64,000 bases of DNA from Sunxiuqinia elliptica (lineage in GTDB: Bacteria > Bacteroidota > Bacteroidia > Bacteroidales > Prolixibacteraceae): positions 62,001-126,000 of the forward strand of contig NZ_FONW01000006.1 of assembly GCF_900113005.1 (NCBI RefSeq), in the 5' to 3' direction. Shown piece by piece: positions 1-64,000 of the stretch. The first letter of the stretch is position 1, and each line of letters opens with the position of its first letter. A model generated the notes under the pieces. That model searched no databases, was not told the DNA's origin, and saw only the letters and a list, made by a program, of their open reading frames with translations. Made by a program: the position numbers and the translations under genes.

Positions 1-405
1 GCGCGAATTCCTTTCAAAGATGTTGCTGCTGAAGTTGGCGTTTCAAGAGCTGCGGTTCATCAGCGGGTTAACCGAATGATTGAAATGAAAGTAATCACCG
101 GATCGGGGTATCACATTGATCCTCGAAAGGTAGATTACAAAACATGCACTTATGTGGGCGTTTTTCTTGAGAAGGGAGGCTTTTACGAAGATGTTGCAGA
201 GGAATTAAAGGAGATTCCAGAGATTGTCGAATGCCATTATACCACGGGGCAATATGCGATTTTTGTAAAAGTGTATGCGCGTGACAATGAGCACTTAAAA
301 GAAGTTTTAAGTGAGAAAGTGCAAAAGATCTCTGGAATATCAAGTACCGAGACGTTTATTTCATTAGAAGAAACATTTAAACGGCAAGTGCCCATCAGGG
401 ATTAA
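1..405 (+). CDS. Lrp/AsnC family transcriptional regulator (5' end outside window)
   Basis: The reading frame is open from base 1, so the gene begins before the window. The first residues (KDVAAEVGVSRAAVHQRVNR) fit the recognition part of an AsnC-type helix-turn-helix. From about base 130 an RAM/AsnC ligand-binding domain follows, with the typical pattern of an effector-sensing beta sheet around EIVECHYTTGQYAIFVKVYA. Such proteins are DNA-binding octamers or dimers that sense amino acids or related metabolites; the ligand cannot be told here. The stop overlaps the convergent rlmB gene by 11 bases, so no terminator lies between them. An internal ATG at 76 is inside the HTH and is not the real start. 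Confidence 0.9.
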   Translation, partial: ARIPFKDVAAEVGVSRAAVHQRVNRMIEMKVITGSGYHIDPRKVDYKTCTYVGVFLEKGGFYEDVAEELKEIPEIVECHYTTGQYAIFVKVYARDNEHLKEVLSEKVQKISGISSTETFISLEETFKRQVPIRD

Positions 406-1159
406 GCACTCGCTGTCTGACCGCTTCGTAAACCAATAGCCCAGCGGCCACCGAAACATTTAACGACTCAATTTTTCCTAAAATTGGAATTTGAAGTTGT
501 TCATCTGCTAATCTAAGAATAGCGGGTTCAATGCCTTTTTCTTCAGAGCCCATCACAATTGCTGTTGGGCCTGAAAGATCGGCTTGAGTATAGGAATAGG
601 AAGCTTTTTCGGTAGCTGCTGCAATCTTCAAGCCTGATTCTTTCAAATAAATCACACTTTTTTTAAGATCCTTTGTTCTACAGATGGGAAGAAGGTGTAA
701 AGCTCCGGCTGATGTTTTCACCGCATCGGCATTGATTCGTGCTGCTCCTTTTTCGGGAATCAGAATTGCATCAACTCCAGCACATTCAGCGGTGCGAACA
801 ATTGCGCCAAAGTTGCGGACATCAGTAACCTGATCTAAAACAAGTAGTAATGGGGTTTTTCCCGCTTCAAAAACGGATGGCAAGAAATTTTCGACATCAT
901 AAAAGGTGACCGGAGAAATAAAGGCCAGTACCCCTTGATGATTTTTGCGGGTAATCCGGTTGATTTTCTCCATCGGAACATATTGAAAGGGAACATTGAG
1001 AGCTCTGATCTTTTCAAACAGCTCTTTAAACAGTTCACCTCCAAGCCCTTTTTTTATTAAGATTTTATCGATTTCTTTACCAGAATCAATGGCTTCGATA
1101 ACGGCACGAATGCCAAAAATAAAATCATCCGTATTTTTTTGTGGTCTTCTTCTTTCCAT
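395..1159 (-). CDS. rlmB: 23S rRNA (guanosine-2'-O-)-methyltransferase, TrmH/SpoU family
   Basis: This 254-residue protein has the two-part build of RlmB: an N-terminal SpoU substrate-binding domain (about residues 12-85) and a C-terminal SPOUT knot domain. The three SPOUT motifs are visible: NFGAIVRTAECAGV near 116-129, IVMGSEEKGI near 201-210 and LNVSVAAGLLVYEA near 233-246. The family methylates the 2'-OH of a guanosine in 23S rRNA (G2251 in E. coli). The start lies one base from the end of the upstream ABC-F gene, so the two are probably co-transcribed. Other TrmH-family members methylate tRNA, so the exact site is inferred. Confidence 0.9.
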   Translation of the reverse strand: MERRRPQKNTDDFIFGIRAVIEAIDSGKEIDKILIKKGLGGELFKELFEKIRALNVPFQYVPMEKINRITRKNHQGVLAFISPVTFYDVENFLPSVFEAGKTPLLLVLDQVTDVRNFGAIVRTAECAGVDAILIPEKGAARINADAVKTSAGALHLLPICRTKDLKKSVIYLKESGLKIAAATEKASYSYTQADLSGPTAIVMGSEEKGIEPAILRLADEQLQIPILGKIESLNVSVAAGLLVYEAVRQRVLNP

Positions 1160-1160
1160 C

Positions 1161-3110
1161 CTACCAGGTTTTTTGCTGTTTTAATACTTCGTATTCTTCT
1201 TGATTGGTTTCCCATTCGCTCATGACTTTCTCAAGTTGAGCCTTCAATTGGTCATACTCCTCAAAAATACGGTGATCCTCTAAATTTGAAGGATTAGCCA
1301 TTTTCTTGTCGTACGCTTCCAGTTCACTTTCTAAAGAGGTGATCTTTTCTTCAAACTTCTCTATTTGTTTCTCGAGCCGGGAGATGTTTTTATTGATTTC
1401 TTTACGTTCTCCGTAACTCAATTGGTTATCATTGACGAGCACTTTTTCTTTTTTCTCGGCGGGTCGATTGGATGGCGATTTGCGTTCCAATTCTTTCATG
1501 GACTCCATTTTCTTGCGTTGCAAAAAATCATAAATACCGCCAAGGTGCTGCTTGATTTTCCGGTCTTTAAATTCGTAAATGCAGTTGGCCATCCCATCTA
1601 GAAATTCCCGGTCGTGCGATACAACCAAGACGGTTCCTTCGTAGCTAGCCAAAGCTTGTTTCAGGATTTCTTTAGATCGCATATCCAAGTGGTTGGTGGG
1701 CTCATCAAGTACCAAAAAGTTTACCGGCTCCAGCATTAAACGAATCATAGCCAGTCGCGAACGTTCGCCTCCTGACAGCACTTTGACTTTCTTCTCAACA
1801 TCCTCTCCCGAAAACATAAAAGCACCCAGTATATCGCGAATTTTAGTGCGTACATCTCCAACAGCAATTTGGTCAATTGTTTCCAGTACGCTTAGGTTTT
1901 CATCCAGTCGTTGGGCTTGGTCCTGTGCAAAGTAGCCGATTTTAACGTTATGCCCAATTTTTAGCCCTCCCTCATATTCGAGCTCATTTAAAATAATGCG
2001 GGCAAGCGTTGTTTTACCTTCGCCGTTTTTCCCAACAAAGGCGACTTTTTCGCCTCGCTCAATCATCAGGTGAATGTCGTCAAGCACCAGCAAATCACCG
2101 TACTTTTTGGTTAGGTGTTTACAATCAACAACAATGGTTCCTGATCGTTCTGGCGGCTGAAAACGAATATTTAACTTGGAGTTATCTTCTTCATCGATTT
2201 CAATGCGATCCAGCTTCTCAAGCATTTTTGAACGCGATTGAACCTGAACGGCTTTCGTTGCTTTGTAGCGGAAGCGTTCAATAAACTTCTCGGTATCCTC
2301 AATTAACTTTTGCTGATTCTTATAAGCTGCCAATTGCGTTTCCCGGTGTTCTTGACGAAGTTCCAGGTATTTGGTGTAATTGGCCTTGTAATCGTAGATT
2401 TTCCCCAGGGATATTTCTATTGTCCGATTTGTAACGGCGTCCAAAAATGCACGGTCGTGCGACACCAGAACAACTGCTCCTGAATAATTTCTTAGAAATT
2501 CTTCCAACCATTGAATTGATTCAATATCCAGGTGGTTGGTTGGCTCATCGAGCAAAAATACATCGGGTTTTTGAAGCAGGATTTTAGCCAATTCAATACG
2601 CATTCGCCAGCCTCCACTGAACTCAGAGGTCGCCCGGGTAAAATCATTCCGTTTAAAGCCAAGTCCCATAAGCGTTTGCTCAATCTCAGCTTCAAAGTTT
2701 CCTCCGCCAACCAACTGGTAACGGTCATTGAGTTCCGTTACTTGAGTGATCAGGTTCATATATTCGTCCGATTCGTAATCTTCGCGAGTCGCAATTTGGT
2801 GGTTGATGTGATCTATTTGATTTTTAATTTGCAAGATCTCATCAAAAGCTTTTCTTGTTTCTTCAAAAACGGTGTGGCTATCGGCGACAGCCATGTGCTG
2901 AGGTAAATAACCCACACGAATATCTTTAGGGACAACCACAGAACCTTCACTAGGCTCTTGCTGTCCGGCAATAATTTTTAGAAGTGTTGATTTTCCTGCT
3001 CCGTTTTTCCCGGCAAGTCCAATACGGTCTTTGGGCGTAACTAAGAATGAAATCTTCTTTAAAAGCTCAAAACCACCAAAACTAACAACTAATTGATCGA
3101 CTGAAATCAT
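1161..3110 (-). CDS. ABC-F family ATP-binding protein (Uup/YdiF-like)
   Basis: The 649-residue protein has two ABC ATPase domains and no membrane segments, the hallmark of ABC-F proteins, which bind the ribosome E site and relieve stalled or slow translation. Domain 1 has Walker A GKNGAGKST (about 34-42), signature FSGGW and Walker B LLDEPTNHLD. Domain 2 has Walker A GKNGEGKTT, signature LSGGE and LVLDEPTNHLD. A charged linker follows each domain and a coiled-coil C-terminal domain rich in K and E occupies roughly the last 90 residues. It precedes rlmB by one base, giving a likely two-gene translation operon. The subfamily (Uup, YheS or an antibiotic-protection type) is not settled. Confidence 0.92.
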   Translation of the reverse strand: MISVDQLVVSFGGFELLKKISFLVTPKDRIGLAGKNGAGKSTLLKIIAGQQEPSEGSVVVPKDIRVGYLPQHMAVADSHTVFEETRKAFDEILQIKNQIDHINHQIATREDYESDEYMNLITQVTELNDRYQLVGGGNFEAEIEQTLMGLGFKRNDFTRATSEFSGGWRMRIELAKILLQKPDVFLLDEPTNHLDIESIQWLEEFLRNYSGAVVLVSHDRAFLDAVTNRTIEISLGKIYDYKANYTKYLELRQEHRETQLAAYKNQQKLIEDTEKFIERFRYKATKAVQVQSRSKMLEKLDRIEIDEEDNSKLNIRFQPPERSGTIVVDCKHLTKKYGDLLVLDDIHLMIERGEKVAFVGKNGEGKTTLARIILNELEYEGGLKIGHNVKIGYFAQDQAQRLDENLSVLETIDQIAVGDVRTKIRDILGAFMFSGEDVEKKVKVLSGGERSRLAMIRLMLEPVNFLVLDEPTNHLDMRSKEILKQALASYEGTVLVVSHDREFLDGMANCIYEFKDRKIKQHLGGIYDFLQRKKMESMKELERKSPSNRPAEKKEKVLVNDNQLSYGERKEINKNISRLEKQIEKFEEKITSLESELEAYDKKMANPSNLEDHRIFEEYDQLKAQLEKVMSEWETNQEEYEVLKQQKTW

Positions 3111-3318
3111 AACGAATAAAAATTGAAGTGCAAAGATAAGAGAATCCAGCTATAATTAGTGTTTACGTTAAAAAGGCTTAGTACACGATTTTGCTTCCCA
3201 GTGTTGGTGTCCCGCATAGTCGGCTAACAGCTAGTGCTTAAAAGCTGGATTTCATAAAGATCAACTCCTATTATAATGGATAACATGACTTTGATGACAA
3301 CTGGTTCAGCTATTTTCC

Positions 3319-3326
3319 TATTTTTG
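3319..3326 (+). promoter_or_regulatory. Bacteroidota -7 promoter box for rlmD
   Basis: TATTTTTG matches the Bacteroidota -7 consensus TAnnTTTG and lies 16 bases before the rlmD ATG. A TTTG at 3290-3293 could be the -33 element, but its 25-base spacing is longer than usual. Confidence 0.45.
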
Positions 3327-3342
3327 CAGAAAATTTGAGATT

Positions 3343-4752
3343 ATGGGACGGAGTCGCAAAAAGAAACCATTATACGAGCAAGTTACAATAACTGATATTG
3401 GTGCTGAAGGGAAAGCTTTGGCACGTGTGAATGATATGGTTGTTTTTACCACGCATGCTATACCTGGCGATGTGGTTGATTTGCAGGTTACCAAAAAGAG
3501 GAAGAAGTACCAGGAAGCCCGAATCGTGAAAATTCACGAAAAATCGGCTGATCGGGTAGAAGCTTTTTGCGAGTATTTTGGTATTTGCGGTGGCTGTAAG
3601 TGGCAATTTTTACCTTACGATAAGCAGTTGTTTTATAAGCAGCAGCAAGTTGAAGATCAGTTGAAACGATTGGGGAAAGTGGAGTTGCCCGAATTATCTC
3701 CAATTTTAGGTTCAGCAAAAAATACATTTTACCGGAACAAGTTGGAGTTTAGCTTTTCGAACAAACGATGGCTAACCTTGGATGAAATGGATGAGGAACA
3801 TGAACCTGCAACAATGAATGCGTTAGGATTTCATATTCCGCGTATGTTTGACAAGATTATCGATGTTGAAAAGTGTTGGCTGCAGCCTGACCCTTCCAAC
3901 GCGATTCGGAATTTTGTGCGCAGCTATGCTTTGGAGCATGAACTGGAGTTTTTTGATATTCGTAGTCAGGAAGGGTTCCTGAGAAATATGATTGTGCGTA
4001 CAGCTTCGACAGGAGAGAATATGCTGATTCTGGCTTTTTATAAAGAGGATGTTGAAAAGCGGGAGGCACTGCTGAATGCGATTGTTGAAGAATTCCCAGA
4101 GCTAACGTCCTTGATGTATGTTATCAATAGCAAAGGGAATGATACGATTACCGATCAGGATGTGATTGCCTTTAATGGGCCTGACCACATTTTTGAGGAG
4201 ATGGAAGGCTTACGATTTAAAATCGGTCCTAAAAGTTTTTACCAAACCAACTCGGAGCAGGCCTATGAGTTGTATAAAGTGGCTCGTGACTTTGCTAGCT
4301 TGTCCGGGAATGAGGTTGTTTATGATCTATATACGGGAACTGGAACCATTGCCAACTTTGTGGCTCGTCAGGCTCAAAAAGTGGTTGGAATCGAGTATAT
4401 CCCAGAGGCTATTGAGGATGCCCGGATTAATTCGTCCATTAATGGAATTGAGAATACGAGTTTTTATGCCGGTGATATGAAAGCGGTGTTGAACGATGAT
4501 TTTATTGCTGAGAACGGAACGCCAGATGTGATTATTACGGATCCACCACGCGCTGGAATGCATGAAGATGTGGTGAAAACAATCTTACAGGTAGCTCCTG
4601 AAAAGGTGGTTTATGTAAGCTGTAATCCTGCTTCTCAAGCACGCGATTTAGCCTTGATGGACGAACAGTACAAGGTGGCGAAGATTCAACCGGTTGACAT
4701 GTTCCCTCATACGCATCATGTGGAGAATGTCGTTTTGTTAGAGAAGCGATAG
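3343..4752 (+). CDS. rlmD: 23S rRNA (uracil-5-)-methyltransferase RlmD/RumA type
   Basis: This protein of 469 residues starts with a TRAM RNA-binding domain (about residues 10-65). An iron-sulfur cluster motif CEYFGICGGC follows, with a later cysteine (VEKCW) as the likely fourth ligand. The C-terminal half is a Rossmann methyltransferase: the SAM motif YDLYTGTGTI, the ITDPPRAGM motif and the catalytic cysteine in VVYVSCNPAS near the C-terminus. The family makes m5U in 23S rRNA (U1939 or U747) using SAM. In Bacteroidota such genes are usually called rlmD, but target site assignment is inferred. Length is normal and nothing is missing. Confidence 0.9.
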   Translation: MGRSRKKKPLYEQVTITDIGAEGKALARVNDMVVFTTHAIPGDVVDLQVTKKRKKYQEARIVKIHEKSADRVEAFCEYFGICGGCKWQFLPYDKQLFYKQQQVEDQLKRLGKVELPELSPILGSAKNTFYRNKLEFSFSNKRWLTLDEMDEEHEPATMNALGFHIPRMFDKIIDVEKCWLQPDPSNAIRNFVRSYALEHELEFFDIRSQEGFLRNMIVRTASTGENMLILAFYKEDVEKREALLNAIVEEFPELTSLMYVINSKGNDTITDQDVIAFNGPDHIFEEMEGLRFKIGPKSFYQTNSEQAYELYKVARDFASLSGNEVVYDLYTGTGTIANFVARQAQKVVGIEYIPEAIEDARINSSINGIENTSFYAGDMKAVLNDDFIAENGTPDVIITDPPRAGMHEDVVKTILQVAPEKVVYVSCNPASQARDLALMDEQYKVAKIQPVDMFPHTHHVENVVLLEKR

Positions 4753-4804
4753 AATAAACCTTTTTGAAGGTTGGCTTGTTTCAGAAACACAAAAAACAAA
4801 AGTT

Positions 4805-5572
4805 ATGCTAGCAATTATTTCACCTGCAAAATCGCTGGATTTTGATACTCCTTCGGTAACGAAAATACATACGCAACCTGCGTTTCTGAAAGAAGCTAAA
4901 GCAATTAATCAGGCTTTAAAAAAGTTGAGTCCTGATGACCTTTCTGATTTGATGAGTATTTCCCCCAAGTTGGGAGAGCTTAACTTTCACCGGAACCAAC
5001 AGTGGCAACCACCTTTTGATGAGAAGAATGCCAAGCAAGCCGTACTGGCTTTTACGGGCGATGTGTATCAAGGGCTGGATGCGCCCAGCTTGTCCGAAAA
5101 AGAACTGGAGCAGGTTCAGCAAAAGGTACGTATTCTATCAGGGCTTTATGGGCTGTTGAACCCTCTTGATTTAATTCAGGCCTACCGTTTGGAAATGGGA
5201 ACTCGTTTTGGAATTGATGGTGCTGAAAACTTGTATGCGTTCTGGCGTGAAAAGCTGACGCCAAAGTTGAACAAAGAATTAAAGGCCGCTGGCGGTCCTT
5301 TGATCAACTTGGCTTCCAATGAATATTATAAAGCCATCGATGCAAAAAAAATAGAGGCTGACATCATTACTCCAGCTTTCAAAGATTTGAAAAACGGAAA
5401 ATATAAAGTGATTTCTTTTTATGCGAAAAAGGCAAGGGGATTGATGTGTCGGTTTATTGCAAAGAATGAGCTGACCAAAGCCGAAGACTTAAAAGCTTTT
5501 GATTCGGATGGTTATTATTTCAATAACGAGCTTTCAAAGGGAAATAACTGGGTGTTCACCCGCGATCATTAA
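4805..5572 (+). CDS. yaaA: Peroxide stress protein YaaA (DUF328)
   Basis: The N-terminus MLAIISPAKSLDF is the family signature, and the length of 255 residues is typical. E. coli YaaA lowers free intracellular iron during hydrogen peroxide stress and binds DNA; a catalytic role is not established. The C-terminal part contains the conserved segments ISFYAKKARGLMCRFI and LKAFDSDGYYF. The gene follows rlmD by 52 bases on the same strand and may share its transcript. The ferritin and glutathione peroxidase genes elsewhere in the window belong to the same general theme but are not linked to it. Confidence 0.92.
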   Translation: MLAIISPAKSLDFDTPSVTKIHTQPAFLKEAKAINQALKKLSPDDLSDLMSISPKLGELNFHRNQQWQPPFDEKNAKQAVLAFTGDVYQGLDAPSLSEKELEQVQQKVRILSGLYGLLNPLDLIQAYRLEMGTRFGIDGAENLYAFWREKLTPKLNKELKAAGGPLINLASNEYYKAIDAKKIEADIITPAFKDLKNGKYKVISFYAKKARGLMCRFIAKNELTKAEDLKAFDSDGYYFNNELSKGNNWVFTRDH

Positions 5573-5677
5573 GAAAATACCTAAAGTATTAAAAGCTGAT
5601 CAAGCTGGAGAAGAAGTTTGAGCCTGTTTGGTTTGTATGAGAATCTGAAAACTTATTGTTCAGGCTACAGTGGGGCG

Positions 5678-6643
5678 CTAATAGCAAAATTCGGTCATTA
5701 AATAGGTCTTGACATAGTCGTTTATGGCCGCTTCCAGGCTTGTGAATGGCTTATCATAGCCTGCTTGACGAAGTTTATCAATTTTTGCACAGGTATAATA
5801 TTGGTAGTTGTCTCGAATATCTTCCGGAGTATCAACGAAACTGATCGATTCTTCGACATCCATCGCTTTAAATACAGCCTTTGCCAGATCCAAATAGGTT
5901 CGGGCAACGCCGGTGCCAACATTGTAAATTCCCGACTTTTTCCGGGTTTTCATGAAATGAACCATAACATTCGCCACGTCCTCCACATAAATGAAATCAC
6001 GTGCTTGTTCGCCATTTTTGAAGGCCGGCCGATGAGAGCGGAAGAGTGTCATCTTCTTCGTGTCCGAAACCCGATTAAATGCTTGGTAAACAACCGAGGC
6101 CATTCTTCCTTTGTGGTATTCGTTTGGACCGAACACATTAAAGAATTTAAGTCCTGCCCAGAAGTATGGTTTCTTCTCTTGTGCGAGAGCCCAACAGTCA
6201 AAATCGTGTTTGGATTGTGCGTAACAATTGAGCGGCTTAAACTTTGAAACGAGTTCGTGATTATCATCAAAGCCATATTCGCCATCACCATAGGTAGAGG
6301 CGGATGAAGCATAAATTAGTGGTAATCCAAACTGGATGCAGCCATCCCAAATTCGTTTAGAGTAATCAAAGTTAAGTTGCTTATAAATTTCGGGTTCTTG
6401 TCCAATGGTATCGGTGCGTGCTCCCAGGTGAATGATGCACTGTACCAGATGGTGATTGTCATTTAACCATACAAAAAAGTCATCACGATCTACCAGCTTT
6501 GAGTAATTTTTCGAGATATAGTTCGAAATTTTCAAAGGATCATTAAACTTGTCAACCAGAATTAAATCTTGAAATCCTTCTTGGTTGAGCTTTCCGGCCA
6601 TGTAACTGCCGATAAATCCTGCGGCACCTGTAACAACTATCAT
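5678..6643 (-). CDS. hldD: ADP-L-glycero-D-manno-heptose-6-epimerase
   Basis: This is an NAD(P)-dependent extended short-chain dehydrogenase of 321 residues. It has the N-terminal dinucleotide site TGAAGFIGS (about 5-13), the catalytic serine/threonine region YASSASTYGDG (about 111-121) and the catalytic pair in YAQSK (about 141-145). HldD converts ADP-D-glycero-heptose to the L-glycero form for the inner core of lipopolysaccharide, in the cytoplasm. The segment VDKFNDPLKISNY fits HldD rather than other epimerases. It is convergent with yaaA and divergent from folE and stands alone. Other heptose genes are not in the window. Confidence 0.9.
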   Translation of the reverse strand: MIVVTGAAGFIGSYMAGKLNQEGFQDLILVDKFNDPLKISNYISKNYSKLVDRDDFFVWLNDNHHLVQCIIHLGARTDTIGQEPEIYKQLNFDYSKRIWDGCIQFGLPLIYASSASTYGDGEYGFDDNHELVSKFKPLNCYAQSKHDFDCWALAQEKKPYFWAGLKFFNVFGPNEYHKGRMASVVYQAFNRVSDTKKMTLFRSHRPAFKNGEQARDFIYVEDVANVMVHFMKTRKKSGIYNVGTGVARTYLDLAKAVFKAMDVEESISFVDTPEDIRDNYQYYTCAKIDKLRQAGYDKPFTSLEAAINDYVKTYLMTEFCY

Positions 6644-7011
6644 ATGAAAGATTTAACCTCTCTTATTGTAAGAAAAACTACAAGACTACAGTTGTAACTT
6701 AAAAAAAGTTAAAATATTGTCAAACGTATCAAAAATAATTTTGAATAGGTGGAATTAGTCCTAAAGTTTTTCAATTCGATCTTGCAAAAATAATTATTTC
6801 TTCCATCTGTCGAAATTCCAAGGCAGGAATAGTTGATCGAAAATGGCCTTTTTGCAGAAAATCATAAGTCAATGGGTTTTTTTGATTTGGATTTCTTCCA
6901 GAAAAGAATGCGTGAGGTTTCCTGAAGACTTCAGGGTGATTCTCCCCAGAAGTTCTTACTTTTGTCTTTTGGTTTCGATTACAGCCGATTGTTGTATAAA
7001 ACAGAATAGTT
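6644..7011. other. Intergenic region between divergent hldD and folE
   Basis: The 368 bases hold the upstream regions of hldD (minus) and folE (plus). On the minus strand, boxes of the TAnnTTTG form occur at 6728-6721 (TACGTTTG) and 6737-6730 (TATTTTTG). On the plus strand TACTTTTG lies at 6957-6964. A short open frame at 6843-7034 overlaps folE, has no recognisable content and is not called as a gene. I see no RNA gene or riboswitch. Confidence 0.5.
6957..6964 (+). promoter_or_regulatory. Candidate -7 promoter box for folE
   Basis: TACTTTTG fits the Bacteroidota TAnnTTTG consensus and lies 47 bases before the folE ATG. No clear -33 TTTG is present at the usual distance. Confidence 0.35.
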
Positions 7012-7635
7012 ATGGAAGAATCATTGAATGGTGAACTTGGCGGTTATCAACGAATTGAAAAGTTTGATCGCGAAAACACCGAACGAATAAGTGATTATTA
7101 TCGGAAGATTATCGGTTTGCTTGGTGAAGATGTAGATCGGGAGGGGCTTGAGAAGACGCCTTTGCGTGTTGCTAAAGCCATGCAGTTTTTACTTCAAGGA
7201 TACGAACAGAATCCGGAGGAGATGCTGCGTTCTGCGATGTTTAAGGAAGATTACCGGCAAATGGTAATTGTAAAGGATATTGAGATTTATTCGATGTGTG
7301 AACATCACATGCTGCCTTTCATAGGGAAAGCCCATGTTGGTTATATTCCGGACGGATATATCACCGGCTTGAGTAAGATTGCCCGAGTGGTTGATGCATT
7401 TTCCCGACGCCTGCAGGTTCAAGAGCGACTGACCCTGCAAATTAAGGAATGCATTCAGAATACCTTAAATCCTTTAGGTGTTGCAGTAGTAATCGAAGCA
7501 CAACACTTGTGCATGCAAATGCGCGGGGTGCAGAAGCAACATTCCATTACAACAACATCTGACTTTACGGGTGCTTTCGAGCGAGTGGCTACTCGCGAGG
7601 AATTTATTAAGTTGATAAGTTCAAACTTGTCTTAA
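7012..7635 (+). CDS. folE: GTP cyclohydrolase I FolE
   Basis: The enzyme opens GTP to 7,8-dihydroneopterin triphosphate, the first step of folate (or queuosine-type) biosynthesis, as a cytosolic decamer. Of 207 residues, the zinc site CEHHMLPF (about 101-108) and the second cysteine in HLCMQMRGV (about 164-172) are both present, as are the QVQERLT and HSITTTS substrate motifs. This is therefore a zinc-type FolE, not the zinc-independent FolE2. The gene has its own upstream region and no same-strand neighbour closer than about 240 bases. The only other folate gene in the window is folD at 47 kb. Confidence 0.95.
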
Positions 7636-7876
7636 TGGCGACTTTAGGGAGATGCAGCCTTTTTGAGGAATCTTGTTGAACCTGAATGACTCGCTTGGGG
7701 CGATGTGCGGAATAACACATTAATCCATGAAAAAATCATTTTCAATTAGTGCCGCGGCCAACATTTTTATATTATTTTAGCTTAAAATTTTGCAAGACCG
7801 CCAAAAGAATAGCGGGATTGAGAGAAGCTTAAATTGTTGAGAGAGAAACGTAACTTATAATTTTAAAACCATAAAC

Positions 7877-8707
7877 ATGAGAAAAACAAGTACATACAAA
7901 TTAGTTTCTTTGGCTGTGCTCTTGGCTTTGTTTGCAGGAACAATTAGCTCGTGTACCGGCAATAAAAAGGAAAAGAAGTCTGATCCTAAGGTTGTTGAAG
8001 AGGCGATTAAAGAAGAAATTGAGGAGTATTCCTATCCTATAGTTTCGGCGTTTGAAGTGACCAGTATGTTGAATGAGATTGAAGCAAGCTACATTGTCGG
8101 CATTACCAATGATGCAGAAAAGGCTGGCAGCTATTTCTCTGAAAAGGATCGGGCCGTAAACTTGGGGATTTATACCGCAGATTTAGCTTATGCAACTACT
8201 TATAATCAAAAGGTTGATGTTCAGAGCTATTTTGCCGCTACTGAAACCTTGGTTCGCGAGTTAGATTTAACAGGCGCTTTTGATGAAGAGCTTCCTGAAA
8301 AAATTGAAGCAAACTTGGATGATAAGGACGCTTTGGTCGAAATTATCACCGAAATGTTCCAGAATGCGTATTCTTATTTGAATCAACAAGGAAGAACAGA
8401 AGTGTCTTACTTGGTTTTATCGGGAACTGTAATTGAAGGTTTGTATCTGACAACTCATATTTCAGAAAACACATTTCAAAATCCAAAGTTGATTGAGGCA
8501 ATTCTGTTCCAGAAAGAGCCACTGATGAAATTGGAATCAATGATGGCAGAATATAAGGATTCTGAACTGTTGAAAGATGTTTATGTTGACATCGTAGAAA
8601 TCAATGAAATTTATGCGATGGAAGAAGGAACAACTTCAATGACAAAAGATCAGGTTGAAAAACTAACGGATCTGTTGACCAAAATGCGTAATAAATTCAC
8701 GCGGTAG
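7877..8707 (+). CDS. Predicted lipoprotein of unknown function
   Basis: The 276-residue product begins with a lysine-containing N-region, a hydrophobic core and a lipobox ending at the cysteine in AGTISSC (about residues 20-26), so it is probably an outer-membrane lipoprotein. A lysine/glutamate-rich linker follows. The rest is predicted mainly helical with no catalytic motif that I recognise; the segment NLGIYTADLAYATTYNQ stands out as likely conserved. It lies 101 bases before the large ABC transporter on the same strand and may be part of the same unit. I do not assign a function. Confidence 0.8.
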   Translation: MRKTSTYKLVSLAVLLALFAGTISSCTGNKKEKKSDPKVVEEAIKEEIEEYSYPIVSAFEVTSMLNEIEASYIVGITNDAEKAGSYFSEKDRAVNLGIYTADLAYATTYNQKVDVQSYFAATETLVRELDLTGAFDEELPEKIEANLDDKDALVEIITEMFQNAYSYLNQQGRTEVSYLVLSGTVIEGLYLTTHISENTFQNPKLIEAILFQKEPLMKLESMMAEYKDSELLKDVYVDIVEINEIYAMEEGTTSMTKDQVEKLTDLLTKMRNKFTR

Positions 8708-8808
8708 AGACGAAACGAATCTTTACAAGTTAAGATACAAAACGGGTTTTTGTTGTTCCGCTGTTCGGTAGGGAATGCAAAAGTCCGTTTTTTTTAAACC
8801 TCAGGCTT

Positions 8809-11800
8809 ATGTATGAAGGGATCATTGAAACACTGATCAGGCTTTTTGCAATTATTACAGATTATCATGACGATGAGTCGAAGGAGCTTTCCTCAAACTT
8901 GGTTCGGTCATTTTTACACGAAAACTTTAACAGGGAGTTGGTGGAGGCTTATCATCAGCATTATCTGGAGTTTGTTGAACACTATCACATCACCAATCGG
9001 GATATTTTGTATCAGCAGGATGGAAATGGCGATAAGTTTATCAACAAAAAGTACCTAAACGAGATCTGTAATGATATTGTAGCCCAGTTTGATTTGGGAA
9101 CGCGTTTCATGATTGTAGCTCAATTGCTGAACTTCATCAAAAAGGAAGGCGATTTTAAGCTTGACGATTTAAAAACCGTTAATCTTGTTGCCCGGGGTTT
9201 GAAGATTGATCCCAAAGAGTATGATAATCTTTATCGTTTCCAATTGTTCTCGATTGATAAGGTAAAGGATAAAGCAAACCTGTTTGTTGTAAATGGGAAT
9301 GAGAGTTACCCTGATCCAGAGATCAAGCACTTGTATCGCGAGAATCAACAGGTAGAGTTGGAACTCATTCGCATTGGAAGCATCAATACCTTGTTTTTTC
9401 GTTATTGGGGACCACGAAATATGTATATGAACGGGCATCGGCTTACGCAGCGCCGTTTGTATGTTTTTCCTCCAGGCGCAATTCTGAAAACATCGAGAAT
9501 TATCCCAATCTATTACAGTAGCATTATGACTCGGTTTATCCAGGAAAAAGGAAAACCGCGTATTGTGCTTAATGTTGACAACGTTGAATATCGGTTCAGT
9601 CGGAGAAACTACGGTTTACATCCACTGAGTTTTCAGGAGCATTCAGGTGATTTAGTCGGCATTTTGGGTGGCAGTGGTGTTGGAAAAACCACCTTGTTGA
9701 ATGTGTTGAATGGGAAGCTAAAACCCAACAATGGAACAATCACAATTAATGGTTACAACTTACATGATCCTCGAAACGAAGAATTGCTGAAAGGGGTGAT
9801 TGGTTACGTGCCTCAAGATGATTTGTTGTTGGAAGAGCTTACGGTTTATAAAAACCTTGAATTCAACGCGCGTTTTTGTTTTGGGGAGATGACCGATGAA
9901 GAGATCGAAGCTAAGATTGATCAAGCCCTGAATGATTTTGACTTGGTTGAAGCCCGTGACTTGGTTGTTGGGAATCCGCTAAAGAAGATTTTGAGTGGAG
10001 GACAGCGGAAGCGACTCAATATTGCGCTTGAGTTGATGCGTGAGCCATCCATTTTATTTGTTGATGAACCTACATCAGGACTTTCGTCGGCCGACTCGGA
10101 GAAGGTAATGTACTTGCTGAAGAAGCAATGTTTGAAAGGGAAGTTGGTTTTTGCCAATATTCATCAGCCGTCGAGTGACATTTATAAGCTGTTTGACCGG
10201 ATGATTGTGATGGATAAAGGAGGACGGGTTGTTTTCTTTGGAAACCCCATGGATGCCATTACTTATTTTAAAGATCAGGCTGGCTATGTCAATCCCGATG
10301 AAAGTGAATGTTTGAGTTGTGGTAATGTAAAAACGGAGCAGCCGCTTCGGATCATCGAAGCTCGCATGGTCAATCCGTTTGGGAAGAGTATTCGGCGGCG
10401 TAAAATAACGCCTGAAGACTGGTATGATCGTTATAAGACCCAGGTGGAGCCCAAGGTGGTTGACTTTATGCATTTGAATCCGGTTAAGCAAGAAGCGTTC
10501 CCGGAGGTTCATTTCAAAATACCTGACTGGCTAAGACAGCTCAAGTTGTTTGTTAAGCGCGATTTTGCTACCAAAAGCTCAAATAAACAATATTTGGCTA
10601 TTGCCTTACTCGAAGCTCCTTTATTAGCTATTATTTTGGGTTTCTTTTCGAAATATTACGATAACGGCGTTTATAGTTTAGGAACTAATGATAACCTCCC
10701 CGCTTTTTTATTTATGAGCGTGGTGGTGGCTTTATTTATTGGCTTAAGTATTAGTGCTGAAGAGATTTTTAAAGACCGAAAGATATTGAAGCGAGAGGAG
10801 TTTTTGGATTTGAGTCGAGGGGCTTATATTTCCTCGAAAATCTTAATGCTGTTTTTAATTAGTGCCATTCAGATTGTGTCATTTGTGTTGATTGGCCATT
10901 ACATGCTTGAAATTCGAGGATTAACTTTTTCTACATGGGCCATTTTATTTTCAACGGCCTGTTTTGCAAACTTACTGGGATTAAACCTCTCAGCAGGCTT
11001 AAATTCTGCTGTGGCCATTTATATTTTGATACCACTTTTATTGGTGCCTCAGTTATTGCTGAGTGGTGTTATAATTGACTTTAACAAGATGCCTCCTTCT
11101 TTAAGTAGTTACAATAAAACTGCTTGGATTGGTGATGTCATGACTTCAAGGTGGTCCTATGAGGCTCTGGCTGTTAATCAGTTTAAAAATAATGAATACC
11201 GGAAGGTGATTTTTGACGAGGAGCAGGCGCGGAATGATTTAGGTTTTAAAGCTTTTTACTGGATTCCTGAAGTTGAGAAGTACCTGCATTCTTATGATGT
11301 TTTGCAGGCAAGCAATCGCAAAGCAGATGCAGAGACTATTTTGCCTTTGCTTAAAAACTCCTTCCAGGATTTATTTCGGGAGAAAGGGAATGTAAGCGAT
11401 TCTGTGAGTTTGGCATTTAACCAACTGGAGTCAGCTAATTACAGTAAAGCTTTTAGAGGACTGCTTCAAGCTTACCTTCAGCATGCGCAGTCGGATTATA
11501 AAGAGGAGTATCAGCGGGCATCAAGCGTGTTAGAACAGAAATATAAAGGCTTGCTGAATCGTTTTGATGGTGATGAGGATCGTTTACAGCATTTCAAAAA
11601 TAAGTATGCGAATAAAAAGCTGGAAGTCTTTCTGAGGGATAAGTATAATCTTCATAAAACGTATATTCATAACAACCGGATTTTCCAGGGTGATGAGCCG
11701 ATCTTTCGAAGCCCTGCCCAGAATAACGGTGCTGCACATTTCTACGCCTCGTTTAAACGGATTGGAAAGTGGCGAATTGACACCATCCTGTTCAATATGG

Positions 11801-11973
11801 GGGTTGTTTGGTTATTCACTTTTTTGTTGATGGTGGCCTTGTATTTTGATGTGTTGCGTCGTGTATTAACCTATGTCGAAAACTGGCGTTTGGCTCGTCA
11901 GGCCAAGGTCCGCGATAAGATTTTCTACAGTCCTGTCTCTTTTGTGAAAGGAGATCAGACAAAGAGGAAATAG
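8809..11973 (+). CDS. Large ABC transporter, fused ATPase and ABC-2/ABCG-type permease
   Basis: The order in these 1054 residues is an acidic helical N-terminal region resembling TerB-like helices (1 to about 130), a middle region of beta-rich sequence (about 160-250), an ABC ATPase and an ABC-2 permease. The ATPase has Walker A GGSGVGKTT (about 286-294), signature LSGGQRKRLNIAL (about 395) and Walker B ILFVDEPTSGLSS. About 590 to 760 there are some five hydrophobic segments, and another close to the C-terminus after a long soluble insert. This ATPase-before-permease order is that of ABCG (White) transporters. A CLSCG motif lies between the two parts. The substrate is unknown. The lipoprotein upstream may be a partner. 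Confidence 0.88.
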   Translation: MYEGIIETLIRLFAIITDYHDDESKELSSNLVRSFLHENFNRELVEAYHQHYLEFVEHYHITNRDILYQQDGNGDKFINKKYLNEICNDIVAQFDLGTRFMIVAQLLNFIKKEGDFKLDDLKTVNLVARGLKIDPKEYDNLYRFQLFSIDKVKDKANLFVVNGNESYPDPEIKHLYRENQQVELELIRIGSINTLFFRYWGPRNMYMNGHRLTQRRLYVFPPGAILKTSRIIPIYYSSIMTRFIQEKGKPRIVLNVDNVEYRFSRRNYGLHPLSFQEHSGDLVGILGGSGVGKTTLLNVLNGKLKPNNGTITINGYNLHDPRNEELLKGVIGYVPQDDLLLEELTVYKNLEFNARFCFGEMTDEEIEAKIDQALNDFDLVEARDLVVGNPLKKILSGGQRKRLNIALELMREPSILFVDEPTSGLSSADSEKVMYLLKKQCLKGKLVFANIHQPSSDIYKLFDRMIVMDKGGRVVFFGNPMDAITYFKDQAGYVNPDESECLSCGNVKTEQPLRIIEARMVNPFGKSIRRRKITPEDWYDRYKTQVEPKVVDFMHLNPVKQEAFPEVHFKIPDWLRQLKLFVKRDFATKSSNKQYLAIALLEAPLLAIILGFFSKYYDNGVYSLGTNDNLPAFLFMSVVVALFIGLSISAEEIFKDRKILKREEFLDLSRGAYISSKILMLFLISAIQIVSFVLIGHYMLEIRGLTFSTWAILFSTACFANLLGLNLSAGLNSAVAIYILIPLLLVPQLLLSGVIIDFNKMPPSLSSYNKTAWIGDVMTSRWSYEALAVNQFKNNEYRKVIFDEEQARNDLGFKAFYWIPEVEKYLHSYDVLQASNRKADAETILPLLKNSFQDLFREKGNVSDSVSLAFNQLESANYSKAFRGLLQAYLQHAQSDYKEEYQRASSVLEQKYKGLLNRFDGDEDRLQHFKNKYANKKLEVFLRDKYNLHKTYIHNNRIFQGDEPIFRSPAQNNGAAHFYASFKRIGKWRIDTILFNMGVVWLFTFLLMVALYFDVLRRVLTYVENWRLARQAKVRDKIFYSPVSFVKGDQTKRK

Positions 11974-11976
11974 CCT

Positions 11977-13101
11977 TTAGTATGCCTCTGATTTAATCCA
12001 CCAGTGCTTGCTAGGATAGGGGGAGCCCAATGGAAAAACTTGTCCCACCTCAGGTGTAGCAATAGTTAACACATTGTCTGTTGCTGCTTGTAATAGTCGT
12101 TCTACAGGCTCGGTCCAGGGATGTATACTTAGTTTGTACTTTCCCCAGTGAATGGGAAGTAAAGCTTTCGCTTGGAGATCTTTTGCAGCTTGGTAGGTTT
12201 CTTCCGGAGCCATGTGGATTAGTGGCCAGTAAGGGCTGTACTGTCCACATTCGAGCATGGCAAAGTCGAATGGGCCAAAGCGTTTACCTATTTGTTTAAA
12301 TCCGGGGAAATAGCCGGAATCAGCTCCGAAAAATACATTTTGAGAAGGACCTTGAATCACCCAGGATGCCCAGAGTGTAGAGAACCGATTGGTTAATCCT
12401 CGTCCGGAGAAATGGCGGGCAGGAGTTGCTGTAATCTTGATTTTAGCTGTAAACTGAAAGCCTTCCCACCAATCGAGCTCTGTGATTCGATCAGGGGCGA
12501 TTCCCCACCGTTCCAAATGAGCACCGACACCAAGTGTTGTTAAGAAAACTGTTTGCTTATCTTTTAGCTGTTTTATCGCTTTGTAATCCAGATGATCGTA
12601 GTGGTCATGGGAGATAATAATGAGATCAATCTTGGGGAGTTTATCCCAGTTGTAATTGTGCGTATAGGGAAATGCTTTTGTGCCGACAAACGAAAATGGC
12701 GAAGTCCGTATACTAAAAACCGGGTCGGTTAAGATGGTTAGTCCATCTATATTGAGTAATACGGTTGAGTGTCCGAGCCAGCTTACTTGGATCTTTTCAG
12801 TTGGTAATCCAAATTGATTTAGATCAATAGGGTGAGTTTTTATGGGGGTTTGTGGCACTCTGTTGTTGCTTATTGAAGCAAACTCTTTTATGAGTTTGAG
12901 GTAGGGGACATCATCGGTTTGAACAGGTGTCGGAAGTGGATTTTGGAATTTCCCATTGGTCGCATGGGGAGACTGTTCAATACGTTTTAGACGTTCTCCT
13001 TTGAGAGAGCCTCCAAAGGATGGATTAAGAACAACTAGAAATATAATGGCAAGAATGAGTAAGGCGAGAAGTATGATGGAAATGGTCATTATTTTGCTCA
13101 T
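11977..13101 (-). CDS. Metallo-beta-lactamase-fold hydrolase, NAPE-PLD/UlaG-like
   Basis: The protein has 374 residues. A single N-terminal hydrophobic segment (about 5-26) suggests a membrane anchor or uncleaved signal. The metal-binding motif HDHYDHLD, preceded by WLGHSTVLL and TDPVF, is that of the MBL superfamily group containing NAPE-hydrolysing phospholipase D and UlaG. Further ligands fit TPARHFSGRG, FFGADSGY and LPIHWGKY. It is convergent with the ABC transporter (3-base gap). The substrate is not known; phospholipid-type N-acyl phosphatidylethanolamine is only one possibility. Confidence 0.87.
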   Translation of the reverse strand: MSKIMTISIILLALLILAIIFLVVLNPSFGGSLKGERLKRIEQSPHATNGKFQNPLPTPVQTDDVPYLKLIKEFASISNNRVPQTPIKTHPIDLNQFGLPTEKIQVSWLGHSTVLLNIDGLTILTDPVFSIRTSPFSFVGTKAFPYTHNYNWDKLPKIDLIIISHDHYDHLDYKAIKQLKDKQTVFLTTLGVGAHLERWGIAPDRITELDWWEGFQFTAKIKITATPARHFSGRGLTNRFSTLWASWVIQGPSQNVFFGADSGYFPGFKQIGKRFGPFDFAMLECGQYSPYWPLIHMAPEETYQAAKDLQAKALLPIHWGKYKLSIHPWTEPVERLLQAATDNVLTIATPEVGQVFPLGSPYPSKHWWIKSEAY

Positions 13102-13162
13102 AAAATGAAAGGCTTATTTATTGGGGATAAACGTTTCAGTGGGCAAATTGATTATTTAGAGC

Positions 13163-13189
13163 AAAAAAAAACCGCCTCGAGGGGCGGTT
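13163..13189 (-). terminator. Intrinsic terminator of rpoD
   Basis: On the minus strand a GC-rich hairpin (arms 13183-13189 and 13170-13176, AACCGCC/GGCGGTT) is followed by a run of T (A on the plus strand at 13163-13171). It lies 12 bases after the rpoD stop. Confidence 0.85.
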
Positions 13190-13200
13190 AAAAGAATCTT

Positions 13201-14061
13201 TTATCCAAGATATGTCTTTAATAATTTACTTCTGGATGTGTGACGCAATCGTCTGATTGCTTTTTCTTTTATCTGGCGTACCCTTTCGCGGGTTAGCCCA
13301 AATCTTTCTCCAATCTCTTCCAGGGTCATCTCCTGGCAACCAATTCCGAAGAACATCCTAACGATGTCACTTTCACGTTCTGTAAGGGTAGCGAGAGCAC
13401 GTTCAATTTCTCTGGCAAGCGATTCCATCATCAGACTGCGGTCTGCATTTGGAGAATCGTTGTTGACTAACACATCAAGTAAGCTGTTGTCTTCACCTTC
13501 AACAAAAGGTGCATCAACAGAGATGTGACGTCCGGAAACGCGCAGGGTATCAGCAACCTTTTCAGGAGGTAATTCCAGCGAGTCTGCCAATTCTTCGGGA
13601 GATGGTTTACGCTCGTTCTCTTGTTCGAATTTCGAAAATGCTTTGTTGATTTTATTCAACGAACCTACCTGGTTAAGCGGTAATCGAACAATACGAGACT
13701 GTTCAGCCAAAGCCTGAAGGATGGACTGGCGGATCCACCACACAGCATAGGAGATGAACTTGAAACCACGGGTTTCGTCAAACTTTTCAGCAGCTTTAAT
13801 CAGACCCAGATTCCCCTCGTTAATCAAGTCGGGAAGGCTTAAGCCTTGGTTTTGGTACTGTTTGGCTACTGAAACCACGAAACGAAGGTTTGCGCGGGTT
13901 AGTTTCTCCAATGCATGTTGATCGCCTTTTTTAATCCGCTGTGCCAATTCTACTTCTTCCTCAACAGTAATCAAATCTTCCTTGCCAATTTCTTGCAAAT
14001 ACTTGTCAAGAGAAGCACTCTCGCGGTTGGTAATCGATTTTGTAATCTTTAATTGTCTCAT
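13201..14061 (-). CDS. rpoD: Primary RNA polymerase sigma factor RpoD
   Basis: The short form of 286 residues is usual for the Bacteroidota primary sigma factor, which lacks region 1.1 and the non-conserved insert. Region 1.2 is seen at about 15-45 ([15 protein letters not shown]), region 2 in [13 protein letters not shown] and [14 protein letters not shown], region 3 in the middle, and region 4 in [19 protein letters not shown] near the C-terminus. It directs transcription from the TAnnTTTG promoters found throughout this window. It has its own promoter and terminator and is therefore a single-gene unit, with degP upstream in the same direction. Confidence 0.96.
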
Positions 14062-14084
14062 ATACCCTTCTAAAAAAAATCGTG

Positions 14085-14116
14085 CAAATATAGACTTTTA
14101 CGGTCAATAATTCAAA
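14085..14116 (-). promoter_or_regulatory. Promoter of rpoD with -33 and -7 elements
   Basis: On the minus strand TTTG (14116-14113) and TATATTTG (14092-14085) are 20 bases apart, a full match to the Bacteroidota consensus TTTG/TAnnTTTG. The -7 box ends 23 bases before the rpoD start. Confidence 0.75.
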
Positions 14117-14176
14117 CGAACAGACAGCTTTAGCTCACACACCTTGATTTGTTAAATCTAAGTAAACAATGCGTGT

Positions 14177-15622
14177 CTAGTTAACTCCAAAAACAAAGTA
14201 AGCTGGCTCTCCATTCGGATAAATGCCTTCGATCAATACGCCACCTTTAGCCTTGTTGATGATGCGTTTAAAATCATTAACCGCTTCAACCTCCTCCTTG
14301 TTCACGTCGGTTATGATAAAACCCTCTTTAAGGCCTGCGTCCTTAAGTTTGCCTTTTCCCAAGTCGGTGATTTTTATCCCATGGCCTAAGCGTAGTCGGT
14401 ATTTCTCGTTTTCTGTTAACCCCTCAAATTTTGCGCCAAGAAAAATATTGTCGCTAGCTTTGATGATTTCTGTATCTCCGTGCATGTTACGGAGGGTAAC
14501 TTCAAATTGTTTCGGTTTATTGTCTCTTTTTATCAAAACTTTTATCACATCCCCTGGTCGGTGCTTGCTAACTTGCTCTTGCAGTTGGGCTGTAGAGTTA
14601 ACCGAAACCCCATCAATATTTAAAATAACATCTTCATTTTCAATTCCTGCCTCTTCGGCAGCACTGTTTTTGTTAACCTCAGAAATGAAAACGCCCTCTA
14701 TTTTATCAATATTGTGCTCTTCAGCTATTTTTGCATCGACATCTCTTATTAAGACACCAAGTAAAGCACGCTGTACTTGTCCGTATTCTTTCAAATCATC
14801 AATTACTTTCTCTACGATGGATACGGGAACCGCGAATGAGTAACCGGTATAAGATCCGGTTCTGGAAGCAATGGCTGTGTTAATTCCAACGAGCTCACCA
14901 TTCATATTCACGAGTGCACCACCACTATTGCCTGGGTTTACCGCAGCATCGGTTTGAATGAATGATTCAATTCCCATATCGGCGCGATTAATGCCAATGT
15001 TTCGACTTTTGGCACTAACAATTCCTGCTGTTACGGTGGAGGTTAATTCAAATGGGTTTCCAACAGCCAATACCCACTCGCCAAGTTTTAAGGCGTCCGA
15101 GTTTCCAAATCGTAAAAATGGAAAATCTTCTCCTGCAATTTTTAAAAGGGCAATATCTGTTGTTGGATCGGTTCCAACCAGTTTTGCATTAAACTGTCGG
15201 TTGTCGTTTAGTACAACCTGAATGTCGTCGGCATTATCAATCACGTGATTGTTGGTTACAATATAACCGTCCGATGATAAAATTACGCCAGAGCCAGAGC
15301 CTTGCCTAACTTTTGGAGGCATTTGTTGCTGGTAGCGGTCGCCATAAAACCATTCGTAAAATGGATTCCTGTAATACTGTGCTTCCTGTTGCGAGGTCAC
15401 TTTAACGTGTACAACAGCATGCACCGAATTTTCGGCTGCGTAAGTTAAGTCAGGCGCTTCTCCCTGCGGCGCCGAAGGCAGGCTTGCATATCTCATGTTC
15501 TGCTCCTGAGGAACAGTTACTATTTGTGGTTCGTTAAAAAATGTACTGTATGCCCATACAGCAACAAAAGCACTTGCTAGTGCTACAACAAAGGTCAATC
15601 CTAATTTTCTGTATGCTTTCAT
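14177..15622 (-). CDS. degP: Do/DegP-like periplasmic serine protease with two PDZ domains
   Basis: A hydrophobic N-terminal segment (about 7-27) is followed by a trypsin-like domain and two PDZ domains in 481 residues. The catalytic triad is intact: histidine in VTNNHVID, aspartate in TDPTTDIALL and serine in NPGNSGGALV. PDZ1 begins near LGVLIRDVD and PDZ2 near LGAKFEGLT. These proteases degrade or refold damaged envelope proteins in the periplasm. The gene lies upstream of rpoD in the same direction, but rpoD has its own promoter in the gap. Whether it is DegP, DegQ or DegS-like cannot be decided, although two PDZ domains argue against DegS. Confidence 0.93.
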   Translation of the reverse strand: MKAYRKLGLTFVVALASAFVAVWAYSTFFNEPQIVTVPQEQNMRYASLPSAPQGEAPDLTYAAENSVHAVVHVKVTSQQEAQYYRNPFYEWFYGDRYQQQMPPKVRQGSGSGVILSSDGYIVTNNHVIDNADDIQVVLNDNRQFNAKLVGTDPTTDIALLKIAGEDFPFLRFGNSDALKLGEWVLAVGNPFELTSTVTAGIVSAKSRNIGINRADMGIESFIQTDAAVNPGNSGGALVNMNGELVGINTAIASRTGSYTGYSFAVPVSIVEKVIDDLKEYGQVQRALLGVLIRDVDAKIAEEHNIDKIEGVFISEVNKNSAAEEAGIENEDVILNIDGVSVNSTAQLQEQVSKHRPGDVIKVLIKRDNKPKQFEVTLRNMHGDTEIIKASDNIFLGAKFEGLTENEKYRLRLGHGIKITDLGKGKLKDAGLKEGFIITDVNKEEVEAVNDFKRIINKAKGGVLIEGIYPNGEPAYFVFGVN

Positions 15623-15929
15623 CTCGTTCTGTTTTAAGATTTATAATCTTTTTTCAACGTGCTAATTTAACGCATAAAGAATGCCAGTGTTTACTTGTTT
15701 TTGATTCATTTGTATTGTTTAACAAGTTTTAACAGCAAAATTGGACAGAAAGACAAGATATTTCTCTTGCAGAAGGTTTTTGTTGTTCAGTTGATTGATT
15801 TGGCTGACGTTTTTTCATCATGTTGAAAAAATTACTTATTTCTGTCGTATTGAGACTGACATTATTTCATTTATATGTTTAACTTTGGTATCGCTTGTGC
15901 AAATTAAATAAAGACTAACTATTGCCTTG
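15623..15929. other. Intergenic region between divergent degP and histidine kinase
   Basis: This AT-rich stretch holds the upstream regions of degP (minus) and the sensor kinase (plus). I find a TAACTTTG box at 15880-15887 for the kinase, and no convincing box for degP. No RNA gene or repeat is apparent. Confidence 0.45.
15880..15887 (+). promoter_or_regulatory. Candidate -7 promoter box for the Cache histidine kinase
   Basis: TAACTTTG fits TAnnTTTG and lies 42 bases before the chosen ATG. No clear -33 TTTG precedes it at the expected distance. Confidence 0.4.
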
Positions 15930-17957
15930 ATGGGGAAGAATCGGGATAAAAGGAATGAAGCCACTTCCAGAAGTCTGACAACCTATATTCGAAGGGTTGT
16001 TATTTCAGCGACTTTGCTAATGACTATTTTTGTGGCAGCTGTGGTTAGCGTTCATGAAATTTTGCTTTTTCGGGATATTAGTCGGAAGCAGCAAGAAACT
16101 CATCTGAATGAACATAAGCAGTTTGTTCGGGATTTGATTGATATCGAACTCGCTTACATTGCTAGTCAGAAAAGGATGTTTGACGATCGAATGGTCGATG
16201 CCCTGAAAGAGAATGTATGTAATGCCCATCATATTGCAACAGGCATTTATGAGGCGTACAACGGGAAATTGCCGGATGAAACGATCCGAGGATTGATCGT
16301 TGAGGCTGTTTCGTCGATGAAAAGCAGTAGTTCGTTCATGCATGTTTTTATTAACGATCTGGAAGGACATGGTGTTTTTTATGCAGGACGTCCGGAATAC
16401 AAAGGACGTAATTTGATGGACTTTGTTGATGTGGATGGAAACTATGTTGTAAAAACGGAATTAGCCCTTTTAGAAAATCAGGATGAAGGCTATGTTGCCT
16501 ATGGCGAAGAAGCATTTGTTGTTGAAGATACCTTACCCCGGAATAAAGTTGTTTTTGTCAAAAAGTTTGAGCCGTTTGGTTGGTATTTTGGCTCAAAGAC
16601 TTACCTCGAAGACTATTACGATGAGTTTAAGAAAGAGATTGCACAGAAGGTAAGCTCTGATTATTTCCGCTATGGTGGTTATGTCTTTATTAACGAGATG
16701 GATGGCGAGCCAATCGTAATGGATGGTAAGGCTTATGATGGCAAGTTTAATATGCTGGATGGCAGTGATCCTGAAAGACAAGCGATTTTTGAAGAACAAT
16801 TGGAGGCAGCAAAAGCTAGTGATGAAGGGGGATTTTTCACTTACCGCTGGAACAAGATGGGGGAGACAGATAAAGCGCCAAAAATTTCTTTTGTCAGAGA
16901 GTTTAAGGAGTGCAACTGGTTGGTAGGAGCTGGTTTTTATTTGGATGAAACCTGGGCTGAAATTGAGGCTCAAAAGCAACAACTAAAGCATGATATGGTC
17001 CGAAATCTGCTGATCATTCTGGTGGTCTTATTGTTGGCAATCGTCATCGAAATCCTTATCATCTACCGGTTTAACTCAAGCTATATTGCAGACTTTAATA
17101 ATTTTACCCGTTTCTTTAACCGGGGAAAACAACGGTACCAGAAGTTAAATATCGACAACCTGTATTTTGATGAGTTTAAAGATATGGGAAAAGTGGCTAA
17201 TGAAATGATGACGGAGCGGGAGCGGGTGTATAAACAACTTGTTTTAGAGCAGGAAAAAGCGATGGAAGCCGATCGGCTGAAAACAGCTTTTTTGGCGAAC
17301 ATGTCGCATGAAATTCGAACTCCGATGAATGCCATTCTTGGTTTTTCCAGTTTGCTAAATGAATCATCAATTTCGGAGGAAGACAAGAAAATGTTTACTA
17401 AGCTGATTCATAAGAATGGTGAATTGCTGCTGAAGTTGATTAATGATATTATCGATATTTCAAAGATTGAATCGGACCAGCTTTCTATTAGTAAAGAGTC
17501 GTTTTTATTGGCTGATTTGTTGGATGAAGTAAACTGGCACTATCGGGATGTTGCTGCAACCCACGAAAAGAATGAGGTTAGCTTTACTTTGGAAAATCAT
17601 TTGCCTGAGCATTACCGATGCCATACAGATAAGTTGCGGTTGAAACAAGTACTTGATAATTTAATCAGTAATGCGATGAAGTTTACCACATCGGGCACCG
17701 TTGGCCTAAAAGTGCATAAACGAGGCGAATGGATTCATTTTCAGGTGCAGGACACTGGAATTGGCATACAGCAGGAAGATCTGAAGAATATCTTTCAACG
17801 TTTTCGGCAGGGGAATGAGCATGCCAGTAAGCACTACGGAGGTACCGGACTTGGTCTGGCAATTGCTCAAAAGATCGTTCACCTGATGGGAGGCGATATC
17901 GGTGTAAAGTCGATTCCCGGAAAAGGATCCGATTTCTACTTTTATATTCCTGCCTAA
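15930..17957 (+). CDS. Membrane sensor histidine kinase with a periplasmic Cache domain
   Basis: The ATG at 15930 is preferred to an in-frame TTG one codon earlier, giving 675 residues. A transmembrane segment (about 24-46), a large extracytoplasmic Cache-type sensor of the dCache_2/sCache_2 kind (two similar halves ending in PFGWYFGSK and CNWLVGAGF) and a second transmembrane segment (about 355-375) precede the kinase. The kinase has the H-box MSHEIRTPMNAIL with phospho-histidine near 460, N-box DNLISNAMKFT, DTGIGI and GGTGLGLAI. There is no fused receiver domain and no response regulator next to it, so the partner is unknown. Cache domains usually bind small metabolites. It is convergent with the TlpA-like gene. 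Confidence 0.93.
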   Translation: MGKNRDKRNEATSRSLTTYIRRVVISATLLMTIFVAAVVSVHEILLFRDISRKQQETHLNEHKQFVRDLIDIELAYIASQKRMFDDRMVDALKENVCNAHHIATGIYEAYNGKLPDETIRGLIVEAVSSMKSSSSFMHVFINDLEGHGVFYAGRPEYKGRNLMDFVDVDGNYVVKTELALLENQDEGYVAYGEEAFVVEDTLPRNKVVFVKKFEPFGWYFGSKTYLEDYYDEFKKEIAQKVSSDYFRYGGYVFINEMDGEPIVMDGKAYDGKFNMLDGSDPERQAIFEEQLEAAKASDEGGFFTYRWNKMGETDKAPKISFVREFKECNWLVGAGFYLDETWAEIEAQKQQLKHDMVRNLLIILVVLLLAIVIEILIIYRFNSSYIADFNNFTRFFNRGKQRYQKLNIDNLYFDEFKDMGKVANEMMTERERVYKQLVLEQEKAMEADRLKTAFLANMSHEIRTPMNAILGFSSLLNESSISEEDKKMFTKLIHKNGELLLKLINDIIDISKIESDQLSISKESFLLADLLDEVNWHYRDVAATHEKNEVSFTLENHLPEHYRCHTDKLRLKQVLDNLISNAMKFTTSGTVGLKVHKRGEWIHFQVQDTGIGIQQEDLKNIFQRFRQGNEHASKHYGGTGLGLAIAQKIVHLMGGDIGVKSIPGKGSDFYFYIPA

Positions 17958-17974
17958 TTTTTTTTAGAACTACA

Positions 17975-18514
17975 TTATTTGGCAAGCTGATCAGTAATTA
18001 GTTGCTTGAGCTCTTTAAAATCTTCGTCTTTAAACCCAATTGAGCTGTAGATAACTTTCCCATTGGCATCAATCAAAAAATTGCGTGGAATAAATTGGGT
18101 GGCGTATTTGGAGTAGATTGAGCGATCTGCATCTGCGGTGAAGTCTAGTTTAAAGCCTTTTTGCTGTTTAAATTTGGCCAGCTCTTCGGGCTTGTGCTCG
18201 CGTCCAATCACTAATAGCTCAAACTTTTCGTTGTTTTGATATTTTTCAAAGACATCCTTTTGCAGATGAGGTAGTTCTTTTAGACAGGGGCCGCACCAGG
18301 TTGCAAAGAAATTGATCAGAACAACTTTCCCTTTTAAATCCGATAAACTTTGTTTTTTCCCGTTAAGGGTTATAAAATCAAAATCAGGAGCTTGCAGACC
18401 TGTTTTTGCCAAAGTTGTTTGTTTCATGTTTTGCTCAGTTTGGGCTTTCCCTGAAAAACTAAAAAAGACCATAAGCACGGCTAAAAGCGAAAGACGGATT
18501 GTTGTTGATTTCAT
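17975..18514 (-). CDS. TlpA-like thiol-disulfide oxidoreductase, exported
   Basis: A cleavable signal peptide is evident at the N-terminus, ending near SGKAQ (about 20-25). The remaining thioredoxin-like domain of the AhpC/TSA-TlpA kind has the active site TWCGPC and the conserved FATWCGPCLKELPHL context. Total length is 179 residues. The cis-proline region appears as QFIPRNFLID. It probably reduces or exchanges disulfides in the periplasm; the partner is not visible. It ends 17 bases after the convergent kinase gene and is separated from purC upstream by a terminator. Confidence 0.9.
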   Translation of the reverse strand: MKSTTIRLSLLAVLMVFFSFSGKAQTEQNMKQTTLAKTGLQAPDFDFITLNGKKQSLSDLKGKVVLINFFATWCGPCLKELPHLQKDVFEKYQNNEKFELLVIGREHKPEELAKFKQQKGFKLDFTADADRSIYSKYATQFIPRNFLIDANGKVIYSSIGFKDEDFKELKQLITDQLAK

Positions 18515-18560
18515 AAAAACGAAGTGTTGAATGTAATGAAAAATTGGGTGGAGGGTGAAA

Positions 18561-18591
18561 TAAAAGCTTCCGGAATCAATCCGGAAGCTTT
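18561..18591 (-). terminator. Intrinsic terminator of the purC unit
   Basis: An 11-base-pair perfect hairpin (AAAGCTTCCGG/CCGGAAGCTTT, arms 18563-18573 and 18581-18591) lies 24 bases after the purC stop on the minus strand. The T tract is short. Confidence 0.75.
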
Positions 18592-18615
18592 CTTAATAAA
18601 CCAATTGAATTACGG

Positions 18616-19563
18616 TTATAGCTTTGCCAAAAAGGCATTAACATTTTTCTCAATACGGTCATTAATTGCGTCAGTCTCCGATTTTTGGAATTGATCGCCA
18701 GTAATATTTTCGAAAAGCTCAATGTAGCGTTCTGAAACTGAATTAACAAAATCTGCAGTCATTTCAGGAACTTGTTGTCCTTCTTTCCCTTGGAAACCAT
18801 TTTCAATCAGCCATTGACGAACAAATTCTTTAGAAAGCTGTTTTTGGCTTTCTCCTTTTTGAAGACGTTCTTCATAGCCTTCAGCATAAAAATAGCGTGA
18901 TGAGTCAGGCGTGTGAATTTCATCAATCAGGTAGATTTTGCCATCTTTCTTACCAAACTCATATTTAGTGTCAACCAGGATTAAGCCTTTTTCTTTGGCC
19001 ATTTCTGTTCCACGTTGGAAAAGCTTGCGAGTGTAGTCTTCCAGCATTTCATAGTCTTCTTTGCTCACCAAGCCTTGTTCAATGATTGCTTCACGCGAAA
19101 TATCTTCATCGTGTCCTTCATCTGCTTTGGTAGTAGGAGTGAGGATTGGCTCCGCAAATTTTTGGTTTTCGACCATGCCTTCGGGCATAGGAACACCGCA
19201 AATACTGCGCTTGCCGTCGCGGTACTCGCGCCAGGCGTGTCCGGTGAGGTAGCCACGAATTACCATTTCAACTTTGAATGGCTCGCAGTGGTGACCAACA
19301 GTTACATTCGGATCTGGCGTGTCAATTTTCCAGTTTGGGACAATGTCGGCAGTTGCATCCAGAAACTTGGAAGCAATTTGGTTCAAAACTTGTCCTTTGT
19401 ACGGAACACCTTCAGGTAACACCACATCAAAAGCCGAGATACGGTCAGATACAACCATGACCAGGAATTCATCGTTGATGTTATAAACATCTCTTACTTT
19501 TCCGTGGTACACACTTTTTTGCTTGGGAAAATCAAAGTCTGTTTTTGTAAGTGCTTTCGTCAT
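18616..19563 (-). CDS. purC: Phosphoribosylaminoimidazole-succinocarboxamide synthase
   Basis: PurC joins CAIR and aspartate with ATP to form SAICAR in purine biosynthesis, in the cytoplasm. The 315-residue form is the longer, eukaryote-like type that is common in Bacteroidota. Visible motifs are [11 protein letters not shown] (ATP lysine), [20 protein letters not shown], the [13 protein letters not shown] block and [14 protein letters not shown]. The start overlaps the phoH stop by 4 bases, so translation may be coupled. A strong hairpin follows the stop. Confidence 0.96.
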
Positions 19564-20558
19564 TTTTTTGAGTTTTTGTCTTTCTTTATTGCTTCTTTTT
19601 TTGCGAGTTCTTTTTGATAGTAGTTATCGTATGCATTGACAATATCGCGCACCAATCGGTGTCTGACGATGTCTTTAGCATCAAATTGGACAAATGAAAT
19701 GTCTTTGATATTCTTCAAAATTTTCTTTGCCTGAATCAAGCCTGATTGGTGAATGCTTGGTAGGTCAATTTGAGTTTCATCACCGGTGATGATGAACTTG
19801 GCATTCATCCCCATCCGGGTCAGGAACATCTTGAGTTGGTTGAGGGTGGTGTTCTGGGCTTCATCCAAAATAACAAAGGCATCGCTCAAGGTACGTCCGC
19901 GCATAAAAGCCAATGGCGCAATTTGAATGATCCCATCTTTTAAAAATTCCTCCAACTTCTTCGCCGGAATCATATCCTGAAGCGCATCGTAAAGAGGCTG
20001 AAGATAGGGATCGATTTTTTCTTTTAGGTCCCCCGGAAGAAAACCAAGCCGTTCTCCGGCTTCAACGGCGGGGCGACTCAGAATAATTCGTTTGATTTCT
20101 CTGTTTTTCAGCGCTCTTACTGCCAAAGCAATGGCGGTGTAGGTTTTTCCAGTTCCTGCTGGCCCAATGGCAAAAATTAAATCGGAATTTTTGCTGGACT
20201 CAACCAATAAACGCTGATTTGGAGTGCGTGCCCGGATTGGCTTGCCGTTTATTCCATGAAGTAAAACTTCCCGCGTATTGGCCATTTCGCTTTCAATTTG
20301 CGAAAAATCGTTGTTCATGACTTGTTCAATGGTATCTAAACTGAGCACATTGAACTGGTTGTAATGGTCGAGCAATAGTTGGAACTTTTTTTCAAAAGCT
20401 TCACTTTCAGCTTCATCTCCTTGGATGATTAATTGATTGCCTCGACTTACAATATTTAGTTTTGGAAAAAATGTTTTGATTAGATCAATTTTGGTGTTGT
20501 TTACACCGTAAAACTCTAGTGGATCAACACCTTCCAGATATATTTGTTTTTCAAACAT
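19560..20558 (-). CDS. PhoH family ATPase
   Basis: The start at 20558 ([12 protein letters not shown]) is chosen because the longer frame adds only a basic, low-complexity stretch without support; this gives 332 residues. The PhoH ATPase domain has Walker [12 protein letters not shown] (about 127-137) and Walker [12 protein letters not shown]. An N-terminal KH-like region precedes it. PhoH proteins are linked to RNA metabolism and stress in many bacteria but their precise role is unsettled. It overlaps purC by 4 bases and follows dacB by 110 bases on the same strand, so dacB-phoH-purC may be one operon. Confidence 0.93.
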
Positions 20559-20668
20559 AGACTTGTTTAATCTCCTTTTCTTTAACAGCAAAAATAGCAA
20601 AAATGTTGGTTGTGCTTCGAAAAAGAAGACCCTTAGGTACGGAAAAATAAGTCAAACGTAACACTGGT

Positions 20669-22135
20669 TTATTTACTTTTTGAAAAGCGCAGTAACAAGT
20701 CCTCGATAAGACGAATGGCTTCCCGGTGGCTGCTGTCAAAATTATTCAGAAAAACAGCAAAGAGTAGCGGCTGCCCACTTTGAGTTGTTAGCTCTCCTGC
20801 ATAGCAACGTACCCGGGTCATGCTGCCACTTTTGGCTCGCAGACTGTTCTTGGGAAAATTTACGGGATTGAAATGGTAGAGGGTGCCATTGGGAACACAA
20901 GGAATTGAACAGAACCAATTACTCCCTTCAACACTTTGGGTTTTCATGTAATGAAGGATGCCAACCATTTGTTCTGCTGTTAGCGCATTGAAATGAGACA
21001 GGCCACTTCCATCAGCCATAAAAAAGCCGTGCGTGTCGATGCCATGTTTTTCCCAAAAGTCAGTGATGGTCTGAGTTCCTTTTTTAGTAGAACCTTTGCC
21101 ATTCATCAGGAAGGCTAGGTATTTTAGCAGGTGTTCTGCAAAAAGGTTGACACTTTCGTAGTTGGTAACCGTCGCGATTTCTAAAAGTGTCGGAGAAAGG
21201 GTTCGGCTTACTAAGGTCAGCTGGGAAAGTGTGTCATTATATCCCTGACTTTTAATAAATCCATCAACGGTTATCTGAGCTGAGGTGATTCGGTCAAGTA
21301 GTTCCCAACCTAGTAAAAAAGGCGGATTGGGTACTGAAGCCTTGATGACAAAGTCGGCTTGCCCCAATGGAATGGTGCCGCGTATGGTTCGCTGATTGCT
21401 CATGGGAGCACCATAAACATAGGCTAAATCTCTTTTTACTGTTGATGATTTCACTTGGTTGTCCAGTTCCAACTCAGGAATAAACGGCTTGGTTGTTAGT
21501 ACACGGGTTGGTTGGCCTGCTTCAGCAGGAGAGGCCATGTGAATGCGGTACATGTTGTCGTAGACCGATAAGCCACAGGCTCCGGCTCCATAATAGTTTC
21601 CGAGGTCTTCCCAAATCCAGGTATTTGGAATGGTCTGCTCTTCAAAAATGGTCGCATCGGTAATAATGTCTCCGGTGATGTGCTTTATGTGAAGTGCTTG
21701 CAGTGCCTTTGTCCATTGATCCAGAAAGTGATTTTCGAGGTAATGCTCCTTAAAATACTCAGAACCCAGGGCAGGATCGCCTCCTCCAATAATGACCAAG
21801 TTTCCGTAGAGCGTGTCGTTCTTTATCTCTCCTGAATAAGCCAGTTGGGTTTCAAAACGAAAGTCCGATCCCAAAATCTCAAGAGCAGTTGCAGTGGTAA
21901 CCAGTTTCATGGTTGAAGCAGGAGCAAGGCTTAGCTGTGGGGCAGTTTTGGCTAAAACTTCTCCAGTTGTAGCGTCTTGCACAAAAATACCAATGCCCGC
22001 ATTCTTTAAGGTTTCATGCTTTTTCCAGAGCGAAATTTCGTCATTAAACGACCAGTCTTTTGTGGGTTGAGATTGTGCATTCAGCGTAAAGCAAAAGAAT
22101 ACCAAACTAAGCAAGCTTATCATTTCCTTGATCAT
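20669..22135 (-). CDS. dacB: D-alanyl-D-alanine carboxypeptidase/endopeptidase (PBP4)
   Basis: This is a class C penicillin-binding protein of peptidase family S13, 488 residues. A signal peptide is present (cleavage near LNAQS, about residue 22). The three active-site motifs are SxxK in PASTMKLV, SxN-like in DGSGLSHFN and KSG in LRAKSGSMTRV. The large insert between the first two motifs is typical of the family. It trims or cuts cross-linked peptidoglycan in the periplasm. It is divergent from crcB, with 99 bases between the two starts. Confidence 0.93.
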   Translation of the reverse strand: MIKEMISLLSLVFFCFTLNAQSQPTKDWSFNDEISLWKKHETLKNAGIGIFVQDATTGEVLAKTAPQLSLAPASTMKLVTTATALEILGSDFRFETQLAYSGEIKNDTLYGNLVIIGGGDPALGSEYFKEHYLENHFLDQWTKALQALHIKHITGDIITDATIFEEQTIPNTWIWEDLGNYYGAGACGLSVYDNMYRIHMASPAEAGQPTRVLTTKPFIPELELDNQVKSSTVKRDLAYVYGAPMSNQRTIRGTIPLGQADFVIKASVPNPPFLLGWELLDRITSAQITVDGFIKSQGYNDTLSQLTLVSRTLSPTLLEIATVTNYESVNLFAEHLLKYLAFLMNGKGSTKKGTQTITDFWEKHGIDTHGFFMADGSGLSHFNALTAEQMVGILHYMKTQSVEGSNWFCSIPCVPNGTLYHFNPVNFPKNSLRAKSGSMTRVRCYAGELTTQSGQPLLFAVFLNNFDSSHREAIRLIEDLLLRFSKSK

Positions 22136-22234
22136 AGGGGGCGTTTGAAAATTGGACTTCCGTTGATAAAAGTCGATTATAATTGTAATTTTGCATGGAA
22201 GGTATTCATTTCACCCGAAATAATAAAAAAATCG

Positions 22235-22618
22235 ATGCTTAAAACCATCTTGATTGTTGGAACCGGTGGGTTTCTGGGTAGCGTGTCCCGCTACCTAACC
22301 CAAGTTCTTGTAGAACGTTATTTACACAGTACTTTTCCTTGGGGAACTTTCGTCGCCAATATTGCGGGCTGCTTTCTCATCGGTTTGGTTTATGCCTTAT
22401 CTGAACGAGGAAACTTACTTTCTCCCGAATGGCGTATTTTTATGACTGTTGGCTTCTGTGGTGGTTTTACAACCTTCTCATCTTTTGCTTACAACAATCT
22501 AACAATGCTTTCCGAAAATAACCTGATTCAGTTACTTGGAAACATTGGTTTAAGCCTCTTCTTTGGTATTGGTGCGGTGTATTTGGGGATTGTTGCTATT
22601 CGGTTGTTATATAGTTAG
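22235..22618 (+). CDS. crcB: Fluoride ion channel FluC/CrcB
   Basis: The start at 22235 (MLKTILIVG) is chosen, since upstream sequence in the same frame lies inside dacB and is not membrane-like; this gives 127 residues, the normal family length. Four transmembrane segments can be drawn. The family motifs GGFLGSVSRYL, GTFVANIAGCFLIG and GFCGGFTTFSSFA are intact, including the phenylalanines lining the fluoride path. It exports fluoride down its gradient as a dual-topology dimer. DUF190 genes often neighbour crcB in other genomes; here one lies 3.4 kb away. I did not find a fluoride riboswitch in the short leader. Confidence 0.95.
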   Translation: MLKTILIVGTGGFLGSVSRYLTQVLVERYLHSTFPWGTFVANIAGCFLIGLVYALSERGNLLSPEWRIFMTVGFCGGFTTFSSFAYNNLTMLSENNLIQLLGNIGLSLFFGIGAVYLGIVAIRLLYS

Positions 22619-22985
22619 TGGTGCTTTGGGGAATGATCTTCCTTTCTTTTTTTTACTACACTTTATCATTCATGTCAGTCTCGATTGCAAAGAATTGTGA
22701 GTTTTGATGTCTTTTAAGTGTCGGTTTTCATGCTGATTTTTACACTTTTTTTGCTTTGTTAACTTCTGTTTTGTGGAATATTTCTACAATTACACGGGTA
22801 TTCCTCAGCTTTCCTTTTCCTGTGTTTGTCAATTTTGAATGGGGAAGCTTTGTTGGTATTTGTCTGTATGTCAGTGTCTAATTCTCGTCGTTTTCCCCTG
22901 TTTCCTTTTTTTGGCACGCTTATCTCTATAAGGATGGGTGTAGAGACGATAACTAAAATTGTAAAACATTTAAAAATTAGAAGTC
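22619..22985. other. Intergenic region before the tandem PepSY-like genes
   Basis: This 367-base stretch is rich in T on the plus strand. A small open frame at 22826-23080 overlaps the following gene and shows no protein-like features. I see no RNA gene, hairpin with a U tract or clear TAnnTTTG box. The final 18 bases belong to the repeat described at 22968-23312. Confidence 0.4.
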
Positions 22986-23312
22986 ATGAAAAAAGGAATG
23001 ATAATTACCGCTGTAGTCGTAGCAATGGGAATGAGTGTACCAACCGGAGTGCTGGCCGCAGAAGCCATGAAAACGAGTAGCGTTGTTCAGCAGGAAGTAA
23101 CCTACGAAAAAATTGAGCTTGAAACCCTTCCGGAAGCTGTTGTGAAATCTGTTTCTGAAGGCTATGCCGATTATTCAGTATCCGAAGCTTTCCAAGGCTC
23201 AGATGGCAGCTATAAAGTAATTCTGGAAAAGGACAATGAAAAGATTGCTGTGTTTTTCAACGATCAAGGTGAATTCTTGAAAGTGGAAAAAGCCGATGAT
23301 GCTGAAGAATAA
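22968..23312 (+). repeat. Direct repeat copy 1 (gene plus 18-base leader)
   Basis: The segment from ATTTAAAAATTAGAAGTC through the stop is repeated 429 bases downstream at 23397-23741. By eye I count about 18 substitutions and no gaps over the 327-base coding part. The duplication includes the untranslated leader but not the sequence before it. Confidence 0.9.
22986..23312 (+). CDS. Secreted small PepSY-like protein, copy 1
   Basis: The product has 108 residues with a signal peptide (cleavage near VLAAEA, about residue 22-24). The mature part has the pattern YEKIELETLPEAVVKSV followed by SDGSYKVILEKDNEKIAVFF, which resembles the PepSY-like/BLIP-like domain of Bacteroidota periplasmic proteins (DUF2874 type); this match is by pattern only. 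Its neighbour at 23415 is a near copy. Such proteins are thought to bind or inhibit periplasmic partners, but no function is established here. A two-component regulator follows downstream. Confidence 0.8.
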   Translation: MKKGMIITAVVVAMGMSVPTGVLAAEAMKTSSVVQQEVTYEKIELETLPEAVVKSVSEGYADYSVSEAFQGSDGSYKVILEKDNEKIAVFFNDQGEFLKVEKADDAEE

Positions 23313-23396
23313 TCAGCAGGATTCGCATAAAAACACAGGAATCCACGGTTAACTCTCGTATTTAGTTAATCTAATTACTAAACAAACAATTGTAGA

Positions 23397-23741
23397 ATTT
23401 AAAAATTAGAAGTCATGAAAAAAGGAATGATAATTACCGCCGTAGTCGTAGCAATGGGAATGAGTGTACCAACCGGAGTGATGGCCGCAGATGCCATGGA
23501 AACAAGTAGCGTTGTTCAGCAGGAAGTAACCTACGAAAAAATTGAGCTTGAAACCCTTCCGGAAGCTGTTGTGAAATCTGTTTCTGAAGGCTATGCCGAT
23601 TATTCAGTATCTGAAGCTTTTCAGGGTTCGGATGGCAGCTATAAAGTAATTCTGGAAAAGGACAATGAAAAGATTGCTGTGTTTTTCAATGATCAAGGCG
23701 AATTTCTGAAAGTAGAAAAAGCCGATGATGGCGAAGCATAA
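23397..23741 (+). repeat. Direct repeat copy 2
   Basis: This is the second copy of the 345-base unit described at 22968-23312. Most differences fall at third codon positions. Confidence 0.9.
23415..23741 (+). CDS. Secreted small PepSY-like protein, copy 2
   Basis: This 108-residue protein differs from copy 1 at five residues only: L to M, E to D and K to E around the signal cleavage region, and A to G and E to A at the C-terminus. The conserved core is unchanged while silent changes have built up, so both copies look to be under selection. It ends 73 bases before a strong terminator and probably shares a transcript with copy 1, with 102 bases between them. Function is unknown. Confidence 0.8.
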   Translation: MKKGMIITAVVVAMGMSVPTGVMAADAMETSSVVQQEVTYEKIELETLPEAVVKSVSEGYADYSVSEAFQGSDGSYKVILEKDNEKIAVFFNDQGEFLKVEKADDGEA

Positions 23742-23814
23742 GCAATAGCAGAATTAGAAGATAAGACATAGAAATCAGCAGTTACTTTGGATGCTAATTG
23801 AGATTAAGTGTCTT

Positions 23815-23858
23815 AACCTCTATCATGAAGAAGAAATTCGGAGTGATAGAGGTTTTTT
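23815..23858 (+). terminator. Intrinsic terminator after the PepSY-like pair
   Basis: An 11-base-pair perfect stem (AACCTCTATCA at 23815-23825 with 23844-23854), an 18-base loop and a run of six T. It separates the PepSY-like pair from the response regulator gene. Confidence 0.8.
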
Positions 23859-23957
23859 CCATTAAACTATTATGACAGCGATTGACGTATACTATTAGAT
23901 GTAGTTAATCGTTGTATTTGTTAATACGGTGAAACTCATCGGTAATCGAAATTGACC

Positions 23958-25301
23958 ATGGCAAACATTCTAATCATAGATGATGATGTGACTTTTGGGA
24001 TTATGTTACAAACCTTGTTGGAGAAGAATCATTACAAGGTAACAACTGCTTTTTCTCCCCTGGAAGCGAAGCGTATGATCCAGAAACATTTTTTTCAAGT
24101 GGTGATGACCGACTTGCGCATGCCGGATATGAGTGGAATGGAGTTAATTCGTTTTGTGAAACAGCAGTCACCATCAACCCAGATTGTTATGATGACTGGT
24201 TATGCTGATATTGCTACAGCTATTGAGTCGATTAAACAAGGGGCTTTTCACTACATTCCGAAGCCTTTAAATCCGGAAGAGGTGTTGAGTGTTGTTGCCG
24301 AAGCGATGGAGGGGCAGGAGCAAAAAACGGCTGATAATACCTTGGGGAAGCGATTGGATGTCGCCGATTATCAGGAAGGAGTTAGTGAGCTTGCTAAAAA
24401 GTTAGAAAAGCATATTGAGCTGGTGGCGCCAATACCAATGTCCGTTTTAATTATTGGAGAAAGTGGAACTGGGAAAGAGTATGTCGCTAAACTCATTCAC
24501 GATAAAAGTAAGCGGGCGGATAAGCCCTTTGTCGCAGTGGATTGCGGTGCGATTCCGAAGGAATTGGTTGCCAGTGAGTTTTTTGGCCATGTGAAAGGTT
24601 CGTTTACCGGAGCTATTGCCGATAAAATTGGACACTTTAAAGCAGCCAACGGTGGAACCCTTTTTTTAGATGAAGTCGGAAATCTTTCGTACAATACCCA
24701 AGTGCAATTGCTGAGGGTGTTGCAGGAGCGGCTTGTGCGTCCGGTAGGTAGTAATGAGGCGATTCCTGTAGACGTGCGTATTATTGCTGCAACCAATGAA
24801 AACTTGACGACAGCTCAGGAAAAGGGGGAGTTTCGGGAAGATTTGTATCACCGGCTAAACGAATTTCAGATTGATGTTCCTGCTTTGCGCGAACGGCAGC
24901 AGGATATTCTGTTTTTTGCGCGCTATTTTCTGGAGCAGGCTAACCATTACCTCAATAAAGCGGTTGAGGGATTTGAGAAAGGGGTGGAGCGGGTGTTTCA
25001 AGCTTATCCCTGGCCCGGCAATTTGCGCGAAATGAAAAACATCGTTAAACGTGCTACTTTGCTTGCCCATGGCAGAACAATTACCTTGAAAGAAATTCCT
25101 TCAGAACTTTACGCTAGCCGTGAAAACAATTGTTTCGCGTTGTACAACGAAAAAGAAGAAGGAGAAGTGATTCGGAAAGCGCTGGAGGCAGCGAATTACA
25201 ATAAAAGCCAGGCAGCTCGCTTGTTGCAGATTGACCGGAAAACCTTGTACAACAAATTGAAAACATACGGGATTGAGGTTCCCGGTCGACATAAATCTTA
25301 G
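23958..25301 (+). CDS. NtrC-family sigma-54-dependent response regulator
   Basis: The ATG at 23958 (MANILIIDDD) is preferred to a TTG two codons earlier; this gives 447 residues. The receiver domain has the acid pocket DDD, the phospho-acceptor aspartate near 52 in MTDLRMPDMSG and the lysine in YIPKPLN. The AAA+ domain has Walker A GESGTGKE (about 168-175) and the sigma-54 contact loop GSFTGA (about 214) in place of the usual GAFTGA, then the arginine-finger region. A Fis-type HTH ends the protein (NKSQAARLLQIDRKTLYNKL). It activates RpoN promoters when phosphorylated. No histidine kinase lies next to it; an Hpt protein is convergent, overlapping by 4 bases. Confidence 0.94.
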   Translation: MANILIIDDDVTFGIMLQTLLEKNHYKVTTAFSPLEAKRMIQKHFFQVVMTDLRMPDMSGMELIRFVKQQSPSTQIVMMTGYADIATAIESIKQGAFHYIPKPLNPEEVLSVVAEAMEGQEQKTADNTLGKRLDVADYQEGVSELAKKLEKHIELVAPIPMSVLIIGESGTGKEYVAKLIHDKSKRADKPFVAVDCGAIPKELVASEFFGHVKGSFTGAIADKIGHFKAANGGTLFLDEVGNLSYNTQVQLLRVLQERLVRPVGSNEAIPVDVRIIAATNENLTTAQEKGEFREDLYHRLNEFQIDVPALRERQQDILFFARYFLEQANHYLNKAVEGFEKGVERVFQAYPWPGNLREMKNIVKRATLLAHGRTITLKEIPSELYASRENNCFALYNEKEEGEVIRKALEAANYNKSQAARLLQIDRKTLYNKLKTYGIEVPGRHKS

Positions 25302-25651
25302 TGCAATTGGTAGCTTGTTTTTATTTCTTGGAGTAATTGCTCAATGAGAGGAATAACTTGTTGTGCTCGTGCTTCACGTTGTTCAAAGGGCGTATTCTTT
25401 TCTTCCAGTTGTTTTAACAGTTGAACAATTTCATCGGCCTCCAACTGTCTGAACATAGCCAGCATTTTATGCGCAAGTTCGGCAAGCTCATCACTGTCGC
25501 CTTCCTTAAGATCGTGTTTTAACCGTTGAAGATTTTCTTGCGATGAACTCACAAATGACTGCAAAATCAATCGTAGACTTTGCTCATCGTCTTGTGCAAA
25601 AGCACGAACTGTTTTTAGCGAATAGCTGGTGATATTTTTCTTGTTGCTCAC
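25298..25651 (-). CDS. Histidine phosphotransfer (Hpt) domain protein
   Basis: The protein has 117 residues and is a single Hpt four-helix domain with phospho-histidine at about residue 61 in ELAHKMLAMFRQL. Hpt proteins carry phosphate between a hybrid sensor kinase and a response regulator. It is convergent with and overlaps the sigma-54 regulator by 4 bases, so the two may work together, but this is an inference from position. No hybrid kinase is present in the window; the kinase at 16 kb lacks a receiver domain. Confidence 0.88.
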   Translation of the reverse strand: MSNKKNITSYSLKTVRAFAQDDEQSLRLILQSFVSSSQENLQRLKHDLKEGDSDELAELAHKMLAMFRQLEADEIVQLLKQLEEKNTPFEQREARAQQVIPLIEQLLQEIKTSYQLH

Positions 25652-26001
25652 GACATTCAGATTTTTTCAACACAAAGCACTTTTTACTATACGTTATTTT
25701 AGCAATGATATTTTGTAGACTGCCTGATTTTCTTGAGTAGCATAGCCGGCTTTTCTTTCCTTATAAGTAACTTGTTGGGTGGTTGGTTAGTATAAACTTT
25801 ATGAGGCGATTTGTGGAAAGAATGTGCCCCTTTTTTCAACGATTGGGCCCATTGATGCAGAATGGAATAGGTCGTTATTATTCCATAAATCAACGAATTG
25901 AAACAGAAAAATAATTGAATGTTCTGTGGGAACGATGGATGGAACTGTTCCATCTGTCAAATTTGGATTTTTAGATTATCAGGAAATAAAAATTTATACA
26001 G
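25652..26001. other. Intergenic region between divergent hpt and DUF190 genes
   Basis: The 350 bases are AT-rich. A minus-strand open frame at 25699-25953 lacks any recognisable domain and crosses the likely regulatory region, so it is not called. I see no RNA gene or strong hairpin. Confidence 0.4.
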
Positions 26002-26367
26002 ATGAAAGGAAAAGCCAGTTTGTTGAAAGTGTATATTTCTGAGTCGGACAAAATTGGATCAACGCCTCTTTATGAAGCAATTGTTGCTGAAGCTAGAAAT
26101 CAGGGACTTGGTGGCGCGACGGTGCATCGAGGGATTCTTTCTTTTGGGGCAAGTCACTCAATTCACACGATGAAAATTTTTGCCTTGTCAAGCCATTTGC
26201 CTATTGTTGTCGAAATTGTCGATAAAGAAGAGGCCGTTCGGGAATTTGCGAAAAAAGTAAATGAACTGATTGCACAGTCAAAACGAGGGGCTTTAGTCAC
26301 GGTTCAGAATGTAGAAGTGATCGAATACCGCCCTGGAGATAAGTACAATCAGTTTCGTAATTTTTAG
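26002..26367 (+). CDS. DUF190 domain protein (PII-like fold)
   Basis: The product of 121 residues fits DUF190: [20 protein letters not shown] near the N-terminus, [13 protein letters not shown] in the centre and [14 protein letters not shown] after it. The family has a ferredoxin-like fold similar to PII signalling proteins, and its genes often lie next to crcB, so a link to fluoride resistance or its sensing is suspected but unproven. Here crcB is 3.4 kb upstream. The stop overlaps the convergent gene by 4 bases. Confidence 0.88.
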
Positions 26368-28391
26368 CTTCCTTGTATTTGCAGAAGAGCGATGGCTACT
26401 TCCTCTGTTGGTGATTGACAAGTTTTGTCTTGGCAAACAAAGATACGGGTTGTTTTATCCGACCAGCGATTGATTAATAGCGGGAGTTGGCTTTCTGTAA
26501 AGCTGGCGCTGAATAGGCAGTTGGGGAGGTAGCTCGCTTGAATCTCTTGTAGCTTTCCTAAAGCCTCCGGTCCGGAAATCGCCACCTCAAAATAAGGTTG
26601 TACAAAATTGAGAGCTAGGTTCATCCAATTCGAGAAGCCCGATGGATAGTGGCTAAAATCGTTGGCTAATTTCTCCAACATCTGTTCAGCCGTTTTAAGC
26701 AAGTGATTTTGCTCTAAGTGATGTCCCAGTCGATAAAGGTTGTTAGCCATGACAGAGTTCGAGGCAGGAGTCACATTATCATGGATTTCAATGTTACGAT
26801 GAAGCAGGTCAGTTTGCTCATCACCCGTAAAGTAGAAGAACCCTTTTTCTTGATCGAAGAAATGGAGTAGGGTGTAATCTGTTAATTTTTGTGCGCTAAT
26901 AAGCCATTCCTCGACACCGGTTGTTTCATAAAAATCGAGCCAGGCTTGTGTCAAAAAAGCATAGTCTTCCAGAAAACCATCAATCTTGCTAATTCCATTT
27001 TTGAAAGAATGGTGTATGGAACCATCGCTATTTTGAAGGTTTTGCTGGAGGAAACGGGCGTTTTGTTCGGCCAAATCAAGATATTCTTTTGCGCCCAAAG
27101 CTCTATAGGCTGCCAGCAAACCAGATAATGTCAGGGCATTCCACGAAGTGAGTATTTTATCATCCAATCCTGGGCGAATACGCTTTGCCCGTACATTGAG
27201 GAGTTGATTTCTCCAATTGGTTACTCTCTTTTTTAATTTGGGAACTTCAAGTTGGTGTTGCTGTGCAAAATCTTCGTCGCTGGTTTTTCTTAGCAGAATG
27301 TAGTTACCATCTTCCCAGTGTCCATTCTCATTCACTTGGTAATACTTTGAAAATAAGGGCCAGTCACCAGCCAGTAAGTCTTGCAGCTCCTTTTTTTGCC
27401 AAACATAGAATTTCCCCTCTTCTCCTTCGCTGTCTGCATCCAACGATGAGTAAAAGCCATTTTCTGGCGAAAGCAGCTCTCGTTTTAAAAAGCCAACGGT
27501 TTGTTCAATGACTTCCTGGTAAAGTTCATTGCCGGTTTTATGAAAAGCTTGAGCATAGATTTGCAGTAACTGCCCATTGTCGTAAAGCATCTTCTCAAAA
27601 TGAGGAACCTTCCAAGATGAATCAGTTGAATAACGGGCAAAACCTCCACCTATCTGGTCAAAAATGCCGCCCCAAGCCATTTTGTTAAGGCTTGTTTCTA
27701 CGTAATTTAAAGTGTCATGATCGTTGGTTTGATGCGCCCAACGAAGCAGAAACTGCAGGTTATTGGGGAGCATAAACTTCGGAGCTCCTCGGTGGCCACC
27801 CTCTTGCTTGTCAAAGCTGCTTTTCCATCGATCAACTGCTTGTTCCAGTTGGCTTATTGACAATGCCTCACTTTCTTTTAAGATGGGGACCAAGCTGCTT
27901 TCCTGGATTCCTTGGCTGAGTCGCTCAGCATATTCCGCTGTTTTTTTCGGGTTTTGTTGGTGGTAAGCATGAATTTGCAACAAGGCATTGGTCCAAACTT
28001 CTTTCTGAAAATAGGTTCCACCCCAGATTGGGCGCCCATCAGGTAGTGCAATTGCATTGAGAGGCCAGCCTCCTCGCTGAGTCATTAGCTGAACAGCGGT
28101 CATGTACAATTGGTCAACATCAGGGCGTTCTTCGCGGTCCACTTTAATGCAAACAAAATGCTCATTCATTATTTGAGCAACCTCGGGATTTTCAAATGAT
28201 TCGTGCGCCATTACATGGCACCAATGGCAGGCGGCATAACCAACACTAATCAGAATGAGCTTATTCTCTTGCTTGGCTAGCTGGAGTGCTTGCTCTCCCC
28301 AGGGGAGCCAATTGACAGGATTGTGGGCGTGTTGTAATAAATACGGTGATGTTTCGTGAATGAGCTCGTTGGTGTATGTCGTTGTTGCCAT
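26364..28391 (-). CDS. Thioredoxin-domain protein of the DUF255/YyaL family
   Basis: At 675 residues this has the normal length of the YyaL/SPATA20 family. The N-terminal thioredoxin-like domain (DUF255) carries the active-site motif [12 protein letters not shown] (about 55-66), followed by an (alpha/alpha)6 barrel similar to N-acylglucosamine 2-epimerase and cellobiose epimerase. The segments GGWPLNAI and [13 protein letters not shown] are family hallmarks. The biochemical role is not known. It follows phzF by 82 bases on the same strand and overlaps the DUF190 gene on the other strand by 4. Confidence 0.92.
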
Positions 28392-28473
28392 CTTTCTAAT
28401 TTGAATGAATGTCTACTTTCTTCATTCAAAACAGAGTGAAGTCAGGAAAGTTTGCTTGAAACGATTGTTCCTG

Positions 28474-29265
28474 TTACTTCTCGTCCAGAAAGATTTCGCC
28501 CCGGAGGAACGTTTTGGCTTTGCCGGCAATCAATACCCGTTCGCCTTGCAGGGTACACTGTAGCTGTCCTCCCCGGGCCGAAAGTTGTTGTGCTGAGAGC
28601 TGTTCTTTCCCTAATTTCTGGGACCAGAATGGCACGAGTGTCGTATGAGCCGATCCGGTAACCGGATCTTCATCAATTCCTGCTCCGGGAGCAAAGAAGC
28701 GACTTACAAAGTCCACGTTTTTTCCGGGGGCTGTCGCAATGATCCCTCGGGATTTGGTTTGAGCCAATAGACCAAAGTCTGGCGCTAATTGTTCGATTTG
28801 TTCCTGTTTGTCGTAGATAAAAAGGTAGTCGGTTTTTCCTAAGAAGCAGGCTTTGGGTTTTGCTCCGATGCCTTGAATCAAACTTTCAGGATGCTCAATG
28901 GGGTGAAGCTCATCAATTGGGAAATCCAATTCCAGTAGTTGATCTTTTTTTCGAACAGTAAGCTGTCCACTACGGCTACCGAAAGTAATTTGAGTTTTCG
29001 GATAGTTTCCTTCTTCAAAAATGGCATGTGCTGTGGCAAGTGTGGCGTGGCCGCATAGGTCAACTTCCATGATGGGAGTAAACCAGCGAATTTCAAATCC
29101 GGCGCGGGTGGGAACAAAAAAGGCCGTTTCACTCAAATTGTTCTCCATAGCAATGGCTTGCATGGTGTCATCTGGAAGCCATTCTTGTAAGGGGACAACA
29201 GCCGCAGGGTTTCCTTGAAAAATTTCGTTGGCAAATGCATCAATTTGAAAAATAGGCAGTTTCAT
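28474..29265 (-). CDS. PhzF family isomerase-like protein
   Basis: The protein has 263 residues. The N-terminus IFQIDAFANEIFQGNPAAVVPL, with the conserved catalytic glutamate in NNLSETAF, and the C-terminal DPVTGSAHTTLVP motif define PhzF/YddE-type proteins with a diaminopimelate epimerase-like fold. Only true PhzF makes phenazine; no phenazine genes are nearby, so the substrate here is unknown. It begins 3 bases after the TonB receptor gene, so the two are probably co-transcribed. Confidence 0.92.
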   Translation of the reverse strand: MKLPIFQIDAFANEIFQGNPAAVVPLQEWLPDDTMQAIAMENNLSETAFFVPTRAGFEIRWFTPIMEVDLCGHATLATAHAIFEEGNYPKTQITFGSRSGQLTVRKKDQLLELDFPIDELHPIEHPESLIQGIGAKPKACFLGKTDYLFIYDKQEQIEQLAPDFGLLAQTKSRGIIATAPGKNVDFVSRFFAPGAGIDEDPVTGSAHTTLVPFWSQKLGKEQLSAQQLSARGGQLQCTLQGERVLIAGKAKTFLRGEIFLDEK

Positions 29266-29268
29266 TCT

Positions 29269-31686
29269 CTAGAATTTTACGGTTAGCTTTAAATTCAATT
29301 TACGATCTGTTAGGTAGTTTGGAACAGCAAAAAGATCGCCCTTATTGCTTGAAACCCAGAAATACGAAACGGTGTTGTTGACACCAATTAAATTGAGAAC
29401 TTCCAGACCAAGCGACATGTCTTTAATGTGGCTGAAGAGTTTGCTTTTGACTCGGGTTTCAGGGCCAATTAGCACTTTTGAAAATCCGAGGTCAATACGT
29501 CGGTAGGGCGGCATTCTGAAAGTATCTTGGTAGCGCTCCGAGTTGGGTGGCCCAGTAGGAAGTCGAGAGCCATAGAATGCGGCTAAGTGCATTTTGTAAG
29601 TCGGATTTCCCGGGAAATAATCTTGGAAAAATATACTGATGTTAAGCGTTTGGTCGGTTGGTCGCGGAATCCAGCCATGCCCGTCTCCAATAATGTCTTC
29701 TTTGGTTTGAAGTAAGGAAACACTCGCCCACGACTGTACGCCGCTAACAAATTCGCCATTCACTTTAAAATCGAGGCCTGCAGCATAGCCTTTCGCTTCT
29801 TGATCGCCAAGGTAGCGAATTTGCACGTTTTCAATTTGGTAAGGTGTCAAGTGCGAAAAATTCTTGTAGTACAACTCCGAAGTTAATTTGAATGGACGAT
29901 CCCAAGCGGTAAAAAGGTAATCTGATCCCAGTACAAACTGAGTTGATTTTTGCGCTTTTATATTTGATGCGATGTTCCCGTCGCGATCTTTTAACTCTTT
30001 AAAGAACGCAGGTTGTTGGTAGCTGCCACCGGCTAATCGGAATACAAAGCGAGACTCCCAGTCTGGATAATAGTTGATGGCCAGCCGAGGACTTATCAAA
30101 AACTCATTGGTGTAGTCCCAATAATGAAATCGGACACCTCCCGTCAGGTATAGTTCCCCTTGACTTATCGGAATCTCGTAGGTATCTTGAATGTGCCCAG
30201 AAAACCGCACGGTGTTCATTTTATTGTTGGTGGTAATCACACGGAACAGGTTGACCGTTTCATCGGAATAGGGAAGAGAGTAGCCTGTTGAGTCACGCAT
30301 TTCCCATTCGTTCATTTGGTCATGAATATCTTCCAGTTGAAGCTTTACTCCCCAATTCAAGAGGTGGTTTGTTGTATTGTAGGCTCCTTTGTGCGAGAAA
30401 CTGTAAACTTTAGCCACTAGTTTATTGCGGGCGTGATTTAAGAAAGAACCAACGCCAAGGTTGAGGACACTGTCTTCGGCTGCCTCCTCGGCTAAATCAG
30501 ACTCCAACTGATTCAGATAATAGAAGCCCAGAATGTCGTAATTAACTTCTTCTTTGGTCTGAAATGCAGAAGCAATAAATTTCAGGTTCAGGTTGTTGTT
30601 GGGGTGATAATTGGCCGATAACGCTCCCAAAGAGGTTGCAAACCGGTCTTTTTCCTGACCTTCAAAATAAATTTTAGTGTTATAAACGGTTTGGTATGTG
30701 CCGAAAGAGGTTTCCCTGCTTTCCGGAACAAAATGGTAATCGTTTCGGGCAATATTTCCCAGAAAAGACAGGTCAAAAGCATCGGAAAACCGATAGGTGA
30801 TGTATGTTTGAAAATCGATAAAGCTCGGATCGTATTCTCCTTTTTCGTCGAGGCTGCCAACGAGGTAGCTGTTGGTTTTGTAGCGAAGGCCTCCGGTGTA
30901 GCTGAGCTTCTTATTTTTGCTGATGTCTTCCAAATGAATTGAACCTCCAAGCAAACTAGCGCTGGCACTTCCTGCAAACTCAGTTGGAGTTCGGTATTTG
31001 ATATCCAGCACCGAGGCCATTTTGTCTCCATATTTGGCATCAAATGCTCCTGCTGAAAACTCAATGGTTGAAACCATGTCGGAATTGATAAAGCTCAGCC
31101 CTTCTTGTTTGCCGGAACGAACCAAAAAAGGTCGGTAGATTTCAATGTCATTCACATAAACCAGGTTTTCATCGAAGTTGCCTCCCCGAACTGAATACTG
31201 AGAACTCAGCTCGTTGTTTGAGCTTACTCCGGGCAAGGTTTTAATCAAGGCTTCTACACCACTGGATGACGCATCTGGAAGGATATTGGTAAATTTAGGA
31301 TCGATGCGGTTGATGTTGCCTGCTCCTTTTCGTCTTCTTGAAACTTGTACCTCGTCGATTTCTTCGGAACTTTCAGTAAGCTGAATATTCAGTTCAATTC
31401 TTTCTTCGGATCGGGCTTGCACACTACGTTCAACACTTTGGTGGCCGATAAAGGAAAAGACCAGGTTGACTTTTTTCTTTGCCGGAATGCGTAGAAGATA
31501 AGCTCCTTTTGGGTCGGTTGTTGTTCCAATCGGGTAGTTTTTGATGGAGACATTGGCAAGTTCAATGGCTTGTCCTTTTGTGTTGGTGATCGTGCCGTAA
31601 ACAGTCGCGTTATTGTTTTGTGCAAACGACTGAAATGCAATAAACAAGCAGAGTAAGCTTAGGAGGTACGTTTTTTTCAGTTTCAT
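29269..31686 (-). CDS. TonB-dependent outer-membrane receptor
   Basis: The start at 31686 (MKLKKTYLLSLL) places the signal peptide at the N-terminus, ending near AFAQ (about 20-23), and gives 805 residues; the longer frame adds 13 residues before the signal. A CarboxypepD_reg-like domain (about 25-110) comes next, then a plug domain (segments LPGVSSNNELSSQYSVRGGN and VNDIEIYRPF) and a beta barrel ending in the usual aromatic residue (KLTVKF). There is no SusD gene beside it, so it is not part of a glycan utilisation locus. The substrate is unknown. It heads a likely operon with phzF and the YyaL gene. Confidence 0.93.
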   Translation of the reverse strand: MKLKKTYLLSLLCLFIAFQSFAQNNNATVYGTITNTKGQAIELANVSIKNYPIGTTTDPKGAYLLRIPAKKKVNLVFSFIGHQSVERSVQARSEERIELNIQLTESSEEIDEVQVSRRRKGAGNINRIDPKFTNILPDASSSGVEALIKTLPGVSSNNELSSQYSVRGGNFDENLVYVNDIEIYRPFLVRSGKQEGLSFINSDMVSTIEFSAGAFDAKYGDKMASVLDIKYRTPTEFAGSASASLLGGSIHLEDISKNKKLSYTGGLRYKTNSYLVGSLDEKGEYDPSFIDFQTYITYRFSDAFDLSFLGNIARNDYHFVPESRETSFGTYQTVYNTKIYFEGQEKDRFATSLGALSANYHPNNNLNLKFIASAFQTKEEVNYDILGFYYLNQLESDLAEEAAEDSVLNLGVGSFLNHARNKLVAKVYSFSHKGAYNTTNHLLNWGVKLQLEDIHDQMNEWEMRDSTGYSLPYSDETVNLFRVITTNNKMNTVRFSGHIQDTYEIPISQGELYLTGGVRFHYWDYTNEFLISPRLAINYYPDWESRFVFRLAGGSYQQPAFFKELKDRDGNIASNIKAQKSTQFVLGSDYLFTAWDRPFKLTSELYYKNFSHLTPYQIENVQIRYLGDQEAKGYAAGLDFKVNGEFVSGVQSWASVSLLQTKEDIIGDGHGWIPRPTDQTLNISIFFQDYFPGNPTYKMHLAAFYGSRLPTGPPNSERYQDTFRMPPYRRIDLGFSKVLIGPETRVKSKLFSHIKDMSLGLEVLNLIGVNNTVSYFWVSSNKGDLFAVPNYLTDRKLNLKLTVKF

Positions 31687-31781
31687 GAAAACAAAAGTAA
31701 TATTCTCTGATTTAATTAAACTCATTCAATTTTGAATAATTGTGCTTACTTTTATTTTTAGTTGAATTTTAACCGAGGCAA

Positions 31782-32195
31782 ATGGAACGACGCGATTATA
31801 TTTTACATCAAATTCAAGAGATGGGGGCCTTTCTTGCTCGCCTGGCTGGAAAGTTGAAAAAGGAAGATAAACCTTCTTCAGAACAAAAACAGAGCTTTGA
31901 TAAAGAGTTGGACAAGCATTTGGGATTGAACTTGGATGATTTGCTTTTTCTGGAGGACGCTGCTTTTCTGGAAGTTTTAGAGGGAAAACTGCTGGCAAAG
32001 GAAAATTTAACGCAGTTTGCGGGCATCTTGGAACAATTGGGTGATTTGGCATTGAATGATGAGACCTTCCTGCGTCAGCAAATCTATTACAATAAGGCCT
32101 GTGTTTTGCTAGGCCATGTAGACGAGAATAGTGGAAACTACTCCATGGAACGTCAGCAGCAGCTTGCTGCACTCCGCTTGAAATTGGGAGAATAG
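31782..32195 (+). CDS. Hypothetical helical protein (possible DUF6483)
   Basis: The 137-residue product has no signal peptide or membrane segment and is predicted mainly helical. Its start, MERRDYILHQIQEMGAFLAR, resembles the small DUF6483-like family, but I hold that loosely. The C-terminal part (RQQIYYNKACVLLGHVDENS) resembles a TPR-like helix pair. It is divergent from the TonB receptor and convergent with the YkgJ gene (10 bases between the stops). Function unknown. Confidence 0.7.
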   Translation: MERRDYILHQIQEMGAFLARLAGKLKKEDKPSSEQKQSFDKELDKHLGLNLDDLLFLEDAAFLEVLEGKLLAKENLTQFAGILEQLGDLALNDETFLRQQIYYNKACVLLGHVDENSGNYSMERQQQLAALRLKLGE

Positions 32196-32205
32196 AGTTG
32201 TGAGA

Positions 32206-32859
32206 TCAGTCAACTTGTGATGTCATTAAATGTAAAAGACCTTCTTCCATTCTGAATTCGGCAACTTCAATTCCTTTTTCTCGAATTGCTGTCATAAAAC
32301 CTTCATTCATCATGCGCCCGGCCATAAGCGGGAATTCCAGAAGAGCAGGGAAGCTATCTTCGTTGGCTGGATTTTTGAAAAAATCAATGCAGGTGCTCAC
32401 TTGAGTGGAAAGGTAAATTCGGCAAGCCATTGGTCGGGCTTCATAAGCCGAGCAGCTGCCATTTTTCAAGAGCGGACAAGGGGCTTTATGATTTAAAAGC
32501 GTTTGCTGGTCCAGTGTTTCAGTGGTTTTATTTTTCTTTTTTGCCTTTTCTAAAACGACTTTTTGTTGTTCTGCAGTAAATTGTTTTTTGATGAAATTGC
32601 CCAAATAATGGAGCTCATAGGAATTGGCAAAAACCGCTTGGTGACAGCAAAAACTACATCCTCTTTTGCAATGAATGGGGGAGTTCTGCTTTTGCGCCAT
32701 AAGCTGTAGCGAATCAATTAACTGGTCAATGCCTTCATACATTTGCTTGATGGCCAGAAAAACGTCTTTTTCTTGGTATCCGTTTTGCGCTGCCTGAAGC
32801 CCCAGTTGATAGCCGTCATTGTAAAAAAGTTGTTCGTATTCTGATTGTTTGGTGGTCAT
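32206..32859 (-). CDS. YkgJ family cysteine-cluster protein
   Basis: The protein is 217 residues. Two cysteine groups are clear: CKRGCSFCCH and CPLLKNGSCSAYEARPMAC. This pattern defines the YkgJ (UPF0153) family, which probably binds a zinc ion or an Fe-S cluster; biological role is not known. It is divergent from the isoprenoid-synthase-like gene. Nothing in the sequence is truncated. Confidence 0.87.
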   Translation of the reverse strand: MTTKQSEYEQLFYNDGYQLGLQAAQNGYQEKDVFLAIKQMYEGIDQLIDSLQLMAQKQNSPIHCKRGCSFCCHQAVFANSYELHYLGNFIKKQFTAEQQKVVLEKAKKKNKTTETLDQQTLLNHKAPCPLLKNGSCSAYEARPMACRIYLSTQVSTCIDFFKNPANEDSFPALLEFPLMAGRMMNEGFMTAIREKGIEVAEFRMEEGLLHLMTSQVD

Positions 32860-33078
32860 TTTCTGTGTTTGAAAATTTTAAGCAAGATAGGAAATCATCC
32901 CAATAAAACGCTCTGAGAGTGTGTTATTTATTCCAACCGCCAGCTTGTCTGACTTGTTCATCCTGAAAGGCGTTTGTTGGTCGATAATTTTGGGTGGTTG
33001 ATCGGAAAAAGAGCGTGTTTTCTGTGGCTTTTAGCTTAATTTGATTGCATAAACGAAATTGAACAAAAGACTAACCTT

Positions 33079-34317
33079 ATGAATTTAGATGCTCTCACCG
33101 ATAAATTTGTTGAACAGTGGAATCGCACGTCTTCCGAAAAACCAAACTGGGGAGCCGTTGTGGATGCAGTAGAGAAAAAGCAACGAGCAGCTTGCGTAGA
33201 TCGCTTTTTTAAGTCGATGAAAAAGCTGGAACCGGGTTTGGCAAGTTCTGTTGATCAACCGTGGATTGACGCTTTGATCTTAATTCAGTTGCGGGATTTG
33301 TTTCAAGAGGCTTTTGCTTACCAGCATGAGGAGATTGATTTGATGTTTTCGCAGGAAATGATGAATTCAACCAAGGCTTTTGTTCGGAAAGCGCGGGCAA
33401 TGGATTCTGAACTTTCAATGACCAGTATTTTTCAGGCTTGCAGGAATGTGTGGATTATGAATGGGCTGCAGTTGATCTTAGGACGAAAGGTCGAGTTAAC
33501 GCCGTCTATTTTTGCCTATAGTATGTTGTATCCCTATACCGATAATTTTGTTGATGATCCGGAGATTTCGAGGCAAGAAAAGCAATTATTTAGCCTGCGA
33601 TTTGAGCAACGTTTGTCGGGCGAGAGAATTGCCGCAGTCAATGACCATGAACGGAAAATCTTTGGGATGGTTGAGCTGATTGAAGGGCAGTATGACCGAG
33701 AAAAGTATCCTGGGGTGTTTAATTCTTTATTGGACATTCATCGGGCGCAAACGGAAAGCATGGTGTTGCTTAATGCTGATTTGGTAACATCGGAGGAGGC
33801 ATTGAGGGTTTGTCTGGCCAAAGGAGGCGCTTCGGTATTGGCTGATGGCTATTTAATAGCCGGAGATTTAACTCCTAAAGAAGTTGATTTCTTGTATGGT
33901 TATGGTGCCTATTTGCAATTGCTGGATGACATTCAGGATGTTGGAGAAGATCTGAATGATGGGTTGATGACCTGTTTTTCGATGGCTGGGAAGGAGCAAG
34001 AGTTGGATGAAGTTCTTTATAAAACATTCAATTTTGGAGATGCAGTTCTGGATTCATCCAAGGACTTGTGGGCTTCTGTTAACTTGGATTTTAAAGGGCT
34101 TTTGCAAAAGAGTATTTTGCTGTTTTTTGTCGAGTCAGTGGCTACGGATACCAAGTATTATTCTCCCCAGCTTCAGTTGGAAATAGAGGAAGTATCGCCT
34201 TTGTCCTTGGAGTTTGTCCGTTCGCGTCGAAACTTTTTCACCCCACAAAAGCACCTGATGCTAGCTAAATTGGAAAAGTTGGTTCGCTTAACTGAAGCAG
34301 ATTCAGTGGTAAGTTAA
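33079..34317 (+). CDS. Class I isoprenoid-synthase-like protein of unknown substrate
   Basis: The 412-residue protein is all-helical with no signal or membrane anchor. Two acidic motifs lie at the spacing expected for a class I prenyl/terpene synthase fold: YTDNFVDDPE (about 152-161) and LQLLDDIQDVGED (about 278-290). In the family such aspartates bind three magnesium ions and the diphosphate. The second motif matches the polyprenyl synthase form G-x-x-L-Q-x-x-D-D-x-x-D well; the first deviates from DDxxD. No carotenoid, hopanoid or quinone gene is near. A 15-bp terminator follows it. I call the fold only; a product cannot be named. Confidence 0.7.
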   Translation: MNLDALTDKFVEQWNRTSSEKPNWGAVVDAVEKKQRAACVDRFFKSMKKLEPGLASSVDQPWIDALILIQLRDLFQEAFAYQHEEIDLMFSQEMMNSTKAFVRKARAMDSELSMTSIFQACRNVWIMNGLQLILGRKVELTPSIFAYSMLYPYTDNFVDDPEISRQEKQLFSLRFEQRLSGERIAAVNDHERKIFGMVELIEGQYDREKYPGVFNSLLDIHRAQTESMVLLNADLVTSEEALRVCLAKGGASVLADGYLIAGDLTPKEVDFLYGYGAYLQLLDDIQDVGEDLNDGLMTCFSMAGKEQELDEVLYKTFNFGDAVLDSSKDLWASVNLDFKGLLQKSILLFFVESVATDTKYYSPQLQLEIEEVSPLSLEFVRSRRNFFTPQKHLMLAKLEKLVRLTEADSVVS

Positions 34318-34343
34318 ATTCAGTTGGAAGAAATTAGATATGA

Positions 34344-34384
34344 AAAAGCGGGAACCTCAATTTGACGAGGTTCCCGCTTTTGTG
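34344..34384. terminator. Bidirectional intrinsic terminator
   Basis: A perfect 15-base-pair stem (34344-34358 with 34367-34381) and an 8-base loop, with A residues before and T residues after, lies between two convergent genes and can stop transcription from both sides. Confidence 0.9.
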
Positions 34385-34441
34385 TTTTATCGTTTTTCAA
34401 ACTATAGCATCTAAATATAACAGCAGTTTCCTGCTCCGATA

Positions 34442-36634
34442 CTATTGCAGTTGATTCTTAAGAAAATCAGTTACGCGCTGATAAAGGTGCATCCTGGTGT
34501 TACCACCATAAATACCATGGTTGCGGTTGGTGTAGATGGCCATGTCGAATTGTACGTTGGCTTGAACAAGGGCTTCAGCCATTTCCATAGTATTTTGCAG
34601 GTGAACATTGTCATCAGCTGAACCATGAATCAATAACAGACGTCCGGTTATTCCTTCAGGATGATTCAATGGAGCATTGTCTTCATAGCCATCAGGGTTT
34701 TCCAATGGTGTGCGCATGAAACGTTCGGTGTAAACGGTGTCGTAAAATTTGAAATTTGCAACCGGGGCAATTGCAACTCCGGCTTTAAATAAGTCACCTC
34801 CTTTTTCCATGGAAAGCAAGGTCATGAAGCCACCATAACTCCATCCCCAAATTGAAATGTTGTTTTTGTCAACATAGGGAAGTGTTGTTAGGTAGCGAGC
34901 TGCTTCAACTTGGTCGTCAGACTCATATTTACCGAGTTGCATGTAGGTCACTTTCCGGAAATCCTGCCCACGGGCACCGGTGCCACGAGGATCGACACAA
35001 ACCACCAAAAAGCCTTCTTGAGCCAGGTAGTTGTACCAACTAACAGACCAGCGATCCAGCACTTGTTGGGAGTTTGGACCACTGTACTGAGTCATCACAA
35101 CCGGGTATTGTTTTGATTCGTCGAAATTCACCGGTTTGATCATCCAACCGTTGAGGCTAACTCCTTCGGAAGTCTCAAAATTGAAGAAAGATTTGCTGCT
35201 GATGGTGTATTCAGATAGCTTTTCATTGAGTGCTTTGTTGTCTTCCAATACGCGAACTAAGCTCCCTTTATTATCATACAAACTGAATGTTTTTGGCGTA
35301 TCAAGGCTTGTGTATTCATTAATGAAATACTGAAAGCCACTGCTAAATACCGCCTTGTTGGTTCCCTCTTTCGGACTTAAAGTTCCTTGTTTTTTCTTGT
35401 CCAGACTTACGTAGTATACTTCGCGTTGCATGGGCGATTTTTTAGCCGCTTGGTAGTAAAAGATTTTCTTTTTACTATCGAACCCGTAAAAATCGGTCAC
35501 ATCATATTCTCCTTGCGTTAGCTGGCGTACTTCAAATCCTTGACGATCGTAAAGGTAAAGATGAGAAAAACCATCTCGCTCGCTATTGACAACAAAGTAG
35601 TCGTTGTCTGGCAGGAAAATGAAATCATCGAGGAAATCTTCGCCAATGTAGCGGTCATTCTTTTCGGTAAAAAACAAACGGCTGTCTCCAGTGTGTGGAT
35701 TGGCAAACAATACATCAATCTTATTCTGACGACGATTTAGCCGGAAGACAGCTAGGTCATTGGCATCAGCGGTCCATTTTAGGCGAGGGATATAAATGTC
35801 TGTCTCTTCACCTAAGTCAACTTCTATTTTTGTTTTTGATTTGAGATCGTATGAGAATACCGAAATGAGCGAGTTTTGCTCTCCGGCTTTGGGGTATTTG
35901 TAGGTGTATTCGCCCGGATAACTGGCATTTTCTTTCAAGGATGGAGATTTTCCTTGGAACATTTTCATTGAGTATTCTTTAACGTCAGTTTCGTCAAAGC
36001 GGATGTAAGCCAGGAATTTGCTGTCCGGAGACCAGGCAAAAGCTTTGCTGAATGCAAATTCTTCTTCGTAAACCCAATCGGGAACACCATTGATGATGGC
36101 GTTTTTCTGTCCGTCGTTGGTTACTTGATTCTCGGTGCCAAAACGGAGTGTTTTGATGAAAATATTATTATCCCGAACAAAAGCGACCCGTTCACCGTTG
36201 GGAGAAAAAGTAGCTTCTTGCTGTTTCCCTTTTTCTGAGAGGGGGGCAAGTTCTTCAGTTACAGAGTTCCAAACATAGTAATTGGCAGAGAATGTATGGC
36301 GGTAGATTTGTTCTCGTTCGGTGGTCAACAAAATTTTAGTTTCGTCGTCACTGAATGAATAAGCCGAAAAATGGCTGATTGCAGCATTTTCTAACTGATC
36401 CAGATCAAAAACTGTTTCTACTTTTTTACCATCTTTGTAGCTGTATTTTACAATTCGCTTTTCGTCTTCCAGGGTTGTATAATAGAGTCCGTTGGCTGAA
36501 GAATGTAGCCCTTGAACGGTTTTTTCCTGAAAGGTGTAGTTTTGATTAAAATCGGCTAGCGAAAGTTTTTTTTGAGCGAATAAGGGGTTTCCTATTGTTA
36601 AAAAAAGGAATAACGATAAAACAATTCTGTGCAT
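34442..36634 (-). CDS. Dipeptidyl peptidase IV (peptidase family S9B)
   Basis: The start at 36634 (MHRIVLSLFLFL) puts a signal peptide at the N-terminus (cleavage near LFAQ, about 17-20) and gives 730 residues. An eight-bladed beta-propeller (DPPIV_N) is followed by an alpha/beta-hydrolase domain with the catalytic serine in GWSYGGF (about 598), aspartate in HGSADDNVH and histidine in NRNHGIYGG. The propeller carries an EEEFAF motif, typical of the DPP-IV double-glutamate loop that recognises the free N-terminus. It removes X-Pro dipeptides in the periplasm or at the surface. Confidence 0.94.
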   Translation of the reverse strand: MHRIVLSLFLFLTIGNPLFAQKKLSLADFNQNYTFQEKTVQGLHSSANGLYYTTLEDEKRIVKYSYKDGKKVETVFDLDQLENAAISHFSAYSFSDDETKILLTTEREQIYRHTFSANYYVWNSVTEELAPLSEKGKQQEATFSPNGERVAFVRDNNIFIKTLRFGTENQVTNDGQKNAIINGVPDWVYEEEFAFSKAFAWSPDSKFLAYIRFDETDVKEYSMKMFQGKSPSLKENASYPGEYTYKYPKAGEQNSLISVFSYDLKSKTKIEVDLGEETDIYIPRLKWTADANDLAVFRLNRRQNKIDVLFANPHTGDSRLFFTEKNDRYIGEDFLDDFIFLPDNDYFVVNSERDGFSHLYLYDRQGFEVRQLTQGEYDVTDFYGFDSKKKIFYYQAAKKSPMQREVYYVSLDKKKQGTLSPKEGTNKAVFSSGFQYFINEYTSLDTPKTFSLYDNKGSLVRVLEDNKALNEKLSEYTISSKSFFNFETSEGVSLNGWMIKPVNFDESKQYPVVMTQYSGPNSQQVLDRWSVSWYNYLAQEGFLVVCVDPRGTGARGQDFRKVTYMQLGKYESDDQVEAARYLTTLPYVDKNNISIWGWSYGGFMTLLSMEKGGDLFKAGVAIAPVANFKFYDTVYTERFMRTPLENPDGYEDNAPLNHPEGITGRLLLIHGSADDNVHLQNTMEMAEALVQANVQFDMAIYTNRNHGIYGGNTRMHLYQRVTDFLKNQLQ

Positions 36635-36822
36635 AGTTCTATTTATTTTTGCCGTCAAAGCTTTGTTTTTTTTTCGAAAAAAGAAAGTTGCGATCAATAA
36701 AATTATCCAATACGTCAAATCCATCTTGAATTCATTACAACGTATTTAAGAAATGATTTATTGGATGAATAAATAATGAAAGTAAAGAGATATCATAAAT
36801 CTATTAAGTAAGTATTATTTCA

Positions 36823-37887
36823 ATGAAGAAACGTTCTTTGTTATTTGTAGTTCTAGTGTTGGTAATTCGGATTGCTTCTGCGCAGTCTGACGTTGTGGAG
36901 TTTATAAAGACTGGCCCAAAGAATGCCAGCAAGTTAATGGAGGCTTACCTTAATCCCTATGCTTTGGCATTAGGTGATGGATTAAATAATGGTTGGTATT
37001 ATACGGCAGAAACGCATGAACGCTTTGGCTTCGATTTTTCGATGAGTGTGAGTGCTGTTCGTATTCCGGAGTCGGGGAAAACTTTTGACCTTAGTCAGCT
37101 TGGCTTGCAAAATATCGCTTTTGATCCTTCAAACAGCATTGCTCAAACAATTGCTGGTTCTGATTTAGCCGGGCCAGAAATTGCCGTGTTGGACCCGAAT
37201 TCTCCCCAGGATACGCTGACCTCATTTTTAAGTCCGGAAGGTGTTGGAATGGATATTGTTCCTATTCCTATTGCTCAGCTGGGAATTGGTCTTTTGCCAC
37301 ATACCGATATTCTGATTCGTTATGTGCCTAAATTACGCTTTAACCAAGATGGCGATCAGGCTGAAGATGTTCGGGTTGGATTGATTGGCTTGGGAGCAAA
37401 ACACAGTTTTAAGGATTGGATTCCTGGTTTGAAGGCGCTTCCTTTTGATGCAGCGGTATTTGGATCTTATTCAGCGATTGATGCTAACTCTGGAATTAAT
37501 TTTCAGCTGAGTGACTATGGCGTCAATCCTCCGTCAGGCTATGTTCCTGATGAAAATCAAGAATTAAAAATCAAAACGAATACGATGAAGTTCGGGCTGA
37601 TCGTGTCAAAAAAAGTAGCGCTTCTAACTTTCTTTGGAAGTATTGGCCATAGCCAGAGTAAAACAACGGTCGATTTATTGGGACGGTATCCGGTAATTAC
37701 AGAGGTTGGCGTTGGAAAAGTTGTGGTGGAAGATGAAGTTGATCCCATTCACATGAACTTTGAATCTTCCCAACTGAGTTTAGATGCTGGGGTGCGCATG
37801 AAACTGTCGTTTTTCAATGTTTTTGCTTCGATTAGCAAAGCTGAATACACCTCCTTAAATGCGGGGATCGCATTGAGTGTGCGTTAG
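36823..37887 (+). CDS. Putative outer-membrane beta-barrel protein (DUF6588-like)
   Basis: The protein has 354 residues. A signal peptide precedes the mature part (cleavage near IASAQS, about 18-22). The segment LMEAYLNPYALALGDGLNNGWYYTAETHE followed by alternating hydrophobic/polar strands is typical of a Bacteroidota family I know as DUF6588; the match is by pattern. The C-terminus ends in a beta-strand (LNAGIALSVR). A substrate or role is not known. It is divergent from the DPP-IV gene and ends with its own terminator. Confidence 0.75.
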   Translation: MKKRSLLFVVLVLVIRIASAQSDVVEFIKTGPKNASKLMEAYLNPYALALGDGLNNGWYYTAETHERFGFDFSMSVSAVRIPESGKTFDLSQLGLQNIAFDPSNSIAQTIAGSDLAGPEIAVLDPNSPQDTLTSFLSPEGVGMDIVPIPIAQLGIGLLPHTDILIRYVPKLRFNQDGDQAEDVRVGLIGLGAKHSFKDWIPGLKALPFDAAVFGSYSAIDANSGINFQLSDYGVNPPSGYVPDENQELKIKTNTMKFGLIVSKKVALLTFFGSIGHSQSKTTVDLLGRYPVITEVGVGKVVVEDEVDPIHMNFESSQLSLDAGVRMKLSFFNVFASISKAEYTSLNAGIALSVR

Positions 37888-37911
37888 TAGGAAAATGAAT
37901 TGAAAATAATG

Positions 37912-37937
37912 AAAGGTGCTAGTAGGCGCCTTTTTTT
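37912..37937 (+). terminator. Intrinsic terminator before thrS
   Basis: An 8-base-pair stem (AAAGGTGC with GCGCCTTT, one G-T pair) and a run of seven T lie 25 bases after the stop of the DUF6588-like gene. Confidence 0.75.
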
Positions 37938-37971
37938 GTTGGGCTTTGCAATCGATTTTATTGCTTAACCC

Positions 37972-38003
37972 TTGTCACAGTCAGCTAATAATAATTATCT
38001 TTG
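37972..38003 (+). promoter_or_regulatory. Promoter of the thrS-infC-rpmI-rplT operon
   Basis: A TTG at 37972-37974 and TATCTTTG at 37996-38003, 21 bases apart, match the Bacteroidota -33/-7 pattern. The box lies 33 bases before the thrS ATG. Confidence 0.65.
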
Positions 38004-38036
38004 CACCCTGAAAATAAAATCCATAATTCGATACTG

Positions 38037-39986
38037 ATGATTAAAATAACATTACCAGATAATAGTGTCAGAGAATATGAAAGTGGAATTACCGGCATTC
38101 AGATTGCAAAATCCATAAGTAACCGCTTAGCCAAAGATGTTTTGGCTATCAGTGTAAACGGAGCTGTTTGGGATTTGAATCGTCCAATTACGGAAGATGC
38201 CAGTATTAAACTTTTCACCTGGGACGACCGAGAAGGAAAAGAAACTTTTTGGCATTCGTCGGCCCACTTAATGGCAGAAGCTATTGAGAGTTTTTATCCC
38301 GGAACCAAATTTGGGATTGGGCCCACTGTCGATACCGGATTTTATTATGATGTCGATCTGCCAGAAGGAAAACAATTATCGGAAAAAGATTTAGAAAAAA
38401 TCGAGAAAAAGATAATTGAACTGGCTCGCCAAAAAAATGAAATTGTTCGTCAAGATATCTCAAAAAAGGAGGCTTTGGATATGTTTACAGCCAAAGATGA
38501 CGAACTTAAGCAGGAGTTGATTAGTGAGTTGGAGGATGGAACCATTACGCTATATAATCAAGGTGGTTTTACGGATCTGTGTCGTGGACCTCACTTGCCC
38601 AATACAGGATACATTAAAGCGGTAAAGTTAACATCGATTGCTGGTGCATACTGGCGTGGCGATGAGCATAACAAAATGTTAACTCGTGTATATGGGGTAA
38701 CTTTTCCAAAGCAGAAGTTTTTGGAAGAATACCTGGTTTTGTTGGAAGAAGCCAAAAAGCGCGATCATCGGAAGATTGGTAAAGAGATGGAACTGTTTAC
38801 CTTCTCGCAGGAAGTTGGACAAGGCCTTCCAATGTGGTTGCCTAAAGGAGCGATGCTTCGTGAGCAGCTGGAGAACTTTTTGAAAAAGGTTCAGAAGAAA
38901 TTTGGCTACGAGCAGGTAATTACTCCTCATATTGGCGATATCAACTTGTACAAAACTTCAGGGCACTACGCCAAATATGGAGCAGATTCTTTTCAAACAA
39001 TTAAAACTCCGGCTGAAGGCGAAGAGTACATGTTAAAGCCTATGAACTGCCCTCACCACTGTGAGTTGTATAAATTTAAACCTCGTTCATATAAAGATTT
39101 ACCAGTCCGGATGGCTGAATTCGGAACTGTTTATCGTTACGAGCAGAGTGGTGAGTTGCATGGTTTGACAAGGGTGCGTGGCTTTACTCAAGATGATGCG
39201 CATATTTACTGTCGTCCGGATCAGCTGAAAGACGAGTTTAAGAAAGTAATTGATATCATTTTTATTATTTTCAAAGCATTAAACTTTGAAAACTACACCG
39301 CTCAGATTTCGTTACGCGATCCTGAAAAACCTGAAAAGTACATCGGATCGCCCGAAAACTGGGATAAGGCCGAACGTGCTATTATTGAGGCTTGCGAAGA
39401 AAAAGGTCTGAATACAGTAACTGAATTAGGCGAAGCAGCTTTCTATGGTCCAAAACTGGATTTCATGATTAAAGATGCCTTGGGACGAAGCTGGCAATTG
39501 GGAACCATTCAGGTTGATTATAATTTGCCTGAGCGTTTCAAACTGGAGTACATTGGAGCTGATGATAATCGCCATCGTCCGGTCATGATTCACCGGGCAC
39601 CATTTGGATCTATGGAACGCTTTGTGGCTGTTTTGATTGAACATACTGCCGGAAAATTCCCATTATGGTTAACTCCGGAGCAGGTTGTTATCTTACCAAT
39701 CAGTGAAAAGTACAATGAATATGCTGAAAGTCTTTCAAATTTTCTAAATAATTCCGATATTCGCACCTTAATTGACGACCGGAATGAAAAGATTGGTCGC
39801 AAAATTCGGGATAACGAACTTAAACGTATCCCGTATTTATTGATAGTTGGAGAGAAGGAGGCTGAATCTGAGATGGTTGCCGTTCGAAAACAAGGTGAAG
39901 GAGACCAAGGAACGATGACCAAAGAAGAGTTTGCCAAATTCATCCAAAAAGAAGTGAAAGAGCAACTAGCATCATTTTATAACTAA
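38037..39986 (+). CDS. thrS: Threonyl-tRNA synthetase
   Basis: The ATG at 38037 (MIKITLPDN) is the start; a TTG at 38001 in the same frame falls inside the promoter box. The 649-residue protein has a TGS domain (1-60), the editing domain with its [10 protein letters not shown] zinc-like motif, the class II catalytic core with zinc ligands in KPMNCPHHC and [11 protein letters not shown], and an anticodon-binding domain at the C-terminus. Its position before infC, rpmI and rplT is conserved across many bacteria. Confidence 0.97.
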
Positions 39987-40010
39987 ATAAAAGAATAGGA
40001 GGGTTTTCTT

Positions 40011-40571
40011 ATCGCAATAAAAAAACGCCCATATCGAGGAGGACGAAGAGTGGACACAGGTCCACAACATAACATTAATCAACGTATTCGCGCGCAGCAA
40101 GTACGTTTAGTTGGTGAAAACATTGAGAACCAGGGGGTATATTCATTGTCAGAAGCGTTGAAGCTTGCAGAGTCAATGGAGCTTGACTTGGTTGAGATTT
40201 CGCCTAAGGCAGATCCTCCGGTTTGTAAGGTTATAGACTACCAAAAGTTTCTTTACCAACAGAAAAAGAAACAGAAGGAGATGAAAGCCAAAGCAGTGAA
40301 GGTTGTGGTTAAAGAAATTCGTTTTGGACCCAATACGGATGATCATGATTTTCAGTTTAAGCTTAGGCATGCTGAAAAGTTTTTGCAAGAAGGTGCAAAA
40401 GTAAAGGCTTACGTGTTCTTTAAAGGACGTTCAATTCTGTTTAAGGAACAAGGAGAGATCTTACTTCTGCGTTTTGCAACTGAGTTGGAAGAACTAGGTA
40501 AGGTGGAACAAATGCCACGTCTGGAAGGTAAGCGTATGACAATGTTTATTACACCCAAAAAGAAGAAATAG
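40011..40571 (+). CDS. infC: Translation initiation factor IF-3, probable ATC start
   Basis: No ATG lies in this frame near the 5' end. The frame opens after a TAG at 39996-39998. An ATC at 40011 sits 7 bases after a perfect AGGAGGG (39997-40003) and would give the basic N-terminus [13 protein letters not shown], a feature of Bacteroidota IF3. A GTG at 40050 also has AGGAGG 6 to 7 bases upstream and gives 173 residues, so it is the alternative. IF3_N ([19 protein letters not shown]) and IF3_C domains ([20 protein letters not shown]) are complete. IF3 rejects non-standard start codons, so an ATC start fits the self-control known for E. coli infC. Confidence 0.9.
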
Positions 40572-40601
40572 TATTTCTTCGAATATAAAAATTGAAACAA
40601 G

Positions 40602-40799
40602 ATGCCAAAAATGAAGACGAACTCCGGTGCTAAAAAACGGTTTAAATTAACCGGCTCCGGAAAACTGAAGAGGAAGCATGCTTATAAAAGTCACATCTTG
40701 ACTAAAAAGAGCACAAAGCGGAAAAGAAACCTAACCTACTGGGGAACGGTTGATAAAGCTGACGAGAAAAATGTGAAGCTATTGCTTAACATGAAGTAA
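40602..40799 (+). CDS. rpmI: Large ribosomal subunit protein bL35
   Basis: The 65-residue product begins [20 protein letters not shown], the standard bL35 start, and is rich in lysine and arginine. It lies 30 bases after infC in the usual thrS-infC-rpmI-rplT order. Confidence 0.97.
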
Positions 40800-40896
40800 T
40801 AAATTCCTTTTCGAAATTATTTTAAGTATTTAACAGAGGGTATAGCTGTAAAGATTCGATTCGTATCGGACGCTAGCCACTCACAAATTGAAGATT

Positions 40897-41241
40897 ATGC
40901 CAAGATCAGTAAATCACGTAGCATCTCGGGCTCGTAGAAAAAAAATCCTCAAGCAAACTAAAGGTTATTGGGGTGCCCGTAAAAATGTTTGGACAGTTGC
41001 CAAGAATGCTCACGAGAAAGCGTTGACTTATGCTTACCGTGACCGGAAAACTAAAAAGAGAAACTTCCGCGCTTTGTGGATTCAACGTATTAACGCTGCA
41101 GCTCGCCAGGAAGGATTAAGCTATTCTCAGTTAATTGGTTTGTTGAAAAAGAACAACATCGAAATTAACCGTAAAGTATTAGCTGACTTAGCTTTGAATC
41201 AGCCAGAGGCATTTAAAGCTGTAGTTGCAAAAGTAAAGTAA
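40897..41241 (+). CDS. rplT: Large ribosomal subunit protein bL20
   Basis: The start [19 protein letters not shown] at 40897 is the standard bL20 N-terminus; a TTG at 40888 in the same frame would add three residues and is not used. Length 114 residues is normal. bL20 binds 23S rRNA early in assembly and in several phyla represses its own operon. The 97 bases between rpmI and rplT show no clear L20 leader structure that I can confirm. A terminator follows. Confidence 0.97.
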
Positions 41242-41270
41242 ATAAGAATTACAGGTGTAATAAATAATAG

Positions 41271-41298
41271 AAACCTCGCTTTGGCGGGGTTTTTTTTG
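41271..41298 (+). terminator. Intrinsic terminator after rplT
   Basis: A 9-base-pair stem (AAACCTCGC/GCGGGGTTT, one G-T pair), a 4-base loop and a long T run end the operon. Confidence 0.85.
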
Positions 41299-41322
41299 GT
41301 TTTAGACTTTGATGGGAAGCAG

Positions 41323-41862
41323 TTAAAAAAGCTTGGGTTGAATCGTTTTCCCGTTCATCTTTGGGGTAGCGTGCTTTTGCAATATCATTTCAAATAACTT
41401 GACTGTAGCTAAAGCATCGCCTCCTGCCCGGTGTCGACCGTCAATATGAATGTTGAGGTCTTGACACAGGTTTCCCAAGGAATAGGAAGAATGGCCGGGT
41501 AAATATTTTCGACTCAATTTCACGGTACACATCGTTTTGCGTTCATACTCATAGCCTAAACGAAGAAATTCTTGTTGGATAAAACGATAGTCAAAGCTTA
41601 CGTTGTGTGCAACAAAGGTTGTGCCTTCAGTAAGCTCGACAATTTGCCGGGCAACCTCGTAAAACTTAGGCGCATTGGTAACCATACTGTCGTCAATGCC
41701 GGTTAGCTTGGTGATAAAATAGGGGATGGAAGTCTCTGGATTAATGAGGGTTTGGAACGACTTAATAATTTCAATTCCATTATGCACAAAGATGGCAATT
41801 TCTGTAATTTTGCCTGCTTCAGCACGTTGTCCGGTTGTCTCTATATCAATAATGCTAAACAA
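41323..41862 (-). CDS. DnaQ-like 3'-5' exonuclease (DEDDh)
   Basis: The 179-residue protein is a stand-alone RNase T/DnaQ exonuclease domain. Exo I is FSIIDIETTG (2-11), Exo II VAHNVSFDYRF and Exo III HRAGGDALAT, with all acidic residues and the histidine present. Longer Bacteroidota relatives carry a GIY-YIG nuclease domain after it; this one stops at the exonuclease. It could be the epsilon proofreading subunit or a repair/RNA exonuclease. It is convergent with rplT. Confidence 0.88.
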   Translation of the reverse strand: MFSIIDIETTGQRAEAGKITEIAIFVHNGIEIIKSFQTLINPETSIPYFITKLTGIDDSMVTNAPKFYEVARQIVELTEGTTFVAHNVSFDYRFIQQEFLRLGYEYERKTMCTVKLSRKYLPGHSSYSLGNLCQDLNIHIDGRHRAGGDALATVKLFEMILQKHATPKMNGKTIQPKLF

Positions 41863-42068
41863 AGTTGTCGTTTTATTTGGTGAAAATAGGAAAAATGAAT
41901 TAGCTTTATTTCAAAATAGACTTAAATATCGTGAAATTGGGGTGGAAATGTAAAGAGTTTAGTAGGCAATAAAACTTATCTACTTGTTGATTGTTTATGT
42001 TTTTAAGATTTGAGTAGTGAGTTTTATAAAATACATAATGTTAAAATGATCACTTAATTTACTACACT

Positions 42069-43370
42069 ATGAGACGAATTATTTTTCTATCTTTTTTTCT
42101 GTGCATCGGAATGATGCTTCAGGCGCAAACCGCCGATAAAAAATGGGGCTTAGGCCTTGGAGCTGGTGCATATTACGGTAACACGAACGAAGGAACAGGT
42201 ATTGCAACGGAGCTTTATTTAAGCCGCTACTTAAGCCCTTCTTTCGATTTGATGCTTTTGAATAACCTGGGAATGGGGAATAATAAAGTATCAAGCACCA
42301 TGGATTATGCCACCACATTTTTGAATTTGAGGTATAAATTGAATAACGGTTATATCTTTAAAGAAAATAGTAGTGTTCAGCCTTATCTATATGGAGGTCC
42401 TGGTTATATGTGGGACAATCAAGAGGAAGGCTTGAACTGGGATGCTGGATTAGGATTTAAGTTCCCGCTGAGCCCAAGTATTTCGTTGTTTGCTGAAGCC
42501 GGATTTGTAGAAGGTTGGGCTGACGACGACACTCAGACACACCCAAATACAGAAAGCTTCTGGAAAGGAGTTGGAGGTATCGAAATTAACTTTGGAAAAG
42601 CTAAAGACTCAGATGGTGATGGCGTTCCTGATCGCAAGGATGACTGTCCAAATACACCACAAGGCGTAGCTGTAGATGAGAACGGTTGTCCTATTGATAC
42701 CGATGGTGATGGCGTTCCTGATTATAAGGATGACTGTCCTACTGAAGCAGGAGAGATTGCCTTGAATGGTTGTCCTGACCGTGATGGTGACGGTGTTGCT
42801 GATAAAGATGATGACTGTCCTGATACTCCAGGATTAAAAGAGCTGGCCGGCTGTCCTGATAGTGATGGTGATGGTGTTGCCGATAAGGATGATGATTGTC
42901 CTGACACGCCAAAAGGTTACAAAGTTGATAAGAACGGCTGCCCATACGACCGTGATGGCGATGGCATCGTAGATGAAGAAGATGACTGCCCAACAGAAGC
43001 AGGTCCTGCTGAAAATAATGGATGTCCTATCGTTGCTCCTGATTTTAGTGCCATTCTTTTCGATTTTGATAAGAGTAGCTTGAAAGCTGACGCTAAAGCT
43101 GGATTAGATGTTGTTATTGATGCGATGAAAGAACACAAAAGTCTTTCTGTTGAATTGTACGGACATGCTGATGAAATTGGAACAGAAGAGTACAATATGG
43201 ATCTTTCTGAGCGTAGAGCTAATGCAGCTAGAAGCTATTTGATGGAGAAAGGTATTGCAGCAAACCGTATTATCAAGGTTGTTCCTCTTGGAAAATCTCA
43301 ACCTATTGCTCCAAATACAAGAGAAGGAAGAGCTAAAAACCGTCGGGTTGAAATTAAAGCTGCTAAATAA
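42069..43370 (+). CDS. OmpA family protein with TSP3 calcium-type repeats
   Basis: A signal peptide (cleavage near MLQAQT, about 18-21) is followed by an OMP_b-brl-type eight-strand barrel (to about residue 175), a set of five or so thrombospondin type 3-like repeats (DGDGVPDRKDDCP and variants, about 180-320) and an OmpA/MotB domain (LFDFDKSSLKADA ... LSERRANAARSYL ... NRRVEIK). The repeats have the calcium-binding DxDxDGxxD pattern and form a linker between the barrel and the peptidoglycan-binding domain. Length is 433 residues. The repeats cause long open frames on the other strand, which are not genes. Confidence 0.94.
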   Translation: MRRIIFLSFFLCIGMMLQAQTADKKWGLGLGAGAYYGNTNEGTGIATELYLSRYLSPSFDLMLLNNLGMGNNKVSSTMDYATTFLNLRYKLNNGYIFKENSSVQPYLYGGPGYMWDNQEEGLNWDAGLGFKFPLSPSISLFAEAGFVEGWADDDTQTHPNTESFWKGVGGIEINFGKAKDSDGDGVPDRKDDCPNTPQGVAVDENGCPIDTDGDGVPDYKDDCPTEAGEIALNGCPDRDGDGVADKDDDCPDTPGLKELAGCPDSDGDGVADKDDDCPDTPKGYKVDKNGCPYDRDGDGIVDEEDDCPTEAGPAENNGCPIVAPDFSAILFDFDKSSLKADAKAGLDVVIDAMKEHKSLSVELYGHADEIGTEEYNMDLSERRANAARSYLMEKGIAANRIIKVVPLGKSQPIAPNTREGRAKNRRVEIKAAK

Positions 43371-43407
43371 TTAGAGAACGAATTTCTAATCATTTATAAA
43401 TAAAATT

Positions 43408-43435
43408 AAAGCCTCGCAATTGCGGGGCTTTTTTG
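43408..43435 (+). terminator. Intrinsic terminator after the OmpA gene
   Basis: A stem of about 10 to 11 base pairs (43408-43418 with 43421-43431, one G-T pair) with a tight loop and a T run. Confidence 0.85.
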
Positions 43436-43471
43436 ATTCTATCAATGACCTTATTTTAGCTTAGAAACTAT

Positions 43472-43479
43472 TATCTTTG
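43472..43479 (+). promoter_or_regulatory. Candidate -7 promoter box for argS
   Basis: TATCTTTG fits TAnnTTTG and lies 19 bases before the ATG of argS. No good -33 element is seen. Confidence 0.5.
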
Positions 43480-43498
43480 CGGTTCAAAATTTTTGACT

Positions 43499-45292
43499 AT
43501 GCATATCGACCAAATCATAAAAGAAAAAGTAGTAGAAGCGATTCAGGCATTGTATGCCCAACAAGTTGAAACTGATTCAGTACAAGTTCAAAATACGCGT
43601 AAGGATGTTGAAGGAGACATGACTATTGTTGTTTTTCCGTTTTTACGCTTTTCGAAACAATCTCCGGAGCAAACTGCAACGCAGCTGGGAGAGTACTTAA
43701 AAGAGAACGTTGATTTGATTGAAGATTTTTCAGTGATCAAAGGATTTCTGAACCTGACCATCTCAAAAGAGTATTGGTTGAGCGTATTGGGAGCAGCTTT
43801 TTTAGATCCTGAGTTTGGCTTTCAAAAAGCAAGTGAAGAATCGCCACTAGTCATGGTGGAATATTCATCTCCAAATACGAATAAGCCATTGCACTTAGGG
43901 CATATTCGTAATAATTTGTTGGGCTTTTCAATTGGTGAGATTATCAAAGCCAATGGAAATCGGTTGGTAAAAACCAATATTGTAAATGACCGCGGAATTC
44001 ATATTTGCAAATCGATGTATGCCTGGAAGCAATGGGGAGAGGGAAAAACCCCCGAAAGTACAGGGATCAAAGGAGACCATTTGGTTGGAGATTTTTATGT
44101 CTTGTTCGACAAGCATTACAAAGCGGAAATCGAAGAGCTTGTAGGTCAAGGCTTGTCAAAAGGGGAGGCTGAACAGCAGGCTCCATCTATTGTTGCTGCC
44201 CGTGAAATGCTAAGAAAGTGGGAAGCAAAGGATCCGGAAGTAATTAAACTTTGGGAAATGATGAACCAATGGGTTTATGAAGGATTCGATGTGACATACA
44301 AGGAATTGGGCGTAGATTTTGACAAGATCTATTACGAGTCTGATACATATTTGGTTGGAAAAGACGAGGTTTTAAGAGGGCTTGAAGAAGGAGTTTTCTA
44401 TAGGCGTGATGATGAGTCAGTATGGGCAGACTTGACTTCAGAAGGATTGGACGAAAAAATTCTATTGAGAAGTGATGGTACTTCCGTCTACATGACCCAA
44501 GATATTGGCACGGCTAAATTGCGATTCAACGATTACAAAATTGACAAAATGGTGTATGTTGTTGGAAACGAGCAAAACTACCATTTTCAAGTTTTGTCGG
44601 TTCTTTTAGATAAGTTGGGATTTGATTGGGGAAAAGGATTGTACCATTTTTCTTATGGCATGGTGGAACTTCCTCATGGTAAGATGAAGTCAAGGGAAGG
44701 AACTGTGGTTGATGCTGATGATTTAATGGCAGAAATGATCGAAGTGGCACGGAAAACTTCAGAGGAACTAGGCAAGCTGGAAGGCTACACTGAGGCAGAG
44801 TTGGCTGAAACCTACAAGACGATTGCCTTGGGTGCTCTTAAATATTTCATGCTGAAAGTAGATCCGAAGAAAAATATGCTGTTTAATCCAGAAGAGTCGA
44901 TCGACTTTAACGGGAATACAGGACCATTTATTCAGTACACCTACGCACGTATTCGTTCGGTAATTCGTAAAGCCAATGATAATGGTATTGAACTGAGTGA
45001 AAAGCTGAGCGAACAAATAGCTCTTTCTGATAAAGAAAAAGAGTTGATTAAATCATTGTCTCTTTTCCCTTCGGTTGTAAAAGAAGCTGGAGATACATAC
45101 AGTCCTGCAGTAATTGCTAATTATATCTATGCGCTGGTTAAAGAATTCAACCAGTTCTATCATGATCATTCGATTTTGGGGGAACAGGACGATGCCGTTC
45201 GTAACTTCAGGTTGGTGTTATCAAAAGCGATAGCCAATACAGTACAAAAAGGAATGAGCTTGTTAGGAATTAAAGTTCCCGAACGGATGTAA
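43499..45292 (+). CDS. argS: Arginyl-tRNA synthetase
   Basis: The ATG at 43499 (MHIDQIIKEKV) is chosen over a TTG two codons upstream; length 597 residues. The class I motif HIGH appears as HLGHIRNN in NTNKPLHLGHIRNN (about 122-135), and the KMSKS position as GKMKSREGTVV. The N-terminal Arg-tRNA-synt_N domain and the C-terminal DALR anticodon-binding domain are both present. It stands in its own unit between two terminators. Confidence 0.97.
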   Translation: MHIDQIIKEKVVEAIQALYAQQVETDSVQVQNTRKDVEGDMTIVVFPFLRFSKQSPEQTATQLGEYLKENVDLIEDFSVIKGFLNLTISKEYWLSVLGAAFLDPEFGFQKASEESPLVMVEYSSPNTNKPLHLGHIRNNLLGFSIGEIIKANGNRLVKTNIVNDRGIHICKSMYAWKQWGEGKTPESTGIKGDHLVGDFYVLFDKHYKAEIEELVGQGLSKGEAEQQAPSIVAAREMLRKWEAKDPEVIKLWEMMNQWVYEGFDVTYKELGVDFDKIYYESDTYLVGKDEVLRGLEEGVFYRRDDESVWADLTSEGLDEKILLRSDGTSVYMTQDIGTAKLRFNDYKIDKMVYVVGNEQNYHFQVLSVLLDKLGFDWGKGLYHFSYGMVELPHGKMKSREGTVVDADDLMAEMIEVARKTSEELGKLEGYTEAELAETYKTIALGALKYFMLKVDPKKNMLFNPEESIDFNGNTGPFIQYTYARIRSVIRKANDNGIELSEKLSEQIALSDKEKELIKSLSLFPSVVKEAGDTYSPAVIANYIYALVKEFNQFYHDHSILGEQDDAVRNFRLVLSKAIANTVQKGMSLLGIKVPERM

Positions 45293-45302
45293 AAAAAAGG
45301 CA

Positions 45303-45330
45303 TGAAAAAAGGGGGTCAGAACTGACCCCC
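45303..45330 (-). terminator. Terminator of the small cysteine-containing gene
   Basis: The hairpin GGGGGTCAG/CTGACCCCC (45311-45319 with 45322-45330) is followed on the minus strand by TTTTTT (45310-45305), 6 bases after the stop at 45337. The plus strand lacks a T tract after the stem, so the direction favours the minus-strand gene. Confidence 0.75.
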
Positions 45331-45336
45331 AAAATT

Positions 45337-45564
45337 CTACAAAATTGCGATTCGTGAAAAAGGGACTTTATTTTCTCGTTGACAGATGCAGTTTTTATGC
45401 TTTTGGATAAGAATCGCTCTGTCATAACTTGATAGCGAATTTATATATTCAATTCTTTCGGATAGATTCATCTGGCGAATATGCTTGTATGCACAAGTTG
45501 CCGTTTCATTCTTCATAGGACAACTAAAAACTAGTCCATAACAATATGATATTTCTTCTCCCAT
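45337..45564 (-). CDS. Small cysteine-containing protein of unknown function
   Basis: The 75-residue product has five cysteines (about 8, 15, 24, 59 and 61), with a helical segment NLSERIEYINSLSSYDRAIL between the two groups. The layout CP(x)7C ... HKNCICQRE resembles short Bacteroidota proteins that might bind a metal, but I cannot name the family. Its own directional terminator supports a real transcript. It lies between argS and ffh, antisense to both. An inner start at residue 17 is possible. Confidence 0.6.
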   Translation of the reverse strand: MGEEISYCYGLVFSCPMKNETATCAYKHIRQMNLSERIEYINSLSSYDRAILIQKHKNCICQRENKVPFSRIAIL

Positions 45565-45689
45565 CCCTGAATCTCTCCATCATAATATAAAGAACTTACA
45601 CCTGTTTATTCTACTTTACAAGAAAAGGTAACCCGTTAATTGAACTTTTTTTTAAAGAGAATTAAAAATTTCTCTTTCTATTATTTTTG

Positions 45690-45697
45690 TATTTTTG
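45690..45697 (+). promoter_or_regulatory. Candidate -7 promoter box for ffh
   Basis: TATTTTTG, 35 bases before the ffh ATG; a second TATTTTTG overlaps just upstream at 45682-45689. Both fit TAnnTTTG. Confidence 0.45.
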
Positions 45698-45732
45698 CAC
45701 CAGCTTGAAAAATAAATCAATACCATACGAAT

Positions 45733-47061
45733 ATGTTTGAGAATCTTAACGAGAAATTAGAGCGGTCGTTTCAGCTGCTAAAAGGGCAGGGACGAATTAC
45801 CGAGATTAATATAGCGGAAACATTAAAAGAAGTAAGACGTGCACTTTTAGATGCTGACGTTAACTTCAAAATTGCCAAATCATTCACTGAAAAAGTGAAA
45901 GAAAAAGCACTTGGGCAAGACGTTTTATCGGCTGTTAAGCCTGGCGAGATGATGGTTAAGATTGTCCACGATGAGTTGGCAGAATTAATGGGAGGGCAAT
46001 CTGTAGATATTAATTTATCAGGGAATCCAACGGTAATATTGATTGCTGGTCTGCAAGGATCCGGTAAAACGACCTTCTCTGGAAAGCTATCTAATCTTAT
46101 TAAAAATAAGCGCGGTAAACACCCCTTACTGGTCGCTGGTGACGTATACCGTCCTGCTGCGATTGATCAGCTTAAAGTTTTAGGAGAACAAATCAATGTT
46201 CCGGTTTATACTGAAGAAGGAAATAAAGAGCCAGTAAAGATTGCTCAAGCTGCAATAAAACAAGCAAAGGCCAATGGTAACGATGTGGTAATTATCGATA
46301 CCGCGGGTCGTTTAGCAGTTGATGAGGAGATGATGAAAGAGATTAGCGCTGTGAAGAAAGCGGTTTCTCCTCATGAAATTTTGTTTGTTGTTGACTCGAT
46401 GACTGGTCAAGATGCTGTAAATACAGCAAAAGAGTTTAATGATCGTCTTGACTTTGACGGGGTGGTATTGACCAAACTAGATGGTGATACTCGTGGTGGT
46501 GCAGCCTTGTCAATTCGTTCTGTGGTAAACAAGCCAATTAAGTATGTTGGTACAGGCGAAAAAATGGAGGCATTAGACGTGTTCCACCCATCAAGGATGG
46601 CTGACCGGATTCTTGGAATGGGGGATATTGTTTCACTGGTTGAAAAGGCGCAGGAACAATTTGACGCTGAAGAAGCCCGAAAATTACAAAAGAAATTAGT
46701 TAAGAACCAGTTCAACTTTAATGATTTCCTGAAGCAAATTCAGCAGATCAAGAAGATGGGTAATATTAAAGATTTAGCTGCAATGATTCCAGGTATGGGT
46801 AAAGCACTAAAGAATGTTGATATTGAAGATGACGCCTTTAAGCATATTGAGGCAATCATTCATTCTATGACCCCGGATGAGCGTAATGATCCATCATTAT
46901 TGAATGGTTCTCGTAGAAAGAGAATTGCCAATGGTTCAGGTACCGATATTCAGGAAGTAAACCGTTTGATCAAACAATTTGCCGAGACACGCAAAATGAT
47001 GAAAATGGTTTCGCAAGGAAAGAATATGGGACGAATGATGGGTAATCTACGTGCAAGATAA
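45733..47061 (+). CDS. ffh: Signal recognition particle protein Ffh
   Basis: The 442-residue protein has the NG GTPase domain with P-loop [13 protein letters not shown] (about 107-119), [16 protein letters not shown] and a methionine-rich M domain (from about 300) ending [16 protein letters not shown]. With 4.5S RNA it carries ribosomes making membrane or exported proteins to FtsY. It is 20 bases before folD, so the two may share a transcript, although their functions are unrelated. Confidence 0.97.
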
Positions 47062-47081
47062 CTCCAGAAAAAATCAAGATA

Positions 47082-47957
47082 ATGAAGTTAATCGACGGAA
47101 AACAAATCGCAACGGACATTAAAAAAGAGATCGCACAGGAAGTTCGTGAAATGGTTGAAGCAGGTGCGAAACAACCTCACTTAGCTGCCATTTTGGTAGG
47201 ACACGATGGAGGAAGCGAAACATATGTAGCATTCAAAATTAAAGATTGTGAGGAGGTTGGTTTCAAATCTAGCTTGGTTCGCTTTGAGGATGATGTTACT
47301 GAAGAAGAATTGCTGGCGAAGGTTCATGAACTGAATAATGATACCGATGTAGATGGTTTTATTGTGCAGTTGCCATTGCCTAAGCATATTTCTGAGCAAA
47401 AAATAATTGAGGCAATTGATCCTCGTAAAGATGTTGACGGCTTCCATCCGATTAACGTTGGACGTATGGTGATCGGGTTACCTTGTTTTGTTTCGGCTAC
47501 GCCGGATGGTATCGTTGAGCTTTTGAAGCGTTACAAGATTGAGACTTCAGGGAAAGACTGTGTCGTTGTCGGCCGAAGTAATATTGTTGGGCGTCCAATG
47601 AGCGTTTTGATGTCGCAAAAAGCAATTAATGCTACCGTAACTGTTGCTCATAGCCGAACAAAGGACTTGAAAGAACTGTGTGCAAGTGCTGATATCTTGA
47701 TCGCTGCTTTAGGAGCTCCTGAGTTTATTAAAGGAGATATGGTTAAAGAAGGAGCAGTGGTAATTGATGTTGGAACAACTCGGGTAAAGTCTGATCAAAC
47801 CAAATCAGGATTTAAGTTGAAAGGCGATGTCGCTTTTGATGAAGTGGCCCATAAATGTTCGTACATTACTCCGGTGCCAGGGGGAGTAGGTCCAATGACC
47901 CGCGTTGCTTTGCTGAAAAACACCTTGTTAGCCGCAAAAAAAGAAATTTATAAATAA
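47082..47957 (+). CDS. folD: Methylenetetrahydrofolate dehydrogenase/cyclohydrolase
   Basis: FolD interconverts 5,10-methylene-, methenyl- and 10-formyl-THF for purine and formyl-methionine supply. The 291-residue protein has the catalytic YxxxK motif in [11 protein letters not shown] (about 46-56), the [12 protein letters not shown] cofactor motif (about 163-174) and the C-terminal signature [15 protein letters not shown]. It follows ffh closely and is ended by a strong terminator. Confidence 0.96.
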
Positions 47958-47976
47958 AACCGAATGGTTTTTCGTT

Positions 47977-48007
47977 AAAAAGGTGACTGATTCAGTCACC
48001 TTTTTTT
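47977..48007 (+). terminator. Intrinsic terminator after folD
   Basis: The inverted repeat AAAAAGGTGACTGA (47977-47990) with 47992-48005 and a T run; a very stable hairpin with a tight loop. Confidence 0.9.
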
Positions 48008-48046
48008 GGCTTTGTTTGTTTAACTTTACAAAAACAAATTTCATCT

Positions 48047-48862
48047 ATGAATACAAAAACATCTCCTTTTATTGTTTTAGCGGCTGTGGTTTTGGCTTTT
48101 ATCAGTACATCATGTAGTACTGTTCCACTGACAGGTCGTAGTCAGGTTAATTTGTTACCTGAATCGAATATGGTTGAAATGAGCTTAACCAGCTATGACC
48201 AGTTTTTAGATACCAATAAAGTTGCAAGCAACCGCCAACAGGTGGAAATGGTTAAGCGAGCCGGGCAAAAAATTGCCTCTGCTGTCGAGCAATACCTCAA
48301 AAGCAATGGCTATGAAAGCTATCTGCAATATTTTAAGTGGGAGTTTAATTTAATCGAAAACGAAGTTCCTAACGCTTGGTGTATGCCGGGAGGGAAAGTT
48401 GTTGTTTATACGGGTATATTGCCGTTGACGCAATCAGAAGCTGGTTTAGCAGTGGTTATGGGGCACGAAATTGCACACGCGGTAGCCAGACATGGAAATG
48501 AGCGAATGAGCCATTCTATGCTGGTTCAAATGGGCGGAATTGCCTTGGGAGAGGCGATCAAAGAGAAGCCAGAGCAAACGCAGGCCATTTTTTCGGCTGC
48601 ATACGGAGTGGGCTCACAGGTAGGAGTTATGCTGCCTTTTTCACGTCAACATGAGTATGAAGCTGACCAAATGGGATTAATTTTTATGGCAATTGCAGGT
48701 TACAATCCTCAAGAAGCTGTTGGTTTTTGGCAACGAATGGCTCAGAATAGTGGACAAAAACCTCCGGAGTTTCTAAGCACGCACCCGGTCGATGCTAAGC
48801 GTATTGAGGCATTGCAGGAGATTATGCCAGAAGCCATGAAATACTACAACAGTTCTAAGTAA
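48047..48862 (+). CDS. M48 family metalloprotease, lipoprotein
   Basis: The protein has a lipoprotein signal with the cysteine in FISTSC (about residue 25) and is 271 residues long. The zinc-binding motif HEIAHAVARHGNERM (HExxH, about 141-155) and the third ligand in EYEADQMG mark it as peptidase family M48, like Oma1, BepA and LoiP. These act in outer-membrane protein quality control. The N-terminal CSTVPLTGRSQVNLL segment is typical of the bacterial Oma1/LoiP type. It stands between two terminators. Confidence 0.94.
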   Translation: MNTKTSPFIVLAAVVLAFISTSCSTVPLTGRSQVNLLPESNMVEMSLTSYDQFLDTNKVASNRQQVEMVKRAGQKIASAVEQYLKSNGYESYLQYFKWEFNLIENEVPNAWCMPGGKVVVYTGILPLTQSEAGLAVVMGHEIAHAVARHGNERMSHSMLVQMGGIALGEAIKEKPEQTQAIFSAAYGVGSQVGVMLPFSRQHEYEADQMGLIFMAIAGYNPQEAVGFWQRMAQNSGQKPPEFLSTHPVDAKRIEALQEIMPEAMKYYNSSK

Positions 48863-48934
48863 AATGAACATTTGTTAGCGATAAAATAAATAGCTGTTTG
48901 TTAACAGGTTTCGTCTATTTTCAAAATAATTTTT

Positions 48935-48942
48935 TATTTTTG
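48935..48942 (+). promoter_or_regulatory. Candidate -7 promoter box for the DUF3276 gene
   Basis: TATTTTTG fits TAnnTTTG and lies 36 bases before the ATG at 48979. Confidence 0.4.
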
Positions 48943-48978
48943 ATAGTTCAACTATGGAAATAATTTAAAACGAGCAAG

Positions 48979-49371
48979 ATGGAAGGCTTTGATAGAAAAG
49001 ATGAAACGAAAGAAGTCGACAGCAATTTCAGACAAGAAATTTTCTCAAAAGCTGTAAGAGCAGGGAAAAGAACCTATTTCTTTGATGTAAAGTCGACAAG
49101 GAAGAACGAGTACTATTTAACAATTACTGAGAGTAAGAAACGTTACGATCAGGATGGTAAGTTCCACTTCGAGAAACACAAAATTTTCTTATATAAAGAA
49201 GATTTTGAGAAGTTTTCTGATGGTTTGAGTGAGGTTATTGACTTTATAAAAGCTAGTCAGTCAATGGAAGATGCAGAGATCGGTATTGAAATGACACTTT
49301 CTGATAATGAAGATGAAGTGATCGAAGCAAAAGATTATACCAATGTTGAGTTTGACGACTTAAACACTTGA
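48979..49371 (+). CDS. DUF3276 PUR-domain-like nucleic-acid-binding protein
   Basis: The 130-residue product contains the segment IFSKAVRAGKRTYFFDVKST, then EYYLTITESKKR and FEKHKIFLYKEDFEKF, which is one PUR-alpha repeat as in DUF3276/BpuR proteins. Members bind single-stranded DNA or RNA and act as regulators in Borrelia; the role in Bacteroidota is not established. The C-terminus is acidic. It is convergent with djlA across a shared terminator. Confidence 0.88.
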   Translation: MEGFDRKDETKEVDSNFRQEIFSKAVRAGKRTYFFDVKSTRKNEYYLTITESKKRYDQDGKFHFEKHKIFLYKEDFEKFSDGLSEVIDFIKASQSMEDAEIGIEMTLSDNEDEVIEAKDYTNVEFDDLNT

Positions 49372-49384
49372 TGTAGATTTTATT

Positions 49385-49426
49385 AAAAAGAAGGCTGCTC
49401 AACCAATTGAGCAGCCTTCTTTTTTT
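49385..49426. terminator. Bidirectional intrinsic terminator
   Basis: A perfect 18-base-pair stem (49385-49402 with 49407-49424), loop CCAA, with A before and T after. It serves the PUR-like gene and the convergent djlA-like gene. Confidence 0.92.
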
Positions 49427-50165
49427 ATGCGAATTTTCGTTCTTTCTTGATACTCTCATAGGCTTCATTAACCTTCTGAAATTTCTCCTTTGCAGCATTT
49501 TGAAAGTCTTCACCCAAATAGCTTACTTTATCCGGATGGTATTTCATAGCCATCTTACGGTAGGCTTTTTTAATTTCTTCGTCCGTTGCATTTGCATCAA
49601 CTTCCAGAATTTTATAAGCAGCATCCGTGTTGGCGATAAACATGGCCTTAATTGATTCAAAGTCTTTTGAGCTGATCCCCATGTTTTGAGCCATGTGTTC
49701 AATCATTTTTAGTTCGGACGGGGCCACTTGTCCATCAGCTTGGGCAATCCCGAATAAAAAATGGAGAAGTTGAAGCCTGGATGAATAATCCATATTCTTT
49801 TGGATCTGATAGCAAACATCAGCTACTGGAATGTTTTGTTTAAGTAGGTCGCGAAGCATTTTTATGGCTTCTTGAGCTGAACTTGATCCGAAGGAGCGAA
49901 CAAAGAATTGTTTCACATATTCCAATTCGGAACGGAGAACTTTTCCGTCGGCTTTCATGACAGCTGCTACCAAAACCAGTAAGCTCATGACATAGCCTCC
50001 GGTGGTTGTTGTATGTGGTTGACGCGTTGTAGTCGAGCCTGCTGGTCCTGTTTGTCCGTTATTGGTGTCCATCATCGATCCGACAACAAAACCTACAATT
50101 CCTCCAAGGGGGCCTAAAAATGCCCATCCTAAACCTCCGGCAATCCATTTTGCAAATTTACCCAT
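49425..50165 (-). CDS. DnaJ-like co-chaperone with a TerB domain (DjlA type)
   Basis: An N-terminal glycine-rich hydrophobic segment ([20 protein letters not shown], about 10-29) is followed by a TerB-like helical domain (about 60-160) and a C-terminal J domain with HPD in [12 protein letters not shown]. Total length 246 residues. This is the layout of DjlA, a membrane-bound DnaJ-type partner of DnaK. Its start overlaps coaE by 8 bases, and it is the last gene of the ybbR-coaE-djlA run. Confidence 0.9.
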
Positions 50166-50745
50166 GTGCTCTAAATTTTTGATCTAATTCTAATAAGACA
50201 GGAATGATTAATTCCTGGTTGTTGTTTTTAATTATAAAGTCAGCCAGTTGTTCTTTTTTTTCATCTGGCCATTGTTTAGACATACGTTCTTCGACTTGCT
50301 TAGCCGAACTGTTATCTCTATTCATAACCCAAGCGGTACGCTGTTGTTTAGGGGCTGTCACCAAAATGTTATAATCCATCATTTGAGCAAAACCAGTTTC
50401 AAAAAGGATGGCTGCCTCGTGGATGATATAAGGCGTTTTTTGCTGATCAGACCATTCGAAAAAGCGCTTACGAACTTCGGGATGAACAATTGAATTGACT
50501 TTCTCAAGTAAAGATGGTGAATTGAAAATGAGTTGTGCCAACTTTTTTCGGTCAATTGTCTGATTTGGGAGGTAAATGTCACTTCCAAAATACAAGGTCA
50601 TCTTACCACGGATAATGGCTGATTCATTAAGTAGTTTTTTTGCATCAACATCAGCTTGAAAAACAGGGATTCCGATTAGTTTGAAAAAGTTGCATATCGT
50701 TGACTTTCCACTTCCAATTCCTCCGGTAATTCCGATTTTTAACAT
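50158..50745 (-). CDS. coaE: Dephospho-CoA kinase
   Basis: The ATG at 50745 (MLKIGITGG) is chosen, because the longer frame runs into ybbR; this gives 195 residues, the normal size. It has the P-loop [10 protein letters not shown] (about 8-17) and the conserved DVDAKKLL and HPEVRKRF motifs. CoaE phosphorylates the 3'-OH of dephospho-CoA in the last step of CoA synthesis. It begins 4 bases after the ybbR stop. Confidence 0.95.
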
Positions 50746-50749
50746 GGTT

Positions 50750-51745
50750 TTATTTTTCAATGAGATACTCAATTCTTCTGGGGGCAAGGTTTACTGCCTT
50801 CAGGTGTGGAGGTACTTTCTCTAGTTTTACAGGAAGGTAGTCTTTCTGTGACAGGATATCTTCATACGAAACAATTGCCTCAAAGTCATTCGATGTAATC
50901 GACGAAAATCGACTAAGACCAACTAAGAAATTTAATTTTACCTCGGCCGGGAAAAGACTAATGTGTATACTATCTGGAATTCCTTGAATCTGCACCGGAA
51001 CCGCAAGTTCTTTTTCTGTAAACTCTTCAATTGGTATTTGAACAACCACGCGCTTAGGCGAAAATTCAAGGTGCTTAATATCTTGCAATGGAACGTTCCG
51101 TTGTACTGTCTGTGCAAGCTCTTTGTAGTGTTGAGCTACTGTTTTTATTATTTTAAGTGTATCCAAAATTGATTCGGGGCCATGGACGATAACTGAATCA
51201 GGCTTCACTTGAACGGATTCGTATTGATAGTGTTGCTTTTTTAGTTGAAAGCTGATGGCTGGTTCTACTTTTTTCTTTTGGCTGACGATCCGGTCAAACT
51301 GGAAGTAGATCGTGTCAGGGTGAACACCCGTGATGGTTAACTCGTTACTCAGCTGGTCGGCAATTTCATTTCGGAAAAGACGGCTTGACAAAGCATAGTT
51401 TGAGCGACTGCTGTCTTCCATGCTTTCGCCTCCAAACTCATTGATATTAAACACGAGTGGCGAAAAGGCCATGCTCAGTTTATAGCGCAAAAGCGTAAAA
51501 CCATAGGATTTAACATCAAGCGTAAAATGACTGGGGGGATCGTTCACCAATAATTTATTTTTGGGGTGATTGGTGTAGCGAACCGGAAAAGAAAGTTCCA
51601 CTTCGTATTCTTTTTCAAGTGCATTCAGAAGCCAAAATACCGAGGCAATTCCCACACAAACGAGATAAATAACCAACTTGCGGTCATTCTTTATATTTAA
51701 CCTTCGAAGAAAGGTTTGTATCTTATGTAGCCATTTGTTTTCCAC
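50750..51745 (-). CDS. YbbR/CdaR-like domain protein, membrane anchored
   Basis: The 331-residue product starts at a GTG at 51745 (MENKWLHKIQ); no ATG is found nearby in frame. One transmembrane segment (about 26-42, VIYLVCVGIASVFWLL) leads to YbbR-type beta domains outside the membrane. In Firmicutes the homologue CdaR regulates the diadenylate cyclase CdaA; no cdaA is beside it here, so that role is not certain. The gene is the first of the ybbR-coaE-djlA run. A terminator and a candidate promoter lie just upstream. Confidence 0.88.
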   Translation of the reverse strand: MENKWLHKIQTFLRRLNIKNDRKLVIYLVCVGIASVFWLLNALEKEYEVELSFPVRYTNHPKNKLLVNDPPSHFTLDVKSYGFTLLRYKLSMAFSPLVFNINEFGGESMEDSSRSNYALSSRLFRNEIADQLSNELTITGVHPDTIYFQFDRIVSQKKKVEPAISFQLKKQHYQYESVQVKPDSVIVHGPESILDTLKIIKTVAQHYKELAQTVQRNVPLQDIKHLEFSPKRVVVQIPIEEFTEKELAVPVQIQGIPDSIHISLFPAEVKLNFLVGLSRFSSITSNDFEAIVSYEDILSQKDYLPVKLEKVPPHLKAVNLAPRRIEYLIEK

Positions 51746-51750
51746 GCAAC

Positions 51751-51758
51751 CAAAGATA
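51751..51758 (-). promoter_or_regulatory. Candidate -7 promoter box for ybbR
   Basis: TATCTTTG on the minus strand ends 6 bases before the GTG start of ybbR, so transcription would begin at or near the start codon and the mRNA would have almost no leader. It touches the T tract of the yajC terminator. Confidence 0.45.
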
Positions 51759-51789
51759 AAAAAAAGGGTTGACTCACTGTCGACCCTTT
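51758..51789 (-). terminator. Intrinsic terminator after yajC
   Basis: An 11-base-pair stem with one G-T pair (51779-51789 and 51763-51773), followed on the minus strand by T residues (A on plus at 51758-51765), ends the nusB-DUF1573-yajC unit. Confidence 0.8.
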
Positions 51790-51815
51790 CCTGGCTTTTA
51801 CTAAAAAACCATAAA

Positions 51816-52130
51816 TTATTTTTGTGGAGTTACATCAGACATGTCTTTTACGACAGCGCTTTTGTCAACTCGTAGTTTTACATTGTCATCGACTTGCAAC
51901 AAAACGTAGTTTTCCTTGATTTCTGCAACTTTTCCATAAATTCCACCAGTTGTTACTACTTTGTCGCCTTTGGCCAAGCTTTCACGGAATTTCTTCAATT
52001 CTTTCTGACGTTTAACCTGAGGACGGATCATAAAGAAGTAGAAAACAACAATAATCAGAACGAGTGGAAGGAATGTTGTTATTGGATTTTGTTCTGCTCC
52101 AGGCTGAGGAGCCATTAATAAATAGTTCAT
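51816..52130 (-). CDS. yajC: Sec translocon accessory protein YajC
   Basis: A short N-terminus is followed by one transmembrane segment (about 19-38, TFLPLVLIIVVFYFFMIRP) and a cytoplasmic domain with GDKVVTTGGIYGKVAEIKEN, the YajC signature. Length is 104 residues. YajC associates with SecDF near the SecYEG channel. It lies 12 bases after the DUF1573 gene in a likely three-gene operon with nusB. Confidence 0.94.
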   Translation of the reverse strand: MNYLLMAPQPGAEQNPITTFLPLVLIIVVFYFFMIRPQVKRQKELKKFRESLAKGDKVVTTGGIYGKVAEIKENYVLLQVDDNVKLRVDKSAVVKDMSDVTPQK

Positions 52131-52142
52131 CGTTTCTTAGCT

Positions 52143-52577
52143 TTAATTTTTACTGTATAATTTTATAAATTCATTCTCTACATTGGCCGCAATCGCTAAC
52201 TTTTGGGGTTTTTCTTTGGCATTCGAGTAAATCAACAACTCTTTATACACTTTTCCTGTTTCGCCAGCTGTATTAAAAACAACTTCAATTAACCCTGTTT
52301 GTCCAGCTTTAACAACTTCCTTTGGGAAATGAGTTTCAATGCATCCACAATCTGTTTCGATGCGTTTGATGATTAATTTTCCTTCCCCGGAATTTTCAAA
52401 CTGAAAGCTGTAAGCAACAACTTCTCCTGATTGGAGATTCCCAAAATTATGGAATTCTTCCTGAAACGCAAATTCTCCAACAGCAGTATCTGCTTGGTCT
52501 TGTTTGTTATTTGGTTTGGTGTTGTTTTGACAAGCAGACAAGATAAGAATCAGTGCTATCGTTAGCAGCTTATTCAT
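52143..52577 (-). CDS. DUF1573 domain lipoprotein
   Basis: The 144-residue product has a lipobox ending at the cysteine in LILSAC (about 11-16). The mature domain has AFQEEFHNFGNLQSGEVVAY and IKRIETDCGCIETHFP, typical of DUF1573, an immunoglobulin-like fold frequent in Bacteroidota. The TDCGC motif may bind a metal or form a disulfide; its role is unknown. The start overlaps nusB by 4 bases, and yajC follows. Confidence 0.9.
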   Translation of the reverse strand: MNKLLTIALILILSACQNNTKPNNKQDQADTAVGEFAFQEEFHNFGNLQSGEVVAYSFQFENSGEGKLIIKRIETDCGCIETHFPKEVVKAGQTGLIEVVFNTAGETGKVYKELLIYSNAKEKPQKLAIAANVENEFIKLYSKN

Positions 52578-53536
52578 GATTTAGGCGTATCTTCTCCAAT
52601 TAATCCGCGACCAGCTTTGAGAATTTTATTTTCATTTTTCAAGGCTTTCAAAGCCTTGTCCAGGATGCCGTTGATGAAGTTTCGGCTCTTTTTCGTGCTG
52701 TAATATTTTGACAGTTCGATGTATTCGTTCAAACTTACTTTCGTAGGAATTGAAGGGAAATACAAGAACTCGGCAATAGCCATCTCCAAAATCAACTCAT
52801 CGATAAATGCAATGCGTTCAACATCCCAGTTAACGGTGTGAGTGGTGACAACCTGTTTTAGCTCGTCATGATTCAAAATGGTTTTCCGGAATAAATCTTT
52901 GGCGAACTGACGATCCTCCTCATCTTTAAACATTGGAAGAAGTGCTTGATTTTCGCGGGTGTATTCCTTGAATTTCTTGAATGTTTTGATGATCATGCTA
53001 ATGACAAAGTCAACATCATCATTCCAGTAAATACTTTGTTCTTCCAGAATTCCGAAAAGATCATCAGATTGAAGGATAACTTCAGCAAATAGCTGTTCAA
53101 CCAGTTTCTTGTCTGCTTGATAAGAGCTTTCTGGAGCAAGCATATAGCTCTTGTAAAAGTCTGTTGCAATCAATGCATTGTACATCTTCTTGACAAACTC
53201 CGGCTCATTAATCCAGCTCAGTTTTGACTTGTCAAGGTATTTGTTTAGACTCTCGTTTTCTTTTAGCTGACTGATTAGCTGATTCCGGATAAAACGGGTA
53301 TTCGGATTCAGATCCTCTTCCGTTGGAAAGTGTTTCTTCTTTCTCAACTCAATAACTGATTCGGCATGCTTACTGATCTCAATGGCCAAATCCAACAAAT
53401 AATGGTAAAGATCGTATGTTTTCTGTATACTGAAGAATAGCTCCTTCTCCGAGTTGTTAATCGACTTCTCCGACGAAGTATAATAGGCGTACAGAACCTG
53501 TAATACTTTAATACGAATAATTCTTCTGCTAATCAT
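52574..53536 (-). CDS. nusB: Transcription antitermination factor NusB (long form)
   Basis: The protein has 320 residues, twice the usual NusB size, with an N-terminal helical extension (about 1-170) and a C-terminal NusB domain (about 185-305; segments FAKDLFRKTILNHDEL, VERIAFIDELILEMAIAEFL and SLNEYIELSKYYSTKKSRNF). This long form is common in Bacteroidota. NusB with NusE (S10) binds boxA RNA and supports rRNA synthesis. It has a good promoter and heads the nusB-DUF1573-yajC unit. Confidence 0.93.
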   Translation of the reverse strand: MISRRIIRIKVLQVLYAYYTSSEKSINNSEKELFFSIQKTYDLYHYLLDLAIEISKHAESVIELRKKKHFPTEEDLNPNTRFIRNQLISQLKENESLNKYLDKSKLSWINEPEFVKKMYNALIATDFYKSYMLAPESSYQADKKLVEQLFAEVILQSDDLFGILEEQSIYWNDDVDFVISMIIKTFKKFKEYTRENQALLPMFKDEEDRQFAKDLFRKTILNHDELKQVVTTHTVNWDVERIAFIDELILEMAIAEFLYFPSIPTKVSLNEYIELSKYYSTKKSRNFINGILDKALKALKNENKILKAGRGLIGEDTPKS

Positions 53537-53568
53537 TGTTATAGAACTAGTTTTCCTTTAAAAGATGG

Positions 53569-53600
53569 CAAAGTTACACAATTTCTTTTCTGCTGTTCAA
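53569..53600 (-). promoter_or_regulatory. Promoter of the nusB unit
   Basis: On the minus strand TTG (53600-53598) and TAACTTTG (53576-53569) are 21 bases apart, matching the Bacteroidota pattern. The -7 box ends 32 bases before the nusB ATG and overlaps the region just past the end of the rhomboid gene. Confidence 0.6.
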
Positions 53601-53603
53601 CAT

Positions 53604-54326
53604 CTACTTGTTTTTTTCGTTGTCGTCTTCGAAATAATTTGCCGTGTGGTCCGATGTGTAGAAGGTAGAATGGTCATCTTCTTCATCATCAGCTTCTTCT
53701 TCCCATTCGTAATGCTGTCGCTGCGGCCCCTGTTTTCGGTAATAAATGCTTAATAATAGGCCACTCACACTTCCCCATAAATGACTTTCCCAAGAAACGT
53801 CGGGCTTGATTGGGAAAATTCCCCAGAACATACTGCCATAAAGGAAAACAACAATGATGGCAATCGTCAGTAATTTGACGTCGTTTCGAAAGATGCCGCT
53901 AAAGAATAAAAAGGAGGCAAGTCCATAGATGACTCCACTGGCTCCAATGTGCCAGGCCTCACGTCCTCCGAGCCATACACAGAGGCCCGAAAGGAGGTAA
54001 ATCAAGATAAATATTCGGTAGGCCAGTTTTCGGTAAAAGTAGAAAAGGGCCAGAGATAGTACAAAAAAAGGAGCTGAGTTAGCTGCCAGGTGTTTGTAAC
54101 CGCTATGAATGAATGGCGAAAAAAGGATGCCTTTCAAACCTTCTGGTTTAAGCGGAAAAATACCATAGACAGCCAATTCAATATTTAATGTTGATTCAAC
54201 TAGAAAGACCAACCAAAATGCCACTAAAAAGAGCGTTGGAAAAACAAGACTGTGTTTGAAGATCTTTTTTTCCAATTCGGGATCATGCGAATCGCCGCTG
54301 GATGGATAGTAGTTGAATAAGGGCAT
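53604..54326 (-). CDS. Rhomboid family intramembrane serine protease
   Basis: The 240-residue product has six or so transmembrane segments. The catalytic serine is in GASGVIYGL (GxSG motif) and the catalytic histidine in ESHLWGSVSGLL. An HSGYKHLAANSAP segment supports the rhomboid fold. An acidic, tyrosine-rich C-terminal tail (about 205-240) is cytosolic or disordered. Rhomboids cut transmembrane substrates within the membrane; the substrate is unknown. It starts directly after the stop of the threonine aldolase gene. Confidence 0.9.
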   Translation of the reverse strand: MPLFNYYPSSGDSHDPELEKKIFKHSLVFPTLFLVAFWLVFLVESTLNIELAVYGIFPLKPEGLKGILFSPFIHSGYKHLAANSAPFFVLSLALFYFYRKLAYRIFILIYLLSGLCVWLGGREAWHIGASGVIYGLASFLFFSGIFRNDVKLLTIAIIVVFLYGSMFWGIFPIKPDVSWESHLWGSVSGLLLSIYYRKQGPQRQHYEWEEEADDEEDDHSTFYTSDHTANYFEDDNEKNK

Positions 54327-55349
54327 TTAAATTAAACGATCAATTAGTTTTACAAAGCCGTGGATGTCTTCTTCCGTTGTATCAAAAGAGGTCATCCAGC
54401 GAACTTCGGATCGGGATTCATCCCACACATAAAAGAAATATTCTTCTTGCAGTTTGGGAATAATCTTAGTTGGAACAATGGCAAAAACACCATTGGCTTC
54501 GGTTTCCTGAGTTAGTTGTACTTTCCCGAGTTTTAAGATCTCTCGCTCGAGCAATTTGGCCATTTGGTTGGCATGCTGTGCATTGGTTTTCCAAAGTTCG
54601 TTTTTGAAATAGGCCAAAAACTGGGCCCCAACAAAGCGCATCTTTGAGAACAGTTGCATGTTTTGTTTACGGATATATTTGGTGTATTTGGTCAGGTCTG
54701 GATTGAAGAACAAGACCGCTTCACCCATTAATAGGCCATTTTTGGTTCCCCCAAAAGAAAGCATATCAATGCCCGCATCCCTTGTGAAATCGCGAAATGG
54801 CAAGTTTAGCGCAACAGCTGCATTAGCCAAACGGGCGCCATCCATATGAACCAATAGTCCATACTCGTGAGCAAGTGCGGTGATTGCCTTAATCTCTTCT
54901 AGTGCGTATACGGTTCCTAACTCCGTAACTTGAGAGATGGAAATTACCCGAGGCTGTGAGTGGTGCTCGAAATCAAAGCCATGTAGATATTGCTTGATCC
55001 CTTCGGGAGTAATTTTCCCTTTTTGACTTGGAACCGGAAGTAGCTTGCAGCCGGTTAATTTTTCAGGAGCACCACATTCGTCAACTTGAATGTGGGCAGT
55101 ATCTGCACAAATAATGGAGTTAAATGAATTTGTTGCCGAGGAGAGTGCAAGGACATTTGCTCCTGTTCCATTAAAAACAAAAAATACTTCGGTATCCTGC
55201 CCAAACTCTTTCTTAAAAAGTGCGATGGCTTCTTGCGTATAAGGGTCGTCTCCGTAGCCTACAACATGTCCTCGATTAGCCTGCTCAATGGCTTTTAATA
55301 TATTGGGATGAACTCCTGCGTTGTTATCGCTGGCAAATCCTCTGTTCAT
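54327..55349 (-). CDS. Low-specificity L-threonine aldolase-like PLP enzyme
   Basis: At 340 residues this is a fold-type I PLP enzyme of the aromatic amino acid beta-eliminating lyase/threonine aldolase family. The PLP lysine lies in SFGGTKNGLLMGEA, preceded by HMDGARLANAAVALN. The N-terminus FASDNNAGVHPNIL and GDDPYTQEA are typical of threonine aldolase LtaE. The enzyme splits threonine to glycine and acetaldehyde. It abuts the rhomboid gene, with which it may be co-transcribed. Confidence 0.9.
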   Translation of the reverse strand: MNRGFASDNNAGVHPNILKAIEQANRGHVVGYGDDPYTQEAIALFKKEFGQDTEVFFVFNGTGANVLALSSATNSFNSIICADTAHIQVDECGAPEKLTGCKLLPVPSQKGKITPEGIKQYLHGFDFEHHSQPRVISISQVTELGTVYALEEIKAITALAHEYGLLVHMDGARLANAAVALNLPFRDFTRDAGIDMLSFGGTKNGLLMGEAVLFFNPDLTKYTKYIRKQNMQLFSKMRFVGAQFLAYFKNELWKTNAQHANQMAKLLEREILKLGKVQLTQETEANGVFAIVPTKIIPKLQEEYFFYVWDESRSEVRWMTSFDTTEEDIHGFVKLIDRLI

Positions 55350-55766
55350 AAATCAATCTTTAGTTGGGTTTTACAATTTGAAATTTGCGGTTTTCCTTTT
55401 CAAGCTTCTTCGTGCTAGCCTTAATTCGCGAAGATGAAGAAGCAGGGTATAAAAGAAAAGAAAATATTACTTCGAACAAAATTGTTACAGATGAAACGAG
55501 CATGATTTTATTCATCATTAAATCACAAAGGAGTATGATTAAAAAAAATTGTGCGAGAGCGAAGCGGTTCCATGAGTTTAAAATTTTAAACGAAAGAATA
55601 TTGTAGCCATCTAAACCATTGATAAGTTGCTGAATTTTGTGTACTTTTTGGCATATAATGGCTTGGGAAAAAGGAAGGAAATATTGTTTTGTGTTAAACA
55701 AAACCAGTTTCTGGAAGAACTTTTTGTTGCGAAATTGTTCTGAGTATAAAAAAGGGACTTAAACAA
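55350..55766. other. Intergenic region with possible small membrane-protein ORF
   Basis: The 417 bases have open frames on both strands (minus 55360-55701, plus 55385-55606). The minus frame has an internal start near 55518 with one hydrophobic stretch (IMLVSSVTILFEVIFSFLL) and a basic tail, and could encode a short membrane protein of about 52 residues. There is no supporting terminator or family match, so I do not call a gene. No RNA gene is apparent. Confidence 0.3.
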
Positions 55767-57071
55767 ATGAAAAAGAAGATCAATATTTTTTGGTTTCGGC
55801 GCGACCTAAGGGTGCGTGATAACCATGGATTGTATGAGGCTTTACATGCAGGGGAGCCAGTTTTGCCCGTTTTTATTTTTGATACCCGAATTATTAATGA
55901 TTTGGAAGATGATGATAGCCGGGTTGAGTTTATTGTTGATGAAGTACGGCGATTAAAAGCTGAATTTGAGTTAAATGGCAGCACTTTTTGGATTTATCAT
56001 GGTAAGCCTTTGGATGCATTTAAACGATTATGGGTTGAATATGATATTAAAGGTGTTTACGCCAACGAAGACTACGAACCTTATGCTCGCGAAAGGGAGG
56101 GTGAGATCAGCCGTTTTTTACAAGCGCATGAGGTCGATTTCTTGCTATTTAAAGATCACGTGATTTTCCATAAAGAGGATATTTTAAAAGCAGATGGAAA
56201 GCCCTATACGGTATTTACGCCATACAGTAAAAAATGGCTTGAGCGATTGACTGCTAAAGAAACAAAAATCTTTCCTTCAGAAAAGCATTTGAATCAACTT
56301 CACCAAACAGCTCCATTAAAAGATATTCACTTGCGCGATTTGGGTTTTCGGCGAGGTAGCATTGAATTTCCGGCGAGAGATATTGATGAATTGACATTGG
56401 AAAATTACGCTAACGATCGTGATTTCCCGGGACAGAATGGAACCACTCATTTGGGAATCCATTTACGCTTTGGAACAATCAGCATTCGTGAGCTGACAAG
56501 AAAGGCAAAGGAACATTCCTCTGTTTTTCTGAATGAACTGATCTGGCGTGATTTTTATGCAGCCATTTTGTGGCACTTTCCACATGTTGAAGGAAGTGCT
56601 TTTAAGCCAGCTTACAATCAAATACCTTGGATCAACTCGGAAAAAGAGTTTGCTCGCTGGTGTGAGGGAAATACAGGTTACCCCTTGGTTGATGCAGGTA
56701 TGCGTGAGCTAAATGAAACGGGGTATATGCACAATCGTGTCCGGATGGTTACGGCCAGTTTTCTATGTAAACATTTGCTGATTGACTGGCGATGGGGTGA
56801 GGCTTATTTTGCAGAGAAACTGTTGGATTTTGACTTAGCGTCGAATAATGGAGGTTGGCAGTGGGCTGCAGGAACGGGTTGCGATGCGGCGCCTTATTTT
56901 CGGGTTTTTAATCCTACGTTACAGGCCCAAAAGTTTGATCCTGAACTAAAATACATTCGAAAATGGGTGCCTGAGTTTGAACAACTGACTTATTCGCATC
57001 CGATGGTTGAACACAAATTTGCCCGTGAACGCGCTATTTCAACCTATAAAAAGGCGTTGGATTCGTTATAA
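55767..57071 (+). CDS. phr: Deoxyribodipyrimidine photolyase (cryptochrome/photolyase family)
   Basis: This 434-residue protein has the N-terminal alpha/beta antenna domain (IFWFRRDLRVRDNHGL) and the C-terminal FAD domain: THLGIHLRFGTISIREL, LNELIWRDFYA, GYMHNRVRMVTASFL, and DFDLASNNGGWQWAAGTGCDA followed by FRVFNP. The conserved tryptophans of the electron-transfer chain are in place. It is probably a class I CPD photolyase that repairs UV lesions with blue light; class I photolyase versus cryptochrome is not decided by sequence reading alone. A hairpin follows. Confidence 0.92.
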   Translation: MKKKINIFWFRRDLRVRDNHGLYEALHAGEPVLPVFIFDTRIINDLEDDDSRVEFIVDEVRRLKAEFELNGSTFWIYHGKPLDAFKRLWVEYDIKGVYANEDYEPYAREREGEISRFLQAHEVDFLLFKDHVIFHKEDILKADGKPYTVFTPYSKKWLERLTAKETKIFPSEKHLNQLHQTAPLKDIHLRDLGFRRGSIEFPARDIDELTLENYANDRDFPGQNGTTHLGIHLRFGTISIRELTRKAKEHSSVFLNELIWRDFYAAILWHFPHVEGSAFKPAYNQIPWINSEKEFARWCEGNTGYPLVDAGMRELNETGYMHNRVRMVTASFLCKHLLIDWRWGEAYFAEKLLDFDLASNNGGWQWAAGTGCDAAPYFRVFNPTLQAQKFDPELKYIRKWVPEFEQLTYSHPMVEHKFARERAISTYKKALDSL

Positions 57072-57084
57072 AATCTTTTATAAA

Positions 57085-57128
57085 AAAAGCATGGTTGATT
57101 TACTTCTTAGTCAATCGAACCATGCTTT
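57085..57128. terminator. Bidirectional intrinsic terminator between phr and gpx
   Basis: The arms AAAGCATGGTTGATT (57086-57100) and 57112-57127 pair with one bulged G and have A residues before and T residues after. It lies between the convergent photolyase and glutathione peroxidase genes. Confidence 0.75.
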
Positions 57129-57169
57129 GTGTACGCTTAATCAATTTTGATTATTCATTAGCGAGTACA

Positions 57170-57712
57170 CTATGAGTCTCCTTTTATCCAGTTAACAATC
57201 TTCGGATCGTTTGGCTTAACTTTTGGCTTGATAAAATCGACTAGCTGTCCATTTTTATCAATCAAGTATTTTTGAAAGTTCCAGCTAACTTCTGAATCAC
57301 TGACTCCGTTTTTTGCTTTTTGGGTAAGCCATTGGTAAACGGGATGAATATCTTTGCCTTTAACAGATACTTTGCTCATCATGGGGAAGCTTACGCCATA
57401 GTTTTTTTCACAAAACGCAGCAATGTCTTCGTCTGAGCCAGGCTCTTGGTTCGCAAAATTATTGGCCGGAAAACCAACAATTGTAAAATGCTCTCCTCCA
57501 TATTGGTCATAAAGTTCTTGTAAAAGTTCATATTGTGGGGTCAGACCACACTTGGATGCCGTGTTAACCACCAAAACTTTTTTACCTTTCAACTGGGCTA
57601 AATCAAAATTCCCGCCTTCAATATCTTTAACGGTAAACTCATGGAAGCTACTTTGTCCAAAACTTAATGAAATGGCAAAGATCATAGCTAAAAGAAAAGT
57701 CAATTTTTTCAT
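57170..57712 (-). CDS. Exported glutathione peroxidase-like protein
   Basis: The product is 180 residues with a signal peptide (cleavage near LSFGQSS, about 16-22). The active site NTASKCGLTPQY has cysteine rather than selenocysteine, the glutamine-type triad residue appears in FPANNFANQEPG and the tryptophan in WNFQKYLID. Note NN in FPANNF where many relatives have CNQF; the resolving cysteine of typical Gpx is therefore missing or replaced. It reduces peroxides with thioredoxin-type donors. A second, cytosolic Gpx lies at 62.8 kb. Confidence 0.93.
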   Translation of the reverse strand: MKKLTFLLAMIFAISLSFGQSSFHEFTVKDIEGGNFDLAQLKGKKVLVVNTASKCGLTPQYELLQELYDQYGGEHFTIVGFPANNFANQEPGSDEDIAAFCEKNYGVSFPMMSKVSVKGKDIHPVYQWLTQKAKNGVSDSEVSWNFQKYLIDKNGQLVDFIKPKVKPNDPKIVNWIKGDS

Positions 57713-57903
57713 AGGTATTTATCTTTTATAGCAATGAAACATTCAGGATGTTGACGTAAAGTCAGCAAATAAGATTGCTAACCTTTTCAAAGATGCTTCA
57801 TTAGGATAAAAACAGTTGATCATGTAAAAAGTTTGCCATGTGAAGGCGAGCCGAATCTTAATTCTTGTTAATAAAATCCCCCTGAATTTCCTCTTAAAAT
57901 GTT

Positions 57904-57911
57904 TATCTTTG
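57904..57911 (+). promoter_or_regulatory. Candidate -7 promoter box for dnaX
   Basis: TATCTTTG fits TAnnTTTG and lies 19 bases before the dnaX ATG. The -33 element is unclear. Confidence 0.5.
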
Positions 57912-57930
57912 AGCTTCATTAAATGAAATT

Positions 57931-59034
57931 ATGGAGAATTTTATTGTTTCTGCCAGAAAATACCGTCCAGATACTTTTCAAACAGTAGTTGGTCAAGCTT
58001 CAATTACTTCAACATTGAAAAATGCCATCAAGAACAGTCAGTTGGCGCATGCCTATTTGTTCTGTGGTCCTCGTGGTGTTGGGAAGACAACTTGTGCCCG
58101 TATTTTTGCAAAAACAATTAATTGCCAAAACTTAACAGCAGAGACTGAGCCTTGCAATAGCTGTGAGTCATGTATGGCTTTTAACGATAATCGTTCGTAT
58201 AACATCCATGAGCTGGATGCGGCATCGAACAACTCGGTCGATGATATTCGTAACCTGACAGATCAGGTGCGGATTCCTCCACAAATTGGAAAGTACAGCA
58301 TCTATATTATTGATGAGGTTCACATGTTGTCTCAGGCTGCTTTTAATGCCTTCCTGAAAACCTTGGAAGAGCCACCAAAGCATGCCATTTTTATTCTGGC
58401 AACAACCGAAAAGCACAAAATTATCCCAACCATTTTATCGCGTTGTCAGATTTTTGATTTTAATCGAATTAAGATCGGAGATATTTCGGGGCACCTGAAC
58501 TATGTTGCCCAGAGCGAACAAGTGCAAATCGAAAGCGAAGCATTAAATGTCATTGCTCAGAAAGCGGATGGCGCCATGCGAGATGCACTGTCTATTTTTG
58601 ATCAGATTGTTAGCTTCTCAGGTAAAAATATCACGTATAAAGATGTGATTGATAACCTGAATGTATTGGATTACGACTATTATTTCCGTTTAGTCGATTT
58701 GCTGTTAGAGAACGATGTCGCCAATGCGTTGTTGCTGTTTAATGAGGTGTTGGATCATGGTTTTGACGGGCACCATTTTATTAATGGACTGAGCAGCCAT
58801 ATACGGGATTTATTGGTCTGTAAGGATCAGATTACAGTGCAGTTGCTTGAAGTTGGAGGTGAAATCAAGGAGAAGTATAAAGCACAGGCTGCTGGTTGCG
58901 ATCCCGCCTTTTTGCTGGAGGCGTTGAAAATAAGCAACGAATGTGACATGCAATACAAAGCCAGCCAGAATAAACGCTTGCTGGTTGAACTGAGTTTGAT
59001 CCGGATGGCACAGCTCACCTTAAAAAAAAAATAG
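57931..59034 (+). CDS. dnaX: DNA polymerase III gamma subunit (short product of dnaX)
   Basis: The frame codes for 367 residues with Walker A GPRGVGKTT (about 46-54), a zinc site of four cysteines (CQNL ... CNSCESC, about 64-79), Walker B IIDEVHMLSQAAF, the SRC motif and AAA+ domains I to III. It stops at a TAG directly after a run of ten A (59022-59031). The tau-type C-terminal domain continues in the -1 frame to 59696. The clamp-loader core is complete in this short product, so it could act as gamma. A longer tau of about 588 residues would need a -1 slip. Confidence 0.95.
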   Translation: MENFIVSARKYRPDTFQTVVGQASITSTLKNAIKNSQLAHAYLFCGPRGVGKTTCARIFAKTINCQNLTAETEPCNSCESCMAFNDNRSYNIHELDAASNNSVDDIRNLTDQVRIPPQIGKYSIYIIDEVHMLSQAAFNAFLKTLEEPPKHAIFILATTEKHKIIPTILSRCQIFDFNRIKIGDISGHLNYVAQSEQVQIESEALNVIAQKADGAMRDALSIFDQIVSFSGKNITYKDVIDNLNVLDYDYYFRLVDLLLENDVANALLLFNEVLDHGFDGHHFINGLSSHIRDLLVCKDQITVQLLEVGGEIKEKYKAQAAGCDPAFLLEALKISNECDMQYKASQNKRLLVELSLIRMAQLTLKKK

Positions 59035-59055
59035 CTAACGACAACGAAGTTGTTG
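59022..59055 (+). promoter_or_regulatory. Putative slippery site and hairpin for dnaX frameshifting
   Basis: A10 at 59022-59031 overlaps the zero-frame TAG (59032-59034). A hairpin with a 7-bp stem (59039-59045 with 59049-59055, one G-T pair, GAA loop) starts 7 bases after the A run. This resembles the E. coli dnaX site (A-rich heptamer plus hairpin) and the Thermus dnaX A run that causes transcriptional slippage. Confidence 0.6.
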
Positions 59056-59696
59056 AATTAGAGCCAATTTTCTCTGGGAAAAGTCAAGCTGCTGCACGAA
59101 AAACAAGCCCTTCCGGGGCTGCTCCCAAACGAGATGAAGAACCTCAAAAAGCATCGAATGCCGCTAGCTCATCAGATGGTGACGTTCCTGTGCGAACTCC
59201 TGTAAAACGAGTAATAAAGCGACGGGGAAGTGGTTTTACGCCTTCAATTAAGGATGCTCTGTCTGGTAAAATCGATGGCGATAAAGAAGGAGACGCAAAG
59301 GAGAAGCTCAAGTATTTTGTTGGCGAACAACTAAAGGAATCGTTTACCAAAGAGCAGTTTGAGGCGAAATGGGGAGAGTATCTTTTGAGATTGAGTGACC
59401 GTCCAAACCTGAAAGCGACCCTTTCCAGAACACCGGAATTATTGGAGAATTTCAAGCTGAGCTTAAAGATTGATAATTCGGTTCAGGCAGAGGAAATTAA
59501 TAAGATTAAACCGGACTTGGTCTCTTGGTTGCGGAAAGAATTGCGGAACACAAGTATCGAGTTGATTACCGATATTGTGGCGCAGGAAGTTGAGTATAAG
59601 CCTTATTCTGAGACCGAGAAGTTGAATGAGATGGTTAAAAAGAACCCAAATCTTGCTTTAATGAAGCAACGGTTTAATTTGGATTTTGGAGAATAA
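59034..59696 (+). CDS. dnaX: tau-specific C-terminal part of DnaX, in the -1 frame
   Basis: This frame is open from inside the A run through the stop at 59696 and has no plausible start of its own near its 5' end (a GTG at 59190 is internal). Read as a -1 extension it gives a flexible linker (SGKSQAAARKTSPSGAAPK) and then a domain (FVGEQLKESFTKEQFEAKWG to the end) that looks like the C-terminal domain of Bacteroidota DnaX, ending MKQRFNLDFGE. In E. coli the tau part binds the polymerase core and DnaB. Alternatives are a real frame-shift mutation or an error in the homopolymer count. The 5' limit given is the first codon after the TAG region. Confidence 0.8.
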   Translation, partial: ANDNEVVELEPIFSGKSQAAARKTSPSGAAPKRDEEPQKASNAASSSDGDVPVRTPVKRVIKRRGSGFTPSIKDALSGKIDGDKEGDAKEKLKYFVGEQLKESFTKEQFEAKWGEYLLRLSDRPNLKATLSRTPELLENFKLSLKIDNSVQAEEINKIKPDLVSWLRKELRNTSIELITDIVAQEVEYKPYSETEKLNEMVKKNPNLALMKQRFNLDFGE

Positions 59697-59775
59697 TTGA
59701 TGGTAAACAGGCTTAAGCCTTTGTTAACCCATTATGAAAATAGCTGCAATCAGGCAGCGATCTACTTTTTTTTAG

Positions 59776-59783
59776 TATTTTTG
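59776..59783 (+). promoter_or_regulatory. Candidate -7 promoter box for the ferritin gene
   Basis: TATTTTTG fits TAnnTTTG and lies 24 bases before the chosen ATG; its position argues against the longer start at 59697. Confidence 0.45.
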
Positions 59784-59807
59784 AATAAAACGAAAAACAA
59801 GATCACT

Positions 59808-60320
59808 ATGCTTAAAGAAACAGTTTTAAAAGCCCTGAATAAGCAAATCAATGCTGAAATGCATTCTGCTTATCTTTATTTATCGATGTCGGCCTATTTT
59901 GAAGACCAGGGACTATCTGGCTTTGCTAACTGGATGAAAGTACAGTACCAAGAAGAACTTTCACATTCCCTTAAAATATTTGACTTTGTAAATGAGCGTA
60001 ATGGCCGTGTAATTTTGGAGCCAATTGCAAGTGTTCCTACCGAGTTTAACGGAGTCATCGACGTATATGAAAAAACCTTGGAGCATGAGCAAAAGGTTAC
60101 CGAAATGATTAACCAGTTGATGGATGTAGCCGTAAAAGCAAGTGACCATGCAACGCAAAGTTTTTTGAAGTGGTTTGTTGACGAGCAGGTTGAAGAAGAG
60201 GCGAATGTAAACGAGCTATTGGATAACTTGAAGTTGATTAACGGACAAGGGAATGGCGTGTTTATGCTTAACCGGGAGCTTCAGGGACGCAAGTTTGTTG
60301 ACACGACGAAGGCAGAATAA
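59808..60320 (+). CDS. ftnA: Ferritin, non-haem iron storage protein
   Basis: The start at 59808 (MLKETVLKALNKQINAEMHS) gives 170 residues, the normal ferritin size; the longer frame adds unlikely sequence across the promoter. The ferroxidase residues are visible: glutamate in NAEMHSAYLYL (about 17), EELSHSLK with glutamate and histidine (about 50-53) and later glutamates in helix C and D. It stores Fe(III) in a 24-mer shell. Its own -7 box and terminator make it a single-gene unit. Together with YaaA and two Gpx it belongs to the iron/peroxide defence set. Confidence 0.95.
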   Translation: MLKETVLKALNKQINAEMHSAYLYLSMSAYFEDQGLSGFANWMKVQYQEELSHSLKIFDFVNERNGRVILEPIASVPTEFNGVIDVYEKTLEHEQKVTEMINQLMDVAVKASDHATQSFLKWFVDEQVEEEANVNELLDNLKLINGQGNGVFMLNRELQGRKFVDTTKAE

Positions 60321-60344
60321 TTGAATTTTATAATGATAAATTCT

Positions 60345-60372
60345 AAGGCTGCCTAATTAGGTGGCCTTTTTT
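60345..60372 (+). terminator. Intrinsic terminator after the ferritin gene
   Basis: A 10-base-pair stem with two G-T pairs (60345-60354 with 60359-60368), loop AATT and T run, 24 bases after the stop. Confidence 0.75.
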
Positions 60373-60415
60373 ATTTTTAATGATCCTCGTATTGGATTTC
60401 GGAATAGAAAGCAGC

Positions 60416-62602
60416 ATGAATAAACAAATAGAAAAGGCTTGGTTGGAATTGATGGAGTTATGTAAGGCTTCACCTTCTGTTGAGGAAGTAACTGAAATCG
60501 AGAAGGCTTTCCAATTTGCCTGGGAGGTGTTGGGTGAAGATACCTGGCCAAGCGGTGAAATCATATTGGTCCATTCCATTGAAGTCGCCCAAGTTGTTGC
60601 ACGGGAGGTTGGCCTGGGAGCAAGCTCTATTATTGCCGGCTTGCTTCACAATGTAAGCTACGAACAGCGGAGCAAGCAAGTTGGCCTAAAAGAGGTTGAA
60701 AAACGCTTTGGGACACAGGTCTCGGGGATTCTGGAAGGGATGGCTAAGATCAATGCCTTAGGAACAGATACGGTGGATCTGTATTCCGAAAACTACCGGA
60801 AGTTGATGCTGGCTTTAGCCGGCGATGTTCGGGTTATTTTGGTGAAAATTGCCGACCGTTTACATGTTATGCGGAACTTGGCGATGCATTCATCAGCGGT
60901 GCAGCAGAAGATCGCCATGGAAACTTCGCATTTGTATGCGCCATTGGCTCACCGTTTGGGCTTGTACTACATCAATTCCGAGATGCTGGATCTTTGCCTG
61001 AAGTACACCAATCCAGAAGCTTATCAATATGTTGATGATCGCTTAAAGGAAAGTCGTGACGAACGCAAGAACTTTGTGGCAGAGTTTGTTAAGCCGATCG
61101 AAGAAAAGCTGAAACGTCGAGGATTTAAATTCGACATGAAAGCACGGACCAAGTCGATCAATTCTATTTGGAAGAAGATGCAAAACAAGAAAGTAAGCTT
61201 TGATGAAGTTTACGATTTATTTGCCATTCGCGTGATTTTGGATTCGGAGCAGGAGCTCGAAAAATCGGATTGTTGGCAGGTGTATTCCATTGTTACCGAG
61301 GAGTACCAGTCGAACCCAGAGCGGATGCGGGATTGGATTACCATGCCCAAGTCGAATGGTTACGAGAGCTTGCATGCTACGGTTTTGGGACCGCAAAAGA
61401 AGTGGGTGGAGATTCAAATTCGGACACGTCGAATGGACGAAATTGCAGAGAAGGGCTTGGCTGCCCACTGGAAATACAAAGGTGGATCAGCCAGTTCGGA
61501 AATGGAAAACTGGTTGGCAAACGTTCGCGAGATTCTGGAAAATCCAGAATTGAACGTGGTCGATTTTATTGATGACTTTAGCACAAACATTTACAATGAT
61601 GAAATATTTGTTTTTACGCCTAAAGGCGATTTAAAACGCTTGCCGGCCGGTTCAACCTTACTGGATTTTGCCTACGAGATTCACTCCGAAGTGGGGGATC
61701 ACTGCGTGGGAGGGATGTTGGATGGTAAGAAGGTGACCTTGCGCTACAAGTTGAAAAATGGCGACCAGGTGGCTGTTGATACCTCCGCGAAGCAAACGCC
61801 TAAACTGGACTGGCTTGAGTTTGTGGTGACAACGAAAGCAAAGACGCGGATTAAGGTGAGTGTTAACGAGGAGCGACGGATTGAGGCTGAAAATGGGAAA
61901 GAGATCTTGCTTCGGAAGTTGAAAAACTGGAAGATTGATTACAACGACGAACTGATCCGGCTATTATTGAAACACTACAATCTGAAGTTGGCTCAGGATT
62001 TATATTACAATATTTCGGTTGGAAAAATTGATACCTTGGCCATTAAGGAACTGATTGTTGAAAAGGAAACAGAGGCTACAGCACGGCAGAAGGTTGAAGA
62101 GATTTTACCTTCTGATCAAATGAAGGAGCTCGACTTCTCAACGGGGAATGATTACCTGGTGATTGATAACAACATCAAGAACGTGAATCACAAACTAGCT
62201 CCTTGCTGTAATCCGATTTTCGGCGATGCAATCTTTGGTTTTGTTACCATCAATGACGGGATTAAAATACACCGGCGCTCATGCCCCAATGCCAAGCAAA
62301 TGATTGAGCGCTATCCCTATCGGGTGATCCCAGCTAAATGGCGTGATTCGACCAAGCGGACCTCATTTCAGGCAACAATACGTGTTTCAGGAACGGATGA
62401 AGCTGGAATTGTTGGGCAAATATCCTACGTCCTCTCCAAGGACATTGGCGTACAAATGCGCTCGATCAATATTGATACGGTCAATGGAGAGTTTGAAGGG
62501 ACTTTGAGAGTGTTTGTCAATAACCTTGATCATTTGGATTTCCTGATTCATAAACTGCAAAATATCAAAGGAGTGATCCATGTTTCCCGGGCCGATACCT
62601 AG
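60416..62602 (+). CDS. RelA/SpoT (p)ppGpp synthetase with degenerate hydrolase motif
   Basis: The start at 60416 (MNKQIEKAWLEL) is preferred because the longer frame at 60380 overlaps the terminator; this gives 728 residues. The N-terminal HD domain keeps the first His (ILVHSIEVA) and the KIADRLHVMRNL motif, but HDxxED is changed to HNVSYE (78-83), so hydrolysis is probably lost. The synthetase domain (SNGYESLHATVLGP, VEIQIRTRRM) looks intact; the RxKD position reads RMRD (303-306), a basic type. TGS (EIFVFTPKGDLKRLPAGS) and ACT (about 660-728) domains follow. It is therefore likely a RelA-like synthetase, with a separate SpoT elsewhere. Confidence 0.93.
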   Translation: MNKQIEKAWLELMELCKASPSVEEVTEIEKAFQFAWEVLGEDTWPSGEIILVHSIEVAQVVAREVGLGASSIIAGLLHNVSYEQRSKQVGLKEVEKRFGTQVSGILEGMAKINALGTDTVDLYSENYRKLMLALAGDVRVILVKIADRLHVMRNLAMHSSAVQQKIAMETSHLYAPLAHRLGLYYINSEMLDLCLKYTNPEAYQYVDDRLKESRDERKNFVAEFVKPIEEKLKRRGFKFDMKARTKSINSIWKKMQNKKVSFDEVYDLFAIRVILDSEQELEKSDCWQVYSIVTEEYQSNPERMRDWITMPKSNGYESLHATVLGPQKKWVEIQIRTRRMDEIAEKGLAAHWKYKGGSASSEMENWLANVREILENPELNVVDFIDDFSTNIYNDEIFVFTPKGDLKRLPAGSTLLDFAYEIHSEVGDHCVGGMLDGKKVTLRYKLKNGDQVAVDTSAKQTPKLDWLEFVVTTKAKTRIKVSVNEERRIEAENGKEILLRKLKNWKIDYNDELIRLLLKHYNLKLAQDLYYNISVGKIDTLAIKELIVEKETEATARQKVEEILPSDQMKELDFSTGNDYLVIDNNIKNVNHKLAPCCNPIFGDAIFGFVTINDGIKIHRRSCPNAKQMIERYPYRVIPAKWRDSTKRTSFQATIRVSGTDEAGIVGQISYVLSKDIGVQMRSINIDTVNGEFEGTLRVFVNNLDHLDFLIHKLQNIKGVIHVSRADT

Positions 62603-62810
62603 CCGAATAATCCCTCGCAAGGGAGCTGTGGTTTTCGATTTCTCGGATTTTGATACTTAATTTATTGATCGTGAGGTTGTAGTTTCGACCCAGTCTGTAG
62701 TGTGAAGAAAATGCTAAGAGAACAATTTGCTGACTTAGCTGTCTGGAAAAAGCGAAGCATGTTTTACAGAGAAGGAAGATAAAAACGATAACAGTTAAGA
62801 CGACGGAGCA

Positions 62811-63308
62811 ATGATAACTCATTTTTATGACTTTAAAGCGCGGTCTCTTCAGGGAGAGGAGATCGATTTTTCGGCGTACAAAGGGCAGGTGATATTGGTC
62901 GTGAATACGGCCAGCCAATGTGGTTTTACGCCGCAGTATGAAGGGTTGCAGGAACTTCATGAGAAGTATCAACCCGAGGGTTTGACGATTCTGGCTTTTC
63001 CCTGCAATCAGTTTGGTAAACAGGAGCCCGGAACTGCCGATGAAATTGCCCGGGGCTGTTTGGTAAACTACGGGGTTTCGTTTCAGGTATTCGATAAAGT
63101 TGCCGTTAATGGAGCCCAGGCACACCCTGTTTTTCGCTTTTTAAAGCGCCAGTTGCCGGGCGTGTTGGGTGGCCGGATCAAATGGAATTTCACAAAATTC
63201 TTGCTCGACCGGGATGGTGTTCCCGTCAAGCGCTTTGCTCCAATGACCAAGCCCGAAAAGATAGAACAAGACATCCTCAACTTGCTTTCCTCTGAGGCTA
63301 CTTTCTAA
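62811..63308 (+). CDS. Cytosolic glutathione peroxidase-like protein
   Basis: The product is 165 residues without a signal peptide. The active site NTASQCGFTPQYEGLQ carries cysteine, and FPCNQFGKQEPG (with the resolving-type cysteine) and WNFTKFLLDRDG are intact. It is a standard thioredoxin-dependent Gpx. The relation to the exported Gpx at 57 kb is clear by motif, but that copy lacks the FPCNQF cysteine. It ends 11 bases inside the convergent nitroreductase gene. Confidence 0.94.
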   Translation: MITHFYDFKARSLQGEEIDFSAYKGQVILVVNTASQCGFTPQYEGLQELHEKYQPEGLTILAFPCNQFGKQEPGTADEIARGCLVNYGVSFQVFDKVAVNGAQAHPVFRFLKRQLPGVLGGRIKWNFTKFLLDRDGVPVKRFAPMTKPEKIEQDILNLLSSEATF

Positions 63309-63894
63309 TCCATTCGGTTTTTTCATTGGCCGGAATACGAGTTCGTGGTGGGCGTTGAAAGGCGGGATCAGGTTCTCCAAGAACAAAGAATCCCACGGGA
63401 ATGTCCTCTTCCTGTAGGCCCAGAAAATCGCGCATTTCCTGTGAGTAACAGATGGCTCCGGTACTGAGATATCCAGCTATTCCCAAAGATTCAAGACTCA
63501 GGTACATATTTTGAACGGCGCAAGCTACTGAAACCAGATCTTCCTGGGCCGGAAATCGCTTGTGTGGATCGCGCTGCGCAATGACGGTTACAATATGCGA
63601 AACTCGTTTCCACTTTTCGAGGTAAGCTTTGTACTTGAAATCCATGAATTGATCTGCTGGAGTTATTGCTTTATAAATAGCTTGTTGAACCTCAAAAAAG
63701 CGTTTAACGCCTTCACCTGCGAATACTTTTAATTGCCAGGCTTGTACCAAGCCATGTGATGGAGCCCAGCTGGCATTTTCTAACAATTGCTCAATGACTG
63801 TGTCATCAATTTGACTTCCTTCTTTTAAGCCGTTGACAAAGGTGGACTTTCTATTTTTGATCCACTGAGAGATATCATTTGCTGTAAAATTCAT
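63298..63894 (-). CDS. Nitroreductase family protein
   Basis: The start at 63894 (MNFTANDISQWI) is chosen since the longer frame adds an unsupported 12 residues; this gives 198 residues. The FMN-binding pattern is NRKSTFVNGL near the N-terminus, ENASWAPSHGLVQAWQLKVF after it, and GYLSTGAICYSQEMRDFLGL near residue 160. The fold is that of NADH/NADPH:FMN oxidoreductases that reduce nitro- or quinone compounds. The physiological substrate is unknown. It overlaps the Gpx gene by 11 bases on the opposite strand. Confidence 0.9.
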   Translation of the reverse strand: MNFTANDISQWIKNRKSTFVNGLKEGSQIDDTVIEQLLENASWAPSHGLVQAWQLKVFAGEGVKRFFEVQQAIYKAITPADQFMDFKYKAYLEKWKRVSHIVTVIAQRDPHKRFPAQEDLVSVACAVQNMYLSLESLGIAGYLSTGAICYSQEMRDFLGLQEEDIPVGFFVLGEPDPAFQRPPRTRIPANEKTEWIRK

Positions 63895-63981
63895 TATTCT
63901 ATTAATTTTAGCCGTTTTACCAGTAAACAAACAGGCTGAAGAATGGTTGTTTACTCCACATGCGGTTCAGCCTAATTTGTT

Positions 63982-63989
63982 TATTTTTG
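63982..63989 (+). promoter_or_regulatory. Candidate -7 promoter box for a gene beyond the window
   Basis: TATTTTTG fits TAnnTTTG and lies 11 bases before the window end, pointing to a plus-strand gene outside. The -33 element is not clear. Confidence 0.3.
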
Positions 63990-64000
63990 CCTGAACTCAT

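Follow-up and report, generated by a model that had tools for sequence, protein, structure and literature searches.

A conserved run of ten adenines at the gamma/tau junction of dnaX in Sunxiuqinia elliptica and other Bacteroidia, a probable site of transcriptional slippage

We analyzed a window of 64,000 nucleotides from the genome of Sunxiuqinia elliptica (Prolixibacteraceae; contig NZ_FONW01000006.1, positions 62,001 to 126,000). In this window the dnaX gene is split into two reading frames at a run of ten adenines (A10). The features of the junction are as follows:

57931..59034, plus strand: zero-frame ORF of dnaX, gamma subunit, 367 aa, domains I-III (Pfam DNA_pol3_delta2, DNAX_ATPase_lid and DNA_pol3_gamma3, to residue 362)
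59022..59031, plus strand: A10 tract, candidate slippery site; a run of A9-A13 is found in 259/285 class loci
59032..59034, plus strand: TAG, zero-frame stop and end of gamma; a zero-frame stop lies directly 3' of the run in 65/108 family loci
59036..59038, plus strand: TAA, stop of the +1 frame, which closes the third frame; same offset (4 nt) in 86/108 family loci
59031..59696, plus strand: C-terminal part specific to tau (linker and C-terminal domain), read in the -1 frame, 221 codons plus TAA; matches PRK14971 at 410-612/614, with purifying selection
about 59039..59055, plus strand: 7-bp hairpin, judged incidental; present in the window, not conserved in genus members or over 238 loci

The gamma ORF starts with the ATG at 57931 and closes after 367 codons (protein end LKKK-stop) with a TAG placed straight after the last adenine, just as the initial annotation had claimed. 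The end of gamma is also the end of domain III, since DNA_pol3_gamma3 spans residues 238-362. The -1 frame has a stop at 58986-58988; from 58989 it runs without interruption until its TAA (59694-59696). Its tau-specific part was predicted to extend for about 220 codons, and we count 221 from position 59031, with GTG 59190 as the first ATG, GTG or TTG. Both halves match consecutive parts of one DnaX model (PRK14971/NF011531, NCBIfam) in the expected order: gamma scores 756.6 bits at 1-365/614 (cut-off 685), and the tau part alone 78.5 bits at 410-612/614, below the cut-off for the whole protein. The -1 frame thus carries the part specific to tau. Both non-tau frames stop close by, frame 0 at the TAG and the +1 frame at the TAA.

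The source genome (5.09 Mb, 26 contigs) has 15 exact A10 runs and two longer ones, counting both strands. Within the window there are just two other runs of at least nine A or T, each of 9 bases (13163-13171 and 36666-36674). One of the A10 runs of the genome (L313, G000:C17:236-247) is located early in a 247-aa ORF with a weak match to a GIY-YIG domain. Two glutathione peroxidase genes (Pfam GSHPx; 57170-57712, minus strand, and 62811-63308, plus strand) flank dnaX, ferritin and RelA/SpoT.

We searched 140 genomes of the family Prolixibacteraceae and obtained a dnaX match in 131, from which 109 loci were fetched and 108 junctions read; the remaining 22 genomes are known by their open-frame length, each below 450 aa, some perhaps cut by contig ends. 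The run was A10 in 96 loci, A11 in nine and A9 in three, and one locus (L438, genome G048) was cut by a contig end before the junction. The gene was split at 104 of the 108 junctions: tau lies in -1 at 101 of these and in +1 at two, and one (L208) has no tau-frame call. The locus of a Sunxiuqinia MAG (L002, Prolixibacteraceae) whose N-terminal part of DnaX is 91% identical to that of the window likewise has A10 followed by TAG. Open frames of at least 550 aa were seen in 5/131 matches, and one of them (G118, L153) is in fact split, as reading from its start shows. The four uninterrupted loci (L149-L152) have A11 at the same site, with similar flanks. Aligning relatives at the junction had been proposed with the initial annotation as a check; even where the frame is uninterrupted, an A run is still held.

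These counts bear on the possibility that the split reflects an error of sequencing or assembly, the true run being A8 or A11 and dnaX a single frame. This was regarded initially as the chief alternative, and it is true that homopolymers are error-prone and that A11 occurs in four family genomes and A9 in two with the same flanks. However, 104/108 family junctions are split, the stops after the tract are conserved, and among the 13 family genomes whose assemblies comprise one or two contigs, 11 read A10 (the other two read A9, L163, and A11, L208, the latter still split). We consider an error very unlikely for the window and reject it as a general explanation, because both the run and the split are kept throughout the family. 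Such persistence over a wide range of relatives makes the run very probably a functional switch and no sequencing error.

At the level of the class, we counted 285 distinct dnaX loci as Bacteroidia, comprising 80 named Bacteroidota records (whose class membership was not checked singly) and the searched genomes. Nine loci that duplicated others from their own genomes (L001, L082-L089) were dropped before the junction tables were made, and the duplicate records L092 and L200 before the count of 285. A run of A9-A13 is present at the junction in 259 of the loci: A10 in 215, A11 in 22, A9 in 19 and a longer run in three; in the remaining 26 it is shorter than nine, missing or cut. By comparison, the first 960 nt of each of 267 dnaX genes contain, taken together, a single run of A9 or longer, and thus the run at the junction is not due to chance. 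Since dnaX loci are related by descent, raw counts such as these overstate independence. Outside the family we read 98 of the 104 matching genomes of the class; 57 of the 98 encode DnaX in one frame, so that the statement that most Bacteroidota do so holds by a modest majority, but the A run is retained in 91 of the 98.

The 26 loci without a run of nine include three Bacteroidaceae records (L008, L020 and L032) and all four loci of group f2, and one (L438) is merely cut by its contig. In 22 of them tau is in the frame of the N-terminal part (frame 0), mostly as one ORF, and three have no frame call. The switch is thus dispensable in some cases. In L056 and L074, dnaX is interrupted near the junction although there is no A run of 9. 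Three loci from groups that otherwise hold the run (L218, L260 and L263; groups f5 and f8) have at most A6-A7 and tau in frame 0 in a single ORF, apparently reflecting losses of the switch. Outside the class, the run was present in 2/24 dnaX loci read: L285 (group f49) has A10 and L291 (group f28) A9 near the junction, with stops of the other frames at 5/22 and 20/27 nt, respectively. These may represent an independent gain, an older origin or chance.

The genomic frame of tau is not fixed. Of the 255 loci counted, all with a tau-frame call, 151 have tau in the -1 frame, 99 in frame 0 and five in +1 (L054, L163, L229, L427 and L436, of which L163 and L436 are A9 readings and possibly assembly errors). 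A quick maximum-likelihood tree was made from 150 rows, of which 129 have the run. It implies at least 21 switches of the tau frame among 0, -1 and +1, at least 16 when five family rows with A11 or A9 (again possibly assembly errors) are set aside, and at least 13 among the rows with exactly A10; these numbers are rough, because 48/147 inner branches are weakly supported and the tree has some long branches. Mixed direction of the shift has been taken as a sign of transcriptional realignment (PMC3711429).

Whichever frame leads on to tau, the other two tend to be closed. With the tau frame set by profile search, one frame continues to tau and both others stop within 20 nt in 229/255 loci; four loci (L019, L143, L210 and L236) exceed 45 nt. 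After dereplication at 88% protein identity, both non-tau frames stop within 20 nt in 114 of 129 taxa, versus 20.2 expected from the genes' own downstream positions. At control positions the other two frames stop at a median of 12 nt (the nearer) and 51-56 nt (the farther), compared with observed medians of 2 and 12 nt, and both stop within 20 nt at 15-16% of them. The +1 stop falls within 20 nt in 86/99 loci with tau in frame 0 and in 139/151 with tau in -1. The first set of 239 loci for this analysis included L021, whose tau-frame call is inconsistent; it was left out of the 255-locus counts and of the selection, tree and folding analyses.

This pattern bears on three further explanations. 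The first is programmed -1 ribosomal frameshifting of the E. coli type on A_AAA_AAA with stimulators, the mRNA being a faithful A10 copy. In every phase A10 offers a slippery heptamer, 151/255 loci have tau in the -1 frame, and a hairpin does exist in the window. However, ribosomal shifting by -1 calls for a single closed frame plus, in E. coli, stimulators (PMC3711429), whereas here the +1 frame is closed without need, the tract is kept at about ten A, more than a heptamer requires, and in 5/255 loci (two of them, L163 and L436, maybe assembly errors) tau is in +1, which a -1 shift does not reach. The hairpin, moreover, is not conserved. The initial annotation was right that 7 bp can pair at this place in the window (the 45 nt that follow the run fold at -8.1 kcal/mol), but not even the genus members that were folded share it, and their folds downstream of the run differ from each other. 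Over the 238 loci folded, we found no conserved downstream hairpin, the mean being -7.28 kcal/mol, against -6.99 kcal/mol in control windows; folds were somewhat stabler in groups f12, f13 and f3, less so in f5 and f6, and weaker in f7. Hairpin-driven frameshifting was rejected on this basis, downstream folding being on average no stronger than in controls. The letters upstream of the slip site also vary between families, by inspection. An Rfam family exists for the DnaX frameshift element; our Rfam search returned four weak matches to unrelated families, all below their gathering scores (E up to 5). We regard -1 ribosomal frameshifting as improbable.

The second explanation, sliding of ribosomes on poly(A) in both directions along a faithful mRNA, would account for the double stops as well, and such sliding has been demonstrated on iterated AAA codons in E. 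coli systems (PMC4363877). There, however, output was diminished by premature termination (PMC4363877), and in Thermus dnaX, the precedent with A9, slippage is transcriptional (PMC1088944). We regard ribosome sliding as quite improbable as the source of tau. The third is decay or phase variation, in which a hypermutable DNA tract switches tau on and off within the population. Homopolymers mutate through replication slippage and A9, A10 and A11 neighbours exist, yet the length is held near ten class-wide, the double trap has no purpose in such a reading, and a tau-off state is probably lethal, judging from the function of the replicase. This explanation is extremely unlikely.

In nine pairwise comparisons of the tau part in the -1 frame (six with genus members, three with other members of the family), pN was 0.19-0.37 and pS 0.78-0.91, values that indicate purifying selection on this frame; since synonymous sites are saturated, no pN/pS ratio is quoted. 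The tau part had no convincing sequence match in PDB, the best being bacterioferritin (E 0.011). For its AlphaFold model (mean pLDDT 76.8), Foldseek gave no match that reached E 0.001, and the weak matches include RbfA, DnaA domain I and DciA. These three have KH-like folds, as does domain V of E. coli tau; a KH-like fold for the tau part may be taken as a lead only.

We propose that the A10 of dnaX is a programmed slippage site that yields gamma and tau from one gene, most likely through slippage of RNA polymerase, and assign to this reading a probability of roughly 0.8. RNA polymerase would slip on A10 to give mRNAs with 9, 10, 11 or more A's. The unslipped A10 mRNA would end at the TAG in frame 0 and the mRNA one A short at the TAA in +1, both giving gamma (domains I-III), while an mRNA with one extra A (or with A8 or A14) would enter the -1 frame and give tau, with its linker and C-terminal domain. 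The layout of the junction, its conservation, the stops in the two non-tau frames and the purifying selection on the tau part are observed directly, and from them we infer the slippage itself, its transcriptional level and its rate. That recoding at A10 gives tau, with gamma as the zero-frame product, had been claimed from the window and gains support from conservation. As for the two routes suggested then, -1 frameshifting or transcriptional slippage, the Thermus-like route fits better than the E. coli type, given the closure of the third frame, the variable direction and the lack of a downstream fold conserved on average. The window has both features typical of Thermus, namely an uninterrupted tract of at least nine A and close stops in both non-tau frames.

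A second gene may use the same device. Among the 15 exact A10 runs of the source genome is one, outside the window, in coaBC (L316, G000:C7:39978-41183, minus strand; TIGR00521, 446.3 bits), located between the two Pfam domains of the protein (6-178 and 188-370), in the CoaC/CoaB linker. Here CoaB is in frame 0, and the other frames stop 4 and 8 nt after the run. In relatives (loci L346-L365 among them) CoaB is in frame 0, -1 or +1. Among 79 coaBC loci read, 47 have a run of at least nine, with CoaB in frame 0 in 29, in -1 in 17 and in +1 in one; both closed frames stop within 20 nt in 37 of the 47, versus 10.6% of control positions. Because 20 of the 79 loci were picked for looking split, the others being best matches, these proportions are no population estimate. 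Two split relatives (L363 and L365) have no run, so some coaBC splits have another cause. In the class sample, coaBC matched in 145/148 genomes, and most of the matches listed span both domains in one frame. It is thus possible that coaBC is a second slippage gene.

We lean slightly towards a broader interpretation, in which the device is class-wide in Bacteroidia: a run of about A10 at a domain junction, with one frame open and two closed, shared by two or more housekeeping genes (dnaX, coaBC), would fix the ratio of a short to a long protein. With slippage supplying every frame, the length of the run in the genome may vary among A9, A10 and A11 in a nearly neutral way, the default product flipping while the output is kept. 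If so, much of a bacterial class would rely on the stuttering of RNA polymerase for the tau (or gamma) of its replicase, and the labels "frameshifted" or "truncated" would be wrong for these dnaX genes and for some coaBC genes. The natural flips in polarity would allow asking whether the tau:gamma output stays constant as the genomic frame changes.

Two-ORF dnaX genes with A10 have been known since 2013, and the window locus is of that type: Antonov et al. (PMC3711429) reported an A10 tract in nine of 17 such genes and proposed transcriptional realignment. As there, the gamma ORF is in the zero frame and ends at the poly-A, with tau reached by a -1 frameshift; in contrast to that work, the loci sampled here span the family and the class and include both polarities. 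The main text of PMC3711429 has no mention of coaBC or "phosphopantothen-", and in a literature search that did not extend to most subscription journals and supplements, we found no published account of the range across the class, of the Bacteroidia double trap or of the arrangement in coaBC. E. coli dnaX, with A_AAA_AAG, an SD-like element and a stem-loop (PMC5009743, PMC3711429), likewise uses recoding to obtain both DnaX forms from a single gene. In E. coli it is gamma that arises by the shift, unlike here, where in addition a conserved hairpin was not found and the run is longer than a heptamer. In Thermus thermophilus dnaX, RNA polymerase slips on A9 and stops lie close by in both other frames (PMC1088944, PMC5009743). 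The window shares with it the A tract within the coding sequence and the close stops in both other frames, but its zero-frame product is gamma, whereas that of Thermus is tau; the Thermus polarity, with tau in frame 0, is found in 99 of the 255 loci read.
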